In this document: positions 1-64,000 of the stretch, piece after piece
How the letters are laid out: the number at the start of each line of letters is the position of its first letter
How positions within the stretch are numbered: position 1 is the first letter of the stretch
Made by a program: the position numbers and the translations under genes
From: Flavobacteriaceae bacterium
GTDB taxonomy: Bacteria > Bacteroidota > Bacteroidia > Flavobacteriales > Flavobacteriaceae
NCBI GenBank assembly: GCA_023264015.1
Contig: JALQTJ010000003.1
Location: 39,704-103,703 of the forward strand
DNA length: 64,000 nucleotides
Direction of reading: 5' to 3'
The notes under the pieces: generated by a model
What the model saw: the letters and a program-made list of their open reading frames with translations, nothing else
Databases searched by the model: none
Told to the model about the DNA's origin: nothing

Positions 1-981
1 GTAGGAAACACGACTGCTGCAATCGGTAAAGGATTTGCTATCGCTTCTGCTGCACTAACTGCACTTGCCTTGTTTGCAGCCTTCATGAAGACGGCAAAAG
101 TAACCTCAATCGATGTATCACAACCTACGATTATGGCTGGATTGCTCATTGGATCTATGCTTCCGTTTGTTTTCTCAGCGCTTTCAATGAACGCTGTAGG
201 ACGTGCGGCTATGGCAATGATTGAAGAAGTAAGACGTCAGTTTAAAGATATTCCTGCACTTAAGGCAGCCCTAGAGGTAATGCGTAAGAACGATTCTGAT
301 CCGTCAAAATTCTCTGCTGAAGATCGCAAAATTTTTGAGGCCGCTGATGGTGTTGCTGAGTACGATAAGTGTGTCGCTATCTCTACACAGGCTTCAATCA
401 AAGAAATGGTATTCCCAGGTCTTTTAGCCATTATTGTTCCTGTTGCTGTTGGATTTGTTGGTGGAGCAGAAATGCTGGGAGGTCTTTTAGCAGGGGTTAC
501 TGCTTCTGGAGTACTTATGGCTATTTTCCAGTCGAATGCGGGAGGTGCTTGGGATAATGCCAAGAAGACCATTGAAAAAGAAGGTCGCAAAGGATCTGAT
601 GCGCACAAGGCTGCGGTTGTAGGAGATACAGTGGGTGATCCGTTCAAGGATACTTCTGGACCATCATTGAATATCTTATTGAAGCTTATGTCTGTAGTAG
701 CGTTGGTTATCGCTCCAAGTTTGGTGAGCGCTGATGCAGTTGCTGCGGCCGCTACGGCTCAAGAGGTGCGCAAAGAAATTACAGTGAACGTAGAAGAAGC
801 TTCTTCCACTGAAGAGGGAACTTCTGCTGCTGTAGTTGTCCGCATCGTAACCGATGACAATGGAAACAAAGAGGTGATTGAAAAGCGTTATGAGGGTACT
901 TCTAAAGAGGAGGTTCTTCAAACCGTAAAGCAAAATCACCCAGAAATTGAGGTTGAATTCTCATCTACAGACAGCGAATAA
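1..981 (+). CDS. hppA: membrane-bound cation-translocating pyrophosphatase, 3' part (5' end outside window)
   Basis: Frame open from base 1: [63 protein letters not shown] motifs. Confidence 0.95.
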
Positions 982-1007
982 GCGAGTACGTAGATTCTGT
1001 TCATTAT

Positions 1008-1037
1008 AAAAAACCCTGGCCACGGCCAGGGTTTTTT
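1008..1037. terminator. bidirectional intrinsic terminator
   Basis: AAAAAACCCTGGC-CACG-GCCAGGGTTTTTT between convergent genes. Confidence 0.9.
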
Positions 1038-1058
1038 GTTTAGTAGTATAGGGGGATC

Positions 1059-1676
1059 TTATTTGAAAAGGCCGTTGATTTCGGCATCGATTCGATTGAC
1101 GATCAGCCCAAAGTCTTCTGTATTGTCTACGAAGTTGAGGTTATCGACGTCAAAAATCAGCAGGGTCCCTTTATTGTAGCCTTTAATGAACTCCTCGTAA
1201 CGATCGTTAAGGCGGCTGAGATAGTCTATTGAAATGCCACTCTCATAATCTCGTCCTCTTTGATGAATCTGTTTTACAAGGTTTTCTATCGAACTCCTTA
1301 GATATATTAAAATGTCTGGAGCGTCTACTAGTGACTCCATAAGCTCGAAAAGATTGAGGTAATTCTCAAAATCGCGATTGGTCATCAGTCCCATACTGTG
1401 CAGGTTGGGAGCGAAAATATGTGCGTCTTCGTAAATGGTACGGTCTTGAATTACCGTTTTAGATCCTTCACGAATATTCAGTACCTGTCTGAATCGCGTG
1501 TTTAAAAAATAGACCTGAAGATTGAAGCTCCAGCGTTCCATGTGGTTGTAAAAATCATTCAAGTACGGATTCGAGATCACCTCTTCAAAGTGCGCCTCCC
1601 ACTTGTAGTGTTTGGCAAGTAAGTCAGTCAGAGTGGTCTTACCTGAACCTATATTTCCTGCAACTGCAATATGCAT
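1059..1676 (-). CDS. deoxynucleoside kinase family protein
   Basis: MHIAVAGNIGSGKTTLT P-loop; QDRTIYEDAHIF; YLRSS. Confidence 0.9.
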   Translation of the reverse strand: MHIAVAGNIGSGKTTLTDLLAKHYKWEAHFEEVISNPYLNDFYNHMERWSFNLQVYFLNTRFRQVLNIREGSKTVIQDRTIYEDAHIFAPNLHSMGLMTNRDFENYLNLFELMESLVDAPDILIYLRSSIENLVKQIHQRGRDYESGISIDYLSRLNDRYEEFIKGYNKGTLLIFDVDNLNFVDNTEDFGLIVNRIDAEINGLFK

Positions 1677-1818
1677 GCTTTATTTTTTTGGCTCACCAAT
1701 ATAGCTATTCTCAAAGGTTTGTTTGCGCTTGAGAGGCCTAAAAAAAGAGGAATTTTTGAAATAATTTATGGCGATGTCCTTGTTTTTTATAAATGCTTTT
1801 CTGTATTTAGCGCGAAAT

Positions 1819-1878
1819 ATGAACAAGACTACCCAAAATTCATTTGCCTATTTTACTTTTTACCGCGTGAAGCGATAA
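1819..1878 (+). CDS. putative Phe/Tyr leader peptide MNKTTQNSFAYFTFYRVKR
   Basis: Short ORF dense in F/Y codons, ending just before mutually exclusive stem-loops upstream of pheA. Confidence 0.75.
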   Translation: MNKTTQNSFAYFTFYRVKR

Positions 1879-1880
1879 GA

Positions 1881-1943
1881 GGGGCTTTTGGTTTTGTAGT
1901 ATCAAAGAATAGTAAAGTCCCGATTTATCGGGGCTTTTTTTTT
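1881..1943 (+). promoter_or_regulatory. transcription attenuator: antiterminator arm plus intrinsic terminator
   Basis: Arm GGGGCTTTT (1881-1889) can pair with AAAGTCCC (1914-1921), which is also the 5' arm of terminator AGTCCCGAT/ATCGGGGCT followed by a T run (1935-1942). Confidence 0.75.
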
Positions 1944-1956
1944 GAACCTAAAGAAG

Positions 1957-2793
1957 ATGAAAGTAGGAATTCAAGGTACAATCGGATCGAATCATCACAA
2001 GGTGGCTCGGGAGCTTTATGGCGAAGCGGTAGCCTGTGTGGAGTGCACTTCTTTTTCGGCTTTAGCTGAAGGATTAGTGAAGGGGAGTTTCGATGAGGCG
2101 GTAATGGCTATTGAAAATTCGATTGCCGGAGCTATTCTGCCCAATTACAATCTGATTTATTCAAACGGTTTCCAGATTCTCTCTGAATGCTATCTAAGTA
2201 TCTCTCACAATCTGATGGGACTTAAAGGCCAAGGTTTAGAGCACATTAAAAGGGTAGAGTCTCACCCTATGGCATTGCTGCAATGTGCTACCTATTTTGA
2301 GGACAAATCATTCACATTGGTAGAAGCTGACGATACTGCATCTGTTGCGCGTCGTATAGCTGATGAGCACTTAGAAGGTATAGCTGCGATTGCACCCGTT
2401 GAGGCAGCCACTTTGTTTGGGCTTGATATTTTAGCTCATGACATACAAACCTTGACCTCAAATGCGACTCGTTTTGTGCGCCTTAGCCGTTCTTCAGACG
2501 CTCAAGAAGCCAGTAATGAACGTTTAAATAAGGCCTCGTTACGTTTTGTGACTGGCCATAAGCGAGGAAGTTTAGCCACCATTTTGAATGTAATGAGTGA
2601 TTGCAATTTGAATCTAACTAAGATCCAGTCGCTACCCATCATTGAAACACCATGGAAATACGCCTTCTTTGTCGATGTGACTTTCGAAGAATTAAGTGCC
2701 TTTGAGAAGGCGGCAGCAGCCTTGAATATCATGGCCGATAGTTTTACCGTATTAGGGCTTTATACAAATCAGCTAAAGACGACTGAATTATGA
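1957..2793 (+). CDS. pheA: prephenate dehydratase with ACT domain
   Basis: MKVGIQGTIGSNHHKVARE, NATRFVRLSR, GSLATILNVMSDCNLNLTKIQSLPI; ATG at 1957 preferred over the TTG in the terminator T-tract. Confidence 0.93.
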   Translation: MKVGIQGTIGSNHHKVARELYGEAVACVECTSFSALAEGLVKGSFDEAVMAIENSIAGAILPNYNLIYSNGFQILSECYLSISHNLMGLKGQGLEHIKRVESHPMALLQCATYFEDKSFTLVEADDTASVARRIADEHLEGIAAIAPVEAATLFGLDILAHDIQTLTSNATRFVRLSRSSDAQEASNERLNKASLRFVTGHKRGSLATILNVMSDCNLNLTKIQSLPIIETPWKYAFFVDVTFEELSAFEKAAAALNIMADSFTVLGLYTNQLKTTEL

Positions 2794-3938
2794 GAGAGGC
2801 GAAACGATTAAAACGCGTTAGCGAATACTACTTCTCAAAGAAGCTGAAAGAGATAAAAGAAAAAGTAGCTGCAGGAGTACCTATCATCAACATGGGTATT
2901 GGTAGTCCAGATTTAGACGCTCCTTCATCAGCTATTGGAGGACTCATTGAAGCCCTTTCTGAAAAGGGCGTTCATCAATACCAGAGTTATGTAGGTAGGG
3001 ATGAGTTGCGCGAAGCATTTGCTTCGTTCTATGCTACACATTACGGTGTTCGCTTGAATCCTGTGAACGAGGTATTACCTCTAATGGGCTCTAAGGAAGG
3101 TATTTTTCACATCAGTATGGCCTTTCTGAATCCGAAAGACGTGGTTTTGATTCCGAATCCTGGTTATCCTACCTACGCTTCTGTGGCTGAATTGGTTGGT
3201 GCCCGCGCAGTAGGTTACCCCCTCGACGAAGAAGGGTTGCCAGATCTCAGTGCCATTGACGAAAAATTAATGGACCGTGCGGTCATGATGTGGGTGAACT
3301 ATCCGCATATGCCTACAGGAATTACCTTAAAAGAGAATGGATTCAAGCGCATTATTAACTTGGCAAAGGAGCACGATCTTTTAGTGATAAACGATAATCC
3401 CTACAGTTTTATCGGAAATGCACATCCGACATCTATTTTAGCAGAAACCGGGGGCTATTCAAAGGTTCTTGAATTGAATTCGCTCAGTAAAGTCTTCAAT
3501 ATGGCCGGATGGCGCGTTGGAGCCTTACTGGGTTCAAAAGAACTCTTACAGTCTGTACTCAAGGTGAAATCGAACATGGACTCAGGAATGTTCTTTGGTA
3601 TTCAGCGTGCTGCTGCGAAAGCTTTAGCAGAATCGGCGTCTTGGTTCAGCCAGCTCAATGATGTGTATATGCAACGCCGAAAACTGGTCGAGCTCTTAGC
3701 CAAGGATTTAAACCTTGAAGTAATGCCTGATCAAACGGGTATGTTTGTCTGGTGTCGCTTGCCGAAGGGAATAAAAAGTGAGGTGTTTACCGATAAACTT
3801 CTAGAAGAGCATGCCATTTTCTGTGCTCCGGGATTCATATTCGGATCAGAAGGAAAGCGGTTTGTACGCTTTTCGCTCTGTCTTAGTGCAGATCAAATTG
3901 AGAAAGCAATCATGCGTGTAAAAACTGGAGAATTATGA
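2790..3938 (+). CDS. class I/II PLP-dependent aminotransferase (likely aromatic in this operon)
   Basis: MGIGSPDLDAP, NPGYPTY, SLSKVFNMAGWRVG. Confidence 0.9.
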   Translation: MREAKRLKRVSEYYFSKKLKEIKEKVAAGVPIINMGIGSPDLDAPSSAIGGLIEALSEKGVHQYQSYVGRDELREAFASFYATHYGVRLNPVNEVLPLMGSKEGIFHISMAFLNPKDVVLIPNPGYPTYASVAELVGARAVGYPLDEEGLPDLSAIDEKLMDRAVMMWVNYPHMPTGITLKENGFKRIINLAKEHDLLVINDNPYSFIGNAHPTSILAETGGYSKVLELNSLSKVFNMAGWRVGALLGSKELLQSVLKVKSNMDSGMFFGIQRAAAKALAESASWFSQLNDVYMQRRKLVELLAKDLNLEVMPDQTGMFVWCRLPKGIKSEVFTDKLLEEHAIFCAPGFIFGSEGKRFVRFSLCLSADQIEKAIMRVKTGEL

Positions 3939-4792
3939 AGCTAGCGGTCATTGGAGTAGGATTGATCGGCGGGTCTTGGGCCAAGGCCCTGAAAAATTCA
4001 GGGGTGGTCTCTTCGGTCTTAGGCATTGATCGCAGTGAAGAGCATTTGAGCCAGGCCGTGGCCCTTGGAATTATTGATGATAAAGCCTCCTATGCAGATC
4101 TCACCGCGGTTGATATGGTGTTCTTGAGTATTCCGGTAGATCAAATGGTTATCGAATTGCCTAAGGTGTTAGATGCTGTAGGAGAGCAAACGGTAGTTAT
4201 TGATGCGGGTTCAACGAAACTTCAACTCTGTGAAGCCGTCGCCTCGCATCCGAAAAGAAGAAATTTTTTAGCCGCTCACCCCATTGCGGGTACAGAATAT
4301 TCAGGGCCTTCAGCTGCCATCGATAACCTGTACGAGGGCAAATTGGCTATCGTTTGTGAAGTCGAAAAGACGGCAATTGATCTTCAAGAGCGCGCGATGA
4401 ATGCCTTTGCGGCACTTCAAATGCGGGTGCGTTACATGGGAGCTAAAGAGCACGATATTCACGTGGCCTACGTCTCGCATCTATCTCACATCAGCGCCTT
4501 CATGTTAGGCAAAACGGTGATGGGCAAAGAAAAGGACGATCGAAACATTTTTGACTTGGCAGGAAGTGGGTTCGCCTCAACCGTCCGCCTTGCTAAAAGT
4601 TCACCTCAGATGTGGGCTCCCATTTTTGTCCAGAACAAAGAGCCGCTTTTAGAAACCCTTGACGCCTACATCGAAAACCTCAATGCGTTTCGAACCCTCA
4701 TCGCTGAAGAGGATCTGGAGTCACTCTTGCATGAAATGAAACGCATAAATAGCATAGAAAAAATATTAAACCCTTTACCTTTAAAGCCTTAA
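3935..4792 (+). CDS. tyrA: prephenate dehydrogenase
   Basis: MKLAVIGVGLIGGSWAKAL, HPIAGTEYSGP, YVSHLSHISAF. Confidence 0.93.
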   Translation: MKLAVIGVGLIGGSWAKALKNSGVVSSVLGIDRSEEHLSQAVALGIIDDKASYADLTAVDMVFLSIPVDQMVIELPKVLDAVGEQTVVIDAGSTKLQLCEAVASHPKRRNFLAAHPIAGTEYSGPSAAIDNLYEGKLAIVCEVEKTAIDLQERAMNAFAALQMRVRYMGAKEHDIHVAYVSHLSHISAFMLGKTVMGKEKDDRNIFDLAGSGFASTVRLAKSSPQMWAPIFVQNKEPLLETLDAYIENLNAFRTLIAEEDLESLLHEMKRINSIEKILNPLPLKP

Positions 4793-4801
4793 ATCACAAT
4801 C

Positions 4802-5884
4802 ATGGAAAATTCGAAGAAGTTACGCAGCTGGTTAGATGAGATGCAATTGACGCATCCTCTTGTTATTGCTGGCCCTTGTAGTGCCGAGACTGAATCTCAG
4901 GTCATGCAGATCGCACACGATCTCAAGGATACCGATGTTAACTATTACCGCGCCGGAATATGGAAGCCGAGAACTCGCCCTGGAAACTTTGAAGGGGTAG
5001 GAGCTATCGGATTGAAATGGTTACAGCGTGTTAAAGAAGAAACAGGCATGAAAACGGCGACTGAGGTGGCCAATCGTGCACATGTTGATTTAGCGCTTGA
5101 ACACGATATTGATTTACTATGGATCGGAGCGCGCTCGACCGTGAGTCCTTTTATCGTTCAAGAAATTGCAGATGCCCTAGAAGGAACAGATAAGATCGTT
5201 TTGGTCAAGAATCCGGTAAATCCTGATTTGTCTCTGTGGATAGGAGCTGTAGAGCGCCTTCATAACGCAAACATTGAAAAATTAGGGGTGATCCACCGTG
5301 GATTCTCTTCGTACAAGAAGACCATGTACCGTAACCTTCCTGAATGGCAGATCGCCATTGATCTACAGTCTAAGTTCCCTGACCTTCCGATCATCAATGA
5401 TCCAAGTCATATTTCTGGACGTCGCGACCTCATTTTTGACGTGTCACAAACGGCGCTAGATTTAAATTTTGACGGATTAATGATCGAAACCCATTGTGAT
5501 CCTGATAATGCGTGGAGTGATGCCGCTCAGCAGGTTACCCCTGAACGTCTTGTGGAGATCTTTAAGACATTAAAAGTGCGCAAGCCAGGAGATGATGAGG
5601 CCGAATTTCATGCTGCATTGAACCAATTGCGTTCTCAAATCGATTTACTAGACTCTTCTTTGCTTGACACCATGGGCGATAGAATGAAGGTAGCTATGTC
5701 GATCGGTCAATTGAAAAAAGACCGCAATGTGGCGGTGTTGCAGTCCAATCGTTGGAATGAAATTCTTGGACGTATGATTCTCGAAGGAGAGCAACGTGGA
5801 TTGAGCGAGGAGTTTGTTTTGAAACTCTTTAAGAGTATACACCAAGAATCGATCCGTCATCAAGAGAAGATCATGAAGCAATAG
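4802..5884 (+). CDS. bifunctional 3-deoxy-7-phosphoheptulonate synthase / chorismate mutase
   Basis: VIAGPCSAETESQV, WKPRTRPGNFEGVG, DPSHISGRRDL; C-terminal chorismate mutase helices RSQIDLLDSSLLDTMGDRMKVAMSIG. Confidence 0.93.
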   Translation: MENSKKLRSWLDEMQLTHPLVIAGPCSAETESQVMQIAHDLKDTDVNYYRAGIWKPRTRPGNFEGVGAIGLKWLQRVKEETGMKTATEVANRAHVDLALEHDIDLLWIGARSTVSPFIVQEIADALEGTDKIVLVKNPVNPDLSLWIGAVERLHNANIEKLGVIHRGFSSYKKTMYRNLPEWQIAIDLQSKFPDLPIINDPSHISGRRDLIFDVSQTALDLNFDGLMIETHCDPDNAWSDAAQQVTPERLVEIFKTLKVRKPGDDEAEFHAALNQLRSQIDLLDSSLLDTMGDRMKVAMSIGQLKKDRNVAVLQSNRWNEILGRMILEGEQRGLSEEFVLKLFKSIHQESIRHQEKIMKQ

Positions 5885-5889
5885 TTTGA

Positions 5890-6837
5890 ATGCACGGACT
5901 TGTCTATAAATCAACCGGTAGCTGGTATCAGGTCAAGTCTGACGACGGACTTGAGTACGCCTGCCGCATCAAAGGCAAGTTTCGCATTCAAGGTATAAAA
6001 TCTACCAACCCTGTCGCCGTAGGTGACCGGGTTGTTTTTTCTACGGAAGTTATTGGAGACGAAGAGGTCGGCGTGATTACGGCTATTGAACCGCGTCAGA
6101 ATTACCTCGTCCGTCGATCGGTAAATCTATCAAAGCAATTGCACGTCATTGCGGCCAACATCGACCAGATATTTTTGGTGATCACCTTAAAAAATCCGCA
6201 GACATACGCCGCCTTTATTGACCGTTTTTTGGTGAGCGCAGCAGCCTACCACATTGAGGTGGTTTTGGTGTTCAACAAGTGGGATACCTATGATGAACAA
6301 GAAGTAATTAAGGCCGAAGAGCTGTTAGAAGTTTATGCTTCAATAGGCTATCAAACACTAAAAACAAGTGCGAAAAGCCGATTGGGATGCGAAGAACTTA
6401 AGGCGCTCATGAAAGACAAGACGAGTATTTTTGCCGGAAATTCGGGTGTAGGAAAGTCAAGTCTCATCAATGCCGTAGAGCCCAACCTAGAATTGAAGAC
6501 CTCTAGCACTTCAGAACAGCATCAGCAAGGACAACACACCACCACTTTTGCTCAAATGTTTGATATTAGTTTTGGCGGAAGAATTATAGATACTCCAGGT
6601 ATACGTGGCTTTGGTGTTGCGACCTTAGAACGGAATGAAATTGGCGATTATTTCAAAGAGTTTTTCGCCCTAAAGTCAGACTGTAAATTTCACAATTGCC
6701 TTCATGATAATGAGCCCCATTGCGCAGTAAAGCAGGCGCTTGAGCGCGGTGCTATCGCTCAAAGCCGCTACGACAGTTATATCGGATTGCTCACGGACCC
6801 TGAAGGCCCTTATAGAACAGATAATTACGGACAATGA
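5890..6837 (+). CDS. rsgA: ribosome small subunit-dependent GTPase A
   Basis: [15 protein letters not shown], circularly permuted GTPase, zinc-binding [16 protein letters not shown]. Confidence 0.95.
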
Positions 6838-7286
6838 GAGCAGTAATTCAACGTGTCTCAAAGGCCTCGGTTGAGGTAGAGGGTAAGATTGTGGGAGCCA
6901 TCGAAAATGGATTCATGGTGCTCCTGGGCGTCACTCATGAAGATGATGAAGAAGATGCTAAATGGTTGGCCACCAAATTAGCGCAAATGCGGGTTTTTAG
7001 CGATGAAGAAGACAAAATGAATCTCGATATAAGCCAGGTGGGTGGTCGGGTTTTAGTGGTCTCTCAATTCACCTTGTATGGCGCTACCAAGAAAGGAAAT
7101 CGCCCTTCTTTCATTAATGCGGCGCGACCAGAACAGGCAGAACGCTTATACCAATTCTTCACCTCTTTTTTAGAGGAGTGCCTAGGCACCTCAGTGGAAT
7201 GCGGGGTATTCGGGGCGGATATGAAAGTGTCTCTGGTCAATGATGGTCCGGTTACTTTAATTATGGATACAAAAAATAAGGAATAA
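6834..7286 (+). CDS. dtd: D-aminoacyl-tRNA deacylase
   Basis: [45 protein letters not shown]. Confidence 0.96.
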
Positions 7287-7618
7287 TGGATGCAATAACG
7301 ATTACTCAAGAGCGTGTAGACCGTTGGATCAAAGAACACGGCGTACGCTACTTTAATGAGTTAACCAATATGGCTCAGCTTACAGAAGAAGTAGGTGAGG
7401 TGGCACGCATTATTGCAAGGCGCTACGGAGAACAGAGTGAAAAGCCATCAGACAAAGAGGTAGATCTAGGCGAAGAACTCGCAGATGTTTTATTTGTGGT
7501 GCTCTGCTTAGCCAATCAGACCGGGGTAGATTTACAAGCCGCTTTTGATAAAAAATTAGCGCATAAATCTAGCCGTGATCACGACAGGCATCACAACAAT
7601 CCTAAATTAAAATCATGA
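7286..7618 (+). CDS. MazG-like nucleotide pyrophosphohydrolase
   Basis: LTEEVGEVARIIARRYGEQ, DLGEELADVLFVVLCLA. Confidence 0.9.
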   Translation: MDAITITQERVDRWIKEHGVRYFNELTNMAQLTEEVGEVARIIARRYGEQSEKPSDKEVDLGEELADVLFVVLCLANQTGVDLQAAFDKKLAHKSSRDHDRHHNNPKLKS

Positions 7619-8847
7619 AGGCATTGCAGGTGCATTGCGCACAGCCTATAGCGCAACAACATATTACCTTAACGGGGTCTAAAAGCGAAACGAATCGCGT
7701 GCTGTTGTTGCAGGCGCTCTATCCCAATCTAGAGTTATTGAACGATTCAAATGCCCATGATGTGGCCATGATGAAGCAAGGACTCTCGAAGACTAGCGGA
7801 ACGGTCGATATACACCATGCGGGCACGGCAATGCGCTTTTTGACCGCCTATTTTGCTACTCTTGAGGGTTCAGATGTACTTCTTACGGGAAGCGCACGAA
7901 TGAAGCAACGACCGATTAAGATTTTAGTTGACGCCTTGAGAGCCTTAGGCGCCGAGGTGACGTATGCTGAAAACGAAGGGTTTCCGCCTTTACAGATAAA
8001 AGGTAAGGCCTTAGAAGGAGGGAGTTTACGGATGAGAGCAGATGTTAGTAGTCAGTACTTGTCTGCTTTGTGTTTGGTGGCGCCTAAGTTTCAGAAGGGG
8101 CTATCCTTAACTTTTGAGGGCGATCTGACCTCTATCCCTTACCTTAAAATGACTCTCAAACTTTTAGAGTCAATCGGGATATCTTCAGCATTGAATCAAG
8201 AGGGCGTTCGAGTTTTTAGTAAAGATAGCATCGAAGATCAAGCCTTGGCTGTAGAGTCTGATTGGAGCGCCGCAAGCTATTACTACAGTATTGTGGCCTT
8301 GTCTCCAGTGGGCACCTCAATGCGCTTAAGTGTATTAAAGAATGACTCCCTTCAAGGTGATCGTGTACTTGCTGATCTATATGCCGACTTCGGTGTTGAA
8401 ACACGTTTTGATTCAAATACCGTACACCTTCAGAAAATAGGCGCTGCAATCGACGCGGTAACATACGATCTAAGGGACGCCCCGGATATTGCTCAGACCA
8501 TTGCTGTAACTGCCGCTGGTCTAGGAATGCATTGCAAGATGACCGGTTTACACACTTTACCTATAAAAGAGACGGATCGCTTGGCAGCGATGAAAACAGA
8601 GCTTGAAAAGTGCGGGGTTCAGGTGACGATTACCGATGAATCATTAGAGGTTCACGCGCGTAAACAAGCGTTAGTCTCAGCAACCATTTCAACCTACAAT
8701 GACCACCGTATGGCAATGGCATTCGCGCCTTTGGCTCTTTGTGTCCCGCTCATTATAGAAGACCCACTAGTCGTAGAAAAATCGTACCCGGACTTTTGGA
8801 AAGACATTGAGTCATTGGGTTATGACTGCACAACAAAAGCAGAATAA
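7615..8847 (+). CDS. aroA: 3-phosphoshikimate 1-carboxyvinyltransferase
   Basis: LTGSKSETNRVLLL, HAGTAMRFLTAYFA, KETDRLAAM, YNDHRMAMAFA. Confidence 0.95.
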   Translation: MKALQVHCAQPIAQQHITLTGSKSETNRVLLLQALYPNLELLNDSNAHDVAMMKQGLSKTSGTVDIHHAGTAMRFLTAYFATLEGSDVLLTGSARMKQRPIKILVDALRALGAEVTYAENEGFPPLQIKGKALEGGSLRMRADVSSQYLSALCLVAPKFQKGLSLTFEGDLTSIPYLKMTLKLLESIGISSALNQEGVRVFSKDSIEDQALAVESDWSAASYYYSIVALSPVGTSMRLSVLKNDSLQGDRVLADLYADFGVETRFDSNTVHLQKIGAAIDAVTYDLRDAPDIAQTIAVTAAGLGMHCKMTGLHTLPIKETDRLAAMKTELEKCGVQVTITDESLEVHARKQALVSATISTYNDHRMAMAFAPLALCVPLIIEDPLVVEKSYPDFWKDIESLGYDCTTKAE

Positions 8848-8858
8848 TCTAAATTCCC

Positions 8859-8890
8859 TTGACTTTGGGGTTTTCGCAATAGTATCTTTG
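8859..8890 (+). promoter_or_regulatory. Bacteroidota-type promoter for queA
   Basis: TTG (8859-8861) - N21 - TATCTTTG (8883-8890), matches -7 consensus TAnnTTTG. Confidence 0.7.
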
Positions 8891-8916
8891 CCCCTCTTAA
8901 ACGCAGTGCAGAACGT

Positions 8917-9966
8917 ATGAAGCTTTCAAATTTCGATTTCGACCTTCCTAAAGAATTACTAGCCGAGTATCCGGCAGAAAATCGCGACGAATCACGCCTT
9001 ATGGTGTTGCATCGCGACAGCGGAAAGATCGAGCATAAAATGTTTAAAGACGTGATCGATTACTTCGATGAAGGAGACGTCATGGTCTTGAATAACACTA
9101 AGGTTTTTCCAGCACGACTTTATGGGAACAAAGAAAAAACGGGTGCGCGTATCGAAGTGTTCTTACTGAGAGAGCTTAATCAAGAGCAGCGCCTTTGGGA
9201 TGTTTTGGTAGATCCTGCAAGAAAAATCCGCATTGGAAATAAGCTGTATTTCGGTGACGACGATTCTTTAGTGGCTGAGGTAATTGATAACACTACCTCT
9301 AGAGGACGCACCTTGAGATTTTTGTACGACGGGTCTTACACTGATTTTAGGAAAAAATTGAGATCTCTAGGAGAGACTCCGCTGCCTAAATACATTAAGC
9401 GCGATGTAGAGCCCGAAGACGAAGAGCGTTACCAAACCATCTATGCCAAATACGAAGGAGCTGTTGCTGCGCCTACTGCAGGACTTCACTTTTCGAAGCA
9501 TTTACTAAAACGTCTTGAGATCAAAGGGATTGATTTTGCAGAAATCACCCTACACGTTGGGTTGGGTACCTTCAACCCGGTTGAAGTAGAAGATCTTTCT
9601 AAACACAAGATGGATAGCGAAGAAATGCAAATCGATGAGAAGGCTGCTGAGATTGTAAACAATGCTAAACGTGCCAAGAAAAATGTGTGTGCAGTTGGAA
9701 CCACGGTGATGCGTTCGTTAGAAAGTTCGGTATCCTCAAACGGTATGCTGAATCCTTTTGATGGTTGGACCAATAAGTTCATCTTTCCTCCTTACGATTT
9801 TTCGATTGCCAATCGTATGATCACCAATTTTCATTTGCCGAAGTCTACGCTGCTCATGATGATTTCTGCCTTTGCAGATCACGACATGGTTGTGCATGCC
9901 TATGAAGAAGCAGTGAAGGAGAAGTATCGCTTCTACTCTTACGGTGATGCGATGATGATTCTCTAG
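8917..9966 (+). CDS. queA: tRNA preQ1(34) S-adenosylmethionine ribosyltransferase-isomerase
   Basis: [49 protein letters not shown]. Confidence 0.96.
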
Positions 9967-9967
9967 A

Positions 9968-11026
9968 ATGTCAGCTGAAAACGCGACAAAACGAGATATT
10001 CGTGCGCTTGATCTTCAAGCGCTAAAAGCGTTTTTTGCACAGCACAATCAACAAGCTTTCAGAGCAGACCAGGTCTATCAGTGGCTATGGCATAAGGGTG
10101 TGCATCACTTTGAGGAGATGACTAACCTCTCAAAGTCAACGAGAGAACTTTTAGACACTCACTTTGTGATCAATCATATTGCGGTAGACCGTCAGCAACG
10201 CAGTTCAGATCAAACAATCAAGAATGCCATTCGATTACACGATGGGCTAACCGTTGAATCGGTCTTGATTCCTACCGAAACACGGAGCACGGCATGTGTA
10301 TCAAGTCAAGTAGGCTGCAGTTTAGACTGCACTTTTTGTGCGACCTCTCAACTTAAGCGCATGCGCAACCTGAACCCTGATGAGATTTACGATCAGGTGA
10401 TGGCTCTAGACCGTCAAAGCCAGTTGTACTTCGGAAGACCGCTATCAAACATCGTGTTTATGGGAATGGGAGAGCCGCTTATGAATTACAAGAATGTGAT
10501 TGCAGCGGTTGAACGCATTACAGAAGGGCTAGGACTTTCTCCGAAGCGAATCACGATCTCCACTTCTGGAATTCCAAAGATGATTGAAAAGTTGGCAGAT
10601 GAAAACCCTCGCTTTCAGTTGGCCGTTTCACTGCACTCAGCCCGCGAAAAAGTGCGTAACCAGATCATGCCTTTCAGCAGCTCGTTCGACCTTGAAACTT
10701 TGCAGAAGTCACTTCAATATTGGTATCAGCAAACACGTTCAAAAATCACCTTTGAGTATTTGATCTGGAAAGGGATTAACGACACACAAGAGGATATCGA
10801 TGCATTAGTTGCTTACTGTAAGCGCGTTCCTTCTAAGGTGAATATCATTGAATACAATCCTACTGATTTCGGAGATTTCGAGGCCGCAGATCACAAGGTG
10901 ATTCAGGCGTATAAAATAGCCTTAGAGCGCGCTCGGATTACGGTTACTGTGCGTCGCTCTAGAGGAAAGGATATCGATGCTGCTTGCGGCCAATTGGCGA
11001 ATAAATTGATACCTTTAGATTCCTAA
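9968..11026 (+). CDS. rlmN: 23S rRNA (adenine(2503)-C(2))-methyltransferase
   Basis: VSSQVGCSLDCTFCATSQ radical-SAM motif; FMGMGEPLMNY. Confidence 0.96.
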   Translation: MSAENATKRDIRALDLQALKAFFAQHNQQAFRADQVYQWLWHKGVHHFEEMTNLSKSTRELLDTHFVINHIAVDRQQRSSDQTIKNAIRLHDGLTVESVLIPTETRSTACVSSQVGCSLDCTFCATSQLKRMRNLNPDEIYDQVMALDRQSQLYFGRPLSNIVFMGMGEPLMNYKNVIAAVERITEGLGLSPKRITISTSGIPKMIEKLADENPRFQLAVSLHSAREKVRNQIMPFSSSFDLETLQKSLQYWYQQTRSKITFEYLIWKGINDTQEDIDALVAYCKRVPSKVNIIEYNPTDFGDFEAADHKVIQAYKIALERARITVTVRRSRGKDIDAACGQLANKLIPLDS

Positions 11027-11043
11027 AGTTCCCATCACTCTAC

Positions 11044-12021
11044 GTGCAAACTGTTGCCAAAATAAGACAGCCTATAGTTGCTGAAATGGATCTCTTTGAA
11101 GTCAAGTTCAAAGAGGCTATGGCTTCTAAGGTTGCACTGCTCAATCGCATCACCTACTACATCGCAAGTCGTAAGGGAAAGCAAATGCGTCCCATGTTTG
11201 TGTTTCTTGTGGCTAAATTAGTGGGTGAGGGCAAGGTGACTGACCGTACCTATCGAGGGGCTTCAATTATTGAGCTCATTCATACCGCCTCTTTGGTGCA
11301 TGACGATGTGATTGACGCGAGCGACAAACGGCGCGGTTTTTTTTCAGTAAACGCGTTATGGAAAAACAAAATTGCGGTCTTAGTAGGAGACTTTTTTTTC
11401 TCAAAAGGACTACTGCTTTCACTAGATCACGATGATTTTGATTTATTAAAAATTGTTTCTGAAGCCGTCAGAGAGATGAGTCAAGGTGAATTGCTGCAAT
11501 TAGAAAAAGCAAGACGCCTTGATATCAATGAAGTAGTTTATTACGATATTATCCGTCAGAAGACCGCTACGCTTATCGCTGCGTGTTGCGCTATGGGTGC
11601 TGCCTCTGTGGGATGCAGTGATGAAGAAATCGAACGCTTTCGCTCTTTTGGTGAATATGCCGGTATGGCCTTTCAAATTAAAGACGACCTCTTCGATTAT
11701 ACTGAGGGTGCTATAGGTAAGCCGACGGGTATCGATATTAAAGAGCAGAAGATGACGCTGCCTTTGATTTATGTGCTCAATCAGGCCTCTGACCGCGATA
11801 AGCGTTGGATCATTGATTCGGTAAAGCGCCACCATAAAGACAAGAAGAGGGTGAAAGAGGTGATTGCGTATGTAAAAGATAATGGCGGGCTCGAATATGC
11901 CATTCGCCAGATGAACCGCTATAGAGATGCTGCCTTAGGACTTCTGGTTAACTATCCCGAGAGTGCCTTCAAGACAGCACTGGTCGATTTGGTCAATTAT
12001 GTGGTTGATCGCAAAAAATAA
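11044..12021 (+). CDS. polyprenyl synthetase family protein
   Basis: LVHDDVIDASDKRRG and IKDDLFDYT Asp-rich motifs; GTG start. Confidence 0.93.
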   Translation: MQTVAKIRQPIVAEMDLFEVKFKEAMASKVALLNRITYYIASRKGKQMRPMFVFLVAKLVGEGKVTDRTYRGASIIELIHTASLVHDDVIDASDKRRGFFSVNALWKNKIAVLVGDFFFSKGLLLSLDHDDFDLLKIVSEAVREMSQGELLQLEKARRLDINEVVYYDIIRQKTATLIAACCAMGAASVGCSDEEIERFRSFGEYAGMAFQIKDDLFDYTEGAIGKPTGIDIKEQKMTLPLIYVLNQASDRDKRWIIDSVKRHHKDKKRVKEVIAYVKDNGGLEYAIRQMNRYRDAALGLLVNYPESAFKTALVDLVNYVVDRKK

Positions 12022-12039
12022 AGAATAGAACTAAGACTT

Positions 12040-14031
12040 ATGATTTCAAAATCTACCATCGATAAGGTTTACGAGGCGGTTCGTGTAGAAGAAGTCATTC
12101 AAGACTACGTTCAACTCAAGAAATCCGGAGCAAATTTTAAAGGACTAAGCCCGTTCACCAGCGAACGTACTCCGAGTTTTATGGTGTCGCCGGTAAAGCA
12201 AATCTGGAAGGATTTCAGTAGCGGAAAAGGGGGTAATGCTATCGCTTTTTTGATGGAGATGGAGCAGTTTACCTACCCAGAAGCCATTCGCTACCTCGCT
12301 CAGAAATACAATATTGAAGTTGAAGAGACCGCTCAGTCTGAAGAACAAAAAGAAGCAAGGGATCATCAAGAAAGTCTGTTTTTGGTTACCGAATTTGCTC
12401 ACGATTACTTTCAGCGTCAACTTCACGAAGATGCAAAGGGCAGGGCGATCGGCTTGTCTTATTTTCAAGAGAGGGGATTCACAGACGAAACCATTAAACG
12501 CTTCAAACTTGGATTTGGAGGTACCGCTTGGAACGGATTGGCAGACCAGGCCCTCAAGAATGGATATCGCGCAGCGCTGCTCGAAGAATCAGGAGTGTGT
12601 TTCGCAATTGATGGCGCGCAACAAGCGAATGAGGCCGACGGACTTCGAGATCGTTTTAGAGACCGAGTTATTTTTCCGATTCAAAGTACGAGCGGAAGGG
12701 TTCTGGGCTTTGGCGGACGCATCTTAGATTCTCAGAAGAAGGTTGCCAAGTATGTCAATTCTCCTGAGAGTCCGATTTACCATAAGGCCAAGGCGCTCTA
12801 CGGTATCCACTACGCGAAATCTGCCATAGCTAAGGCGAATAACTGCTACCTAGTTGAAGGGTATACCGATGTTATACAGCTGCATCAACGCGGGCTCGAG
12901 AACGTGGTTTCATCGAGCGGAACAGCCTTGACCGAGTCGCAGATTCGTATGATTCGTCGTCTTTGTACGACCATAACCTTGATCTTTGATGCAGATCAGG
13001 CCGGAATCAGGGCGTCAATGAGAAGTATTGATCTGATCTTGGCTGAGGGCCTAAACGTACGTGTGCTTTCGCTTCCAGAGGGTGAAGACCCTGATAGTTT
13101 TGCTCGCCATCACGATTTAGAAGAGATAACAACCTATTTCGAGGCCAATCAAATAGACTTCATTACCTACAAGGCACAGATTTTACTCAAAGAGGCCAAC
13201 GATCCCATTACCACCTCTGAGGCCATTCGCGAGATTGTGAAGAGTATATGGCATATCAACGATCCTATTAAGCGTGAATTGTATGTAAAGCAGTGCGTTG
13301 ACACCTTTCAGTTAAGTGAAGCGGTGGTCTACAAGGCTTTGGCTGATCTTGAGGCAAAAGAGAAGCGTGACTCTAGAAATAGTGCGGCTAGTACTCAGCC
13401 TAAACCACTAGAGGTGATTCAAGAACCTGAGGTACTCAACAAAAAAGATCGGCAGAAAGAGTTAGAGCGCGCTTTGATCGAGGCCTTGGTGTTATATGGA
13501 GCTCAGGTAGAAGTGTTTGATGACGAGTTTCTGGAGCCTGACGAAAAAACAGGAGGGCTAGTAGCTAAGCGTTCACTTGTGGAGTCAAAGGTGTATGAAA
13601 AGATTTATCTCGATTTACAACAAGATGAAATGCGCTTCTCTGACCCGATTTACGATAGCCTATTCGAAATGCTTATTCGCTTCTATACCGAAGAGCAAGG
13701 CGAAGAAGTAAGCGAATTACTCAAATACCTTGAGAAGCAGCAAAAAGAAGAATTGGTGGCGCCATTATCGACCATTGTTTTTGACTATGAACGCTACGCC
13801 TTGCACCAATGGGAACGAAAAAATATCTATCCGAAAGACAGAAGCGATCAGATTGCGCAACAAGTTTCTGAAACCATCCTTTCTCTTCGTTCATACTGGG
13901 TACAACAGCATTTAGAGGAACTGCAAAAGAAAAGTGCAGAAGCAAAAGAAGAGGTGTTAGAAGAGGTGATGGATTACCTCATGCTTAATAAGGTACTCAG
14001 TAAGCGTTTGAATCGGGTATTAACCCTTTAG
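12040..14031 (+). CDS. dnaG: DNA primase
   Basis: PSFMVSPVKQIWKDFSSGKGGNAIAF, YLVEGYTDVIQLHQ TOPRIM domain. Confidence 0.95.
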   Translation: MISKSTIDKVYEAVRVEEVIQDYVQLKKSGANFKGLSPFTSERTPSFMVSPVKQIWKDFSSGKGGNAIAFLMEMEQFTYPEAIRYLAQKYNIEVEETAQSEEQKEARDHQESLFLVTEFAHDYFQRQLHEDAKGRAIGLSYFQERGFTDETIKRFKLGFGGTAWNGLADQALKNGYRAALLEESGVCFAIDGAQQANEADGLRDRFRDRVIFPIQSTSGRVLGFGGRILDSQKKVAKYVNSPESPIYHKAKALYGIHYAKSAIAKANNCYLVEGYTDVIQLHQRGLENVVSSSGTALTESQIRMIRRLCTTITLIFDADQAGIRASMRSIDLILAEGLNVRVLSLPEGEDPDSFARHHDLEEITTYFEANQIDFITYKAQILLKEANDPITTSEAIREIVKSIWHINDPIKRELYVKQCVDTFQLSEAVVYKALADLEAKEKRDSRNSAASTQPKPLEVIQEPEVLNKKDRQKELERALIEALVLYGAQVEVFDDEFLEPDEKTGGLVAKRSLVESKVYEKIYLDLQQDEMRFSDPIYDSLFEMLIRFYTEEQGEEVSELLKYLEKQQKEELVAPLSTIVFDYERYALHQWERKNIYPKDRSDQIAQQVSETILSLRSYWVQQHLEELQKKSAEAKEEVLEEVMDYLMLNKVLSKRLNRVLTL

Positions 14032-14032
14032 C

Positions 14033-14839
14033 TTAACGAAGCTCATTTGGAATTTCACATACGGGAATAGGATCCATTTTGTGTTTGTTGGCGTTGTGAA
14101 ATTTGAGAAAAATCTGATACACTTCACGCTCTCTACCCTCGAATTCATCCACCGATTTGTGCGCTTCGTGCATCTGCATCGCCCACTCCAACTCGCGATA
14201 GCTAGCGCCAATTTGATCTTCATCTGAACGGTTGTCTCCCCACAGGCCATCGGTCGGAGGGGCATCAATGATTTCTTGATTCACGCCTAGGTGTTTTCCT
14301 AAATCCCAAACCTCTGTTTTGGTGAGGTCGGCGATGGGGCTTAAGTCTACCCCTCCGTCTCCGTATTTAGTGTAAAACCCAACTCCAAAGTCTTCGACTT
14401 TATTGCCCGTCCCTGCCACTAGCGAAGAGGTGCATTGCGCGACGTAGTACAAGGTACTCATGCGCAAACGCGCCCTTGAATTCGCAAGTGCAAGATGGGT
14501 CAGTTCTTCTTCTGCAGCGGTGAGCGTCTGTGCCGATTTAAAGGCGTCAAATACCCCATCCAAAGGCACACTTAGTACTGAAACATTAGGATAGCGCTCG
14601 CTTAAGGCATTCATATGCTTCAAACCTCTATCCAATTGATCCTTGGCTTGACTTATAGGCATATTGAGCAGTGTAACCTTCAAACCCGTTTCTGCGCAAA
14701 GCGTTGAAGTGGTGGCAGAGTCGATTCCACCTGAAACACCAACAACAAATCCTTTGGCTTTAGCCTTCATGGCATAGTCACTGAGCCACTGAACGATGTG
14801 ATTTTTAACTGCTTCGGCCTTCATGAGCTTTTTGTGCAA
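14033..14839 (-). CDS. nadE: NAD+ synthase
   Basis: GVSGGIDSATT, NKVEDFGVGFYTKYGDGGVDLSPIADLTKTEV. Confidence 0.95.
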   Translation of the reverse strand: MHKKLMKAEAVKNHIVQWLSDYAMKAKAKGFVVGVSGGIDSATTSTLCAETGLKVTLLNMPISQAKDQLDRGLKHMNALSERYPNVSVLSVPLDGVFDAFKSAQTLTAAEEELTHLALANSRARLRMSTLYYVAQCTSSLVAGTGNKVEDFGVGFYTKYGDGGVDLSPIADLTKTEVWDLGKHLGVNQEIIDAPPTDGLWGDNRSDEDQIGASYRELEWAMQMHEAHKSVDEFEGREREVYQIFLKFHNANKHKMDPIPVCEIPNELR

Positions 14840-14882
14840 AGTTAAGGCTTAGAATGGGTAATTTTGAACAAAGAAATAACAG

Positions 14883-15224
14883 ATGGCAGACACACACCGC
14901 TCGAAGATAGAACTCCGTATAGAATTAGATGAAAATAAGATTCCCGAAACCTTAAGTTGGACAGCAGAGGATGGGGGAGTTGCAGATGCTTTAACAAAGG
15001 CGATGTTGCTTTCTATTTGGGATCCAGAGGCGAAGGAAACCTTGAGTATTGATTTGTGGACTAAGGATATGCCGGTAGATGAAATGAAGCTCTTCTTTCA
15101 TCAAACCCTGGTGCGAATGGCTTCTACCTTTGAAAAGGCAACTCAAGAAACTGAAATATCAGGGAGAATGAGAGACTTCGCGGCGTATTTTGCTGAACAG
15201 CTAAAATTGTACGATGAGCGCTAG
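14883..15224 (+). CDS. gldC: gliding motility protein GldC
   Basis: SKIELRIELDENKIPETLSWTAEDGG...AMLLSIWDP...DLWTKDMPVDEMK...DFAAYF. Confidence 0.9.
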   Translation: MADTHRSKIELRIELDENKIPETLSWTAEDGGVADALTKAMLLSIWDPEAKETLSIDLWTKDMPVDEMKLFFHQTLVRMASTFEKATQETEISGRMRDFAAYFAEQLKLYDER

Positions 15225-15836
15225 TTAGCGTTCCGCTCTGTACATTTCGTTAAGACGATCTATTTCTTCTAAAATCTGATCACAACCCAAACCTGAACTT
15301 GAAGAGGTGACAAAATAGGGTGGATGCTCTTCCCAGGCGCCATCGGTCATGGCCTTGCAATAGGCATCAATTTTTTTCTGTACAGCGCCTTTTTTGAGTT
15401 TGTCAGCCTTGGTAAACACCATATAAAAGGCAATTTCTTTTGAGGCAAGCCAAGCCATGAATTCTAAGTCTATCGGTTGAGGTTCGTGGCGACTGTCAAT
15501 CAAAACAAAGGCACAGAATAGCTGCTCTCTTTTGATGAAGTAGGAGCGAATATAGCTCTGAAACTCTTTTTTAGTAGACTTTGAAACGCGGGCATACCCG
15601 TATCCTGGTAAATCGACTAGAAACCAATTTTCATTAATGATGAAATGATTAATGAGTTGGGTTTTTCCAGGTCTTGATGAGGTCTTCGCTAATGAGTTGT
15701 GTCGCGTAAGGGCGTTTATTAATGAAGACTTACCCACATTCGACCTGCCAATAAAAGCGTATTCGGGTAGGGGCTGGTTGGGGCAGTGCTCAACCGACGA
15801 GTTGCTCATCACAAATCTGGCCGAGTGAATTTTCAT
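15225..15836 (-). CDS. engB: ribosome biogenesis GTP-binding protein YsxC/EngB
   Basis: [35 protein letters not shown]. Confidence 0.95.
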   Translation of the reverse strand: MKIHSARFVMSNSSVEHCPNQPLPEYAFIGRSNVGKSSLINALTRHNSLAKTSSRPGKTQLINHFIINENWFLVDLPGYGYARVSKSTKKEFQSYIRSYFIKREQLFCAFVLIDSRHEPQPIDLEFMAWLASKEIAFYMVFTKADKLKKGAVQKKIDAYCKAMTDGAWEEHPPYFVTSSSSGLGCDQILEEIDRLNEMYRAER

Positions 15837-15849
15837 GCCTTTGGTGGGT

Positions 15850-16620
15850 TTAAATTTGCCGTTCTTTTAGCCAGGCCTCAAGCAGCTGGTTAAAGGTTTC
15901 AGGGTGCTCCATCATGGGAGCATGGCCGCACTTATCAACCCAAAACAAGTCAGAGTCAGGTAGAAGGGTGTTGAATTCTTCTGCAACCTCTGGAGGAGTA
16001 ACCTTATCGTTTCTACCCCAAATGATGCAAACCGGTTTTTTGAGTTTCGGAAGGTCATTGGCCATATTGTGGCGAATGGCACTTTTTGCTATAGCTAGAG
16101 TCTTAACCAGTTTTACTCTATCGTTGACAAGGTCAAAAACCTCGTCAATAATTTCTTTAGTGGCAACAGCCGGATCGTAGAAGACCTCTTCGGCCTTTTT
16201 CTTGATGTACTCGTAGTCTCCGCGTTTAGGGTAACTGTCTCCCATAGAATTCTCGTACAAGCCCGAACTTCCGGTGATAACCAGCGCCTTCACATTTTTC
16301 GGAAATAGTTTGAGGTGTAGCAATCCAATATGTCCTCCTAATGAATTTCCGAGTAGAACGACATCCTTAAGACCTAAGTGTTGAATGAAGGCATCGATAT
16401 ATTCTGCAAAATTCTTTACGGTGGTCTTTAAAAGAGGAAGATCGTACAAAGGTAAAACCGGAATAATCACCCTATAGTCAAGCTTAGAAAAATGAGTGGT
16501 GACTGCAGAGAAGTTGCTTAGCCCGCCCATGAGACCGTGTAGCACGATGATAGGCGTTCCTTCTCCTTCGTCTAAATACTGAAACTTCCCTGATTGCTTA
16601 GTCTTCTGGCCTTGTTGCAT
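15850..16620 (-). CDS. alpha/beta hydrolase
   Basis: VLHGLMGGLSNF, LLGNSLGGHIGLL, GHAPMMEHPE. Confidence 0.9.
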   Translation of the reverse strand: MQQGQKTKQSGKFQYLDEGEGTPIIVLHGLMGGLSNFSAVTTHFSKLDYRVIIPVLPLYDLPLLKTTVKNFAEYIDAFIQHLGLKDVVLLGNSLGGHIGLLHLKLFPKNVKALVITGSSGLYENSMGDSYPKRGDYEYIKKKAEEVFYDPAVATKEIIDEVFDLVNDRVKLVKTLAIAKSAIRHNMANDLPKLKKPVCIIWGRNDKVTPPEVAEEFNTLLPDSDLFWVDKCGHAPMMEHPETFNQLLEAWLKERQI

Positions 16621-16686
16621 ACTGCGGTCTTGCGAAGCCCAAATATAGAAAAATAGCGCAACTACACTACTGGTGATAACTTTTCT

Positions 16687-16726
16687 AAAATTGTGGATAA
16701 AAGTGTCAGAAAGTGTAAAAAAGTGG
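16687..16726 (+). promoter_or_regulatory. putative MraZ operator: four GTG[G/T] boxes in 10-bp phase
   Basis: AAAATTGTGG-ATAAAAGTGT-CAGAAAGTGT-AAAAAAGTGG immediately upstream of the mraZ -7 box. Confidence 0.75.
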
Positions 16727-16738
16727 AGATTTAACGAC

Positions 16739-16746
16739 TATATTTG
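16739..16746 (+). promoter_or_regulatory. -7 element of the mraZ/dcw promoter (TATATTTG)
   Basis: Exact TAnnTTTG match 13 nt before ATG 16759. Confidence 0.65.
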
Positions 16747-16758
16747 AGATATAATTCA

Positions 16759-17226
16759 ATGAATGTGACCCATTTAATCGGACAGTACGAGTGTAAGGCT
16801 GACGTCAAAGGGCGTGTGAACATACCCACATCGCTCATGGCACAGCTGAATGACGTCTTAGATAAGGGGTTTGTTATCAAGCGATCTGTTTTTCAGCAGT
16901 GTTTAGAATTCTACCCTAAACAGGCTTACGACGAATTGATGACGAAGATTGTGGCTAAAAACCAGTTCAGTAGAAACTACGACACCTTCTTGAGGAACTT
17001 TTTAGCAGGTTCTCAGCAGCTCACTCTAGAGGAGCACGGAAGGCTTCAGATACCAAAGAACTTAATCGCTTTCGCCTCGATTCAAAAAGAGGTGGTACTG
17101 GCTTCGGCGATCAACCGCATAGAAATATGGGACAAAGCCAAGTACGAGGCGGTGTTAACCGAAGGACAAGACATATACGCAGATTTAGCTGAATCTATAT
17201 TCTCAGATGATTCCAACTTATCATAA
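16759..17226 (+). CDS. mraZ: division/cell wall cluster transcriptional repressor MraZ
   Basis: IGQYECKADVKGRVNIPTSLMAQL, LEEHGRLQIPKNL; ATG 16759 preferred over TTG 16744, which lies inside the -7 box. Confidence 0.95.
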   Translation: MNVTHLIGQYECKADVKGRVNIPTSLMAQLNDVLDKGFVIKRSVFQQCLEFYPKQAYDELMTKIVAKNQFSRNYDTFLRNFLAGSQQLTLEEHGRLQIPKNLIAFASIQKEVVLASAINRIEIWDKAKYEAVLTEGQDIYADLAESIFSDDSNLS

Positions 17227-18130
17227 TCCGGTCTTACTTGACGCTTGTATCGACGCCTTGGCGATACAACCGGGCGGCACTTATGTAGACTTGACTTTCG
17301 GAGGTGGGGGCCATTCTAGGGCGATACTGAATCAGCTGGGATCAGAAGGTCGCTTATTTGCCTTCGATCAAGATGTAGATGCCCAAGAGAACCGGATTGA
17401 CGATCAGCGTTTCACCTTGATCGCCTCGAACTTCAAACACTTAAAGGCGCAGCTTCGTTTCTACGGCTGTAAAAAAGTGGACGGAGTTTTGGCAGACTTC
17501 GGAGTCTCTTCGCATCAGTTTGACACGGCATCGCGTGGATTTTCTACACGATTTGATGCCCCTCTCGATATGCGTATGAACAATCAATCCGGAATAACGG
17601 CGGCTGAGGTAGTCAATACCTATTCGGCTGATGATCTTGCGCGACTCTTTAGAACCTATGCTGATTTGAAGAATGCATATGCCATCGCAAAAGCCATTCT
17701 TCAAGGGCGTGCCGTTAACTCAATCGACACCACCTTTGAATTAATAGAGGTCATTTCTGCTGCGATATACGTGCCTAAGCGCAATCAGCAATTAGCTCAG
17801 GTTTTTCAGGCCTTACGTATAGAGGTGAATAAAGAACTGGAGGCTATTGAATTGATGTTACCACAACTCATTGAGGTAGTGGCTCTTAAGGGAAGAATCG
17901 CACTTATGAGTTACCATTCGCTAGAGGATCGTTTAGTGAAAAATTTCATTCGTTCTTCTCGCTTAGATGGGGAGGTGCAGAAAGACTTCTTCGGTAATCC
18001 ACAATTGTATTTCAAAAAAATCGGAAAGCCCATTGAAGCCTCAGAAGAAGAGGTGTCAATGAATTCTAGAGCCAGAAGTGCCGTGTTGAGAATAGCTGAG
18101 CGTGTTGAACCCAAAACGATGACTTCATGA
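17207..18130 (+). CDS. rsmH: 16S rRNA (cytosine(1402)-N(4))-methyltransferase
   Basis: YHNPVLLDACIDAL, VDLTFGGGGHSRAIL, LADFGVSSHQFD, FQALRIEVNKEL. Confidence 0.96.
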   Translation: MIPTYHNPVLLDACIDALAIQPGGTYVDLTFGGGGHSRAILNQLGSEGRLFAFDQDVDAQENRIDDQRFTLIASNFKHLKAQLRFYGCKKVDGVLADFGVSSHQFDTASRGFSTRFDAPLDMRMNNQSGITAAEVVNTYSADDLARLFRTYADLKNAYAIAKAILQGRAVNSIDTTFELIEVISAAIYVPKRNQQLAQVFQALRIEVNKELEAIELMLPQLIEVVALKGRIALMSYHSLEDRLVKNFIRSSRLDGEVQKDFFGNPQLYFKKIGKPIEASEEEVSMNSRARSAVLRIAERVEPKTMTS

Positions 18131-18435
18131 AAAAGTGGTTTCTAAGTCTTTTTAAGGGGAGTTTTTTGGTGAGCGAAGACGCAGCGCGAAACTGGCGATT
18201 TATTCTATATGTATTCTCATTGTTCGTTGTTATGATTTATGCGGCGCACAGTGCTGACCAAAAAGTGGTACGTATCGATCAGTTAAATAAAGAATTGCAA
18301 GGGCTTAGAAATGAACATATTGAAGGACGTAGAGCTGTGCAGCAGTCGCGCTTAGAGTCTTCGATGCGTCAAACTCTAGAGGTGCGTGGGCTGAAGCCTT
18401 CAGAGAATCCTCCAGTAAAAATAATAGTCGAATAG
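18127..18435 (+). CDS. ftsL: FtsL-like cell division protein
   Basis: 102 aa, single TM plus coiled coil, between rsmH and ftsI. Confidence 0.8.
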   Translation: MKKWFLSLFKGSFLVSEDAARNWRFILYVFSLFVVMIYAAHSADQKVVRIDQLNKELQGLRNEHIEGRRAVQQSRLESSMRQTLEVRGLKPSENPPVKIIVE

Positions 18436-18436
18436 C

Positions 18437-20314
18437 ATGGATCAGAAAGTAACCAACATGATGAGACGTCTGGTGCTAGTAGCAGCGGCCATGCTGCTCT
18501 TTGGAGCACTGATTTCGTATAAGCTATTTCAGATTCAATGGGTTGAAAAGGGTCAATTGGAACAATCGGCGCTGTCTGACAATCGCAAACTTGAATCTAT
18601 AGAGGCTAAACGCGGATCGATTTATTCGGCAGACGGAGCACTATTGGCAACCTCGGTTTCTTCGTATACGGTGCACTTTGATCCTACGGTGGCACGTGAA
18701 AGTTTGTTCGAGGCTCAAATTGGGGCACTGACTGACTCGCTAGCTCAATTGTTGGCTGTAGATGCTAGGGTGCTTGAGCAGCGTTTGAGAAAGGCAAGAA
18801 GCACTAAAGATCGCTATGTTCGCATTGCCTCGAACCTCGACTATGGATCGTACAAGCGGCTCGAAAACTTCCCCATTTTTGATGCGGGACGCGGCAAAGG
18901 CGGCATCATCGTTGACAGTAAAATAACGCGCAAGAAACCGCTAGATCCATTAGCCTCTCGTTTAGTGGGGTATTATTTGGATGAAGGTACCCGAACCTAT
19001 AAGGTAGGTCTTGAAGGCGGATTCAACGATCATGTCTTGCAAGGCGATAATGGACTTCGAGAAGTGCAGCGCATTCAAAAAGGACTTTGGAAGCCTGTTG
19101 GGTTAGAAAATGTTAAAGAACCTAAGGACGGTTACGACTTGGTCACCACCCTGAACAGCAACATTCAAGATATCACCCATTCGACCTTAAACCAGGTACT
19201 GCGAAAATATCGTGCAGCGCGCGGATTAGCTGTGGTGATGGATGTAAAGACCGGAGCGGTACGTGCTATGTCGAATCTGACGATGAATGCCGATTCTACC
19301 TACAGCGAAAGTTATAATGCCGCTATAGGTGACCTCTACGAGCCGGGCTCAACCTTTAAGTTGATGTCGCTCATAGCTGCCCTAGAAGATAAAAAGGTAG
19401 ATACGAGTACCACTTTTCATGCCAAATACGGTCAATACAAAGTGTACGATAAGTACATCTACGATTCTCGAAGAGGAGGTTACGGACCTATTAGCCTTTC
19501 AACGGCCTTTGCGGTATCTTCTAATACGGCTTTTGCAGAGATGATCAATGAAGGATACAAAGAAACCCCACAAGCATTTGTGAATCGCTTGTATTCAATG
19601 AAGTTGCACGAACCTCTAGGATTACCCATTGAAGGAGAACAGGCGCCACTGATTCGTTATCCTGGAGAAAAAGGATGGTCTGGACTCTCGTTAGCATGGA
19701 TGTCTCATGGTTATGAGTTGCTCATGACACCGCTTCAAGTACTGGCATTTTACAACGCCATTGCGAATGACGGACGTTACATCAAGCCTCAGTTTGTTTC
19801 AGAGGTGAGAAGAGGTGAGCGCGTAATGCGTCGCTTCGATACTGAGGTGATCCATCCTGCGATTGCGAGTTCTAAGACCATTACTATCGCGCAGCAATTG
19901 CTTGCCGAGGTCGTAGAGAAGCCCTATGGAACGGCTCATAAGTTATACGACAAGCACTTTCCTATCGCCGGTAAAACGGGTACCGCTCAAGTGAACTATC
20001 AATTGGGCAAAGACAAGGTAGACTACGTTTCGTCTTTTGCAGGGTATTTTCCGGCTGACAATCCGCGCTATTCGTGCATTGTAGTGGTGTACAGACCCGA
20101 CAAGAACGATAAGATCTATGGAGCGGATGTTGCGGGTCCTGTATTCAAATCAATCGCTCAGAAAATATATGCAACTACACCTTTTGTCGATGCCGTTAGG
20201 CTAGATACCCAGCTGACAGAAGTTGAAGAAAAGGAAGCGTTAAAACCTTTGATTCAAGTCACACCGATTGTTAGCGATCAACTAACCCAGGTCAACGCCC
20301 CTAGTTTAAAATGA
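18437..20314 (+). CDS. ftsI: penicillin-binding protein / cell division transpeptidase
   Basis: YEPGSTFKLMSLIAALED (SxxK), SSNTAF, KTGTAQ. Confidence 0.94.
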   Translation: MDQKVTNMMRRLVLVAAAMLLFGALISYKLFQIQWVEKGQLEQSALSDNRKLESIEAKRGSIYSADGALLATSVSSYTVHFDPTVARESLFEAQIGALTDSLAQLLAVDARVLEQRLRKARSTKDRYVRIASNLDYGSYKRLENFPIFDAGRGKGGIIVDSKITRKKPLDPLASRLVGYYLDEGTRTYKVGLEGGFNDHVLQGDNGLREVQRIQKGLWKPVGLENVKEPKDGYDLVTTLNSNIQDITHSTLNQVLRKYRAARGLAVVMDVKTGAVRAMSNLTMNADSTYSESYNAAIGDLYEPGSTFKLMSLIAALEDKKVDTSTTFHAKYGQYKVYDKYIYDSRRGGYGPISLSTAFAVSSNTAFAEMINEGYKETPQAFVNRLYSMKLHEPLGLPIEGEQAPLIRYPGEKGWSGLSLAWMSHGYELLMTPLQVLAFYNAIANDGRYIKPQFVSEVRRGERVMRRFDTEVIHPAIASSKTITIAQQLLAEVVEKPYGTAHKLYDKHFPIAGKTGTAQVNYQLGKDKVDYVSSFAGYFPADNPRYSCIVVVYRPDKNDKIYGADVAGPVFKSIAQKIYATTPFVDAVRLDTQLTEVEEKEALKPLIQVTPIVSDQLTQVNAPSLK

Positions 20315-21765
20315 AGACACTAAAAGAGCTTTTGTATAAAGTGCGCATAGAGGCGATTTCGGGTCGGACAGACCTGGTTATCGCTATGGTGGCTTTTGAC
20401 TCTCGCTCTTGCAGTGAAGGATCGCTCTTTGTGGCTATAAAGGGCGGGAGCGTTGACGGGCACGCTCATATTGCCTCGGCTATTGAGAAGGGTGCACAGG
20501 CTATAGTGTGTGAAGAAATGCCCAAAGATCGCAAAGACGAGATCACTTACATTCAAGTGGAGAACGCGCGTGAAACCTTGGCCGTAATGGCATCGAACTG
20601 GTACGACCATCCTTCAAGATCAATGAAAGTGGTTGGCGTGACGGGTACCAATGGAAAAACTTCTGTCACCACAATGTTGCACGAGACCGTAACAGGTCTA
20701 GGTTTTCAAGCCGGACTCATCTCTACGATAAAAATTTGCTACGGTGACACCGTGGTTCAAGCTACTCACACGACTCCAGATCCGCTCAGTATTCAATTTC
20801 ACCTCGCGCAAATGCGCGAACAAGGGGTAGCGTATTGCTTTATGGAGGTGAGTTCTCATGGCATTGATCAAGAGCGGCATCTAGGTATCGAATTCGCAGG
20901 CGCGGTTTTTACCAACCTCTCACACGATCACCTTGATTATCACAAGACCTTCGCGAACTATCGCGATGTGAAGAAAAGACTTTTTGATGCCTTAGCTCCG
21001 CAGGCCTTTGCGTTAGCCAATAGTGACGACAAGAATGCCAAGTACATGGTGCAAAACACGAAAGCGCGTCCGTTTTTCTATGGACTTAAGGTGTTTAGTG
21101 ACTTCAAAGCGCAGGTGTTAGAGACCCAGTTTGCCGGAATGCAGCTACGTATTGAAGATCGCGAGTTGTATGCTCCTTTTCACGGAGCCTTTAATGCCTC
21201 TAATTTGTTAGCTGTATACGCCGTGTGCGTGCTTTTAGATTTCGAGGCTGAAGAGGTTTTAGTGGCCCTAAGTCAGTTGAAACCTGTTGAAGGACGATTC
21301 AATTTGATAAAGGGTAAAGAAGGGGTGCATGCCATTGTTGATTTCGCTCATACCCCAGATGCATTATCGAATGTCTACCAGGCAATTGAGCAGCTACGCA
21401 CGAGAAACGAGCGACTGATTACCGTAGTGGGCTGCGGCGGAAATCGCGACCAGAATAAGCGACCCGAGATGGGTAAAATCGCGGCTCAGGCAAGCGACAC
21501 TGTGGTGTTTACCTCTGATAATCCTCGTGATGAGGATCCAATGGCAATTATTGACCAAATGAAAGCTGGCGTAGCCATTGAGCACGGCCACAAGGTCTTG
21601 ATTCAACCAGATCGCTACCAGGCCATTAAAATGGCTATGCGAATGGCACAGGCCAATGATATCGTGCTCATTGCGGGTAAAGGACACGAACGCTACCAAG
21701 AGATCAAGGGTGAGCGTTTTGAATTCGATGATGTTAAAACGGTTAAAGAACTTATTAACGCGTAG
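20311..21765 (+). CDS. murE: UDP-N-acetylmuramoyl-L-alanyl-D-glutamate ligase
   Basis: GVTGTNGKTSVTTML, DHLDYHKTFANYRDVKKRLF, TSDNPRDEDP. Confidence 0.95.
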   Translation: MKTLKELLYKVRIEAISGRTDLVIAMVAFDSRSCSEGSLFVAIKGGSVDGHAHIASAIEKGAQAIVCEEMPKDRKDEITYIQVENARETLAVMASNWYDHPSRSMKVVGVTGTNGKTSVTTMLHETVTGLGFQAGLISTIKICYGDTVVQATHTTPDPLSIQFHLAQMREQGVAYCFMEVSSHGIDQERHLGIEFAGAVFTNLSHDHLDYHKTFANYRDVKKRLFDALAPQAFALANSDDKNAKYMVQNTKARPFFYGLKVFSDFKAQVLETQFAGMQLRIEDRELYAPFHGAFNASNLLAVYAVCVLLDFEAEEVLVALSQLKPVEGRFNLIKGKEGVHAIVDFAHTPDALSNVYQAIEQLRTRNERLITVVGCGGNRDQNKRPEMGKIAAQASDTVVFTSDNPRDEDPMAIIDQMKAGVAIEHGHKVLIQPDRYQAIKMAMRMAQANDIVLIAGKGHERYQEIKGERFEFDDVKTVKELINA

Positions 21766-21768
21766 GCT

Positions 21769-22968
21769 ATGTTATATCACCTCTTTGATTTTTTAGAACG
21801 CCACTATCAATTACCGGGAGCCTCGCTGTTTCAGTTTTTGTCGTTTCGTGCGGCCTTAGCCACCTTAACCGGATTGATCATCGGATCGGTGTTCGGAAAG
21901 TCGATCATCTCTCTTCTAGAGCGTAAGCAGATCGGGGAGAGCATTAGAGATTTGGGTCTAGAGGGGCAAACCCAAAAGGCCGGAACTCCAACAATGGGTG
22001 GATTGATTATTATCGGGGCCACCCTCATACCTGTACTGTTATTTACCAACCTTACCAACGTGTACATACAGCTGCTCATTCTAACGACCGTTTGGATGGG
22101 AAGCATAGGATTCATTGACGACTACATCAAGAAGTTTAAAAACGACAAAAAAGGTCTCAAAGGTACTTTCAAAGTGATCGGACAAGTGGGTTTGGGGCTA
22201 ATCGTAGGGGCTGTGCTCTATTTTCACCCGCAAGTTACCCTAAGGCAAGAAACTGATGGGGTTTCTCTTAGAGAGAGTGTTGAGGTGAAATCGGTTCAGA
22301 CGAACCTTCCGTTTTTCAAGAATAACGAATTGGATTACGCCGATTTCTTGACTTTCTTCTCGGCCGACCTTGAGCCTTATGCGTGGATCGTATTTATTTT
22401 GGTGGTCATTTTTATCATCACAGCCGTATCGAACGGCGCAAATCTGACCGACGGTATAGACGGATTGGCAGCAGGTTCTTCAGTAATCATTGTGCTGACC
22501 TTGATGCTCATGGCGTGGGTTTCGGGTAACGTATTGTTTGCCGATTACCTCAACATCTTCTATTTGCCTCGTGTAGGGGAAGTGGTGGTGTTCTCGGGGG
22601 CATTTATCGGAGGACTGATTGGCTTTTTATGGTACAATGCTTATCCGGCGCAAGTATTTATGGGAGATACCGGAAGCCTCACCATTGGTGGACTCATCGC
22701 AGTCATCGCCCTAATAGTGCGCAAGGAGCTCTTGATCCCTATTCTCTGTGGAGTCTTCTTAGCTGAATCGGTTTCAGTGATTATGCAGGTCGGATATTTC
22801 AAGTTTACCAAGAAGAAATTCGGTGAGGGGCGTAGAATATTTCTAATGGCTCCATTACACCACCATTACCAGAAAAAGGGATATCACGAGAGTAAAATTG
22901 TCATCCGCTTTCTCATCGTCGGCATTTTGTTGGCGGTGGTCAGTGTAGTTACACTTAAAGTTCGCTAA
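21769..22968 (+). CDS. mraY: phospho-N-acetylmuramoyl-pentapeptide-transferase
   Basis: [40 protein letters not shown]. Confidence 0.97.
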
Positions 22969-24320
22969 TGAGCAGTTCAAGGTACATAGTGATTTTGGGG
23001 GCTCAAGAAAGTGGAGTCGGAGCGGCCTTATTGGCAAGACAGATGGGTGAACGTGTATTTGTCAGTGATCATGCTGTGCTTCAACCTCATTATGAGAAGG
23101 TGTTAAAGCATTACGGAATTGCTTACGAGAGCGGCCAGCACAGTTGGGAGCGAATTAAGGAGGCAGACCTGGTGGTCAAAAGTCCGGGTATTCCTAATGA
23201 TACTGACGTGCTCAGAAGACTTCAGGCTGAGCATATTCCTGTGGTTTCTGAGATCGAATACGCCTTTAAGTATACCCAAGCCGAGATTGTCGCGATTACC
23301 GGAACGAACGGAAAAACGACTACGGCGGCGCTCACACATAAGATTCTTGCAGACCAGGCGCTTGATGTCGCTCTGGCGGGAAATATAGGAGACAGTTTTG
23401 CCGGCAGGTTGGCTGAGAATCCGCAGTCGCTTTATGTACTTGAAGTAAGCAGCTTTCAGCTTGATCACGTTAAGGATTTTAGGCCACATGTTGCGGTAAT
23501 CACCAACATCACTCCAGACCATCTAGATCGCTATGGAGAAGACTTCTCTGCTTATGTAGACGCGAAGTTTAGGATTTGTATGAATCAGACCGAAAAAGAT
23601 TACTTCATCTACGACGCAGATTGCGAGGTGATTCAACAGCGATTAGCCGCTTCGGTCGATGAGATTCGTGCGACGCGATTACCCTTCAGTGTAAAGAAAA
23701 AATTGGCACAAGGTGCCTACCTAGAAAAAGATAAAATGATTATGAATGTATCCGATCAAACCATTGAAATCCCAGCCTCATCAGTACCTGTAGAGGGCTT
23801 ACACAACCTTAAAAATGCCATGGCTGCCGGAATGATTGGCATGTTGAAATCGATTCACAAAGATGCCATTCGTCAAAGTATAGAGGGGTTTACTGGCATA
23901 CCGCATCGCATGCAGGTGATTGAAGAATTTTCAGGAGTCCGTTTCATCAATGACTCTAAAGCCACCAATGTGAACGCTACCTATTTTGCATTAGAATCGG
24001 TGAAACGTCCGATCATTTGGATTGCTGGCGGGGTGGATAAAGGAAATGATTACAGTGCCTTAATGCCCCTTGTTCGCGAAAAGGTAAAGGCGATTATCTG
24101 CCTTGGAGAAGATAACCAAAAGCTTTTAGATACTTTTTCAAGAGTGGTTGACCCTATGGTTGAGGTTCGTTCGATGAGTGATGCAGTGGCTCAGGCTATG
24201 TTGCAGGCTGAGCGTGGAGATACGGTATTGCTTTCACCGGCTTGTGCAAGTTTTGATCTGTTCAAGAACTACGAACACCGTGGATTAGAATTCATTCAAA
24301 CCGTAAAAGCCATCGATTAA
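22968..24320 (+). CDS. murD: UDP-N-acetylmuramoylalanine--D-glutamate ligase
   Basis: ITGTNGKTTTAALTHKIL, NITPDHLDRY, FINDSKATNVNAT, LLSPACASFDLFKNYEHRG. Confidence 0.97.
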   Translation: MSSSRYIVILGAQESGVGAALLARQMGERVFVSDHAVLQPHYEKVLKHYGIAYESGQHSWERIKEADLVVKSPGIPNDTDVLRRLQAEHIPVVSEIEYAFKYTQAEIVAITGTNGKTTTAALTHKILADQALDVALAGNIGDSFAGRLAENPQSLYVLEVSSFQLDHVKDFRPHVAVITNITPDHLDRYGEDFSAYVDAKFRICMNQTEKDYFIYDADCEVIQQRLAASVDEIRATRLPFSVKKKLAQGAYLEKDKMIMNVSDQTIEIPASSVPVEGLHNLKNAMAAGMIGMLKSIHKDAIRQSIEGFTGIPHRMQVIEEFSGVRFINDSKATNVNATYFALESVKRPIIWIAGGVDKGNDYSALMPLVREKVKAIICLGEDNQKLLDTFSRVVDPMVEVRSMSDAVAQAMLQAERGDTVLLSPACASFDLFKNYEHRGLEFIQTVKAID

Positions 24321-25484
24321 GTGAAATTATTTCAGGTGCTTAAGGGAGATAAAACGCTATGGGCTTTGACCTTGCTCTTGGCGCTCATCTCTTTTCTTCC
24401 GGTGTATAGCGCTGGAACGCAAATCAGCACTGCAGAAGGGGTTTCGGTGATCAGCACCTTGCTGTTCAAACACATGTTTTTAGTTGGAGCCGGATTTTTT
24501 CTGATTTTTCTCACCCACAAACTTCCTATAGAACGCATTGCAGTACTGGGGTGGCTCTTTTTTGTTCCGGTCATTGCCCTTTTGGCCTACACTTTGACCA
24601 TGGGAAACTCCATAGGTGGCGTGAGCGCAAACCGATGGGTGCGTGTTCCGTTAATCAATATGAATTTTCAGCCCTCTACCTTAGCCCAAGTGGTACTCAT
24701 GGTTTGTATTGCGAGTTATCTCGCAAAAAACAAGGCGCGAACCATAAAGTTCACCGAGAGTATTCTTCCGTTATGGATTCCGATAGGATTGACCGTTCTT
24801 CTAGTATTCAGCCAAAACTTCTCGACGGCGGCGATTATCGGAACAATGGCATTTGTCCTTTGCTTTATAGGGGGGTATCCGATCAAATATCTTTTTGGGA
24901 TTGCTTTGGCACTTGCCGCTGGTGCTGCCTTATTTCTAACGGTGCTCATGAAGTCGCCCGAGCTTATTCCCTCTGATCGCGCCCTTACCTGGAGGAATCG
25001 CGTAGAGACCTTTATGAATCCCGAAGAGGCTTCTTCTGATAGCAGGCATCAAATTACCCTCGCAAAGATTGCCGTCGCTGAGGGTGGAGTGTTTGGCAAG
25101 GGAGCCGGAAAAAGTGTGATCAAGAACCGTATTTCTCAGGGCACCTCAGACTTTATTTACGCCATTATAGTAGAAGAGTACGGATTGGTCGGAGGACTTT
25201 TACTCTTGCTACTCTATATTGTTTTTTTGATCCGTATCGTAGTAATCGCCCATACTACAGAAGCTGTTTTCGCAAAGCTTTTAGTGGTAGGGTTAGGAAT
25301 TCCCATTGTTTTTCAAGCCTTGCTCAACATGGCAGTGGTCGTAGAGTTGGTACCTGTCACAGGGCAACCCCTTCCGCTGATTAGCATGGGTGGAACTTCA
25401 ATCTGGATGACGTGTATCGCAATAGGCATTGTGCTCAGTGCTGCTCAGCATAAGAACAAACAAAAATCGGTAACGGTATCATGA
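24321..25484 (+). CDS. ftsW: peptidoglycan glycosyltransferase FtsW
   Basis: Polytopic SEDS protein; GTG start directly after murD stop. Confidence 0.93.
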   Translation: MKLFQVLKGDKTLWALTLLLALISFLPVYSAGTQISTAEGVSVISTLLFKHMFLVGAGFFLIFLTHKLPIERIAVLGWLFFVPVIALLAYTLTMGNSIGGVSANRWVRVPLINMNFQPSTLAQVVLMVCIASYLAKNKARTIKFTESILPLWIPIGLTVLLVFSQNFSTAAIIGTMAFVLCFIGGYPIKYLFGIALALAAGAALFLTVLMKSPELIPSDRALTWRNRVETFMNPEEASSDSRHQITLAKIAVAEGGVFGKGAGKSVIKNRISQGTSDFIYAIIVEEYGLVGGLLLLLLYIVFLIRIVVIAHTTEAVFAKLLVVGLGIPIVFQALLNMAVVVELVPVTGQPLPLISMGGTSIWMTCIAIGIVLSAAQHKNKQKSVTVS

Positions 25485-26569
25485 GTTATTCGTTCATTTT
25501 ATCTGGAGGCGGAACAGGCGGACACATCTATCCGGCCATTGCCATTGCCGATGCCTTGAAAGAAGAATTTCCAGATGCTTCATTTCTGTTTGTTGGAGCA
25601 AAGCATAAGATGGAAATGGTAAAGGTCCCTCAGGCAGGTTATGCTATAGAAGGGCTTTCAATTACTGGTCTTGATCGAAAACTAAGTCTACGCAATCTAT
25701 TGCTTCCGTTCAGGTTGTGGTCGAGCATTCAAAGGTCTTTCGAGATTTTAGACCGTGCAAAACCTCAAGTCGTCATAGGAACGGGTGGCTATGCCAGTGC
25801 TCCCTTGCTCTACGCTGCGGCTAGACGCGGCATCCCTTATGTGTTGCAAGAACAAAATGCCTACGCGGGATTGGTAAACAAGCTCTTAGGGCCCAAAGCC
25901 CAACTGGTATGTGTTGCTTACGAAGGTATGCAGCGCTATTTCAAAAACACACGTGTTGCGCTAACAGGAAATCCTATCCGTCCAACCTTAACAAAGCTAG
26001 AGGTCACACGTGAAGAGGCGGCTGCTTATTTCAAACTCGACCCCACGCGCAAGGTGCTACTGCTGTTAGGCGGAAGTTTGGGTTCAGCGCGCATGAACGC
26101 CTGGATGGCCGATCAGCTTTCTTATATCGCTGATCAAGGGTTTCAGTTGATTTGGCAATGTGGTCCGCGATACTTTGAAACCTATGAAATTCACGAAGCT
26201 GAATCGATTCGAGTTTGTTCGTTTATAGAAAATATGCAAATGGCCTATGCAATCGCTGATGCCATTGTTTCTCGATCAGGAGCCGGAGCGGTTTCGGAGC
26301 TCGCCTTGTTAGGTAGGCCAACACTATTTATTCCGTCTCCAAATGTCGCTGAAGATCATCAAACCAAAAATGCGCTAGCGCTTACAGAGGCGAATGCGGC
26401 CTTGCTCTTAAAGGAGCAAGATATGCCTCATGCCAGTGAGAAAGCACTATCGGCTTTGTTTGAAGAAGTCAAGACTCCTTCAGGTATGGGAGAGCGTTTT
26501 AAAGAAAGGGCGAAACCGCAGGCCGCTCAGGCCATTGTCGCCCTTATAAAAGAAGTCATGGGATTATGA
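25481..26569 (+). CDS. murG: undecaprenyldiphospho-muramoylpentapeptide beta-N-acetylglucosaminyltransferase
   Basis: SGGGTGGHIYPAIAIADAL, GTGGYASAP, QEQNAYAGLVNK, SRSGAGAVSEL. Confidence 0.97.
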   Translation: MSYSFILSGGGTGGHIYPAIAIADALKEEFPDASFLFVGAKHKMEMVKVPQAGYAIEGLSITGLDRKLSLRNLLLPFRLWSSIQRSFEILDRAKPQVVIGTGGYASAPLLYAAARRGIPYVLQEQNAYAGLVNKLLGPKAQLVCVAYEGMQRYFKNTRVALTGNPIRPTLTKLEVTREEAAAYFKLDPTRKVLLLLGGSLGSARMNAWMADQLSYIADQGFQLIWQCGPRYFETYEIHEAESIRVCSFIENMQMAYAIADAIVSRSGAGAVSELALLGRPTLFIPSPNVAEDHQTKNALALTEANAALLLKEQDMPHASEKALSALFEEVKTPSGMGERFKERAKPQAAQAIVALIKEVMGL

Positions 26570-27285
26570 AAGCCTGGTTGAGACTTATTGTTTTTGCAAT
26601 GGCTCTGAGCTTGAGTGTGTTGTGCTTTATTCAGGCGCAATGGGGCTTTAACAATAGACCCTATCAAGAGATGGTGGTGGCCGTCTATCCTGCCGAAACC
26701 CCATTTATTACTGTTGATACAGTTAATAAAATGTTGATACAAAAAATAAAATCCTCAAGCGCGACCCTGAAAGATGGGATAGCTTTGAATGAGGTCGAGG
26801 CTGAGCTTTGTGCACATGACATGGTTGCTGACGCTCAGGTTTTTACCACTATTTCTGGAAAATTATTCGCGGAAGTGTATCAACGAGAGCCTGTCGCCAA
26901 GGTGGTCAGTAAGGAGGTCTTTTACATTGACCTAAATGCTGAAAAAATGCCGCTCTCGCCTTCGTATACAGCTACTGTGCCTGTAGTAAGTGGAGCTATT
27001 TCGACAGCACAATACGCTGCAATTAGAGATGCAGTGCAACTCATTAAAAGACATCCCCTATACGGAGAGACGTTTTTGGGTTTAGATGAAGTGAGAGATG
27101 CATGGTTTGAGTTGCGGTTGAGCGATCAACCGGCTACCATAGAACTGGGAGAATTGAAAGCGCTAGAGCGCAAACTAAATAATTACTCGGCCTTCATGAT
27201 TAAGGCCACTAAAGACAAGTTATTGGACCGCTACGAGAAAATTAGCTTGGCCTTTGAAGGTCAAGTCGTAGGGACAAAAAAATAG
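26566..27285 (+). CDS. ftsQ: FtsQ-like cell division protein
   Basis: N-terminal TM, position between murG and ftsA, REPVAKV segment. Confidence 0.85.
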   Translation: MKAWLRLIVFAMALSLSVLCFIQAQWGFNNRPYQEMVVAVYPAETPFITVDTVNKMLIQKIKSSSATLKDGIALNEVEAELCAHDMVADAQVFTTISGKLFAEVYQREPVAKVVSKEVFYIDLNAEKMPLSPSYTATVPVVSGAISTAQYAAIRDAVQLIKRHPLYGETFLGLDEVRDAWFELRLSDQPATIELGELKALERKLNNYSAFMIKATKDKLLDRYEKISLAFEGQVVGTKK

Positions 27286-27290
27286 AAGTT

Positions 27291-28607
27291 ATGCAAGAAG
27301 TAACGACGTATTCAGTGGGGCTTGATATCGGAACCACCAAGATAGTTGCCATTATTGGTCGTCTTAACGAGTACGGCAAGGTCGAGGTCTTAGGAATGGG
27401 TAAGTCGAAGAGTCTCGGGGTGCACCGTGGGGTGGTGAATAATATCACTCAAACGGTTCAGTCAATACAGCGCGCCGTTGAGGAGGCTGAAGGGGTCTCG
27501 GGCCTCAAAATCGCTTCAGTAGTTGCCGGTATTGCTGGGCAACACATTCGATCACTTCAACACGCCGATTACATTACCAGAGAGAATGCCGAAGAGGTGA
27601 TCAACGAAGCAGACTTAAAACGTCTTCAGCTTCAGGTGAAAAAGCTTCAAATGCTTCCGGGTGAAGAAATCGTTCACGTGCTTCCTCAAGAGTATAAAGT
27701 AGACACCCAAACCGAGATCAAAGAACCCATCGGAATGTATGGGAATCGTCTTGAGGCCAACTTTCACGTTGTAGTGGGGCAAGTGGCTTCGATTCGAAAC
27801 ATTCACCGTTGCATTGTAAGTGCCGATATAGGGGTTGATGATGTCTGCCTAGAACCTATAGCCTCTGCCAAGGCGGTTTTAAGTCAAGAAGAGAAAGAAG
27901 CTGGAGTAGCGCTCATCGATATTGGAGGGGGTACGACCGACCTCGCTATTTTCAAAGACGGAATCATCCGCCACACCTCAGTTATTCCATTCGGGGGGAA
28001 TATCATTACTGAAGATGTTAAAGAGGGATGTTCAATCATTGAAAAACAGGCAGAACTTCTCAAAGTCAAATTTGGATCGGCATGGCCAGGAGAGAATAAA
28101 GAAAATGAGGTCGTATCGATTCCGGGATTGCGGGGTAGAGAGCCGAAAGAGGTAACACTCAAAACCCTATCTAAAATCATTCACGCCCGAGTAGTAGAAA
28201 TCATTGAAGCTGTTTTTGCAGAAATCAAACGCTACGGACAAGACGAGCAAAAGAAAAAGCTCATTGCCGGAATTGTAATTACCGGAGGAGGGAGCCAATT
28301 AAAACACCTTAAGCAGGTGGTAGAATACATCACTGGGATGGACACTAGAATTGGATACCCGAACGAGCACTTGGCGGGCAATTCTAGTGATGAAATAGCA
28401 AGTCCGTTGTATGCCACTGCTGTGGGCTTACTCATGGAGGCTATTGAAATTCAGCAGATGAAAGACAGTGAGGCCCCTGAGACCCCCGAACCCAATCAAG
28501 AAGAGTCTAGCACCGATGCACCTCAGGCCCCTAAGAAAGGGTTTGGTGGTCTTTTCGGCAAGACCATGAATCAAATAAAAAACGTCATTGACGATTTATC
28601 AGAATAA
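27291..28607 (+). CDS. ftsA: cell division protein FtsA
   Basis: VGLDIGTTKIVAIIG, ALIDIGGGTTDLAIF, ITGGGSQLKHL. Confidence 0.97.
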   Translation: MQEVTTYSVGLDIGTTKIVAIIGRLNEYGKVEVLGMGKSKSLGVHRGVVNNITQTVQSIQRAVEEAEGVSGLKIASVVAGIAGQHIRSLQHADYITRENAEEVINEADLKRLQLQVKKLQMLPGEEIVHVLPQEYKVDTQTEIKEPIGMYGNRLEANFHVVVGQVASIRNIHRCIVSADIGVDDVCLEPIASAKAVLSQEEKEAGVALIDIGGGTTDLAIFKDGIIRHTSVIPFGGNIITEDVKEGCSIIEKQAELLKVKFGSAWPGENKENEVVSIPGLRGREPKEVTLKTLSKIIHARVVEIIEAVFAEIKRYGQDEQKKKLIAGIVITGGGSQLKHLKQVVEYITGMDTRIGYPNEHLAGNSSDEIASPLYATAVGLLMEAIEIQQMKDSEAPETPEPNQEESSTDAPQAPKKGFGGLFGKTMNQIKNVIDDLSE

Positions 28608-28628
28608 CCTACCTACAAATACCCAATT

Positions 28629-30812
28629 ATGAGCCAAGAATTTGAGTCAATCACCTTTGATCTTCCTAAACACAAGAGTAACGTAATCAAGGTTATAGGA
28701 ATCGGTGGTGGAGGCGGAAACGCCATCAACCACATGTACCGCGAAGGAATCAACGGGGTCGATTTTGTGATCTGTAATACAGATCGTCAAGCCCTAGAGA
28801 ACAGTCCGGTTCCGAATAAGATTCAATTGGGTGTTTCGTTGACCGAAGGATTAGGTGCTGGTGCAAATCCTGAGATCGGAGAGCAGGCGGCCTTAGAATC
28901 GCTAGACGAGATCAAAAGTCTACTGGAGACCAATACCAAAATGGTCTTCATTACTGCAGGAATGGGTGGGGGTACCGGTACGGGTGCCGCTCCAATTATC
29001 GCGAGCTTGTCTAAAGACCTTGGAATTCTCACGGTGGGTATAGTGACCATTCCATTCAAATTTGAAGGAAACACACGTCACTCTCAAGCGCAAAAGGGTA
29101 TTGATCGATTGAGAGCATGCGTAGACTCACTTATTGTCATCAACAACAATAAACTGAGAGAAATCTACGGAAACCTCGGATTCAAATCGGGCTTCGGAAA
29201 AGCCGACGAGGTATTGGCTACAGCAGCGAAGGGTATAGCTGAAGTGATCACACACCACTACTTGCAAAACATCGACCTTAGAGATGCCAAGACCGTTCTA
29301 TCCAATAGCGGTACTGCGATCATGGGAGCCTCTAGAGAGTCGGGAGAAAATCGTGCCTTCAAGGCCATATCAAACGCCTTAGACAGTCCGCTGCTTAACG
29401 ATAACAAGATCAAAGGGGCCAAAAATGTACTCTTACTGATCGTATCGGGGACCGAAGAAATTACCCTTGATGAAATCGGCGAAATCAACGATTACATCCA
29501 ACAAGAGGCCGGTTACAATGCCGATATCATTATGGGTGTCGGAGAAGACGAATCCCTTGGGAATGAAATCTCTGTTACTGTAATCGCCACCGGATTCGAC
29601 CTCGATCAGCAGGATTATATTGTAAGTCACGAGACTCAACGTATTATCCATACGCTCGATGGTGAGTCAGAAACCAAGCCTGCCTCATTAGGATTCGATA
29701 CCAATCAAGAAATACGCGCTATCGAAGTGACAGAAGAGCCGGTTACCGCTGAAACTCCGAATGAACTGCTACATGAAGAGGTTACGGATACAGAGCAGCG
29801 TATCGTGCATACCCTTGAATTTGATACCGATGAGATTGAAGCGCCTGCACCTATTGCTGCTGCCTCTTCAGAGGAAGAGGTTATTGAGCTTGAATCTAAC
29901 GAAGATGAACACCTAGAAACCGAGCCTGCAATCGAATCTGTTGAGCAAGATTTTGCCTTTGATTTCTCAGGGGATGAGGCTGAGATTTCTCAGGAGGTCG
30001 TTTCAGAAGAAGTGATGCAAGAAGAATTCACTTCAGAAGAATTCACTTCTGTCTCAGCGTCCATTTCTATGGAAGCCTTGCGTGCCATTGAGGTAGATTT
30101 TGAGGCTGTTGAGGTTACTGAAACACTCGACTTCAGCGACGAAGACTTTACTATTATTGACACCACTGAGCTTTTGAGAAACATCGAAGTTGTGGCTGAA
30201 GAGGTACTCGCCGAATCAGATAACGCCTACGGTGATCTGGCCTTCGAATTACCTCTAGTAGTAGATAACCAACCTGATGCAGAAGAACAGGCGACAACTA
30301 TTGTGTTTGATTTGAACGATACGTTTGAAGAAGAGGCTCCGAAAAATGAGGTCGAAGAAGTTCATGAGGTAGCGCCTGTTGCAAAAAAGATCAAAACAAT
30401 CGATGCTTACGAGCTTGATTTTGACGCTGACTTCGAACAAGAAATGACGTTGAAAACAAAAGAAGAGCCGATTCAAGACCCGTTAAGTGCGCCTGCGGCA
30501 GAGAGCCAAGTTACAAGCTCTTCTGAGACGTCATCTAGCCCGTATGAAATGAGTCTGAGTGAAACCCAAGAAATTCTTGCAGCGCGCAAAGAGCAGCGTT
30601 TGAAGGTCTTTAAGGAGTTCAATCACCAGTTCAATGCGAAAACCGCTAAAATTGAGGACTTCGAAAATGTCCCGGCCTACAAACGTGCGGGGGTTTCTTT
30701 CGACGAGATTCCTTCAGATGCTAAAGTATCGCGCACCACACTCGGAGATGACAGCAACGGGAATCCTCAAATTCGTTCCAACAATTCGTTCTTGCACGAC
30801 AACGTAGACTAA
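28629..30812 (+). CDS. ftsZ: cell division protein FtsZ with long acidic C-terminal linker
   Basis: [30 protein letters not shown]-terminus [13 protein letters not shown]. Confidence 0.98.
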
Positions 30813-33163
30813 AAGTCAAACACTAGCCCGATACTCGGGATGAACTGCCCTTCTGTTGGTTCCAATTGAGTGAGTGATAGCGGCTGCAATAAGGTGCCAT
30901 CTGTGTCGCGGCCCAATGCATAATCAGGAGGAGTAGGAATTTGGCTCGAGAGCAGGTTTTGAATTTCAAAGAATAGGTTGAAACTGCTTGACTTGAAATC
31001 CCATTTTTTATCGATCCGAAGGTCTAACTGGTTGAAAGGGTTTAGTTGTGCATCACCCGATCCAATTTGTTGGTAGTCTAAAACGATTTCAGGATAGCGC
31101 CCCAGTGTGGTCGCTTCGTCTACAGGGGCAAAGGGCGTAGACCCACTGAATCTAAAGCGTGAACTGATTTCCCAATTTCTGTTGAGTTTATATCCGCCTG
31201 TAAACGAGCTCAGGTGGCGACTGTCCCATACCGATCTTAGATAGCTTTGATCGTTGAGTCCAGAGAATTGGCTGTAAAAAAAGGTATAAGAGAATATTCC
31301 GTAAAAGCGGTTGGTGAGTTTTTGCTGAAATAAGAGCTCAAGTCCGTAGGCCCGTCCGCGCCCCTCTGTGTTCAAGGCTTCGTTACCCAGCACCTCGAAT
31401 CCAGCGCCCTTATTGGCTAATGAAACCTCATCTACGATAGAAACCGGATAATTCGCATAACGCTTCGAAAAGGCCTCAACTGAAAACAGGGTAGAAGGAG
31501 CAGCGTAATACTGCATGCCTAATACCAAATGATCTGATCTAGTATAGGCACTGTCGGCGTTCACAAAAACACCTCTGTCTTGATAGCCGAGTGCAGTGTA
31601 GGGTAGGATTTTATAATAACGACCCGCACTTGTACTCAATTTTAGTTTTGGATTGATGGCATAGCTCAACGAGGCTCTTGGTGAGAAATTATCCGCAATC
31701 GAGTTGTTGGTGAAACTATCACTATCTAACCTAAAACCTACAGATAACTCGAGTTTATCGTTAAGAGGAGCCGATAAATTGCTAAAAGCTCCATACTTCA
31801 TAAAGTTAATATCTGTGCTGTAAGAGGTATTAAAAGCTGCGATTTGAGTGTTGTTTCGATAGTCAGAATGCTGCAAATTGACTCCACTGAACCAGCGCCA
31901 ATCACCCACATACTTAGTCAGGTGTGCTCTAAACTTCGTCTCGGCTTCTAAGGCATCATTGCGAAACACAATCCCCGTTTCGTTCTCAGGGTCTAGATAT
32001 CGGGTAAATATGTTGTTGAGTCTGTTGTGACTCAACGTCACCTGAAGTACTCCCGGAGTGTCTTTAAATAAATGCTTCCAACTCAATCCTGCCACGTGAG
32101 TGTTTTGATTGATATAAGGGGCCTGCTCTAAACGTGCCTGCTGCTCAGGATCGAATGCATCAGGAGCTTCTACGGTAAAGTCGTCTAGCGCCCCAATTCC
32201 GATTAAACTGAGCGTATTGCGCTCATCAATAGTGTGATCAAGCTTGTATTGATAATCCCAATAATTGGGTCTAAAAGGAAGGCCTATGAGTTCAAAAAGA
32301 AACTGCAGATAGCTTCTGCGGATAGATCCAATAAAGGTGGTTTCAGCTCCAGACTTTCTTGAAATAGGTCCATCAAGGGTAAGTGCGGTTTCACTGGCAC
32401 TTACGCGTACGTTTCGATTCCATTTATCGCGACTTCCTCTGCGCTGATTGAATTGCAATACTCCTGAAAGCGGATTGTCGTATTGCGCGCCGAAGCCCGA
32501 TGCCGACAGGGTAACGCTTTCGATGAATGATACGTTGATTAAACCAACGGGGCCACCCGAGCTTCCTTGGGTGCTGAAGTGGTTGATGTTGGGAATTTCA
32601 ACTCCGTCCAGGTAATACACACTCTCATTTGGAGCACCGCCCCGAATGATGAGATCGTTTCTAAATCCACCTACGGATGGTGAAACCCCTGGGAGGGTTT
32701 GAGCCACTTGAACCACATCGTTGTTTCCTCCGGGATAGGTTGCGAGCTCGACTGCAGAGAGTGTCTGGGTCGAAAGTGGTGTTTCTCGTGGACGTGAGAT
32801 GGTATTTTGAAGGTCAAGGACCACTCCTTCAAGCGCTTCAACACGCTCTACCAAGGTAAAGTTGTAGTTCTGCGTTCCTTTAGACTTTACTAGTATGTTA
32901 TACAAGGTCTGGGTTTCAAATCCAAGTGCAGATGCTGTGAGGTTGTAGGAGCCTGGGGAAACGTCGCTTATGGTGTAATACCCGTCTATATCGGTTTGAG
33001 CTCCAAGGGTGCTATCTTCGATGAATACCGCTACCCCACTAAGCGGATAGCCTAATTCATCGATGACACGTCCTTTAACTTCGGTGGTGTTTTGGGCGTA
33101 CGAGAGTGCACCTAAGAGCAGTAAAAGGAGTCCAAGCCCCTTTTGAAGGGTTTTCTTAATCAT
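30809..33163 (-). CDS. TonB-dependent receptor with carboxypeptidase-like regulatory domain
   Basis: Signal peptide, VKGRVIDELGYPLSGVAVFIED, PGVSPSVGGFRNDLIIRGGAPNESVYYLDGVEIP plug, terminal F. Confidence 0.94.
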   Translation of the reverse strand: MIKKTLQKGLGLLLLLLGALSYAQNTTEVKGRVIDELGYPLSGVAVFIEDSTLGAQTDIDGYYTISDVSPGSYNLTASALGFETQTLYNILVKSKGTQNYNFTLVERVEALEGVVLDLQNTISRPRETPLSTQTLSAVELATYPGGNNDVVQVAQTLPGVSPSVGGFRNDLIIRGGAPNESVYYLDGVEIPNINHFSTQGSSGGPVGLINVSFIESVTLSASGFGAQYDNPLSGVLQFNQRRGSRDKWNRNVRVSASETALTLDGPISRKSGAETTFIGSIRRSYLQFLFELIGLPFRPNYWDYQYKLDHTIDERNTLSLIGIGALDDFTVEAPDAFDPEQQARLEQAPYINQNTHVAGLSWKHLFKDTPGVLQVTLSHNRLNNIFTRYLDPENETGIVFRNDALEAETKFRAHLTKYVGDWRWFSGVNLQHSDYRNNTQIAAFNTSYSTDINFMKYGAFSNLSAPLNDKLELSVGFRLDSDSFTNNSIADNFSPRASLSYAINPKLKLSTSAGRYYKILPYTALGYQDRGVFVNADSAYTRSDHLVLGMQYYAAPSTLFSVEAFSKRYANYPVSIVDEVSLANKGAGFEVLGNEALNTEGRGRAYGLELLFQQKLTNRFYGIFSYTFFYSQFSGLNDQSYLRSVWDSRHLSSFTGGYKLNRNWEISSRFRFSGSTPFAPVDEATTLGRYPEIVLDYQQIGSGDAQLNPFNQLDLRIDKKWDFKSSSFNLFFEIQNLLSSQIPTPPDYALGRDTDGTLLQPLSLTQLEPTEGQFIPSIGLVFDF

Positions 33164-33178
33164 AGCCTCACAAAGGTA

Positions 33179-33220
33179 CGGATTAGTCCAACGCCTTCGG
33201 CCTTGGCCTGATCCTCTGGC
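33179..33220. repeat. 42-bp hairpin repeat, copy 1
   Basis: CGGATTAGTCC-AACGCC-TTC-GGCCTT-GGCCTGATCCTCTGGC; outer stem GGATTAG/CTGATCC. Confidence 0.8.
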
Positions 33221-33247
33221 TGTTGTACCCTCAATCCAAATTTTGTT

Positions 33248-33289
33248 CGGATTAGTCCGATACTTTCAGTATCGACCTGATCCTCTGGC
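33248..33289. repeat. 42-bp hairpin repeat, copy 2
   Basis: CGGATTAGTCC-GATACT-TTC-AGTATC-GACCTGATCCTCTGGC; same flanks, different but paired inner stem. Confidence 0.8.
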
Positions 33290-33303
33290 GCTCCGTAGTC
33301 TAA

Positions 33304-33425
33304 ATCAAGAAAACGCAGCTGCTAACGCAGCCTTCGTTCTTTTGCCCGCGTTCCTTTTGCAAGCGAGCTTTCCAAGAACCGCGGACAAAAAAACGGGCAC
33401 CTTTTGGCGCCCGCGTTTTCTTGAT
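33304..33425. repeat. 122-bp element bounded by 13-bp perfect inverted repeats
   Basis: ATCAAGAAAACGC (33304-33316) and GCGTTTTCTTGAT (33413-33425). Confidence 0.65.
33386..33412 (-). terminator. intrinsic terminator of tRNA-Arg transcript
   Basis: On minus strand GGGCGCC-AAAA-GGTGCCC followed by GTTTTTTTG. Confidence 0.75.
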
Positions 33426-33432
33426 CCTTAAG

Positions 33433-33506
33433 TGACCGCGGGAGGATTCGAACCCCCAACCCTCAGAGCCGAAATCTGATATTCTATCCAGTTGAACTAC
33501 GCGGCC
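33433..33506 (-). tRNA. tRNA-Arg (anticodon TCG)
   Basis: Minus-strand cloverleaf: acceptor GGCCGCG/CGCGGTC, anticodon stem TCAGA-TTTCGGC-TCTGA, T arm GGGGGTTCGAATCCTCC; CCA not encoded. Confidence 0.93.
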
Positions 33507-33576
33507 AGTTTCAAAATTTAGTTAGGAAACGGCTGTAAAAGTAAACCTTTGAATCGTTTTTACATTCAATGCTGTA

Positions 33577-34023
33577 CTACGATAGAGCGCTTTTCACCAT
33601 TTGGGCAATGATCTTTCCTTCAGCGCGTCCTTCTGCCTTTTCATTGACCTGAGCGATGACCTTACCCATGTCTTTCATTCCAGAGGCGTTAAGGCTAGTA
33701 ATGGCTTCGTTGATCAGTGCCTGAAGGTCTTCTTCAGATAAGGGTTCTGGTAAGAAGGTTTCGATGACGGCTACCTGTGCGAGTTCTGGTTCTGCTAGGT
33801 CTTGTCGTCCTTGTTCTGTAAAGATGGCTGCGCTGTCTTTACGCTGTTTCACGAGTTTTTGTAAGATTTTGATTTCGTCTTGCTCGGTGAGGGCCGAAGA
33901 CCCGGCCTCGGTTTGCTGCAGTAGTAGGGCAGACTTAATAGCTCTTAGCGCCTCTAAGGCTACACTGTCTTTTGCTTTCATGGCCGTTTTCATGGCCGTC
34001 ATTACGTTGTCTTGTAAACTCAT
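33577..34023 (-). CDS. GatB/YqeY domain-containing protein
   Basis: MKTAMKAKDSVALEALRAIKSALL, GMKDMGKVIAQVNEKAEGRAEGKIIA. Confidence 0.94.
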   Translation of the reverse strand: MSLQDNVMTAMKTAMKAKDSVALEALRAIKSALLLQQTEAGSSALTEQDEIKILQKLVKQRKDSAAIFTEQGRQDLAEPELAQVAVIETFLPEPLSEEDLQALINEAITSLNASGMKDMGKVIAQVNEKAEGRAEGKIIAQMVKSALS

Positions 34024-34029
34024 AAGGCA

Positions 34030-35028
34030 TTAAGAATTAGCGGTGTTTTTCAATAGCTTGTTTAAAATGTGCGCGCCGATGCGTTCGGCGTGTTCTCTAG
34101 AATTTTCAATAAACCATAGATTGGTTTTCATCCCTCCTAATACTACCCCTGCTAGGTACAAGCCTTCAACAGTGCTTTCTAGGGTTTCTTCATTGACGAT
34201 TGGTGTTTTGTTTTCATCTTGATCGATTTCGATTCCAATGCGTGAGAGAAAGGTGTAATCGGGCTGATAGCCTGTCATGAGTAACACAAAATCGTTAGGG
34301 ATTGATTGCGCTCCTGAAGGGGTTGAGAGGGTAACTGAATTCGGTTCGATTTGCGTGAGGCTGCTCTCAAAGTATGCGGTGATTGATCCGTCTTCAATCC
34401 GGTTGATAATCTCAGGTCTTACCCAATATTTTACGCGCTCCCCAATTTCTTTTCCACGAATAATCATGGTGACTTCAGCACCTGCTCGGTAACAAGAGAG
34501 TGCGGCGTCTACGGCTGAGTTGTTGGCTCCGACCACCACCACCTTTTGATTGGCATAGTAATGCGGGTCGTTAAAATAGTGGGTGACTTTCTCTAGGTTC
34601 TCACCAGGAATATTTAGGGTGTTTGGGATGTCAAAGAATCCTGTGGCGATGATGACTGCGCTAGAGCCGTAAGCGCCTTTAGAGGTTTTTATAATGAACG
34701 CTCCATCAGATTTGCTGATGTCTGTTACACGCTCAAACAGTTTGATATTGAGTTGTTCGCTTTGGGCGATGGTTCGGTAGTAGGCGAGGGCTTCATCTCT
34801 GAAGGGCTTGGGTTCTTTACTAATAAATGGGGTGCTCTTGAGCGAAAGCTTGTCTGAGGACGAAAAGAACTGCATTCCTTTCGGGTAATGATAAAGAGAA
34901 TTGACTAGGGTACCCTTTTCGAGTACCAGGTAACTCAGATTAAGTTCTTTGCATTCTAACGCGCAGGCGATTCCGATAGGACCGCCGCCTACAATAATGA
35001 CGTTGTAATGCGAAGTCTCATGCCCCAT
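34030..35028 (-). CDS. YpdA-family NAD(P)-binding oxidoreductase (putative bacillithiol disulfide reductase)
   Basis: VIIVGGGPIGIACALE, VVVVGANNSAVDAAL, LAGVVLGG. Confidence 0.9.
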   Translation of the reverse strand: MGHETSHYNVIIVGGGPIGIACALECKELNLSYLVLEKGTLVNSLYHYPKGMQFFSSSDKLSLKSTPFISKEPKPFRDEALAYYRTIAQSEQLNIKLFERVTDISKSDGAFIIKTSKGAYGSSAVIIATGFFDIPNTLNIPGENLEKVTHYFNDPHYYANQKVVVVGANNSAVDAALSCYRAGAEVTMIIRGKEIGERVKYWVRPEIINRIEDGSITAYFESSLTQIEPNSVTLSTPSGAQSIPNDFVLLMTGYQPDYTFLSRIGIEIDQDENKTPIVNEETLESTVEGLYLAGVVLGGMKTNLWFIENSREHAERIGAHILNKLLKNTANS

Positions 35029-35668
35029 GAAGATTTTCTATGGCTTTTAAGGGATTCTCGGCTTTGAATACAGAGCTTCCGGCAACCAAAATATCAGCAC
35101 CTGCCGCTTTTACAGCGGCTGCATTGCCCTTAGTTACGCCTCCATCTACCTCGATTTTGGTTTGCAGGCCTTGAGCTTCGATCTCCGCACGTAGTGCTTC
35201 AATTTTTTTCAAGGTGTAAGGGATGAATTTTTGTCCGCCGAATCCTGGATTGACACTCATAAGGCACACCAAATCGATTTTATGCAGCACAGTAAAAAGG
35301 TTGGCTACTGGGGTATGTGGGTTGATGGCTACCCCTGCACCGATACCAAAAGATTTGATGTAATCGATGCTGCGATCGAGATGCCTGCACGCTTCTTCGT
35401 GTACGCTGATATACTTCGGTTTAAATGAAGCATAATCGGCAATATAACGGTCAGGATCTTCGATCATTAAGTGAATGTCTAGATCGAGTTTGCAGTTTTT
35501 TGCAACGGCTTCTATAACCACTGGGCCAAAAGAGATATTTGGCACAAAACTACCGTCCATCACATCGAGGTGAACTAAGCTAGCTTTGCTGGCATTTAAG
35601 GTCTCAATTTCTTGATGTAAAGCCCCAAAATTGGCGGCTAAAAGAGAGGGTGCGATTTCGATTGACAT
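35018..35668 (-). CDS. rpe: ribulose-phosphate 3-epimerase
   Basis: IAPSLLAANFGAL, HLDVMDGSFVPNISFGP, SVNPGFGGQKFI, VDGGV. Confidence 0.97.
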   Translation of the reverse strand: MSIEIAPSLLAANFGALHQEIETLNASKASLVHLDVMDGSFVPNISFGPVVIEAVAKNCKLDLDIHLMIEDPDRYIADYASFKPKYISVHEEACRHLDRSIDYIKSFGIGAGVAINPHTPVANLFTVLHKIDLVCLMSVNPGFGGQKFIPYTLKKIEALRAEIEAQGLQTKIEVDGGVTKGNAAAVKAAGADILVAGSSVFKAENPLKAIENLHGA

Positions 35669-35699
35669 GGGGCAAAGTTAACGATTTTAGGGGCTAAAA

Positions 35700-35729
35700 A
35701 TAGAAACGCCGGCAAGCTGCCGGCGTTTC
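35700..35729 (-). terminator. intrinsic terminator after rpoD
   Basis: GAAACGCCGGCAGCTTGCCGGCGTTTC followed by TATTTTT on the minus strand. Confidence 0.8.
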
Positions 35730-35791
35730 CATAATCATCAATCAAAAAACGAACAGCCACGAAAACTGTAAGTTCACGAAAGGTACAAATA

Positions 35792-36655
35792 TTATCCTAA
35801 ATACGTTTTAAGAATTTTACTTCTTGAAGTGTGTTTTAAGCGTCTGATGGCCTTCTCTTTGATCTGGCGTACGCGCTCTCTAGTAAGATCAAAGGTTTCT
35901 CCAATCTCTTCGAGTGTCATAGAATGCTGACCTGCAAGTCCGAAATAAAGGCGAACCACGTCGGCCTCTCTAGGCGTTAGAGTTTCAAGAGCACGTTCGA
36001 TCTCTGTGCGCAACGATTCGTGCAAGAGTTCTTTGTCAGGGTTTGGAGACTCTCCAGAACGCAATACGTCATAAAGATTCGAGTCTTCTCCGTCAATGAG
36101 AGGGGCATCCATCGAAACGTGACGGCCAGAATTTTTAAGCGATTGCTTAACATCTTCAACGGTCATGTCAAGCTCTTGAGCAATTTCTTCAGCTGACGGC
36201 ATGCGCTCATGAGCTTGTTCGAGGTGCGCAAAAGTCTTGTTGATTTTATTGATCGATCCGATCTTGTTTAGCGGAAGACGCACGATACGCGACTGCTCTG
36301 CAAGGGCTTGAAGAATCGATTGACGAATCCACCAAACGGCATAAGAGATAAACTTAAATCCGCGAGTTTCATCAAAACGCTGAGCGGCTTTGATAAGCCC
36401 TAGGTTCCCTTCATTAATAAGATCGGGTAACGTTAACCCTTGGTTTTGATATTGCTTGGCTACAGAAACTACGAAGCGAAGATTTGCTTTAGTCAGTTTC
36501 TCGAGAGCGCGTTGGTCTCCGGCCTTTATTTTTTGAGCGAGTTCAACTTCTTCTTCAGCAGTAATCAAGTCTACTTTTCCAATTTCTTGTAGGTACTTGT
36601 CTAAAGAAGCGGTTTCTCTGTTGGTAACCTGTTTGGTGATTTTAAGCTGTCTCAT
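35792..36655 (-). CDS. rpoD: primary sigma factor RpoD/SigA
   Basis: [88 protein letters not shown]. Confidence 0.97.
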
Positions 36656-36718
36656 TGCACGTAAAAATTTTAAGTACGCTTTGTTATACGCTCAAAAATC
36701 AAAAAGGTTACAGTTGCC

Positions 36719-36754
36719 AAAAAAAAAGCCGCTCTTAAGGGAGAGCGGCTTTCT
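36719..36754 (-). terminator. intrinsic terminator after pnp
   Basis: Minus strand AAAGCCGCTC...GAGCGGCTTT followed by T run. Confidence 0.88.
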
Positions 36755-36776
36755 ATAGAGAGGAGCTTTGGGCGGC

Positions 36777-39017
36777 TTATTCGTTGCTGCCCTCGTCTCT
36801 TTTAGAATCTCTAGATCCTCTTGAGTCACGACGGTTATTACGGTCGTTTCCGCGACGCTGATCGCGATCTTGGCGCGGTGGACGCTCTTGGTACCCTTCT
36901 GGTTTAGGGAGTAGCGCTCTTCTCGACACCTTCTCTTTCTTGGTACGCGGATCGAATCCGAAGTACTTCACCTCAAATTCGTCTCCCATATTGATCACGT
37001 CAGAGACGTTTTCTGTACGTTCCCATGCGAGTTCTGATACGTGTAACAAGATTTCATTACCTGGAGCCTCAACATATTCTACTACAGCTCCAAAGTCTAA
37101 CATCTTGATCACCTTAACCGTATACGTGTTTCCGACTTCTGGTTTAAATAGCAGTGATTCAATAGAAGCGATGACGGCATCAATACCTTCTTGGTTGGTA
37201 CCGAGTATTTCTACCAGACCTTCACCTTCTTCTGTTTCGTTGATCACAATGGTACACTCCGTAGTTTTCTGAAGTTCTTGGATGTTTTTTCCACCACTTC
37301 CGATAAAGGCACCGATCAAATCACCAGGAATACGAGTCGTCACAATTTTCGGAGCATGAGCCTTCACCTCTTGACGCGGTGTATCTAAGGTCTCAATAAG
37401 TTTTCCAAGAATGTGAAGTCTTCCTTCTTTAGCTTGGTATAGTGCTTTGGTAAGGATCTCATAAGAAAGCCCTTTTACCTTAATATCCATTTGACAAGCA
37501 GTGATACCATCGGCAGTACCTGTCACCTTGAAGTCCATGTCTCCGAGGTGGTCTTCGTCACCGAGAATATCAGAAAGTACCGCGTACTTGCCCGATTCAA
37601 CATCAGTGATCAACCCCATAGCAATACCTGATACAGGTTTTTCGATCTGAATTCCTGCATCCATGAGAGCAAGAGTTCCTGAACAAACAGTAGCCATTGA
37701 GGATGAACCGTTTGATTCTAATACTTCAGACACTACACGAACGGTGTATGGGCATGAAGCTGGAATCATGTTTTTCAGGGCACGTTGTGCTAGATTTCCG
37801 TGTCCGACTTCTCTTCTTGAAGTACCGCGAATGGGTCGTGCTTCTCCTGTAGAGAAAGGAGGGAAGTTATAGTGCAAGTAGAACTTTTCTTCACCTTCTA
37901 AAGAGGGCATGTCGATGATGTTCGCATCGCGAGAAGTTCCTAAGGTAACCGTTGAAAGCACCTGAGTTTCTCCACGAGTAAAGATCCCTGATCCGTGTGT
38001 TGAAGGCAAATAATCTACCTCACACCAAATTGGACGAATCTCGTCAGTTTTTCTACCGTCTAATCGCAGACCCTCGTCAAGGGTAAGATTACGAACGGCT
38101 TCTTTTTCGATTTTGTAGAAATATTTCGAAATAAGTCCACCATAGGTTTCGTGCTCTTCTTCAGTAAAGGCCTCTTTGACACTTTCTTTAATCTCAGAAA
38201 AGGCCTGGCTGCGCTCTTTTTTAGAAGAACCTTTTTTAGCTACCTCATACACTTTATCGTAGGCTAATTCTCTTACACGTGCTTCAAGGGCAGCGTCTTC
38301 TACTGCTCCATCGAATTCGCGTACCTCTTTCTTGCCAACTTGTGCGACGAGTTTCAACTGAGACTCACATTGTGTCTTAATAGCCTCATGAGCGAATTTG
38401 ATGGCTTCAACCATCTCTTCTTCACTAATTTCTTTCATTTCACCTTCAACCATCATTACAGAATCAGCTGAAGCTCCAATAATCATGTCGATGTCAGAGT
38501 CTTTCAGTTGCGCTAACGATGGGTTCAAGACAAATTCTCCATTGATGCGTCCCACACGCACCTCTGAAATTGGAGTTTCAAAAGGAATGTCTGAAAGCTG
38601 AAGCGCTGTTGAAGCGGCTAGTCCAACAAGTGCATCTGGAGTGATGCTGTCATCAAGCGACATTACTTGCAGCATGACTTGCGTTTCTGAGTGATAGTCT
38701 TTAGGGAAAAGTGGACGCAATACACGGTCTACAATACGCATGGTGAGTACTTCACCGTCGCTTGGGCGTGCTTCACGCTTAAAAAATCCGCCAGGATAAC
38801 GTCCTGCTGCTGCAAATTTCTCACGGTAATCTACCGTTAAGGGTAAAAAGTCAACATCTGCGGCTTGATAGTTAGAGACTACTGTACACAAAAGCATACA
38901 ATTTCCAGAGCGAACCACAACAGAACCATGAGCCTGCTTGGCAAGTTTTCCGGTTTCGATCGTAATGTTACGACCGTCTCCGAGGTCTATGACCTCTTGG
39001 TAGGTTTTAGGAATCAT
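36777..39017 (-). CDS. pnp: polyribonucleotide nucleotidyltransferase
   Basis: [38 protein letters not shown] ([21 protein letters not shown]) and S1 domains; MIPK start preferred over the upstream in-frame start. Confidence 0.97.
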
Positions 39018-39024
39018 AAGTGAT

Positions 39025-39092
39025 GGGGAATCATCCCCTAAATTTAGAGGCTTTAGCCTCAAGTTAAACATTTGGTCTTTGGCCGAATGGCC
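39025..39092 (-). promoter_or_regulatory. structured 5' leader of pnp (three stem-loops)
   Basis: GGGGA-ATCA-TCCCC (39025-39038), GAGGC-TTTA-GCCTC (39047-39060), GGCC-GAAT-GGCC (39081-39092). Confidence 0.55.
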
Positions 39093-39158
39093 GATGTTGT
39101 TGTGTTGTTGCTAAGAAGCGTGACCAATGAAAAACTTAAAAAAAGCGGTTGGGCTTTA

Positions 39159-39187
39159 AAGAAAAGCACCGCCTGAAGCGGTGCTTT
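39159..39187 (-). terminator. intrinsic terminator after rpsO
   Basis: Minus strand AAAGCACCGC-TTCAG-GCGGTGCTTT then TTCTTT. Confidence 0.88.
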
Positions 39188-39191
39188 ATGT

Positions 39192-39461
39192 TTATTTACG
39201 AATACCTAATTCTTTGATTAAAGAACGGTATTTTTCAATATCGTTATTCTTGAGGTAATCGAGTAAACTTCTGCGCTTACCTACTAGTTTTACTAACGAA
39301 CGCTCTGTGTTAAAATCCTTGTGATTTTTCTTTAAGTGCTCTGTTAAGTAATTAATGCGGTAGGTGAAAAGAGCAATCTGCCCTTCTGTTGAACCGGTGT
39401 TTTTTTCGGTTCCACCGTACTGTTTGAAGATTTCAGCCTTCTTTTCTTTACTTAAATACAT
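39192..39461 (-). CDS. rpsO: 30S ribosomal protein S15
   Basis: MYLSKEKKAEIFKQYGGTEKNTGSTEGQIALFTYRINYLTEHLKKNHKDFNTERSLVKLVGKRRSLLDYL. Confidence 0.98.
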   Translation of the reverse strand: MYLSKEKKAEIFKQYGGTEKNTGSTEGQIALFTYRINYLTEHLKKNHKDFNTERSLVKLVGKRRSLLDYLKNNDIEKYRSLIKELGIRK

Positions 39462-39491
39462 TCCAATATTGTGTTAATGATTTTTATGTAT

Positions 39492-39510
39492 CTCATTGAC
39501 TATCAATGAG
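39492..39510 (-). promoter_or_regulatory. rpsO leader stem-loop near the predicted transcript 5' end
   Basis: CTCATTGA-CTA-TCAATGAG, just downstream of minus-strand TATCTTTG (39515-39522). Confidence 0.6.
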
Positions 39511-39514
39511 GGCG

Positions 39515-39522
39515 CAAAGATA
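39515..39522 (-). promoter_or_regulatory. -7 element of rpsO promoter (TATCTTTG on minus strand)
   Basis: Exact TAnnTTTG; no clear TTG at -33. Confidence 0.5.
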
Positions 39523-39536
39523 CATTTTATTCTCAG

Positions 39537-40424
39537 TTATTCTAGGTCTTCTTTTTGTTTTTCTTCACGAAGCGGAAGATTCAAGATCAAGTCGATGTAT
39601 AAATTGATCTTCTTCTTGAGCTCATTTCGATGTGAAATGAAATCTAGAAACCCGTGTTCTTGTAAGAATTCAGAAGTTTGAAAGTCTTCAGGCAAGTCTT
39701 TTCCTGTGGTGTCTTTCACTACACGAGGTCCAGCAAATCCAATCAGTGCTCCGGGCTCAGCAATATTAATATCTCCGAGCATCGCATAAGATGCTGTTGT
39801 TCCTCCTGTAGTGGGGTCGGTACATAACGAGATATAAGGAATCTTAGCCTCGGCAAGCTGGGCAAGTTTTGTTGCAGTTTTTGCCATTTGCATGAGCGAT
39901 AACGCAGCCTCCATCATTCGAGCTCCCCCAGACTTAGAAATAATAAGCAAGGGTGATTTACGTTTTTTTGCTACGTCTATGGCACGTGCAATTTTTTCTC
40001 CCACGACACTTCCCATAGAACCTCCAATGAATGAAAAATCCATACAGGCAACAACTAATTCTCTACCCATGGATAGACCGTAAGCGGTACGAACGGCGTC
40101 CTTGAGGTTGGTCTTCTTTTTAGCGTCTACAAGGCGATCTTTGTACTTTTTAGTGTCTTCGAAGCGCAGCGGATCTTTCGACGAAAGGTCTGCATTGAAT
40201 TCAGTGAAGGTATTGTCGTCAAAAAGCAACTCGAAGTATTCTTTACTTCCAATGCGGACGTGGTAATCATCTTCGGGCGATACATAGGCATTTTTCGCCA
40301 ACTCTTCAGACTCGACTATTTTTCCTGTGGGCGATTTATACCACAGGCCAACCGGGGTGTCTTTTTTTTCCTCGGTGGCGGTCTGAATTCCTTTTTCTTT
40401 TCTCTTAAACCATAAAGATGACAT
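39537..40424 (-). CDS. accD: acetyl-CoA carboxylase carboxyltransferase subunit beta
   Basis: [56 protein letters not shown]. Confidence 0.96.
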
Positions 40425-40433
40425 ATAGAAGAA

Positions 40434-41507
40434 TTAAAGTGTGTTAACGTTGTTAAGGTCTTCAAACGCCTGCTTTAAACGCGTTGAGAAGGTTTGTTCT
40501 CCTTTGCGCAACCAAACGCGAGGGTCGTAGTGCTTTTTGTTCGGAACATCGTCTCCCTCAGGATTACCGATCTGAGCAGCGAGATAGTCTTTTTTATCAG
40601 ACATATAATCTCTGATACCTTCTGTGAAGGCGTATTGAAGATCGGTATCGATATTCATTTTAACTACCCCGTATCCTATAGATTCTCTGATCTCCTCAAG
40701 GCTAGAACCTGATCCGCCGTGGAAGACAAAGTCAATCGGGTTCGGACGGTCGATGCCGTATTTTTCGATAATGTAAGACTGAGAGTTTTTCAGAATAACC
40801 GGGGTTAATTTGACGTTACCTGGCTTGTACACCCCATGTACGTTTCCGAATGCAGCGGCAACCGTGAATCTATGACTTACTGAAGACAGTTCTTCATAGG
40901 CATAGGCCACTTCTTCAGGCTGGGTATACAATTTTGAAGAATCAATATCGGTATTGTCTACTCCGTCTTCTTCACCACCCGTAACACCGAGTTCGATTTC
41001 AAGGGTCATCCCCATTGGAGCCATACGCTCTAAATACTTTTTACAAAGCTGAATGTTTTCTTCTAGAGGTTCTTCTGATAGATCGATCATATGTGAAGAA
41101 AATAACGGCTTTCCATGTGCTTTAAAGTGCTCTTCGCTTGCATCGAGCAATCCGTCGATCCAAGGCAATAGGTTTTTCGCACAGTGGTCGGTATGAAGGA
41201 TAACAGTGGCGCCGTATGCTTCAGCGAGTTGATGAACGTGTTTGGCTCCTGCTATCGATCCTGCGATTGCGGCTTTTTGACCGTCGTTTGAAAGTCCTTT
41301 TCCTGCATTGAATTGCGCACCTCCGTTTGAAAATTGAATAATAACTGGGGCATTTAAAGTTGCCGCTGTTTCTAAGACAGAATTAATAGTGTTGGAACCA
41401 GTAACGTTGACTGCTGGCAGCGCAAATGATTTTTGTTTTGCCAAGGCAAATATCGCCTGAACTGCGTCTCCGGTCGCTACGCCTGGTACTATAGAATGTG
41501 AAGCCAT
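40434..41507 (-). CDS. fbaA: class II fructose-bisphosphate aldolase
   Basis: FALPAVNVTGSNTINSVLE, VILHTDHCAKNLLPW, FHGGSGSS; start MASHSIVPG. Confidence 0.96.
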   Translation of the reverse strand: MASHSIVPGVATGDAVQAIFALAKQKSFALPAVNVTGSNTINSVLETAATLNAPVIIQFSNGGAQFNAGKGLSNDGQKAAIAGSIAGAKHVHQLAEAYGATVILHTDHCAKNLLPWIDGLLDASEEHFKAHGKPLFSSHMIDLSEEPLEENIQLCKKYLERMAPMGMTLEIELGVTGGEEDGVDNTDIDSSKLYTQPEEVAYAYEELSSVSHRFTVAAAFGNVHGVYKPGNVKLTPVILKNSQSYIIEKYGIDRPNPIDFVFHGGSGSSLEEIRESIGYGVVKMNIDTDLQYAFTEGIRDYMSDKKDYLAAQIGNPEGDDVPNKKHYDPRVWLRKGEQTFSTRLKQAFEDLNNVNTL

Positions 41508-41555
41508 TGTGTTCGTTTTATTATTGATGTTAGAGGGCAAATGTACTAAATGCTT

Positions 41556-43961
41556 TTAAAAAGGATAGTTGATTCCAATGTTGAATAAAGGTCGATTATT
41601 CGAGCGATTAAAAATCCATCTTTCGGCATCTGTAAGTGCTGGATTGAGCATTTTGTAAGCAAGGTCGAGTCTGAATATGAAGTAATCGAAATCGTAGCGC
41701 AAGCCTACGCCAGAGGCGATAGCACTATCTTTAAGCGATCTCCATCCGTGAAAAACGGCAGCCTCATTTTCAGTGCCGTCAAGTGCATTCCAAATATTTC
41801 CTATGTCGGTAAAGAGAGCTCCGTAGAGGCTTCGTGAAAGCGGAAATCTGAGTTCTGCGCTTAAGGTGAGTTTAAGATTAGCATCGTTGAACTCATTGAG
41901 TTGATTGGTCGTTCCTGGTCCAAGCGTATAGGCATTCCAACCTCTAATGTCATTGGTTCCACCGGCGAAGAAGCTTCTTACAAAGGGTACAGTGCTTGAG
42001 CGTCCAAGCGGAAGCGCAAACCCACCATAAGCGCGAAAGGCGGCACTTGATCGCTGACCCAGTGGCCAGTGTTTGATATACTGAAGCTCTGATTTGAGGT
42101 AATGCGCATAGGCGACATCGAAGAGCTCTCCGGGGGTGCTAAAAGGTTCTAACGCATCGAGTAAGAATCCTGCGAGCTCAAACTTAGCATAGTATTGACG
42201 ATAGGCTGATGCGTTTCGATTCGTAGTGTTTTCATTGAGCAAGGCGTAGCTTGAAGATACAATGAGGTTGTTTTCGGTCAATCGTGCCCTTCTTTCTTCT
42301 ATTCGGCTCAAAAGCAACGCATCTGCTGCGTTTAAAGGTATACTTTGGTCTTGAACTCCTGAGATGAAAGCGGCTGTTCCGTCAGGGATTTTAAGCTGTA
42401 GACTTCCGACTAATTCAGAAGCCTCAAACAAGTCGGTGTACTGAGGATTCGTCTTTAGCGGTGTTGAAAGTTCATCAAGCGTCTCAAAAGTGTTGCGGTA
42501 AATAGAAAAGAAATTGTCAGGATTGAGGTTGTTTACGTAAGAGATCTTAGGGAATTCGATAGTATGTTGGCTCGATCCACTGCTAAAGTTGAAGCGATAA
42601 ATCGCATTGAAGGTTTGTCGATCTAGGCCTAGATTTTGCTGAAATACTGTTCCGATTTGCAAGGTGCTAATCGGATTCTTCTCCATTGAGATGAAACGGT
42701 CGAGTGAGAAGCCGTACCACCATCTCGGAAAGCTTAGGTTGAGGTCAACCCCAAGTTCTGAGGTGATATTGGCGCCGGGAATTATGGAGTTACCAATGGT
42801 TCCACTTAGTGAAAGACTTAGGTTTTCAAAAGAACCGAAGACGTTTCTTGCGAGCACAGAAGAACGAAGAGATGTACCAATTTGCTGTATAGCAGAGTGG
42901 GTAAGATCAAAATCAGCGGTGAGCGAGTAGCGCTTACGGGACCTAAGATAAAGGTTGAGATCAACAATAGAATCGTTTTGAACACTGTAATTGACTGATG
43001 GATAGCTAAAGTAATTGAGTTGCCCGATACGGTTTAGGGTGGTTGTTCTTAAGGCATCGCTGTATAATTTGCCAGGTTTAAAAGCGATTCGCTCTTCAAG
43101 CGCATTTAGATCAACTTCGTCATCAGCGGTATACATGTAGATCTGATTAATGGTATCCGCAGGGATTGTTGCCGATCCGTTGAGCTGATCAAAAAGTACA
43201 TTTACCCTTCCTAGTCTATAGGCTTGTGTGGTGGCATTTGAGTCGATCACCGTTGTGACCTTGACTTTTTTCGAGGTATTGGTTTGTGTCGTATCACCGT
43301 CTATCTCAAAATAAATGTCACTCTTCTGAAGACCAAATGCCCCTTTGTTTCTAAGTAAGGCCAAAATCCGCTGTCTCTCTCTTTCGAGGAGGTCTATGTT
43401 CAACGGTTCTTCAGGATGAATCAGCCGTTCATTTTCATAGGCTGTCAGGCTGTCGAGTAAACTGCGATTAGGAAACTTATAGCCGATGCTGTCTATAATA
43501 AATTGATCTCCCGGACTAACGACAAAGCGCTGTTTTACCTTCTGCTGAGACTTTGTATACGCTAGTTCAAAGCGCGTATGCACATTGAAATACCCCCTCT
43601 TTCTATACGCCCTGTTTAGTCGAGCCACACTTAATGCCGATTCGATAGAGTCTAAAATAACGGGAGCTTCACCTTTTGCCCTAAACCACCGGCCGAAAGC
43701 CTTGTTTTTGGAACCACTGGCATTAAAAATCCAAAGTTTTAAGGGAATCCCTAGGATCTTTTTGTTTGCTTTTTGTCTTAGGACATCTTGAAGGGCAGGA
43801 TCAACCTTTGAGTTATCAGTAGTCTGAATTTCATTGTCGGCAAGAAGGGCCGCCCCTTCAGGAAGTTTTCGCACTGAGCTGCATGAAAGTATCCCGCTCA
43901 AAGAAATAAATAAAACTACCTTTAGAACTCCATTAAAAAAAGGAAGGGGCCTTTCACGCAT
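41556..43961 (-). CDS. BamA/TamA-family outer membrane protein (lipoprotein-like N-terminus)
   Basis: LSGILSCSSVRKLPEGAALL, POTRA-like repeats, FFAGGTNDIRGWNAYTLGPG barrel motif, terminal F. Confidence 0.93.
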   Translation of the reverse strand: MRERPLPFFNGVLKVVLFISLSGILSCSSVRKLPEGAALLADNEIQTTDNSKVDPALQDVLRQKANKKILGIPLKLWIFNASGSKNKAFGRWFRAKGEAPVILDSIESALSVARLNRAYRKRGYFNVHTRFELAYTKSQQKVKQRFVVSPGDQFIIDSIGYKFPNRSLLDSLTAYENERLIHPEEPLNIDLLERERQRILALLRNKGAFGLQKSDIYFEIDGDTTQTNTSKKVKVTTVIDSNATTQAYRLGRVNVLFDQLNGSATIPADTINQIYMYTADDEVDLNALEERIAFKPGKLYSDALRTTTLNRIGQLNYFSYPSVNYSVQNDSIVDLNLYLRSRKRYSLTADFDLTHSAIQQIGTSLRSSVLARNVFGSFENLSLSLSGTIGNSIIPGANITSELGVDLNLSFPRWWYGFSLDRFISMEKNPISTLQIGTVFQQNLGLDRQTFNAIYRFNFSSGSSQHTIEFPKISYVNNLNPDNFFSIYRNTFETLDELSTPLKTNPQYTDLFEASELVGSLQLKIPDGTAAFISGVQDQSIPLNAADALLLSRIEERRARLTENNLIVSSSYALLNENTTNRNASAYRQYYAKFELAGFLLDALEPFSTPGELFDVAYAHYLKSELQYIKHWPLGQRSSAAFRAYGGFALPLGRSSTVPFVRSFFAGGTNDIRGWNAYTLGPGTTNQLNEFNDANLKLTLSAELRFPLSRSLYGALFTDIGNIWNALDGTENEAAVFHGWRSLKDSAIASGVGLRYDFDYFIFRLDLAYKMLNPALTDAERWIFNRSNNRPLFNIGINYPF

Positions 43962-43982
43962 GGGGCTAAATTAATCGAAAAA

Positions 43983-44735
43983 ATGATGCTCAGTCGCTCA
44001 GAAGTCAGGCAAATACAACAGTTAAAGCACAAAAGAACCCGTGACGATTTAGGGATGTTCTGTGTAGAGGGTGTTAAATCTGTAACCGAGGGTTTGAGGG
44101 CTGATTTTGAGCCTGTTCTCTCTTTGACCACTTCAGCCCAATTGCAAGCTGAATTCGAGCAAAAGTTTAAATTACCTCTAAGGGTTGTAGAGGCTCAGGT
44201 GATGAAAAAATGCACGCATTTTTCAACGCCCTCTGAGGTGTTGGTCGTATTTAAAAAGCCAACAGTGGTGTCGCTTCCTCACGATCAATGGATCGTTGCT
44301 CTAGATGAGATTCAAGACCCCGGAAACCTAGGTACATTAATGCGTACGCTAGATTGGTTTGGTTTTAGATACCTGCTCTGTTCTCCGCATACCGTAGATT
44401 GTTTTAACCCTAAAACCATTCAAGCAAGTATGGGCTCGTATACGCGGGTATCTTGTTTGTACGAAGACTTGCCAAATGCCTTTGAGCGTTTGAAACTTCC
44501 GCTTTACGGGGCCGATTTGAAGGGTCAGAAATTAACCGAAATGAACTTTGAACCTAAAGGTATTCTAGTATTAGGAAACGAAGGTCATGGTCTTTCTGAT
44601 GCGGTTAAACAGCGTATTAATCATTTTATCACAATACCGAGTGCAGATGGTGCCCAAGTAGAGAGCTTAAATGCTGCTGTTTCGGGGGCAATTATTGCCT
44701 ATACAATTTCCAGCCGTCTCGGGTTTCGACGCTAA
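43983..44735 (+). CDS. TrmH-family RNA 2'-O-methyltransferase
   Basis: DEIQDPGNLGTLMRTLDWFG, LVLGNEGHGLSDAV, IPSADGAQVESLNAAVSGAI. Confidence 0.94.
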   Translation: MMLSRSEVRQIQQLKHKRTRDDLGMFCVEGVKSVTEGLRADFEPVLSLTTSAQLQAEFEQKFKLPLRVVEAQVMKKCTHFSTPSEVLVVFKKPTVVSLPHDQWIVALDEIQDPGNLGTLMRTLDWFGFRYLLCSPHTVDCFNPKTIQASMGSYTRVSCLYEDLPNAFERLKLPLYGADLKGQKLTEMNFEPKGILVLGNEGHGLSDAVKQRINHFITIPSADGAQVESLNAAVSGAIIAYTISSRLGFRR

Positions 44736-45270
44736 CACCAATAAATAGGCTGCTGCTTTTCTCTTGAAGTCCAGAGATGTCGTGTTGCACACGAAGGTGG
44801 AGCCCAGCTTTACTTTTTTTGAGGTAAAAATCAAATCCCAGGCCGGTTTCGATATAGTGCGCTAGAGTTGTGCTTTCGGTTTGCATGCGATACCCCATTT
44901 GATAGCCTGCAATGATAAAGGGATTGATGTTTTCTACCCGATTTGCACTGTACTTAAATAAAACGGGAAGTTGAAGTTCGGTATACGGTTCAAATGAAAC
45001 TTCAAGATTTTGTTTTTCGAGTATAACTCCTGGCTCTAGCCTAAGATCAAAACGTGGAATCAGTGTACGCTCAAGTGAAAATCTTACCGTATAGTTTTCT
45101 AAAAAGTCGGCGGTTGAATTGGGGTAGTTTCCGAATAAAACCCCAAAATTCCAGGTTTCTTGGTCCGCTCCGCTGAGGTTTAAAGAGGGTCTAAACTTTT
45201 TCTGAGCACTGAGAGAAAAAGAGGTTAGAAGCATAAGTGCTCCTACAAAGAGTGTCTTACTTCTGCGCAT
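44692..45270 (-). CDS. porT: PorT-family type IX secretion / outer membrane protein
   Basis: Signal peptide, small beta-barrel, position directly after ubiE. Confidence 0.8.
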   Translation of the reverse strand: MRRSKTLFVGALMLLTSFSLSAQKKFRPSLNLSGADQETWNFGVLFGNYPNSTADFLENYTVRFSLERTLIPRFDLRLEPGVILEKQNLEVSFEPYTELQLPVLFKYSANRVENINPFIIAGYQMGYRMQTESTTLAHYIETGLGFDFYLKKSKAGLHLRVQHDISGLQEKSSSLFIGVSVETRDGWKLYRQ

Positions 45271-45979
45271 AATAAATACAGGCTGCACCTAGGGTCTGTT
45301 TATGAAAAGAGGCTTTAGAAAATCCGGCTTTGAGCAGAATCGCGGTAAAGGCCTCATTGTAAGGAAAACTTGAGGCAGAATCCACGAGATAGGTGTAGGC
45401 CTTCGGATCAGAGGCTAACAACTTACTCAAGAAGGGCATTACCACAGAGGTATGCAACTGGTAACCCCATTTGAAAATAGGGTTGGTGGGTTTTGAGGTC
45501 TCTAAAACGGCTAAAGTGCCCCCTGGTTTAAGTACTCTGTAGAGTTCTTCAATTCCTCTACTGAGATTTTCAAAATTCCGCACCCCAAACGCAACTGTAA
45601 CCGCATCGAAGTGATGGTTGTCAAACGGTAGCGATTCGCTGTCACCGAGCACCATTTCTACGCGATCCTGTAGGTTGTAGTGTTTAACTTTTTCCTTTCC
45701 TACGCTGAGCATTCCCGGCGAAAGATCAAGCCCTGTGACACGGGTATTGCTCTGTTGAGCAAAGGCAATGGCCAGGTCTCCTGTCCCTGTAGCCACATCT
45801 AAAATACGTTGAGGTTTAAGCGCTAAAACAGCTTTTATGAGTCGCTTTCTCCATCTTAAATCGACCCCAAAGGTGATGAGGCGATTCATGCGATCGTACT
45901 CCTTTGAGATGCCATCAAACATCTCAGATACTTGTATCTTTTTTGGCTTCTCGGAGTCTTTATACGGAACTACTTTCAT
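45257..45979 (-). CDS. ubiE: demethylmenaquinone methyltransferase
   Basis: MFDGISKEYDRMNRLITFGVDLRWRK, LDVATGTGDLAI, VAFGVRNFENLSRGIEELYRVLKPGG. Confidence 0.95.
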   Translation of the reverse strand: MKVVPYKDSEKPKKIQVSEMFDGISKEYDRMNRLITFGVDLRWRKRLIKAVLALKPQRILDVATGTGDLAIAFAQQSNTRVTGLDLSPGMLSVGKEKVKHYNLQDRVEMVLGDSESLPFDNHHFDAVTVAFGVRNFENLSRGIEELYRVLKPGGTLAVLETSKPTNPIFKWGYQLHTSVVMPFLSKLLASDPKAYTYLVDSASSFPYNEAFTAILLKAGFSKASFHKQTLGAACIYYAQK

Positions 45980-46020
45980 GAGCAGCCAAAGATACGACCC
46001 CAAATTAAAAAGACCTTGCT

Positions 46021-47211
46021 TTAGGCCAAGGCCTTCGCTATTCTGCTAATGGCTTCTGTTAATGTTTCTTCTGAGGCTGCATAAGAGATACGAATGCAGT
46101 TTTCGTCACCAAAAGCCTCTCCGGTTACCGTAGCTACCTGAGCGTGTTCGAGTAAGAAGAGTGCGAAGTCAGAAGCGTTATTGATGAGCTGCCCTTTTAG
46201 TGTTTTGCCGAAGTAATAAGAGATGTCTGGGAATACGTAAAATGCTCCTTCAGGGATATTCACCTTGAACCCTTCGATCTTGCCAAGAAGCTCTAGCACA
46301 AGGTCCCTTCTGTTTTTAAAGGCGTCCACCATGTACTGAATACGGCTGACAGGTGCCATTAGCGCTTCGATTACGGCGCGTTGAGCTATAGCATTTGCCC
46401 CACTTGTAACCTGACCTTGTAGTTTCGTGCACGCTTTAGCTAACCACTCAGGACCTCCGATATATCCAATACGCCAACCCGTCATGGCAAAAGCTTTTGA
46501 AACTCCATTAACTGTTACTGTTCTGTCGTACATGCCTTCTATCGAAGCGATACTGCAGTGTCCGTTGCTCGAAAAGTTAATGTGTTCGTAAATTTCGTCA
46601 GAAACCACCATAATTTCTGGACGGTCTTTTAATACTTCGGCTATAGCCTCGAGTTCGCTTTTATGATAGAATGATCCACTCGGGTTACACGGAGAACTGA
46701 ACCAGATCATTTTAGTTTTAGGAGTCAGCGCTTGTTTAAGTTGCGCAGCCGTGATCTTAAAGTCAGCCTCAATACTGGTGCGCACTTCTACAGGCACACC
46801 TTCAGCTAGTTTTACAATATCTCTGTAGGATACCCAATACGGAGCCGGGAGTATCACTTCATCTCCTGGGTTAAGCACCGCCATGGCCACATTGTAAAGG
46901 GATTGTTTTGCCCCTGTCGACACCACAATTTGTTGTGGGGTGTAAGAGAGGTTGTTATCGCGCTTGAATTTGTGAACGATGGCTTCTTTGAGTTCTTGAT
47001 AACCGTCAACCGCGGTGTAGCTACTGTAGTTTTCGTCGATGGCCTTTTTCGCTGCTTCTTTGATAAAATCAGGAATAGTAAAGTCTGGTTCACCTAGACT
47101 AAGGCCAATGATGTCTAGGCCTTGAGATTTTAATTCTCTGGCCTTTGCCGCCATGGCAAGAGTGGCCGAAGTTTCCATGTTTTGAATGCGAGAAGAAACG
47201 TGTGAAGACAT
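46021..47211 (-). CDS. pyridoxal phosphate-dependent aminotransferase (aspartate aminotransferase type)
   Basis: LSLGEPDFTIPDFIKEAA, PAPYWVSYRDIVKL, NGVSKAFAMTGWRIGYIGG. Confidence 0.95.
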   Translation of the reverse strand: MSSHVSSRIQNMETSATLAMAAKARELKSQGLDIIGLSLGEPDFTIPDFIKEAAKKAIDENYSSYTAVDGYQELKEAIVHKFKRDNNLSYTPQQIVVSTGAKQSLYNVAMAVLNPGDEVILPAPYWVSYRDIVKLAEGVPVEVRTSIEADFKITAAQLKQALTPKTKMIWFSSPCNPSGSFYHKSELEAIAEVLKDRPEIMVVSDEIYEHINFSSNGHCSIASIEGMYDRTVTVNGVSKAFAMTGWRIGYIGGPEWLAKACTKLQGQVTSGANAIAQRAVIEALMAPVSRIQYMVDAFKNRRDLVLELLGKIEGFKVNIPEGAFYVFPDISYYFGKTLKGQLINNASDFALFLLEHAQVATVTGEAFGDENCIRISYAASEETLTEAISRIAKALA

Positions 47212-47273
47212 GATTTTAGCTATTTGCGCTTACAAAGTGCAATGTTAGTGATAATTTTGTGTTTTCATCGCTT

Positions 47274-47900
47274 ATGAAAGCCATCGAGATCTACTCATAT
47301 TTTCCAAATTTGTCAGATTTGCAACAACGTCAAATAGAAGGACTAGGTGCACTCTACAAAGACTGGAACGATAAGATCAATGTCGTCTCGCGCAAGGATG
47401 TAGAAGAGCTTTACGAGCGCCATGTATTACATGCAATGAGTATTGCTTTATTCACCTCCTTTGTTCAGGGTTCTAAAGTGGTTGATGTAGGCACTGGAGG
47501 CGGATTTCCAGGAATCCCTTTGGCGATACTTTTTCCAGAGGTTGCGTTTACCTTAGTCGATTCCATTGGTAAAAAACTGAAGGTGGTGAATGAGGTGGTA
47601 GCTGGATTAGGGCTTCAGAATGTAACCACGGTTCACGATCGTATAGAGAATGTTACCGAGAAGTTTGACTTTGTAGTGAGCCGTGCAGTAGCCGCTATGC
47701 CCACTTTTGTGCATTGGGTTCAACACAGCATCAAAAATGAAAATAAGAATGAGATGGCTAACGGAATTTGGTACCTCAAAGGCGGTGACCTAACTGAAGA
47801 GCTCGCCCCATATCAAGAAAAGGTGCTGATCTACGATCTTCACGAACGCATCCCAACACCTTTTTTTGAAACTAAAAAGTTAGTGTACTTACCGCTCTAA
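47274..47900 (+). CDS. rsmG: 16S rRNA (guanine(527)-N(7))-methyltransferase
   Basis: YKDWNDKINVVSRKDVEELYERHVLHAMSIA, VDVGTGGGFPGIPLAI. Confidence 0.96.
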   Translation: MKAIEIYSYFPNLSDLQQRQIEGLGALYKDWNDKINVVSRKDVEELYERHVLHAMSIALFTSFVQGSKVVDVGTGGGFPGIPLAILFPEVAFTLVDSIGKKLKVVNEVVAGLGLQNVTTVHDRIENVTEKFDFVVSRAVAAMPTFVHWVQHSIKNENKNEMANGIWYLKGGDLTEELAPYQEKVLIYDLHERIPTPFFETKKLVYLPL

Positions 47901-49525
47901 CCTAAAAACGGATAACGGTAATCTTTAGGACTTATAAAGGTCTCTTTGATCAATCGCGGAGATACCCAACGCATGAGATTCATGGCTGATCCGGCCTTGT
48001 CATTTGTACCTGAGGCTCTAGCTCCTCCAAACGGTTGTTGCCCTACTACAGCACCAGTAGGTTTGTCGTTGATATAGAAATTACCGGCAGCATTTTGAAG
48101 TGCTTCTATTGCCTGACTTGCCGCATATCGATCTCTCGAGAAAACAGCTCCGGTGAGGGCGTATATAGAGGTTTGATCGACCAGTTGTAGCGTTTGTTCC
48201 CATTGGCTATCTGGATATACGTAGACCGTAACAATGGGCCCAAAGAGTTCTGTTTCCATGGTGTAGTACTTCGGATCGGTGGTCACTACCACAGTAGGAG
48301 AGATGAAATATCCCTCAGATTTATCGTAAGTCCCTCCTGCAAAGATCTCTGCTTCTTGGTCTTGCTTGACCTTCTCAATGACTGCAGCCAATTTGTCAAA
48401 AGCTCCCTCGTGAATCACGGCGGTAACAAAACGACTCATGTCTTCTGGAGATCCTGGTTGCCCGATGTGCTGGAGATCTTCTTTGACAAAGTTCAATACC
48501 TCTTGGGCGATAGATTCAGGAAGGTAAACACGAGAGGCAGCGCTACATTTTTGGCCCTGAAATTCAAAGGCTCCACGAACAATAGCAGTTGCAACTTCTT
48601 TCGGATGAGACGAAGGGTGTGCCACGATAAAATCTTTTCCTCCTGTTTCACCAACGATACGCGGGTAGGTCTTGTAGTGTGCTACGCGCTCTCCAATTTG
48701 TTTCCACAACGATTGAAAAACAAAGGTAGAACCTGTAAAATGCAATCCTGCAAAGTCAGGAGAATCTAGCATCGTTTTGGTGATCATTTGTGGATCTCCC
48801 GTAATAAAATTAATTACACCATCTGGTAATCCGGCTTCTTCGAAGATCTCGACAATAACTCGAGAAGAATACACTTGGGCGTCACTAGGCTTCCATACCA
48901 CAGTATTTCCCATGAGTGCTGGTGCTGCCGGAAGGTTTCCTGCAATTGCAGTGAAGTTAAAAGGGGTGATCGCGTATACAAATCCCTCTAGTGGGCGGTA
49001 CTCAATGCGATTCCAAATTCCTTCTGAAGAAACGGGTTGTTCACTGTATATGTTAGAAGCAAACTCAACGTTGAAGCGTAAAAAATCAGCGAATTCACAT
49101 GCCGCATCAATTTCGGCTTGGTGTATTGTTTTTGATTGCGCCAGCATAGTAGCCGCGTTAATACGAGCTCTGTAAGGACCAGAAATCAGGTCTGCCGCCT
49201 TAAGAAAGATAGCAGCGCGTTGCTCCCACGGCAGAGACGCCCATTGTGGTTTTGCCTTAAGTGCCTCTTCAATCGCAAGTTTAGCCTGCTCTTCAGTCGC
49301 TTCATAATAGTGACCTATGACATGCTGGTGTTGATGAGGAGGGCTTAGGGGCTTTTTTGAATTCGATTCAAGGCGTTGCCCACCGATCTTCATCTTAATA
49401 GCTGCAACTTCATTGTATTGTTCGCGGTATGAAGCGAGAACTGCTTCACGCTCAGGGCTGCCAGGAGCATAACTCAAAACGGCCTCATTGATCGCTTTTG
49501 GTACTCTAAAATGCGCGTTACTCAT
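47897..49525 (-). CDS. pruA: L-glutamate gamma-semialdehyde dehydrogenase (1-pyrroline-5-carboxylate dehydrogenase)
   Basis: ITPFNFTAIAGNLPAAPALMGNTVVWKPSD, GETGGKDFIV, FEFQGQKCSAASRVYLP. Confidence 0.96.
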   Translation of the reverse strand: MSNAHFRVPKAINEAVLSYAPGSPEREAVLASYREQYNEVAAIKMKIGGQRLESNSKKPLSPPHQHQHVIGHYYEATEEQAKLAIEEALKAKPQWASLPWEQRAAIFLKAADLISGPYRARINAATMLAQSKTIHQAEIDAACEFADFLRFNVEFASNIYSEQPVSSEGIWNRIEYRPLEGFVYAITPFNFTAIAGNLPAAPALMGNTVVWKPSDAQVYSSRVIVEIFEEAGLPDGVINFITGDPQMITKTMLDSPDFAGLHFTGSTFVFQSLWKQIGERVAHYKTYPRIVGETGGKDFIVAHPSSHPKEVATAIVRGAFEFQGQKCSAASRVYLPESIAQEVLNFVKEDLQHIGQPGSPEDMSRFVTAVIHEGAFDKLAAVIEKVKQDQEAEIFAGGTYDKSEGYFISPTVVVTTDPKYYTMETELFGPIVTVYVYPDSQWEQTLQLVDQTSIYALTGAVFSRDRYAASQAIEALQNAAGNFYINDKPTGAVVGQQPFGGARASGTNDKAGSAMNLMRWVSPRLIKETFISPKDYRYPFLG

Positions 49526-49617
49526 AGAATTTTTTGTTTGAAGAAGTGTTCATTTCAGACAAAGGTAAGAATACTTTTAAGCCTCTTTTTTTAACATTCA
49601 ATTTCTTAAACTCCGGC

Positions 49618-49649
49618 TTGCTATGGGTTACCTTTTAGATGTATTTTTG
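49618..49649 (+). promoter_or_regulatory. Bacteroidota-type promoter of the nqr operon
   Basis: TTG (49618-49620) - N21 - TATTTTTG (49642-49649). Confidence 0.75.
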
Positions 49650-49676
49650 CACACATCATTCTAAGCATCTTTGCTC

Positions 49677-51029
49677 ATGTCTCAAGACATTCGAATTAAG
49701 AAAGGCCTGAATCTGAATTTGGTTGGTGCAGCCGAACACGCCTTTCACAAAGAAGTACAGTCTTCAACCTATGGAATTTATCTAGATGATTTTCACGGTC
49801 TTACGCCAAAATTGATCCTTAAAGAAGGGGCAGAGGTTAAGGCGGGTGAACCTGTTTTCTACGATAAGAACAATCCAGATATTCAATTTGTTTCACCAGT
49901 GAGTGGTGAGATTGTAGCCGTTGAACGCGGTGAAAGAAGACGTATTCTCAACGTTAAGATATTAGCCGATAAGGAACAAGAGTTCGTCAAGCACGGCAAA
50001 TTCCTTTCTTCAGATACGGATCGAGACGGAATGATTGCTCATTTTCTGAAGTCTGGGCTTTGGCCGTTTGTGAAACAGCGACCATTCGACATCATCGCAG
50101 ATCCGCGTCAAACGCCAAAAGCGATTTTTGTTTCAGGGCTTAACACAGGTCCACTTAACGTGGATCTTGATTTTGTGCTAAAGGGCAGTGAAGAAAAGTT
50201 ACAAGCGGCGCTGTCTGCGCTTCAACTACTCACTCCAGGAGCGGTCCACGTCTCTGTTTCTTCAAAGAAAAATTCAGTATTCTCTACATTAGATGATATC
50301 GTATTGCACGAGGTATCTGGGCCACACCCTGCTGGTTTAGTAGGTTCACAAATCGCTCAAATTGATCCGATAAATAAGGGTGAAGTAGTTTGGGTTGTTG
50401 GTGCTCAAGACCTAGTAATTATAGGCGAACTATTACTCACAGGACAATACAACGCCTCGCGTTCTATCGCGGTTGCTGGATCGAAAATTTCGGATCCGAA
50501 ATACATTAAGACAAAAATTGGTGCCGAAGTAGCGCCTCTTCTTGAGGTAAGCGGGGCTGATCTATCGAATACCCGAGTGATTGCTGGAGATGTTTTGACA
50601 GGAACCCAGGTGAGTGCCGACGCGCACCTTCGTTTTTATGGAACCCAGCTCACTGCCATTGCAGAGGGTAACGACTATGAATTCTTCGGGTGGAATAAAC
50701 CGGTTTTCGACAAAGTATCGCCTACAAGAGCATTGACCTTCTCGTGGTTGAACAAGAAAAAGGCCTACGATTTAGACACGAATACAAACGGAGAACACCG
50801 TGCATTTGTGGTTACTGGAAGTTATGAAGAGGTGTTTCCGCTTGATATTTATCCAATGCAGCTTTTAAAGGCATGTATGGTTAAAGATTTAGATGAGATG
50901 GAGCAACTTGGACTCTATGAGGTCGCACCAGAAGATTTTTCGCTTACTGAATTCATTTGTATATCAAAACAGCCCCACCAAGCGATCATTCGCGAGGGCT
51001 TAGACTTATTGAAACAAGAATTAGGATAA
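49677..51029 (+). CDS. nqrA: Na(+)-translocating NADH-quinone reductase subunit A
   Basis: IKKGLNLNLVGAAE, VKQRPFDIIADP, GPHPAGLVGSQIAQIDPI. Confidence 0.96.
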   Translation: MSQDIRIKKGLNLNLVGAAEHAFHKEVQSSTYGIYLDDFHGLTPKLILKEGAEVKAGEPVFYDKNNPDIQFVSPVSGEIVAVERGERRRILNVKILADKEQEFVKHGKFLSSDTDRDGMIAHFLKSGLWPFVKQRPFDIIADPRQTPKAIFVSGLNTGPLNVDLDFVLKGSEEKLQAALSALQLLTPGAVHVSVSSKKNSVFSTLDDIVLHEVSGPHPAGLVGSQIAQIDPINKGEVVWVVGAQDLVIIGELLLTGQYNASRSIAVAGSKISDPKYIKTKIGAEVAPLLEVSGADLSNTRVIAGDVLTGTQVSADAHLRFYGTQLTAIAEGNDYEFFGWNKPVFDKVSPTRALTFSWLNKKKAYDLDTNTNGEHRAFVVTGSYEEVFPLDIYPMQLLKACMVKDLDEMEQLGLYEVAPEDFSLTEFICISKQPHQAIIREGLDLLKQELG

Positions 51030-51038
51030 TTCGTTACT

Positions 51039-52295
51039 ATGAAACAGAAATTACACGAAATCAAAGAACGGGTTAAGGACAAAAAATGGGCTCCGGCGTT
51101 CAACGCAATCCATACCTTTTTATATACCCCTAACGAAGTCACTCATAAAGGAGGAACACACGTAAAGGCCGTCGATGACCTAAAGCGTACAATGAATACG
51201 GTTATTGTGGCTCTTATTCCTTGTCTACTCTTCGGAATCTTCAATGCGGGCTATCAACACTATTCAGCTATTGAAGGCTTTCCTCAAGATTTTTCGGTGT
51301 TAGAGCACTTTATCACCTGGAGAAACTTTTTAGTAGGTCTTACAACTGTTCTACCGCTATTGATTGTTTCTTACGGAGTAGGACTAGCTATTGAGTTCGT
51401 CTTTGCTGTGATCAAAGGCCACGAGGTAGAAGAAGGATATCTTGTTACGGGAATGCTTGTGCCTCTAATCGTACCGGTAGACACTCCTCTTTGGATGTTA
51501 GCGATCGCCGTTGCATTTGGTGTGGTGATCGGTAAAGAAGTGTTTGGGGGAACTGGAATGAATATCTTAAACCCTGCACTGACGATCCGCGCTTTCTTGT
51601 TCTTTGCTTATCCGACGTGGATGAGTGGGGATAAAGTATGGGTGCACGGTGCAGTGGATGGTGTTTCAAAGGCTGGAACTGCTGATGCGATTTCAGGAGA
51701 AACCATTCTCGGATATCTCGCTCAAAACAAAACTGCAGAAATGGGATTCTCTTTGAGCGATATGTTCTTTGGGTTCATTCCTGGTTCGGTTGGAGAGACT
51801 TCAACACTACTTATTCTCTTGGGCGGATTGTACCTCGTATTCACTAAAATAGCTAGTTGGAGGATCATGTTAAGCGCAACGATTGGAGCCTTAGCAATGG
51901 GATTGCTCTTTAACGCAGTGATTGATTTTGGATGGATTCAATCGTACTCGAAGTTTTATAGCCTTATGGCTTTTGATTTCTGGAAGCACTTAATTGTCGG
52001 AGGTTTAGCCTTTGGTATTGTATACATGGCTACCGATCCGGTGACCAGTTCACAAACCAATAGGGGTAAATGGATTTATGGATTTTTAGTAGGATTTATT
52101 TCAGTGATGATTCGCGTGTTCAATCCGGGTTATCCAGAGGGGGTGTTTCTTGCCATTCTCTTGATGAATGTATTCGCACCTACTATTGATCACTATGTGG
52201 TTCAAGGAAACGTGAAGCGAAGATTGAAGCGTGCTAAGCAGGCAAAAATCTATCCAGCAGCGACTCCTGCCTCTGTTGAAACTCAAACTGCATAA
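51039..52295 (+). CDS. nqrB: Na(+)-translocating NADH-quinone reductase subunit B
   Basis: DDLKRTMNTVIVALIPCLLFGIFNAGYQ, GGTGMNILNPALTIRAFLFFAYP, DGVSKAGTADAISGET. Confidence 0.97.
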   Translation: MKQKLHEIKERVKDKKWAPAFNAIHTFLYTPNEVTHKGGTHVKAVDDLKRTMNTVIVALIPCLLFGIFNAGYQHYSAIEGFPQDFSVLEHFITWRNFLVGLTTVLPLLIVSYGVGLAIEFVFAVIKGHEVEEGYLVTGMLVPLIVPVDTPLWMLAIAVAFGVVIGKEVFGGTGMNILNPALTIRAFLFFAYPTWMSGDKVWVHGAVDGVSKAGTADAISGETILGYLAQNKTAEMGFSLSDMFFGFIPGSVGETSTLLILLGGLYLVFTKIASWRIMLSATIGALAMGLLFNAVIDFGWIQSYSKFYSLMAFDFWKHLIVGGLAFGIVYMATDPVTSSQTNRGKWIYGFLVGFISVMIRVFNPGYPEGVFLAILLMNVFAPTIDHYVVQGNVKRRLKRAKQAKIYPAATPASVETQTA

Positions 52296-52313
52296 CTAAA
52301 CCGGCGAAACGCA

Positions 52314-53072
52314 ATGGCACTAAACACCGATAAAAACTCTTACACTGTTCTGTTCTCAGTAATCATGGTTTCAGTGGTTGGAGCAATCTTAGCCTATTTG
52401 GCCACTGGATTAAAAGATAAAATCACTGAAAATCAGCGCTTCGAGAAGCAGCAGAACATTCTCTATGCGATGGGTGTACACAACAACACCGATGAGTCTA
52501 GCGTGAATTTTATTCCGACTACAGAAGTAGATCAGCGCTTCAACGAACTGATTAAAGGGCAGTATGTGATTCAAGGCGGAGAAGCAACTCCTGAAGATGA
52601 CGCATTTATGATTGATTTGAAAAAGGAATTAGACCTAATCAAATCAGGAAAAGACGGAAAGCTGCCGCTCTTTATTGGAGAAAAAGACGGCAAGACCTTT
52701 TATATTTTTCCGATGTACGGAAAAGGACTTTGGGATGCCATTTGGGGTTACATGTCTGTAGATGAAAGCTTGACCATTACTGGTGTTTACTTCGATCACA
52801 AAGGAGAAACTCCAGGGCTTGGAGCAAATATCAAAATGCGCTTTTTCATGGACGACTTTATAGGAGAATCAATCGCTTCAGACTCGGGATATACGCCTAT
52901 TGAAGTGGTAAAAGGAAATAACGATCCTTTGAACAATGATAAAAGTGACGCTCAGGTAGATGCACTTGCCGGAGCGACTATTACCGGAAACGGTGTGAGT
53001 GCAATGATTAAAGAAAGTATTCGTCTATACGAACCGTATTTCGAAAAGGTTCGTTCACAAACTAAGTCGTAA
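52314..53072 (+). CDS. nqrC: Na(+)-translocating NADH-quinone reductase subunit C
   Basis: FDHKGETPGLGANIK, VDALAGATITGNGVSAMI FMN-binding motif. Confidence 0.96.
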   Translation: MALNTDKNSYTVLFSVIMVSVVGAILAYLATGLKDKITENQRFEKQQNILYAMGVHNNTDESSVNFIPTTEVDQRFNELIKGQYVIQGGEATPEDDAFMIDLKKELDLIKSGKDGKLPLFIGEKDGKTFYIFPMYGKGLWDAIWGYMSVDESLTITGVYFDHKGETPGLGANIKMRFFMDDFIGESIASDSGYTPIEVVKGNNDPLNNDKSDAQVDALAGATITGNGVSAMIKESIRLYEPYFEKVRSQTKS

Positions 53073-53075
53073 GCT

Positions 53076-53723
53076 ATGCCCTTACTCTCAAAAAAAGAAT
53101 CAAAGTTAATCCTAGATCCACTTGCGGATAACAACCCGATTACCATTCAGGTTCTTGGTATCTGTTCAGCCTTGGCGATTACAGCAGAATTAAAAGCTTC
53201 TGTAGTAATGGCGGTTTCTGTGCTCTTTGTTCTAGGAATGGGAAATGTGGTGATCTCTCTAATGAGAAATATCATCCCATCAAAAATTAGAATTATCGTT
53301 CAACTCGTTGTTGTTGCTACCCTCGTTATCGTTGTGGATCAGACGCTGAAGGCTTTTGCCTACGAATTGAGCAAAACCCTATCCGTTTTCGTCGGTCTTA
53401 TTATTACTAACTGTATCATCATGGGTCGTTTTGAGGCCTTTGCATTAGGTAACGGTCCTTGGCGGTCTTTTTTAGACGGCATAGGAAACGCTTTGGGTTA
53501 CGGAGTGATCTTAATTATTGTCGGATTCTTTAGAGAATTACTTGGTTCAGGAACCTTGTTTGGTATTCCTGTATTAGGAGATCCTATCGCCAAAACCGGC
53601 CTCTATGCTTACGGCTATGAGAACAATGGTTTTATGATTATTCCTCCAGCGGCATTGATCGTGGTAGGTATTTTAATCTGGATTCAACGCGCAAAGAATC
53701 CTTCACTTGTAGAAGAAGCTTAA
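53076..53723 (+). CDS. nqrD: Na(+)-translocating NADH-quinone reductase subunit D
   Basis: DNNPITIQVLGICSALAITAELKASVVM, VGLIITNCIIMGRFEAFAL. Confidence 0.97.
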   Translation: MPLLSKKESKLILDPLADNNPITIQVLGICSALAITAELKASVVMAVSVLFVLGMGNVVISLMRNIIPSKIRIIVQLVVVATLVIVVDQTLKAFAYELSKTLSVFVGLIITNCIIMGRFEAFALGNGPWRSFLDGIGNALGYGVILIIVGFFRELLGSGTLFGIPVLGDPIAKTGLYAYGYENNGFMIIPPAALIVVGILIWIQRAKNPSLVEEA

Positions 53724-53733
53724 TCGTATAGAG

Positions 53734-54477
53734 ATGTTAGAGCATTTAGAATTGTTTTTCAAATCCATATTCATCGATAATATGGTGTTCGCGGTATTCT
53801 TAGGAATGTGTTCATATCTAGCCGTGTCTAAGAAGGTGGCCACTGCTGTAGGTTTAGGAGCCGCAGTAATTTTCGTTTTGGCAGTAACCGTTCCCTTAAA
53901 TTGGTTATTAGACCAATACCTTTTACAACCCGGAGCCTTGAGTTGGTTAGGGGAAGAATATGCCTCATACGACCTGAGCTTTTTGTCGTTTATCCTATTC
54001 ATTGCCACTATCGCCACCATGGTACAGTTGGTTGAGATTGTAGTGGAGAAGTTTTCTCCTTCACTGTACAATTCTCTTGGTATTTTCTTGCCCTTGATCG
54101 CTGTTAACTGTGCCATTTTAGGAGGATCACTCTTTATGCAGGCACGTGAGATTCCATCGCTCGGATTGGCATTCAATTACGGTTTGAGTTCTGGAATCGG
54201 TTGGTTCTTGGCTATTCTTGCGATCGCTGCCATACGTGAGAAGATTCGTTATTCTGCAGTTCCCGCTCCACTTCGTGGTTTAGGAATCACCTTTATCATC
54301 ACGGGTTTAATGGGTATTGGCTTTCAAAGTTTTGGAGGAATGCTCACTGGAGATAATGAGCCACCTGCAACTACCGAAGAAGTAGTGGAGGCTGTTGAGA
54401 CGGAACAAGTAAAAGAAGATTTAAAAGACCCCAAAGAGACTGAAGAGTCAACTGAGGTTATTGCTGGTATAGATTAA
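53734..54477 (+). CDS. nqrE: Na(+)-translocating NADH-quinone reductase subunit E, acidic C-terminal tail
   Basis: IDNMVFAVFLGMCSYLAVSKKV, LPLIAVNCAILGGSLFM. Confidence 0.96.
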   Translation: MLEHLELFFKSIFIDNMVFAVFLGMCSYLAVSKKVATAVGLGAAVIFVLAVTVPLNWLLDQYLLQPGALSWLGEEYASYDLSFLSFILFIATIATMVQLVEIVVEKFSPSLYNSLGIFLPLIAVNCAILGGSLFMQAREIPSLGLAFNYGLSSGIGWFLAILAIAAIREKIRYSAVPAPLRGLGITFIITGLMGIGFQSFGGMLTGDNEPPATTEEVVEAVETEQVKEDLKDPKETEESTEVIAGID

Positions 54478-54502
54478 TAATTGCTTTAAGAGGAAAAAAA
54501 TT

Positions 54503-55810
54503 ATGGTTTTAGCTGCTATCGGAAGTACAATCTTGATCACCATTGCTGCATTTTTAGTGCTCACATTGCTGCTCGTAGGATTGCTTTTGTTTACCAAAGA
54601 AAAACTTTCTCCTTCTGGACCCGTTACCATCACTATTAATGGAGAACGCAAGATTGAGGTGCCTTCTGGAAGCTCTTTGTTGTCAACGCTGGGGAATCAA
54701 AAGGTCTTCTTGCCTTCGGCTTGTGGAGGTGGTGGAACGTGCATACAGTGTGAGTGCCATGTACTTTCTGGTGGAGGAGAGGCCTTACCAACAGAGACCC
54801 CTCACTTTTCTAAGAAAGAATTGATTTCTGGAGCGCGCCTTGCCTGTCAGGTTAAGGTAAAGCAAGACATGGAAATTGAAATCCCAGAAGAGGTATTTGG
54901 GATTAAGAAATGGGAGGGTAAAGTAGTTCGTAATTACAATGTGGCTTCTTTTATTAAGGAGTTTGTGGTTGAGATCCCAGAGGATATGAATTACAAAGCA
55001 GGTGGTTATATTCAAATTGAGATTCCTCCTTGTGAAGTAAAATATTCTGATATCGACATTACTGCTCACCCTGAAGAGCACGACGATCCTAAGAAATTTC
55101 AAAATGAGTGGGATAAGTTTCAGTTGTGGCCCCTTGTGATGAAAAACCCTGAAAAGGTAGAGCGCGCTTATTCTATGGCCTCTTTCCCTGCAGAAGGGCG
55201 TGAGATCATGCTGAATGTGCGTATTGCGACTCCACCATTTGATCGCAATAAAAACGGATGGGCAGATGTGAATCCAGGAGTAGCTTCTTCATATATTTTT
55301 AGTTTGAAGGAGGGTGATCCCGTCACTATTTCTGGTCCATTCGGAGAATTCTTTATCAATGAATCTGATGCTGAGATGTTGTACGTAGGCGGTGGTGCAG
55401 GAATGGCCCCTATGCGCTCTCACCTTTACCACCTTTTCAAGACATTAAAGACTAACAGAAAAGTGACTTACTGGTACGGAGGACGCTCTAAACGCGAATT
55501 GTTCTACATTGATCACTTTAAGAAGTTAGAGGCTGAGTTCCCGAACTTTAAATTCTACATGGCCCTATCTGAACCCCTTGAAGAGGATAATTGGAAGGTC
55601 AAGAAAGATATTAACGATACTGACGGTGATGGCTTTGTTGGCTTCATTCACAATTGTGTGATTGATCAATATTTAAGCAAACACGAGACTCCTGAGGATA
55701 TAGAGTTGTATTTCTGCGGTCCACCACTGATGAACCAGGCGGTTCAGAAAATGGGAGAAGACTTCGGAATTCCTGACGAGAACATTCGCTTCGATGATTT
55801 TGGAGGATAA
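54503..55810 (+). CDS. nqrF: Na(+)-translocating NADH-quinone reductase subunit F
   Basis: CGGGGTCIQCECHVLSGGGEALPTE 2Fe-2S; VERAYSMASFPAEG; GGAGMAPMRSHL. Confidence 0.97.
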   Translation: MVLAAIGSTILITIAAFLVLTLLLVGLLLFTKEKLSPSGPVTITINGERKIEVPSGSSLLSTLGNQKVFLPSACGGGGTCIQCECHVLSGGGEALPTETPHFSKKELISGARLACQVKVKQDMEIEIPEEVFGIKKWEGKVVRNYNVASFIKEFVVEIPEDMNYKAGGYIQIEIPPCEVKYSDIDITAHPEEHDDPKKFQNEWDKFQLWPLVMKNPEKVERAYSMASFPAEGREIMLNVRIATPPFDRNKNGWADVNPGVASSYIFSLKEGDPVTISGPFGEFFINESDAEMLYVGGGAGMAPMRSHLYHLFKTLKTNRKVTYWYGGRSKRELFYIDHFKKLEAEFPNFKFYMALSEPLEEDNWKVKKDINDTDGDGFVGFIHNCVIDQYLSKHETPEDIELYFCGPPLMNQAVQKMGEDFGIPDENIRFDDFGG

Positions 55811-55813
55811 TTT

Positions 55814-55844
55814 AAAAACCGCTACTCTCAGTAGCGGTTTTTTT
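55814..55844 (+). terminator. intrinsic terminator after nqrF
   Basis: AACCGCTACT-CTC-AGTAGCGGTT followed by TTTTT. Confidence 0.88.
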
Positions 55845-55855
55845 AATTTGTAGGA

Positions 55856-56224
55856 ATGGAACTGCTTTCAGCACACGAGTTACACAAGATGGCTATGAAT
55901 GTAGTCGGCAAGCAACTAGAGTCTGCCGGTTACGAATTTCTTGGCGTCAATTCAGCGCTTAAACGCGATCCGCAGTTTGTATGTCTCAAAGAAAAAAAGC
56001 TCCATTTCATCATAGTGCGTGCCTCGAGATTCCCTGAAGATCCCATGTCGGTAGATCGTGCCTTACTTGAAAAAGTCAAAAGTCATGCTGAAGCTTTTGA
56101 GGCAGTCACTTATTTTGCAGGAGTAGGGGTATATCATGCTTTAGATCGCAAATTGCCGCTCGAAAAAAATCAGGAGTGTACCATCGACTTTAAAGGATTG
56201 TATCACGTAGACGAATTATTATGA
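55856..56224 (+). CDS. conserved hypothetical protein between nqrF and apbE
   Basis: 122-aa ORF translationally coupled (ATGA overlap) to apbE. Confidence 0.85.
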   Translation: MELLSAHELHKMAMNVVGKQLESAGYEFLGVNSALKRDPQFVCLKEKKLHFIIVRASRFPEDPMSVDRALLEKVKSHAEAFEAVTYFAGVGVYHALDRKLPLEKNQECTIDFKGLYHVDELL

Positions 56225-57231
56225 GCCCTAGACTTCGCTATCTGTTGCTTCTGGCTTTAACTGTACTTTTTACGGGCTGTGCTGAGCGCTCAAAGCAAGT
56301 GGTGCTTCAAGGAAACGCCTTGGGTACCACCTATGGGATAGCGGTCTTTGAGAACGAGCTTAAGGTGAAGCCCGAACAGCTCCGCCTGTCACTCGATTCA
56401 TTGCTAGAGGCCGTGAACGCTTCTATGTCAACCTATCGCTCAAACTCTCTCATCTCGAGGCTCAATGCAGAAGATAGCACTGTGGTCATAGATAAGATGT
56501 TCGAAGAAGTTTTTTTGCTTTCAAAACGCATACATCAAGAGTCGGGTGGATATTTCGATCCTACCGTTGGTCTTTTAGTAAGTGCCTGGGGGTTTGGTCC
56601 TGAAGGTCCTCGAAATGCAGTGCCTCAACTTGAGAAGCTGCTCCCCAGAGTAGGACTAGATAAAGTACGCCTAAGTCAAGGTCGGATACTTAAAGAGGTG
56701 CCTGGTATTCAACTTGATTTTAACGCCATTGCTAAAGGGTATACCTTAGATCGCATTGCAGTGCTCATTAGGCGTAATGGAGGTCGAAACTTTCTCATTG
56801 AATTAGGGGGTGAGATTGTGGCCAGCGGAATGAATCTGACAAAGCAAGCCTTATGGACCATCGGCATAGATGACCCACAAGATACACAGTCCTTAAGTCG
56901 TGTCATCCCGTTGCGAGATGCTGCTATGGCTACTTCTGGCAACTACAGAAAGTTTCGGGTGGATGCTGTTAGTGGAAGACGATACGGCCACACCATTAAT
57001 CCTCTAAACGGAAGGGCAGAAACCACAAATGTATTGTCTGCTAGTGTCATTGCTCCGACTTGTGCTGAAGCCGACGCCTATGCCACAGCGTTTATGGCCA
57101 TGCCACTAGATCAAAGCCTGCAATTCTTAGCAGAGCGACCAGAATTCTCGATTCACTTGATCTACGTTGATAAAGACAACTCCACTGCTGTTTTACAGCA
57201 AGGCTTGTTTGCGGAGACTACCGGCGAATAA
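56221..57231 (+). CDS. apbE: FAD:protein FMN transferase
   Basis: Lipoprotein signal LFTGCAERS, GNALGTTYGIAVF, LDFNAIAKGYTLDRIA, YGHTINPLNGR. Confidence 0.95.
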   Translation: MSPRLRYLLLLALTVLFTGCAERSKQVVLQGNALGTTYGIAVFENELKVKPEQLRLSLDSLLEAVNASMSTYRSNSLISRLNAEDSTVVIDKMFEEVFLLSKRIHQESGGYFDPTVGLLVSAWGFGPEGPRNAVPQLEKLLPRVGLDKVRLSQGRILKEVPGIQLDFNAIAKGYTLDRIAVLIRRNGGRNFLIELGGEIVASGMNLTKQALWTIGIDDPQDTQSLSRVIPLRDAAMATSGNYRKFRVDAVSGRRYGHTINPLNGRAETTNVLSASVIAPTCAEADAYATAFMAMPLDQSLQFLAERPEFSIHLIYVDKDNSTAVLQQGLFAETTGE

Positions 57232-57997
57232 TGGGTAGAATTTCGTTTTGATCTAAGGCGTATCGCTCAATTTCAGTCTTTGAAAACGCTTGTGATACAT
57301 AGATGGCCTCGGTTGAAAACCCCGCCTTTTGAAGTCGTTTAAAGAAATCTTTTCTTCCGTACCATCTGACATGATCGTATTGACCAAAATGAACTTCACG
57401 CTCCTTCTTTGTTTGAATAGAGTGGTCTTCATAGGTCTCGTCTTGATCGGGTTTCATAGGAACTTGTACAATACCCCATCCACTTGGCTTCAGCACACGA
57501 TATAACTCGCGCATGGCTTTATCGTCGTCGATGATATGCTCGAGCACGTGGTTGCAAAAGACAACGTCAAATGATTTATCTGCAAAAGGGAGTGCCCTTA
57601 GATCTCCTTTCACGGTAGCCAAAGGTGAGTTCTGATCGAAGGTCGTGTAGTCTAAATGGGCTAATCGCTTAAAGCGCGGTTGAAAGCATTGCTCCGGCGC
57701 TACATGTAAGACGTGTAGCTTTTGGTCGGTATTAAAAAAGGTAGTGGAGCGCTCAAGATAGAGCCATAAAAGGCGATGACGCTCTAGAGAAAGGGTGGAT
57801 GGCGAAAGTACGTTAGCCCTTTGTTTTTGGTATCCATAAGGTAGAAGGGTACGAAAACTGCTTTTATCGATCGGGTCTGTAAAGCGACTTCCTTTAAAGA
57901 GCAGCCGAAAAAGCGGAAGAAGGTACATGCTGAAACGAATCAGAACGGGTCTCGGAAAAATACCCAACACGATCCCAAATACGTTTTTTAGCATCAC
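57218..57997 (-). CDS. class I SAM-dependent methyltransferase
   Basis: LHVAPEQCFQPRFKRL, FDVVFCNHVLEHIIDDDKAMRELYRVLKPSGWG. Confidence 0.9.
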   Translation of the reverse strand: MMLKNVFGIVLGIFPRPVLIRFSMYLLPLFRLLFKGSRFTDPIDKSSFRTLLPYGYQKQRANVLSPSTLSLERHRLLWLYLERSTTFFNTDQKLHVLHVAPEQCFQPRFKRLAHLDYTTFDQNSPLATVKGDLRALPFADKSFDVVFCNHVLEHIIDDDKAMRELYRVLKPSGWGIVQVPMKPDQDETYEDHSIQTKKEREVHFGQYDHVRWYGRKDFFKRLQKAGFSTEAIYVSQAFSKTEIERYALDQNEILPIIRR

Positions 57998-58003
57998 CGC
58001 AAC

Positions 58004-58810
58004 TTACTTAAAGGCTTGCTCTTCGTCTGAGCTAATTCCGAGAGCTTCGTAGATGTATTGAAAGGTCGAGAGCAATTTTGGTTTCCCATCGACGATTGCC
58101 ACATTGTGTTCAAAATGAGCACTTGGTTTTTTATCGGCGGTTGTAATGGTCCATCCGTCTTTACCTTGAACAATACGGTGCGTTCCTCTATTGATCATCG
58201 GTTCAATGGCCACTACAAGCCCTTCTTTGAAGACCTTCCCTTGAGACCTTCTTCCGTAATTGGGCATTTCAGGTCCTTCATGTAGGCTTTTTCCGAGTCC
58301 ATGTCCGACGAGCTCTCGGACTACTCCATAGCCTTGAGCTTCATTGTACTGTTGTATGGCATACCCCACGTCTCCAACACGGTTACCTGCCTTAAATTCT
58401 GAGATTCCTATATAAAGCGATTCCTTGGCTGTTTTCAGTAACTTTTTGGTATCCGGATCTACTTCTCCTACCTCGAAAGTATAGGCATGATCTCCGTAGT
58501 AACCGTTCATATAGACCCCGCAGTCAATGGATATAACATCTCCTTCTTTTAGGGGTGTATGATCTGGAATACCGTGAACCACTTGCTCATTTGGGCTCCA
58601 ATTCAAGGTGTTCGGGAAGTCGTACATGCCTAAGAATCCAGGTTCTCCTTTGTGGTCTCTGATAAAGGTCTCAGCAAGCTTGTCTAAAGCAAGAGGGTCG
58701 GCACCAGGAACCACCTCCTTGGCCAACATTCCTAAGGTCTTTGAAACCAGTTGGGCGCTCTCAGCAATAAGAGCGATTTCTTCAGGTGACTTTAAAACTA
58801 CAGCACTCAT
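58004..58810 (-). CDS. map: type I methionyl aminopeptidase
   Basis: KSPEEIALIAESAQLVSKTLG, VISIDCGVYMNGYYGDHAYTF, VGHGLGKSLHEGPEMPNY. Confidence 0.96.
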   Translation of the reverse strand: MSAVVLKSPEEIALIAESAQLVSKTLGMLAKEVVPGADPLALDKLAETFIRDHKGEPGFLGMYDFPNTLNWSPNEQVVHGIPDHTPLKEGDVISIDCGVYMNGYYGDHAYTFEVGEVDPDTKKLLKTAKESLYIGISEFKAGNRVGDVGYAIQQYNEAQGYGVVRELVGHGLGKSLHEGPEMPNYGRRSQGKVFKEGLVVAIEPMINRGTHRIVQGKDGWTITTADKKPSAHFEHNVAIVDGKPKLLSTFQYIYEALGISSDEEQAFK

Positions 58811-60327
58811 TAAACTAAAGGTTGTTGTGTCATCGCCTCAGGTTGAGCGATTCCCATTAGCTTTAATACAGTTGGTGCTACGTCTCCTAAAACTCCATTT
58901 TTGACGGCCTTGATTTCAGGATCTACCACGATGAGTGGAACTGGATTTGTGGTGTGCGCTGTATTTGGACTTTGATCAGGGTTTACCATGGTGTCACAGT
59001 TTCCGTGATCGGCAATAATAAGCGTTGTATAGCCACTATTAAGTGCGGCAGTCACGAGTTCTTTGGTGCACTCGTCAACGGTTTCGCAGGCCTTGATGGC
59101 CGCCTCCATACTTCCGGTATGACCCACCATGTCTGGATTGGCAAAGTTGAGGCAAATAAAATCAAAGGTGGCGTCGTTAAGGTGCGGCATCAAGGCATCC
59201 TTGATGTCATAGGCGCTCATCTCTGGTTGCAAATCGTAGGTAGCCACCTTCGGTGAGGGACACAAAATGCGTTCTTCTTGGTCAAAGGGCTCTTCACGTC
59301 CACCATTAAAAAAGAAGGTCACGTGCGGATACTTTTCAGTTTCTGCAATGCGCAACTGTTTCTTTCCTGCCTTCGCTAGCGTTTCACCCAGGGTGTCTTT
59401 GATATTTTCTTTATCAAAAACCACCTTGATATTTTTAAAGGAATTGTCGTAGTTGGTAAGCGTGACGTAATACAACGCTAAAGGTTGCATCTGATATTCT
59501 TCAAATGCTTGTTGCGTCAACACCTCTGTGAGTTCGCGTCCACGATCTGTTCTAAAGTTGAAAAATAGCACTACATCATTAGGTTTGACGGTACCAATAG
59601 GTTGCTGTTGTTGGTCGACCTGAATGATCGGATGAATGAACTCATCGGTCACTCCATTCTCATAGGAGGCTTCAATCTCTTGGACAAGATTACTGGCTTG
59701 GTTTCCTTCGCCCCGAACAAGCGCATCGTAAGCGACCTTTACACGTTCCCAACGCTTGTCGCGATCCATGGCGTAGTAACGGCCCGTAACAGTAGCAATC
59801 TTAGTTTGCTTTTCTTTAGTGTACGCTTCTATATCCGATATGAATTGTACGCCACTTTTAGGATCGACATCTCTTCCGTCGGTGAAGGCATGAATAAAGG
59901 TAGCCGGATGATCACTGGTCTCACAGACATCAATTAAGGCTTTTAGATGGTCGATATGCGAGTGCACCCCACCATTACTGCACAATCCAAGCAGGTGAAC
60001 ATTTACTTGCTTTTCTGCTGCATAGGCGAGGGCATCTGTGATCACCTTTTCTTGACCCAGTGTTTTTTCTTGAACAGCCTTGTTAATACGCGCCAGATCT
60101 TGATAAACGATACGTCCTGCTCCGAGATTCATATGACCCACCTCGCTATTTCCCATTTGTCCGTCAGGCAAACCCACGTGCATACCATGGGTGAGTAAGG
60201 TGGCATTGGTATACCTGTTGTATAAGCCATCTATGAATTCGGTATTGGCTTGAGCAATAGCTGAAACATTTGGATCAGGAGACATTCCCCATCCGTCTAA
60301 AATCATGAGAAGAACCTTCTTATTCAT
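58810..60327 (-). CDS. gpmI: 2,3-bisphosphoglycerate-independent phosphoglycerate mutase
   Basis: LMILDGWGMSPDP, GLPDGQMGNSEVGHMNLGAGRIVYQDLARI, IADHGNCDTM. Confidence 0.97.
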   Translation of the reverse strand: MNKKVLLMILDGWGMSPDPNVSAIAQANTEFIDGLYNRYTNATLLTHGMHVGLPDGQMGNSEVGHMNLGAGRIVYQDLARINKAVQEKTLGQEKVITDALAYAAEKQVNVHLLGLCSNGGVHSHIDHLKALIDVCETSDHPATFIHAFTDGRDVDPKSGVQFISDIEAYTKEKQTKIATVTGRYYAMDRDKRWERVKVAYDALVRGEGNQASNLVQEIEASYENGVTDEFIHPIIQVDQQQQPIGTVKPNDVVLFFNFRTDRGRELTEVLTQQAFEEYQMQPLALYYVTLTNYDNSFKNIKVVFDKENIKDTLGETLAKAGKKQLRIAETEKYPHVTFFFNGGREEPFDQEERILCPSPKVATYDLQPEMSAYDIKDALMPHLNDATFDFICLNFANPDMVGHTGSMEAAIKACETVDECTKELVTAALNSGYTTLIIADHGNCDTMVNPDQSPNTAHTTNPVPLIVVDPEIKAVKNGVLGDVAPTVLKLMGIAQPEAMTQQPLV

Positions 60328-60361
60328 TGGAAATGGATTGATGAGTACAAAGGTAAAACTA

Positions 60362-61096
60362 TTACGGCAGAAGCTTCGGATTTATGCCTAAGAGGTGCTC
60401 TTCTAGGTAACGATTCAATCGCGCTTCGCTGAGGTGATCGTATCCAATGACTTTCTGTGCTAACACCCTATTGATGACCTCCTTTCTGAGGTAGTTTTTG
60501 AGTAGGCTCACCGATTCAGGCGCATAGCTAAGATGCCAAGGCTCGTAGTTAAAACCCTTTCGATTGGTATCCTTGGTGTACACCAAATAGAAGTCAAAAT
60601 CAGTGGCGTTTTGATCTAACCATTCTTTGAGTGCAGCGAAGGCGCCTCCTGGTTCAAAATGTTCCTCTAAAAGACTGTCGCCATCGACGGTTCGACCCGC
60701 TTGAATGATATCGATATCGGTTCCCCAATGATGCCTTGAGGTGCCCGGAAGGGTCGAATATTCAATGATGCGCTCGATGGCGTCTTCACCCGAATCTCCC
60801 TCTTGAGTAAAGGCTTGAAATTTTCGTTCGAAAATGCGCTTTTGGTCGGCATAAGAGCGATAGCTTGATACGGTTCTTATTCCAATACCGTCGTTCCATG
60901 CTGCCATTTTCATGCGATTAAACGCTTTGTAAGCACGACGTGTCAATTGGGTCTTTTCTTGCCCAAATAGTTTAGGAGGATCAATTCCCATCAAGCGTTC
61001 GACACTAGGCGACCAACTCCATTCTGTTTCTATATGTGGGCTGAAAAGCGCCGCTATTCCAAGGTTTTGAAGGCGGATGTATTCGCGTCTATTCAT
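60362..61096 (-). CDS. M15-family D-alanyl-D-alanine carboxypeptidase-like metallopeptidase
   Basis: SSYRSYADQKRIFERKF, GTSRHHWGTDIDI, YEPWHLSYAPES. Confidence 0.9.
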   Translation of the reverse strand: MNRREYIRLQNLGIAALFSPHIETEWSWSPSVERLMGIDPPKLFGQEKTQLTRRAYKAFNRMKMAAWNDGIGIRTVSSYRSYADQKRIFERKFQAFTQEGDSGEDAIERIIEYSTLPGTSRHHWGTDIDIIQAGRTVDGDSLLEEHFEPGGAFAALKEWLDQNATDFDFYLVYTKDTNRKGFNYEPWHLSYAPESVSLLKNYLRKEVINRVLAQKVIGYDHLSEARLNRYLEEHLLGINPKLLP

Positions 61097-61544
61097 AGGT
61101 TGAAAGTACTTTAAACATAAAATAATGGGTTCCAACACCTTCTATTTCATAAGCCTCTCCTTCTCTCAGGTATCCGTTCTTTTCGTAAAAAGGTACCGCC
61201 TTGATGCGCGCGTTGAACCACAATACTTCGACGCCGTCTTCGGTGGCTTTTGTCTCGGCTGCTCTTAAGAGCAATCCGCCAATTCCGCCATCGCGATGTT
61301 CTGGTAGCACTGCCATACCTCTCAATTGAGCAACCCTTGAAAACTTAGGGCTAAATCGAGAATGCGTGTTTCTAACTAAAGAGGCACAACCTATGACGGT
61401 GTTGCCAATAAAGGCTCCAAAATGAGCGGTATGTCGATCTTCATCTTTATCAAAGATGCTGGCCTCAATAGGAAGTCCTTGACGCAGAACTGCCTGTCTG
61501 ACCGTTAAAATCGCTGCAGCATTAACTTGCTTAATGATCGTCAT
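61089..61544 (-). CDS. GNAT family N-acetyltransferase
   Basis: QLRGMAVLPEHRDGGIGGLLLRAAETKA, FYEKNGYLREGE. Confidence 0.92.
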   Translation of the reverse strand: MTIIKQVNAAAILTVRQAVLRQGLPIEASIFDKDEDRHTAHFGAFIGNTVIGCASLVRNTHSRFSPKFSRVAQLRGMAVLPEHRDGGIGGLLLRAAETKATEDGVEVLWFNARIKAVPFYEKNGYLREGEAYEIEGVGTHYFMFKVLSTYE

Positions 61545-61589
61545 AAACTGAACGGTTTGTGGTAAATTTAGCGTAAGTATGTGCAGCTC

Positions 61590-62324
61590 ATGAAAAATGT
61601 TTTGTTTCTCTTGTGTTTGACGATCGGTTTTTCTGTTTTTGGACAGTCAGAACTTGTACGTCTAAAGGGTCAAGTGTTGTATAGAAATAGTTTTGTTTCT
61701 GATGAGGCGGTGGTCAATGCTACGCGTGAAATCAGTACGATTACCGATGAAAATGGCGCATTTACCATAGAGGTGGCCGTCGGGGATGAGCTCGTATTTA
61801 CAGCTGTAAACTACCAACTGGAGGTGATTCAGATCACCGAGGATATCCTTAATAACGGACGCTTGGTCGTTGAGGTGACCGAAAAGGTGCGTCAACTTGA
61901 CGAGGTGGTAGTGACCCCCGACAATCAAGAGGCTTTTATTGAACTGAAAAATGAAGAATTCAAGGGGTTTGAATATGAAATCGATCGGGCTTCTCCTGTA
62001 GACAACATTGCCCTGTCATCCACCGCGCGCGGAATGCAAGACGGCTTAAATTTCATTTCTGTTTTTAAATTGCTAAAGTCGTTACTTGTTCCGAACGAAG
62101 GAGATAATGTTCCGAAGCTCAAGCTTTCTGAGGCGTTGGCTAAAGTATACGATGAACGCTTCTTTGTGCAAGATTTAAAATTGTCTCCGGCGCAGATCCC
62201 TGATTTTTTGACCTATTGCGACGAGCGTGTTCCGACGTATCAATTACTTCGAAAAGAAAATGAGTTTGAGCTTCTCGAATTTTTGGTCACCACCGCAGAG
62301 GCCTTTAAAAAAGAGATGCAGTGA
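61590..62324 (+). CDS. carboxypeptidase-like regulatory domain-containing secreted protein
   Basis: Signal peptide; VRLKGQVLYRNSFVSDEAVVNATREISTITDENGAFTIEVAVGDELVFTAVNYQ. Confidence 0.85.
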   Translation: MKNVLFLLCLTIGFSVFGQSELVRLKGQVLYRNSFVSDEAVVNATREISTITDENGAFTIEVAVGDELVFTAVNYQLEVIQITEDILNNGRLVVEVTEKVRQLDEVVVTPDNQEAFIELKNEEFKGFEYEIDRASPVDNIALSSTARGMQDGLNFISVFKLLKSLLVPNEGDNVPKLKLSEALAKVYDERFFVQDLKLSPAQIPDFLTYCDERVPTYQLLRKENEFELLEFLVTTAEAFKKEMQ

Positions 62325-63091
62325 TCCGCATTTTAGCGCTACTTTTTGTGCTTGCTGCAAGCACTGGTTTCCTTCAGGCCCAAAATCAGAAAATCCTTCG
62401 GGCTTCTGTTACCGCAGAAGACGTTGATCTGTCGGGTATCACCATCCAAAATATAAGCAAGAAGACAGGAGTCGTCACTAATAGTGTAGGTGAGTTTGAG
62501 ATTATAGTGAGTCCTGGGGACAGTCTTCGCATCACCTCTGTTCAAATTCAACCCAAGCTTCTCGTTATTGACCCTTCGCTCTACGCTTCATCATACCTTC
62601 GAATACCCCTTGATCCCTTTGTCAATGAATTAGAAGGGGTGACCTTGAATCCTTACGGTTTGAGCAGGCTACTTTCAGAGGATGTCACGAGGATAGAGGT
62701 GAATCAAGAAGTAAACGCGAGTGCTTTAGGGCTACCCAATGCCGATGCTCCCGAGCTTACACAAAGTCAAAGACTTTTATACGAAGCAACCAGTGGAGGG
62801 GGTCTTATTCCTCTTAATCCTTTGCTAAACGCCTTGACTGGAAGGACAAAGATGCTCAAGAACAGAATTGCACTGGAGGCAAAAAATGCGAAGATAGATC
62901 AGGTAATAAAGCGTTATGAAAAACCCCTATTCGAGGACTACCTCACCATAGATTCTTCTGAAATTTTGCGCTTTTTGTACTATTGCGAGCAGGATTCACT
63001 TTTTACAGACCTGGTGGCATTGGGAGATGAACTTAAGTTCTTAGAGTTTATGAAGAAAAAGAGTAGTTCTTTTAAAGAGATAAATCCATGA
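62321..63091 (+). CDS. secreted protein related to the preceding gene product (GTG start overlapping its stop)
   Basis: Signal peptide; LSGITIQNISKKTGVVTNSVGEFEIIVSPGDSLRITSVQIQ; same C-terminal architecture as neighbour. Confidence 0.8.
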   Translation: MIRILALLFVLAASTGFLQAQNQKILRASVTAEDVDLSGITIQNISKKTGVVTNSVGEFEIIVSPGDSLRITSVQIQPKLLVIDPSLYASSYLRIPLDPFVNELEGVTLNPYGLSRLLSEDVTRIEVNQEVNASALGLPNADAPELTQSQRLLYEATSGGGLIPLNPLLNALTGRTKMLKNRIALEAKNAKIDQVIKRYEKPLFEDYLTIDSSEILRFLYYCEQDSLFTDLVALGDELKFLEFMKKKSSSFKEINP

Positions 63092-63621
63092 AGAAGTTTC
63101 TGTTTCTTTTCGCTGTAGTTATGACGTGGAGTGTAGGCGCGTACAAACCAGTGGACCTCGCTAACCATAAGTTTTATCTCAGCGTAACCAAAGTAAATTA
63201 CAATGCCGAACAACAAGCGTTGCAGTTGGTGACACGAGCTTTTATTGACGATATAGAGTTAGCCATTCAAACCCGTTACGGAGTCACTTTGAATTTGGAT
63301 ACTGAACAAGAACAAACCTCATTAGCCAATGAGTTCTTTCAGCGCTACATCAAACGGATGATGGGTTTTAATGCAGATGAAACCCCCTTTAGCCCAAGTT
63401 TCGCGGGTTATACCTATGAAGGAGACCAGATTGTGCTCTTAATTGAATTCGCTGATGTAAATCTCGATGAGGACGCTGATATTACTTTCGAAAACCGGTT
63501 GCTTACAGGGCTTTTTGACGAGCAGCAAAACCTGGTGCACTTTTATGTTTTTGGGGCTAAAAAAAGTAAGGTATTGTCAAAAGAAGATCCCGTGTTCAAT
63601 TGGGACCTGGCGAGACGCTAA
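63088..63621 (+). CDS. DUF6702-like secreted protein
   Basis: KFYLSVTKVNYNAEQQALQLVTRAFIDDIELAI; position before M1 peptidase. Confidence 0.8.
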   Translation: MKKFLFLFAVVMTWSVGAYKPVDLANHKFYLSVTKVNYNAEQQALQLVTRAFIDDIELAIQTRYGVTLNLDTEQEQTSLANEFFQRYIKRMMGFNADETPFSPSFAGYTYEGDQIVLLIEFADVNLDEDADITFENRLLTGLFDEQQNLVHFYVFGAKKSKVLSKEDPVFNWDLARR

Positions 63622-63685
63622 AACAAAATTGGACAGCTGCTAAAAACGCGCTAAATTCACCCTTCTAATCTTAAGTCAATATTAA

Positions 63686-64000
63686 ATGAAACATGTACTT
63701 ACGTGCTTAACTGCAGCTTTTGTGCTATTCAGCACTGGCCTTAGTGCTCAAGAAGAAAAAACCGAGCGCGAACCAGGACATTACAATACCAATAAGTTTA
63801 AACAGCTCTACGAAGAGTTTGCAACACCAAATACGTACCGTACTGCTTCGGGAGCCCCAGGCCCTGACTATTATCAACAGCAGGCAGACTATGTGATGGA
63901 TATTCTTTTAGACGATGAAAACGCGCGTATTTACGGTGAAGAAACGATCACATACACCAATAATTCTCCAGATGCATTGGAATTTTTATGGGTGCAATTA
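63686..64000 (+). CDS. M1-family metallopeptidase, 5' part (truncated by window end)
   Basis: MKHVLTCLTAAFVLFSTGLSAQEE...PGPDYYQQQADYVMDILLDDENARIYGEETITYTNNSPDALEFLWVQL. Confidence 0.85.
   Translation, partial: MKHVLTCLTAAFVLFSTGLSAQEEKTEREPGHYNTNKFKQLYEEFATPNTYRTASGAPGPDYYQQQADYVMDILLDDENARIYGEETITYTNNSPDALEFLWVQL

Follow-up and report, generated by a model that had tools for sequence, protein, structure and literature searches.

A putative ribosome-mediated transcription attenuator with a Phe- and Tyr-rich leader peptide upstream of the aromatic amino acid operon in Flavobacteriaceae

Leader region and the operon that follows it

What lies in the 280-nt gap between a divergent deoxynucleoside kinase (dNK) gene and the ATG of pheA at position 1957, and does it govern the genes that follow? 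In the 64,000-nt stretch of Flavobacteriaceae DNA analyzed here (the window), an initial annotation had placed in this gap a complete attenuator controlling a Phe/Tyr operon. The leader peptide open reading frame (ORF) that it described, MNKTTQNSFAYFTFYRVKR (1819-1878, plus strand), is present as stated and is conserved in the genus and the family. It consists of 19 codons and a TAA stop and carries three Phe and two Tyr codons (F9, Y11, F12, F14, and Y15, within FAYFTFY). The first base of arm 2, GGGGCTTTT (1881-1889), is the third nucleotide past the leader stop; on sequence, folding, and covariation in relatives, arm 2 is the 5' strand of an antiterminator. Arm 3, AAAGTCCCGA (1914-1923), is both the 3' strand of the antiterminator and the 5' strand of an intrinsic terminator. 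As had been claimed, its AAAGTCCC portion (1914-1921) pairs with arm 2, folding into eight pairs, one of them G-U, at -11.8 kcal/mol. Arm 4, TCGGGGCTTT, together with the U tract occupies 1928-1943 and was identified by terminator scan and covariation; the hairpin AAAGTCCCGA-TTTA-TCGGGGCTTT (1914-1937) folds at -13.4 kcal/mol and runs into U residues at 1935-1943. The terminator, said to share the antiterminator arm and to end less than about 20 nt before pheA, thus spans 1914-1943 and ends 13 nt before the ATG, which itself lies 78 nt from the leader stop.

The word "complete" held for the ORF, the antiterminator (2:3), and the terminator (3:4), all at the coordinates given, but a covarying stem inside the ORF had been missed. 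Its 5' strand, arm 1, ACTACCCAAAA (1828-1838), lies within the leader ORF and pairs with 1886-1891 and 1896-1900 (TTTTGG..GTAGT), so that the 3' part of arm 2 also pairs with arm 1. This 1:2 stem is present in the minimum free energy (MFE) fold, and compensatory changes are seen in the clade of the window.

Of all sites resembling a terminator in the first 12 kb of the window, the one before pheA ranks top. Shuffling the 280-nt gap 2,000 times with dinucleotides preserved gave an ORF with five or more F/Y in seven residues 36 times, but never a terminator of equal score (0/2,000) and never such an ORF with such a terminator after it (0/2,000); together with the conservation described below, these counts rule out chance assembly of leader and terminator. 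The hairpin was also rejected as a terminator of the upstream gene. Because dNK is on the minus strand and starts at 1676, the hairpin can end no plus-strand transcript except that of the leader.

The leader peptide is cognate to an operon that includes both pheA and tyrA. Eight genes from pheA to aroA, including rsgA, dtd, and a MazG-like gene, had been named as the controlled unit, and Pfam bears these names out. All on the plus strand, they encode prephenate dehydratase (pheA, 1957-2793; PF00800, E 5.7e-48), a class I/II aminotransferase (2790-3938; PF00155), prephenate dehydrogenase (tyrA, 3935-4792; PF02153/PF20463), DAHP synthase fused to chorismate mutase (4802-5884; PF00793/PF01817), a ribosome-assembly GTPase (rsgA, 5890-6837; PF03193), D-aminoacyl-tRNA(Tyr) deacylase (dtd, 6834-7286; PF02580), a MazG-like nucleotide pyrophosphohydrolase (7286-7618; PF03819), and EPSP synthase (aroA, 7615-8847; PF00275). 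Neighboring genes overlap or sit within 10 nt of one another. No terminator was found after aroA; a -7-like box, TATCTTTG, with an upstream TTG (8882-8889) precedes queA (8917) and is likely a separate promoter directly past the end of aroA. Because queA has this box of its own, the operon probably ends at aroA, and an eight-gene unit is a fair reading.

Conservation of the leader and covariation of its stems

We gathered pheA upstream regions from the genus, family, order, and class of the window. Conservation of the short ORF had been named in advance as a check that could refute the attenuator, and a leader ORF rich in F/Y, with a terminator after it, occurs in 149 of 150 sampled Flavobacteriaceae pheA loci, the one exception being a locus on a truncated contig, in which the upstream region is only about 155 nt long. 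An aromatic density of seven or more F/Y/W per 10 residues is reached by 149 of 158 family loci, compared to 0.3% of shuffles. Outside the order of the window, where the leader alone was scored, 18 of 30 pheA loci of Bacteroidia reach this density; within the order, two families are mostly without a leader (1/21 loci in f4 and 1/10 in f15). A covariance model, R1, finds 80 of 121 loci, which is a lower bound since divergent leaders such as that of genome G065 are missed. Second matches to R1 in three genomes (G109, G045, and G029) were rejected as attenuators, as they look like gene-end terminators without an aromatic leader, and a second match in the window (39159-39238, minus strand) is mostly a match to the terminator. 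The window also carries, at 39459-39522 on the minus strand, an Rfam S15-Flavobacteria ribosomal protein leader (67.9 bits).

The peptide itself takes the form M..YFWNGFYFYFFFKRGTGLF/L in the largest clade and is of the type M..YTYFNNWFYFFFSKRNEALYV in Flavobacterium-like genomes. Across genera, the residues around the aromatics change completely and the F/Y runs stay, and this free variation of the flanks beside persistent F/Y runs indicates selection on the codons. Within the block that is conserved among 57 aligned leaders (alignment A1), one aromatic residue (F, Y, or W) replaces another, and variation is greatest at the third codon position.

These patterns bear on the possibility that the leader is a TnaC-like arrest peptide sensing free Phe or Tyr, in which the nascent chain and its ligand, rather than an uncharged tRNA, would stall the ribosome. 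Strong conservation of a block, YFWNGFYFYFFF, within one large clade is what such a peptide might be expected to show, but the window peptide is without this block, the aromatic context is replaced from genus to genus while the F/Y runs persist, and F, Y, and W swap at the same position. The conserved peptide segments WNG and TGLL/TGLF, moreover, are explained by the 1:2 and 2:3 pairings of the RNA that encodes them. We therefore regard an arrest peptide as very improbable.

Covariation was assessed in A1 with the stems counted one by one, since they share columns. In the terminator 3:4, 98.1% of cells are paired and 7 of 10 pairs show two-sided changes (n = 57); in the antiterminator 2:3, 96.2% of cells are paired, with two-sided changes in five of seven pairs, a level that none of 500 shuffles reached. 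The search for covarying alternative stems that the initial annotation had proposed thus finds both of these stems covarying strongly. Stem 1:2 has 91.5% of cells paired and a covariation score above all 500 shuffles, and its counts of pairs and of pair types in A1 do not exceed those of the shuffles. When the 3' partner is shifted by one to three columns, pairing falls to 15-63%, whichever of the three stems is tested. In distant genera, arms 2, 3, and 4 change in concert, as in GAGCGGTC/GACCGCTC, GAGGCTTT/AAAGCCTC, CAGGACTTT/AAAGTCCTG, and AGCGGGA/TCCCGCT. Over all genera, the 2:3 helix is one that at most 5% of shuffles reach in 90% of 165 distinct leaders; the same test for 1:2 is weaker, at 30%, and outside the main clade the 1:2 helix appears less well supported than 2:3 and 3:4.

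In the genus of the window, the sequences themselves lend 1:2 direct support. Read by eye, the 1:2 stem of the window is CCAAAA/TTTTGG with ACTAC/GTAGT, which becomes GCTAC/GTGGT and ACTGC/GTGGT in its closest relatives and, elsewhere in its genus, ACAAAAG/CTTTTGT (L033), TAACGAC/GTCGTTA (G065), and TACAACGC/GCGTTGTA (G580/G582). Within 1:2, the main clade has a nested helix (columns 37-43/52-58) that is 92.2% paired without clear covariation. At codons 13-15 of A1 (TAC TTC TTT), all 57 leaders have TTC as codon 14 and none the synonymous TTT, and the nested hairpin may be the reason for this invariance.

The geometry and covariation of the arms also bear on a second alternative, that the short ORF governs pheA translation by coupling or re-initiation and that the hairpin terminates transcription constitutively or is unrelated to it. 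Some footing for this idea comes from Bacteroidetes, in which leader ORFs are often seen close to start codons (PMC4833913). Here, however, a strong terminator stands within the 78 nt that separate the leader stop from the pheA ATG, and the 13 nt between terminator and gene leave no space for another promoter. Covariation of arm 2 with the 5' arm of the terminator is likewise something that a translation-only model does not need, and we give this explanation very little credence. Taken together, the distribution of the element and the covariation of all three stems support a pheA attenuator as the rule in Flavobacteriaceae and a common feature of other Bacteroidia.

Ribosome position and the proposed mechanism

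To follow the RNA during translation of the leader, we folded the sequence 3' of the ribosome codon by codon, using a 15-nt footprint from the P site, which is the Escherichia coli value. With the A site at codons 9-17, a range that includes all five F/Y codons, the antiterminator is almost complete in RNA extending to the end of arm 3 (about 7.9 pairs). A ribosome at the stop codon instead masks arm 2, and 3:4 is then the stem that forms (about 8.9 pairs); in ribosome-free RNA the MFE fold is 1:2 plus 3:4. The switch that had been postulated, a readthrough fold with the ribosome at the F/Y codons and a terminator fold with the ribosome at the stop, is therefore what folding predicts. At several stall positions 3:4 is more stable than 2:3 at equilibrium, and the switch therefore depends, as it does in classic attenuators, on 2:3 being made before 3:4.

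The sequence and structural features of the ribosome-mediated attenuator class are found at this locus: a cluster of cognate codons, an intrinsic terminator, a 2:3 stem sharing an arm with that terminator, a 1:2 stem, and the stall/stop geometry. With its anatomy, conservation, three-stem covariation, and predicted ribosome-dependent folds established, we consider it highly probable that the Phe/Tyr operon is preceded by a ribosome-mediated transcription attenuator, whose ribosome stalling and in vivo response we infer to be as follows. Transcription would begin just 5' of the leader ORF. When both Phe-tRNA and Tyr-tRNA are charged, the ribosome would reach the stop codon and cover arm 2 (1881-1889), leaving arm 3 to pair with arm 4, and transcription would stop near 1943. 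If either tRNA lacks its amino acid, the ribosome would stall on one of the five F/Y codons and cover arm 1; arm 2 would then be free to pair with arm 3, the terminator would be blocked, and the operon would be transcribed. Without translation the 1:2 hairpin would form, making termination the default. Such a mechanism would need transcription-translation coupling, which is presumed here for this lineage.

Many leaders with alternative terminators and antiterminators in other phyla respond to proteins or small molecules, and the switch before pheA could in principle be driven in that way, by a riboswitch, a T-box, or an RNA-binding protein, with the ORF incidental. At the gathering threshold, no Rfam riboswitch or T-box was found in the window or in seven related loci, and a permissive scan of the leader stretch for these elements returned only one weak PreQ1 match on the minus strand (17.1 of 39 bits, E 0.28). 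Among 4,227 Rfam families, the best match for 1827-1943 is RF01859, Phe_leader (31.5 bits against a gathering cutoff of 55, E 0.00097), which is itself a leader-peptide attenuator. The ORF, moreover, matches the operon in its codons, is found at nearly every locus, and is under codon constraint, which is hard to reconcile with an incidental role, and the chance of a protein- or ligand-driven switch seems to us negligible.

Known systems, companion attenuators, and the promoter

Like Phe_leader, exemplified by E. coli pheL, the window element lies 5' of pheA and combines a Phe-rich leader ORF with alternative stems and an intrinsic terminator. It differs from its proteobacterial counterpart in that Tyr codons are as integral as Phe codons, in governing an operon for Phe, Tyr, and the common pathway, and in having a candidate Bacteroidota promoter and a predicted very short 5' UTR. 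The two would work alike, a likeness of mechanism that need not reflect common descent. The element also shares mechanism and architecture with the trp and his leader-peptide attenuators (RF00513 and RF00514), but those have other cognate amino acids, and it scores only 12.7 and 15.4 bits against them.

Most documented cases of leader-peptide attenuation come from Proteobacteria and Actinobacteria. Up to its own case in Firmicutes, a 2010 survey was aware of no such system in any other phylum (PMC2965389). In 2021, a transcriptome study of Flavobacterium psychrophilum reported strong clues of leader-peptide attenuation before amino acid operons, as well as a structured 5' element of pheA that is conserved in other Flavobacteriaceae genera and has no Rfam match (PMC9723704); for pheA, neither a peptide nor stems nor covariation is described in the main text of that study. 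This 5' element and the window attenuator very likely belong to the same family of element. The attenuator logic first noted here for a Bacteroidota is thus supported, but it is neither unique to this genome nor quite the first in its phylum, having been hinted at in Flavobacteriaceae by that study (PMC9723704). What is new is the covariation of three stems, the breadth of the element, companion Trp and His attenuators, and predicted 5' UTRs of 0-4 nt.

The Trp attenuator lies before trpE in the same genome (L230, contig C63 of G000, reverse complement of about 783-930). Its leader, MKRKNVSQLWWSPLLSNR, is followed by a terminator, AGAGCCTGTCATCACGACGGGCTCT, and a U tract, and the leader is conserved across the genus, where it has either WW or WWW. 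The His attenuator lies before hisG (L231, contig C60 of G000, reverse complement of about 1227-1370), with the leader MFLNHTHHHIFCSAQTS (HTHHH) followed by a GGCCCG...CGGGCC terminator, and is also conserved in the genus. On inspection, leuA-type genes had no obvious leader in the near upstream region. Among the second R1 matches in the genomes searched, only one is a related element: in genome G033, in which no pheA was found, the Trp-Trp peptide MTNNNTWWSNSKFYLKR precedes a DAHP synthase/chorismate mutase gene (L271, G033:C1:737900-739900, leader 269-322). Trp codons before DAHP synthase are what one would predict were leader codons to follow the pathway under control.

A candidate promoter for the pheA leader consists of a putative -33 element, TTG (1780-1782, plus strand), suggested by sequence and a family motif, and a putative -7 element, TATTTAG (1804-1810, plus strand), which is off-consensus and ends 8 nt before the leader ATG; its position is offered as a candidate only. 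This stretch hardly differs between the window and its closest relatives, and TAnnTT[TA]G occurs upstream of 130 of 165 family leaders, compared to 9.6% in shuffles. In F. psychrophilum, the -7 box TAnnTTTG is reported to span -12 to -5, and only 5.5% of mRNAs are leaderless (PMC9723704). In the genome studied here, the phe, trp, and his leader ORFs all begin 4-8 nt after a -7-like box (TATTTAG, TATCTTTG, and TACTTTTG, respectively, the first off consensus), and the F. psychrophilum spacing predicts 5' UTRs of about 4, about 2, and 0 nt. By that analogy, these three leader mRNAs should be leaderless or nearly so. Across the wider family, the phe box is most often found at a distance of 18 nt from the ATG, which would correspond to a UTR of around 14 nt.

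A broader generalization, which we put forward tentatively and hold to be possible though somewhat short of even odds, is that leader-peptide attenuators run the aromatic and his operons across the class Bacteroidia and are leaderless or nearly so in this lineage, with the pheA version sensing all aromatic tRNAs and Trp codons becoming dominant where pheA has been lost (as in the WW of G033). Model R1 could seed an Rfam family, which would aid annotation of hundreds of unannotated leader peptides. To our knowledge, transcription-translation coupling is little documented in Bacteroidota. The pheA attenuator predicts that tRNA charging would control the whole aromatic operon and that such coupling would be needed in Bacteroidota; if (near-)leaderless attenuation is class-wide, the coupling required would have to be tight.

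Follow-up and report, generated by a model that had tools for sequence, protein, structure and literature searches.

Covarying hairpins beside a flavobacterial tRNA-Arg gene as the outer end of a probable tRNA-linked repeat

Two similar hairpins lie between a tRNA-Arg(TCG) gene and the gene for a TonB-dependent receptor (assigned with Pfam; 30809–33163, − strand) in a Flavobacteriaceae genome of 1.57 Mb, raising the question of what kind of element they belong to and why the two sides of their stems change together. Unless a locus is named, coordinates refer to the window, by which we mean the whole stretch of 64,000 nucleotides that was analyzed (from contig JALQTJ010000003.1, assembly GCA_023264015.1). 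The original prediction for this locus described an identical outer stem and a covarying inner stem, and both sequence and folding confirm the description. Hairpin copy 1, the distal duplicate (33180–33214, + strand), consists of the outer stem GGATTAG/CTGATCC around the inner stem CCAACGCC-TTC-GGCCTTGG; copy 2 (33249–33283, + strand), which adjoins a conserved box, has the same outer stem around CGATACT-TTC-AGTATCG. The two stem-loops are spaced 69 bp apart, have CGGATTAGTCC and CCTGATCCTCTGGC in common and, when folded as + strand RNA, reach −18.5 and −17.3 kcal/mol (z −3.1 and −3.9). All three of the compensatory double substitutions that had been counted between the inner stems (A-T to G-C, G-C to A-T and C-G to T-A) are correct, and we add a fourth changed pair, which is a C.C mismatch in one copy and T-A in the other.

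Sister loci within the genus have the same tRNA-Arg(TCG) neighbor and carry 1 to 3 hairpins at a spacing of ~70–80 bp. We assembled a covariation set from the 2 window hairpins and 8 hairpins of four sister species (two from G009, three from G012, two from G006 and one from G011). The 7 pairs of the outer stem are invariant across this set, pairing holds in 91.9% of cells and both sides have changed in 14 cells; neither these 14 double-sided changes nor the covariation score was matched by any of 500 shuffles. The covariation in sister species and the retention of the hairpin in 33 element copies support the proposal, already made in the original prediction, that the structure has been kept by selection. 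That proposal had been made to depend on further copies in the genome or conservation in relatives. The window-type hairpin occurs twice in the whole genome, both times in the window; the wider element described below is found at 3 other loci of the same genome (at tRNA-Val, tRNA-Leu and a former tRNA-Arg(ACG)), and the locus is conserved in relatives, which leaves the proposal standing.

The hairpins had been seen correctly, but they are only the distal end of something larger. By aligning loci on the sequence beside hairpin 2, we found a box, CTCCGTAGTCTAAAT, that belongs to a unit with a fixed order of parts. From the distal end, these are the variable hairpin; the box (in the window CTCCGTAGTCTAAATCAAGAAAA, 33291–33313, + strand, identical in 5 orthologous loci and inside a 32-nt invariant stretch); a terminator-like hairpin, GCTGC-TAAC-GCAGC, followed by a T-rich tract (33318–33343, + strand, the same feature being present in 30 of 33 copies); a central palindrome flanked by the opposed terminators (33344–33386); and, on the opposite strand, the tRNA-Arg terminator GGGCGCC-AAAA-GGTGCCC (33387–33412, with its T-run on the − strand) and the tRNA trailer CTTAAGGATCAAGAAAACGC (33412–33431, − strand), the inverted-repeat partner of the box arm. 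Next to the trailer stands the host gene of the element, tRNA-Arg with anticodon TCG (33432–33506, − strand). The outer arms of the unit form an inverted repeat, the two arms of a locus matching one another. In other words, the hairpin pair is the outer end of a non-coding element of ~150–180 bp located 3′ of tRNA-Arg(TCG). An RNAalifold pairing of GGATTA with the box, obtained from the first element alignment, was set aside because both of its sides are invariant and covariation is absent. When the window was searched with Rfam, whose families include Bacteroidetes sRNAs, only the tRNA and an S15 leader were returned at the gathering threshold (the latter being the S15-Flavobacteria ribosomal-protein leader, RF03161, at 39459–39522, − strand), and a sub-threshold scan gave nothing on the hairpins. 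This leader and the gene content point to Flavobacteriaceae as the family of the genome.

On its other side, the element borders the TonB-receptor gene, which is transcribed away from tRNA-Arg. Between hairpin 1 and the start codon of this gene, the − strand reads TACCTTTG (33171–33178), which is retained in G009 and G012 and fits TAnnTTTG, the Bacteroidetes −7 motif; the hairpin may thus overlap the promoter of the receptor gene. A role linked to this gene was rejected, because other copies of the element have other neighbors while the tRNA stays constant.

The relation to the tRNA extends to its sequence. In several genomes (G001, G004, G007, G010, G116 and others), the 3′ end of the neighboring tRNA is copied exactly, and the hairpin starts within this copy. 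The exact run shared with the local tRNA has a mean length of 10.9 nt in 33 copies, compared with 5.8 nt when tRNAs are permuted (0/5000 permutations as high), and 12 complete units have direct repeats of 17–41 bp at a spacing of 158–183 bp (97 bp in one). In 13 tRNA contexts, the copied end starts in the T-loop, 17 nt from the encoded tRNA end; in 2 further contexts, it starts at 14 nt. Moreover, the 3′ arm of the hairpin complements the copied T-stem and varies in step with it, as in GTAGGATT..TCCT (tRNA-Val, G011), GCTGGATT..TCCA (tRNA-Val, G000) and CGGAGT..CTCC (tRNA-Ala). An apparent older tRNA terminator lies beyond the distal repeat in the loci examined (L243, L245, L249 and L252). Units also amplify in tandem, with 2 in the window and 3 each in G012, at the TCT locus of G006 and in G314. 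In the window copy, the exact run to the tRNA 3′ end is 5 nt long, and the GGATT of hairpin 2 is the remnant of the tRNA-end copy; at the same tRNA, the orthologs in G001, G007 and G010 do carry the 3′-end repeat. As the window copy is without a long direct repeat, its predicted assignment as a tRNA-linked repeat (TLR) rests on orthology and not on its own sequence.

Using the box as a query within the genus, we found the unit 3′ of three tRNA-Arg genes (TCG, ACG and TCT), together with a few unrelated one-mismatch matches within other genes. A model of the unit has matches with E < 1e-4 in 10 of 12 genus genomes, including copies beside tRNA-Val(TAC) and tRNA-Leu(GAG), and in other genera of the family, where its strong matches adjoin tRNA-Arg genes in at least 16 genera of Flavobacteriaceae. 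A pattern scan of the family returned box matches in 48 of 399 genomes, many of the 3-mismatch matches being coding background; of the matches with 2 mismatches or fewer for which the surroundings were inspected, nearly all are beside tRNA-Arg or in related arrays. In the rest of the order outside the family, counts of box matches were at control level. Within an alignment of 25 copies of the box, CCGTAGTCTA is near-invariant, and the conservation of the box exceeds that of the surrounding sequence. A unit of like build with a different box, CCCTTATGTAAAT, is located beside tRNA-Ala(GGC) in G271. Exact-pattern scans of IMG/VR and searches of phages and plasmids yielded no copy of the element, with blastn matches confined to the tRNA part, and the literature, searched for the box sequence and for palindromes at flavobacterial tRNAs, gave nothing relevant. 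A scan of contigs with GGATTAGTCC-N8-30-CTGATCC gave 117 loci, about half of them one repeated Prochlorococcus sequence and the others unrelated short matches, and was discarded as containing no element.

The window genome carries a unit copy where tRNA-Arg(ACG) formerly stood (L202:3317, G000:C78); the tRNA itself is absent from the assembly and unrelated genes lie beyond the break. In G004 (L208:1971-2190, C10), tRNA-Arg(TCT) and its unit are inverted with respect to the neighboring genes and tRNA-Pro/Ser, relative to G006 and G012. Longer arrays near tRNA-Arg(ACG) (L287, L288 and L290) are built of hairpins CAGGATTCTTTGC..GCAAAGTTCCTGACAAAGCTCC, and the loop of some of these encloses a second palindrome.

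The original prediction held that no feature in the window explains the hairpins; the neighboring tRNA-Arg does, because the element is, very probably, a tRNA-linked repeat. Our best overall explanation, to which we give a probability of roughly 0.6, is that the element is a TLR-type unit and the footprint of an insertion at the tRNA T-loop, of which the window holds a decayed copy; for the insertion itself, taken separately, we consider the odds about even. Many tyrosine integrases that target tRNAs use the T-loop as their attachment point, and an element that enters a tRNA attachment site leaves the tRNA intact, with direct repeats of local sequence, a displaced terminator and a boundary fixed in the T-loop. 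Each unit copy would accordingly mark a site-specific insertion at the T-loop: the incoming unit would have supplied the tRNA with another 3′ end and terminator, and the original end, pushed outward, would have survived as the direct repeat. The junction would be the hairpin, whose inner stem took the place of the T-loop and evolves freely. For the window copy, this would mean that the direct repeat decayed to GGATT, that the hairpin was duplicated and that selection holds its structure. Since the unit carries no genes, and hence no integrase, the enzyme would need to be supplied in trans. Against this reading stand the lack of an integrase in the unit, the run of only 5 nt in the window copy and the absence of element copies from the phage, plasmid and IMG/VR searches. 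Repeat and tRNA could also be kept alike by replication slippage, or by gene conversion between the element and the tRNA.

Recombinase genes or fragments occur at some of the loci, none tied to the unit: G006 has a resolvase as well as a split tyrosine integrase, and G224 has a recombinase fragment. An integrase-like N-terminus noted by eye beside the tRNA-Leu copy of G000 was recognized by neither Pfam nor PHROGs. In G224 (L267, C13), two unit copies with identical hairpin and box lie 12.8 kb apart in the same orientation next to tRNA-Arg(TCT), and the stretch that they bound, possibly an island, opens with a serine-recombinase fragment. In G314, five 355-bp tandem units stand 3′ of tRNA-Arg(TCT) (L268:9925-11732), each with an ORF for a GIY-YIG endonuclease (87 aa, PF01541, E = 1.2e-15) and a tRNA copy that lacks the 5′ acceptor strand and has an altered anticodon loop; judged by its sequence, this array looks like a tRNA-targeting homing-endonuclease element. 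An origin of the units from it was considered and dropped, as no link to the units was found.

A serious rival to insertion, though one that we think improbable, is that the unit encodes a small RNA or serves as a processing module, in the manner of rrA, rrB and rrF of Escherichia coli, with the hairpin selected as RNA and the box as its functional single-stranded part. The RNA could arise by read-through of the tRNA terminator and processing at the tRNA-end copy, or by transcription of the opposite strand as hairpin, box and terminator. The covarying hairpin and a box better conserved than its surroundings are as such an RNA would have them, and E. coli provides a precedent between two terminators (PMC8144298). 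The + strand hairpin and T-run recur in 30 of 33 copies (ΔG −7.2, versus −2.9 when shuffled), and the + strand folds better than the − strand in 32 of 33; this preference, however, comes mostly from one recurrent T.G position, and + strand folding is therefore weak evidence of strand. The promoter motif TAnnTTTG, moreover, is absent from the 95 nt upstream in all 33 copies (1.5 expected), and an RNA gene alone leaves the direct repeats of each local tRNA unexplained. The same opposed terminators with opposed T-runs would also suit a unit that only terminates transcription in both directions, protecting tRNA genes against convergent transcripts, and that spread among tRNA loci by homologous recombination, with hairpin and box as passengers. 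We regard this as distinctly unlikely: an invariant box and a distal covarying hairpin are superfluous for a terminator, and the neighboring gene in the window is transcribed away from the tRNA.

The original prediction had also offered REP-like palindromes, a structured RNA or a mobile hairpin; the latter two retain their plausibility. Imperfect tandem hairpins with conserved ends do recall REP palindromes, which a Y1 (RAYT) transposase mobilizes, or integron-like attC sites, but we give these very little credence. The hairpins are not dispersed, the copies sit at tRNA genes, and the proposed search for a REP-associated transposase (PF01797, Y1_Tnp) gave 0 matches in the genome, the control search in E. 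coli being positive; the attC box pair RYYYAAC/GTTRRRY is found in 0 of 25 hairpins.

The flavobacterial unit has its closest counterpart in the TLRs of E. coli (Egan and Landy 1978, Rudd 1999), of which K-12 has 22 in ten loci, with 18–19 bp that repeat exactly the end of the stable-RNA gene upstream, on its 3′ side; known since 1978, they lack an accepted origin or general function, only the 3 rRNA-operon members having a known function (PMC8144298). At E. coli tyrT/tyrV, we find 178-bp repeats (3.1 copies). Here too the copy of the tRNA end has its boundary at that T-loop nucleotide, and the other arm, GGGGAAGGAT, is complementary to it; the 181-bp repeats of serX and the single 133-bp unit of argQ have the same design, and tyrT and serX share the box GATGAGAAGC. 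E. coli TLRs (tyrT with rttR, serX, argQ) and flavobacterial units are thus alike in being non-coding, tandem and 3′ of a tRNA, in size (~133–181 versus 158–183 bp), in the tRNA 3′-end copy with its T-loop start and the arm complementing the copied T-stem, and in a box common to different tRNA loci. Both lie directly downstream of a stable-RNA gene (Arg in the window; Arg, Val and Leu elsewhere), and the flavobacterial tandem counts given above fall within the 1–5 copies per locus of TLRs. A long identity to the tRNA 3′ end, 18–19 bp in E. coli TLRs, is found in the orthologous copies of G001, G007 and G010 and in the 12 complete units of the family, but not in the window copy, which, unlike E. 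coli TLRs, has no long tRNA-end repeat. Architecture alone is held in common: the boxes differ (GATGAGAAGC versus CTCCGTAGTCTAAAT, the flavobacterial type being absent from E. coli tyrT), there is no overall sequence similarity, and we noted the convergent + strand terminator and palindromic layout in Flavobacteriaceae only. On our best reading of these sequences, the flavobacterial units would be a new, box-bearing TLR family that carries this kind of element into Bacteroidota.

Units of TLR architecture in a second phylum provide a comparative data set for insertion, amplification and RNA function, with several tRNA types, a fixed T-loop boundary, local-tRNA repeats, a box and covarying hairpins; it holds many independent copies, and the origin of TLRs therefore becomes testable. 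Tentatively, TLRs might be a cross-phylum class of tiny gene-less mobile elements, with a strand-specific hairpin and a conserved box for a helper recombinase, that insert at one T-loop nucleotide and replace the tRNA 3′ end and terminator, the flavobacterial and enterobacterial units being two branches with different boxes.

Among other known systems, REP palindromes resemble the window hairpins in their imperfect hairpin with a conserved foot, whereas the latter are not dispersed, are tied to tRNA genes and occur in a genome without a Y1 transposase. The rrA, rrB and rrF RNAs resemble the unit in their position, downstream of a stable-RNA gene with a terminator on either side, and in repeating the 3′ end of that gene at their own end; they are transcribed, processed and bound by Hfq and CsrA (PMC8144298), whereas the flavobacterial units are known here from sequence. 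Finally, integrative elements at tRNA attachment sites (islands and IMEs) have the same T-loop boundary and the same tRNA 3′-end direct repeats, which are present in the family and decayed in the window copy; what sets the flavobacterial units apart from them is that the stretch between the repeats is gene-free and shorter than 200 bp.
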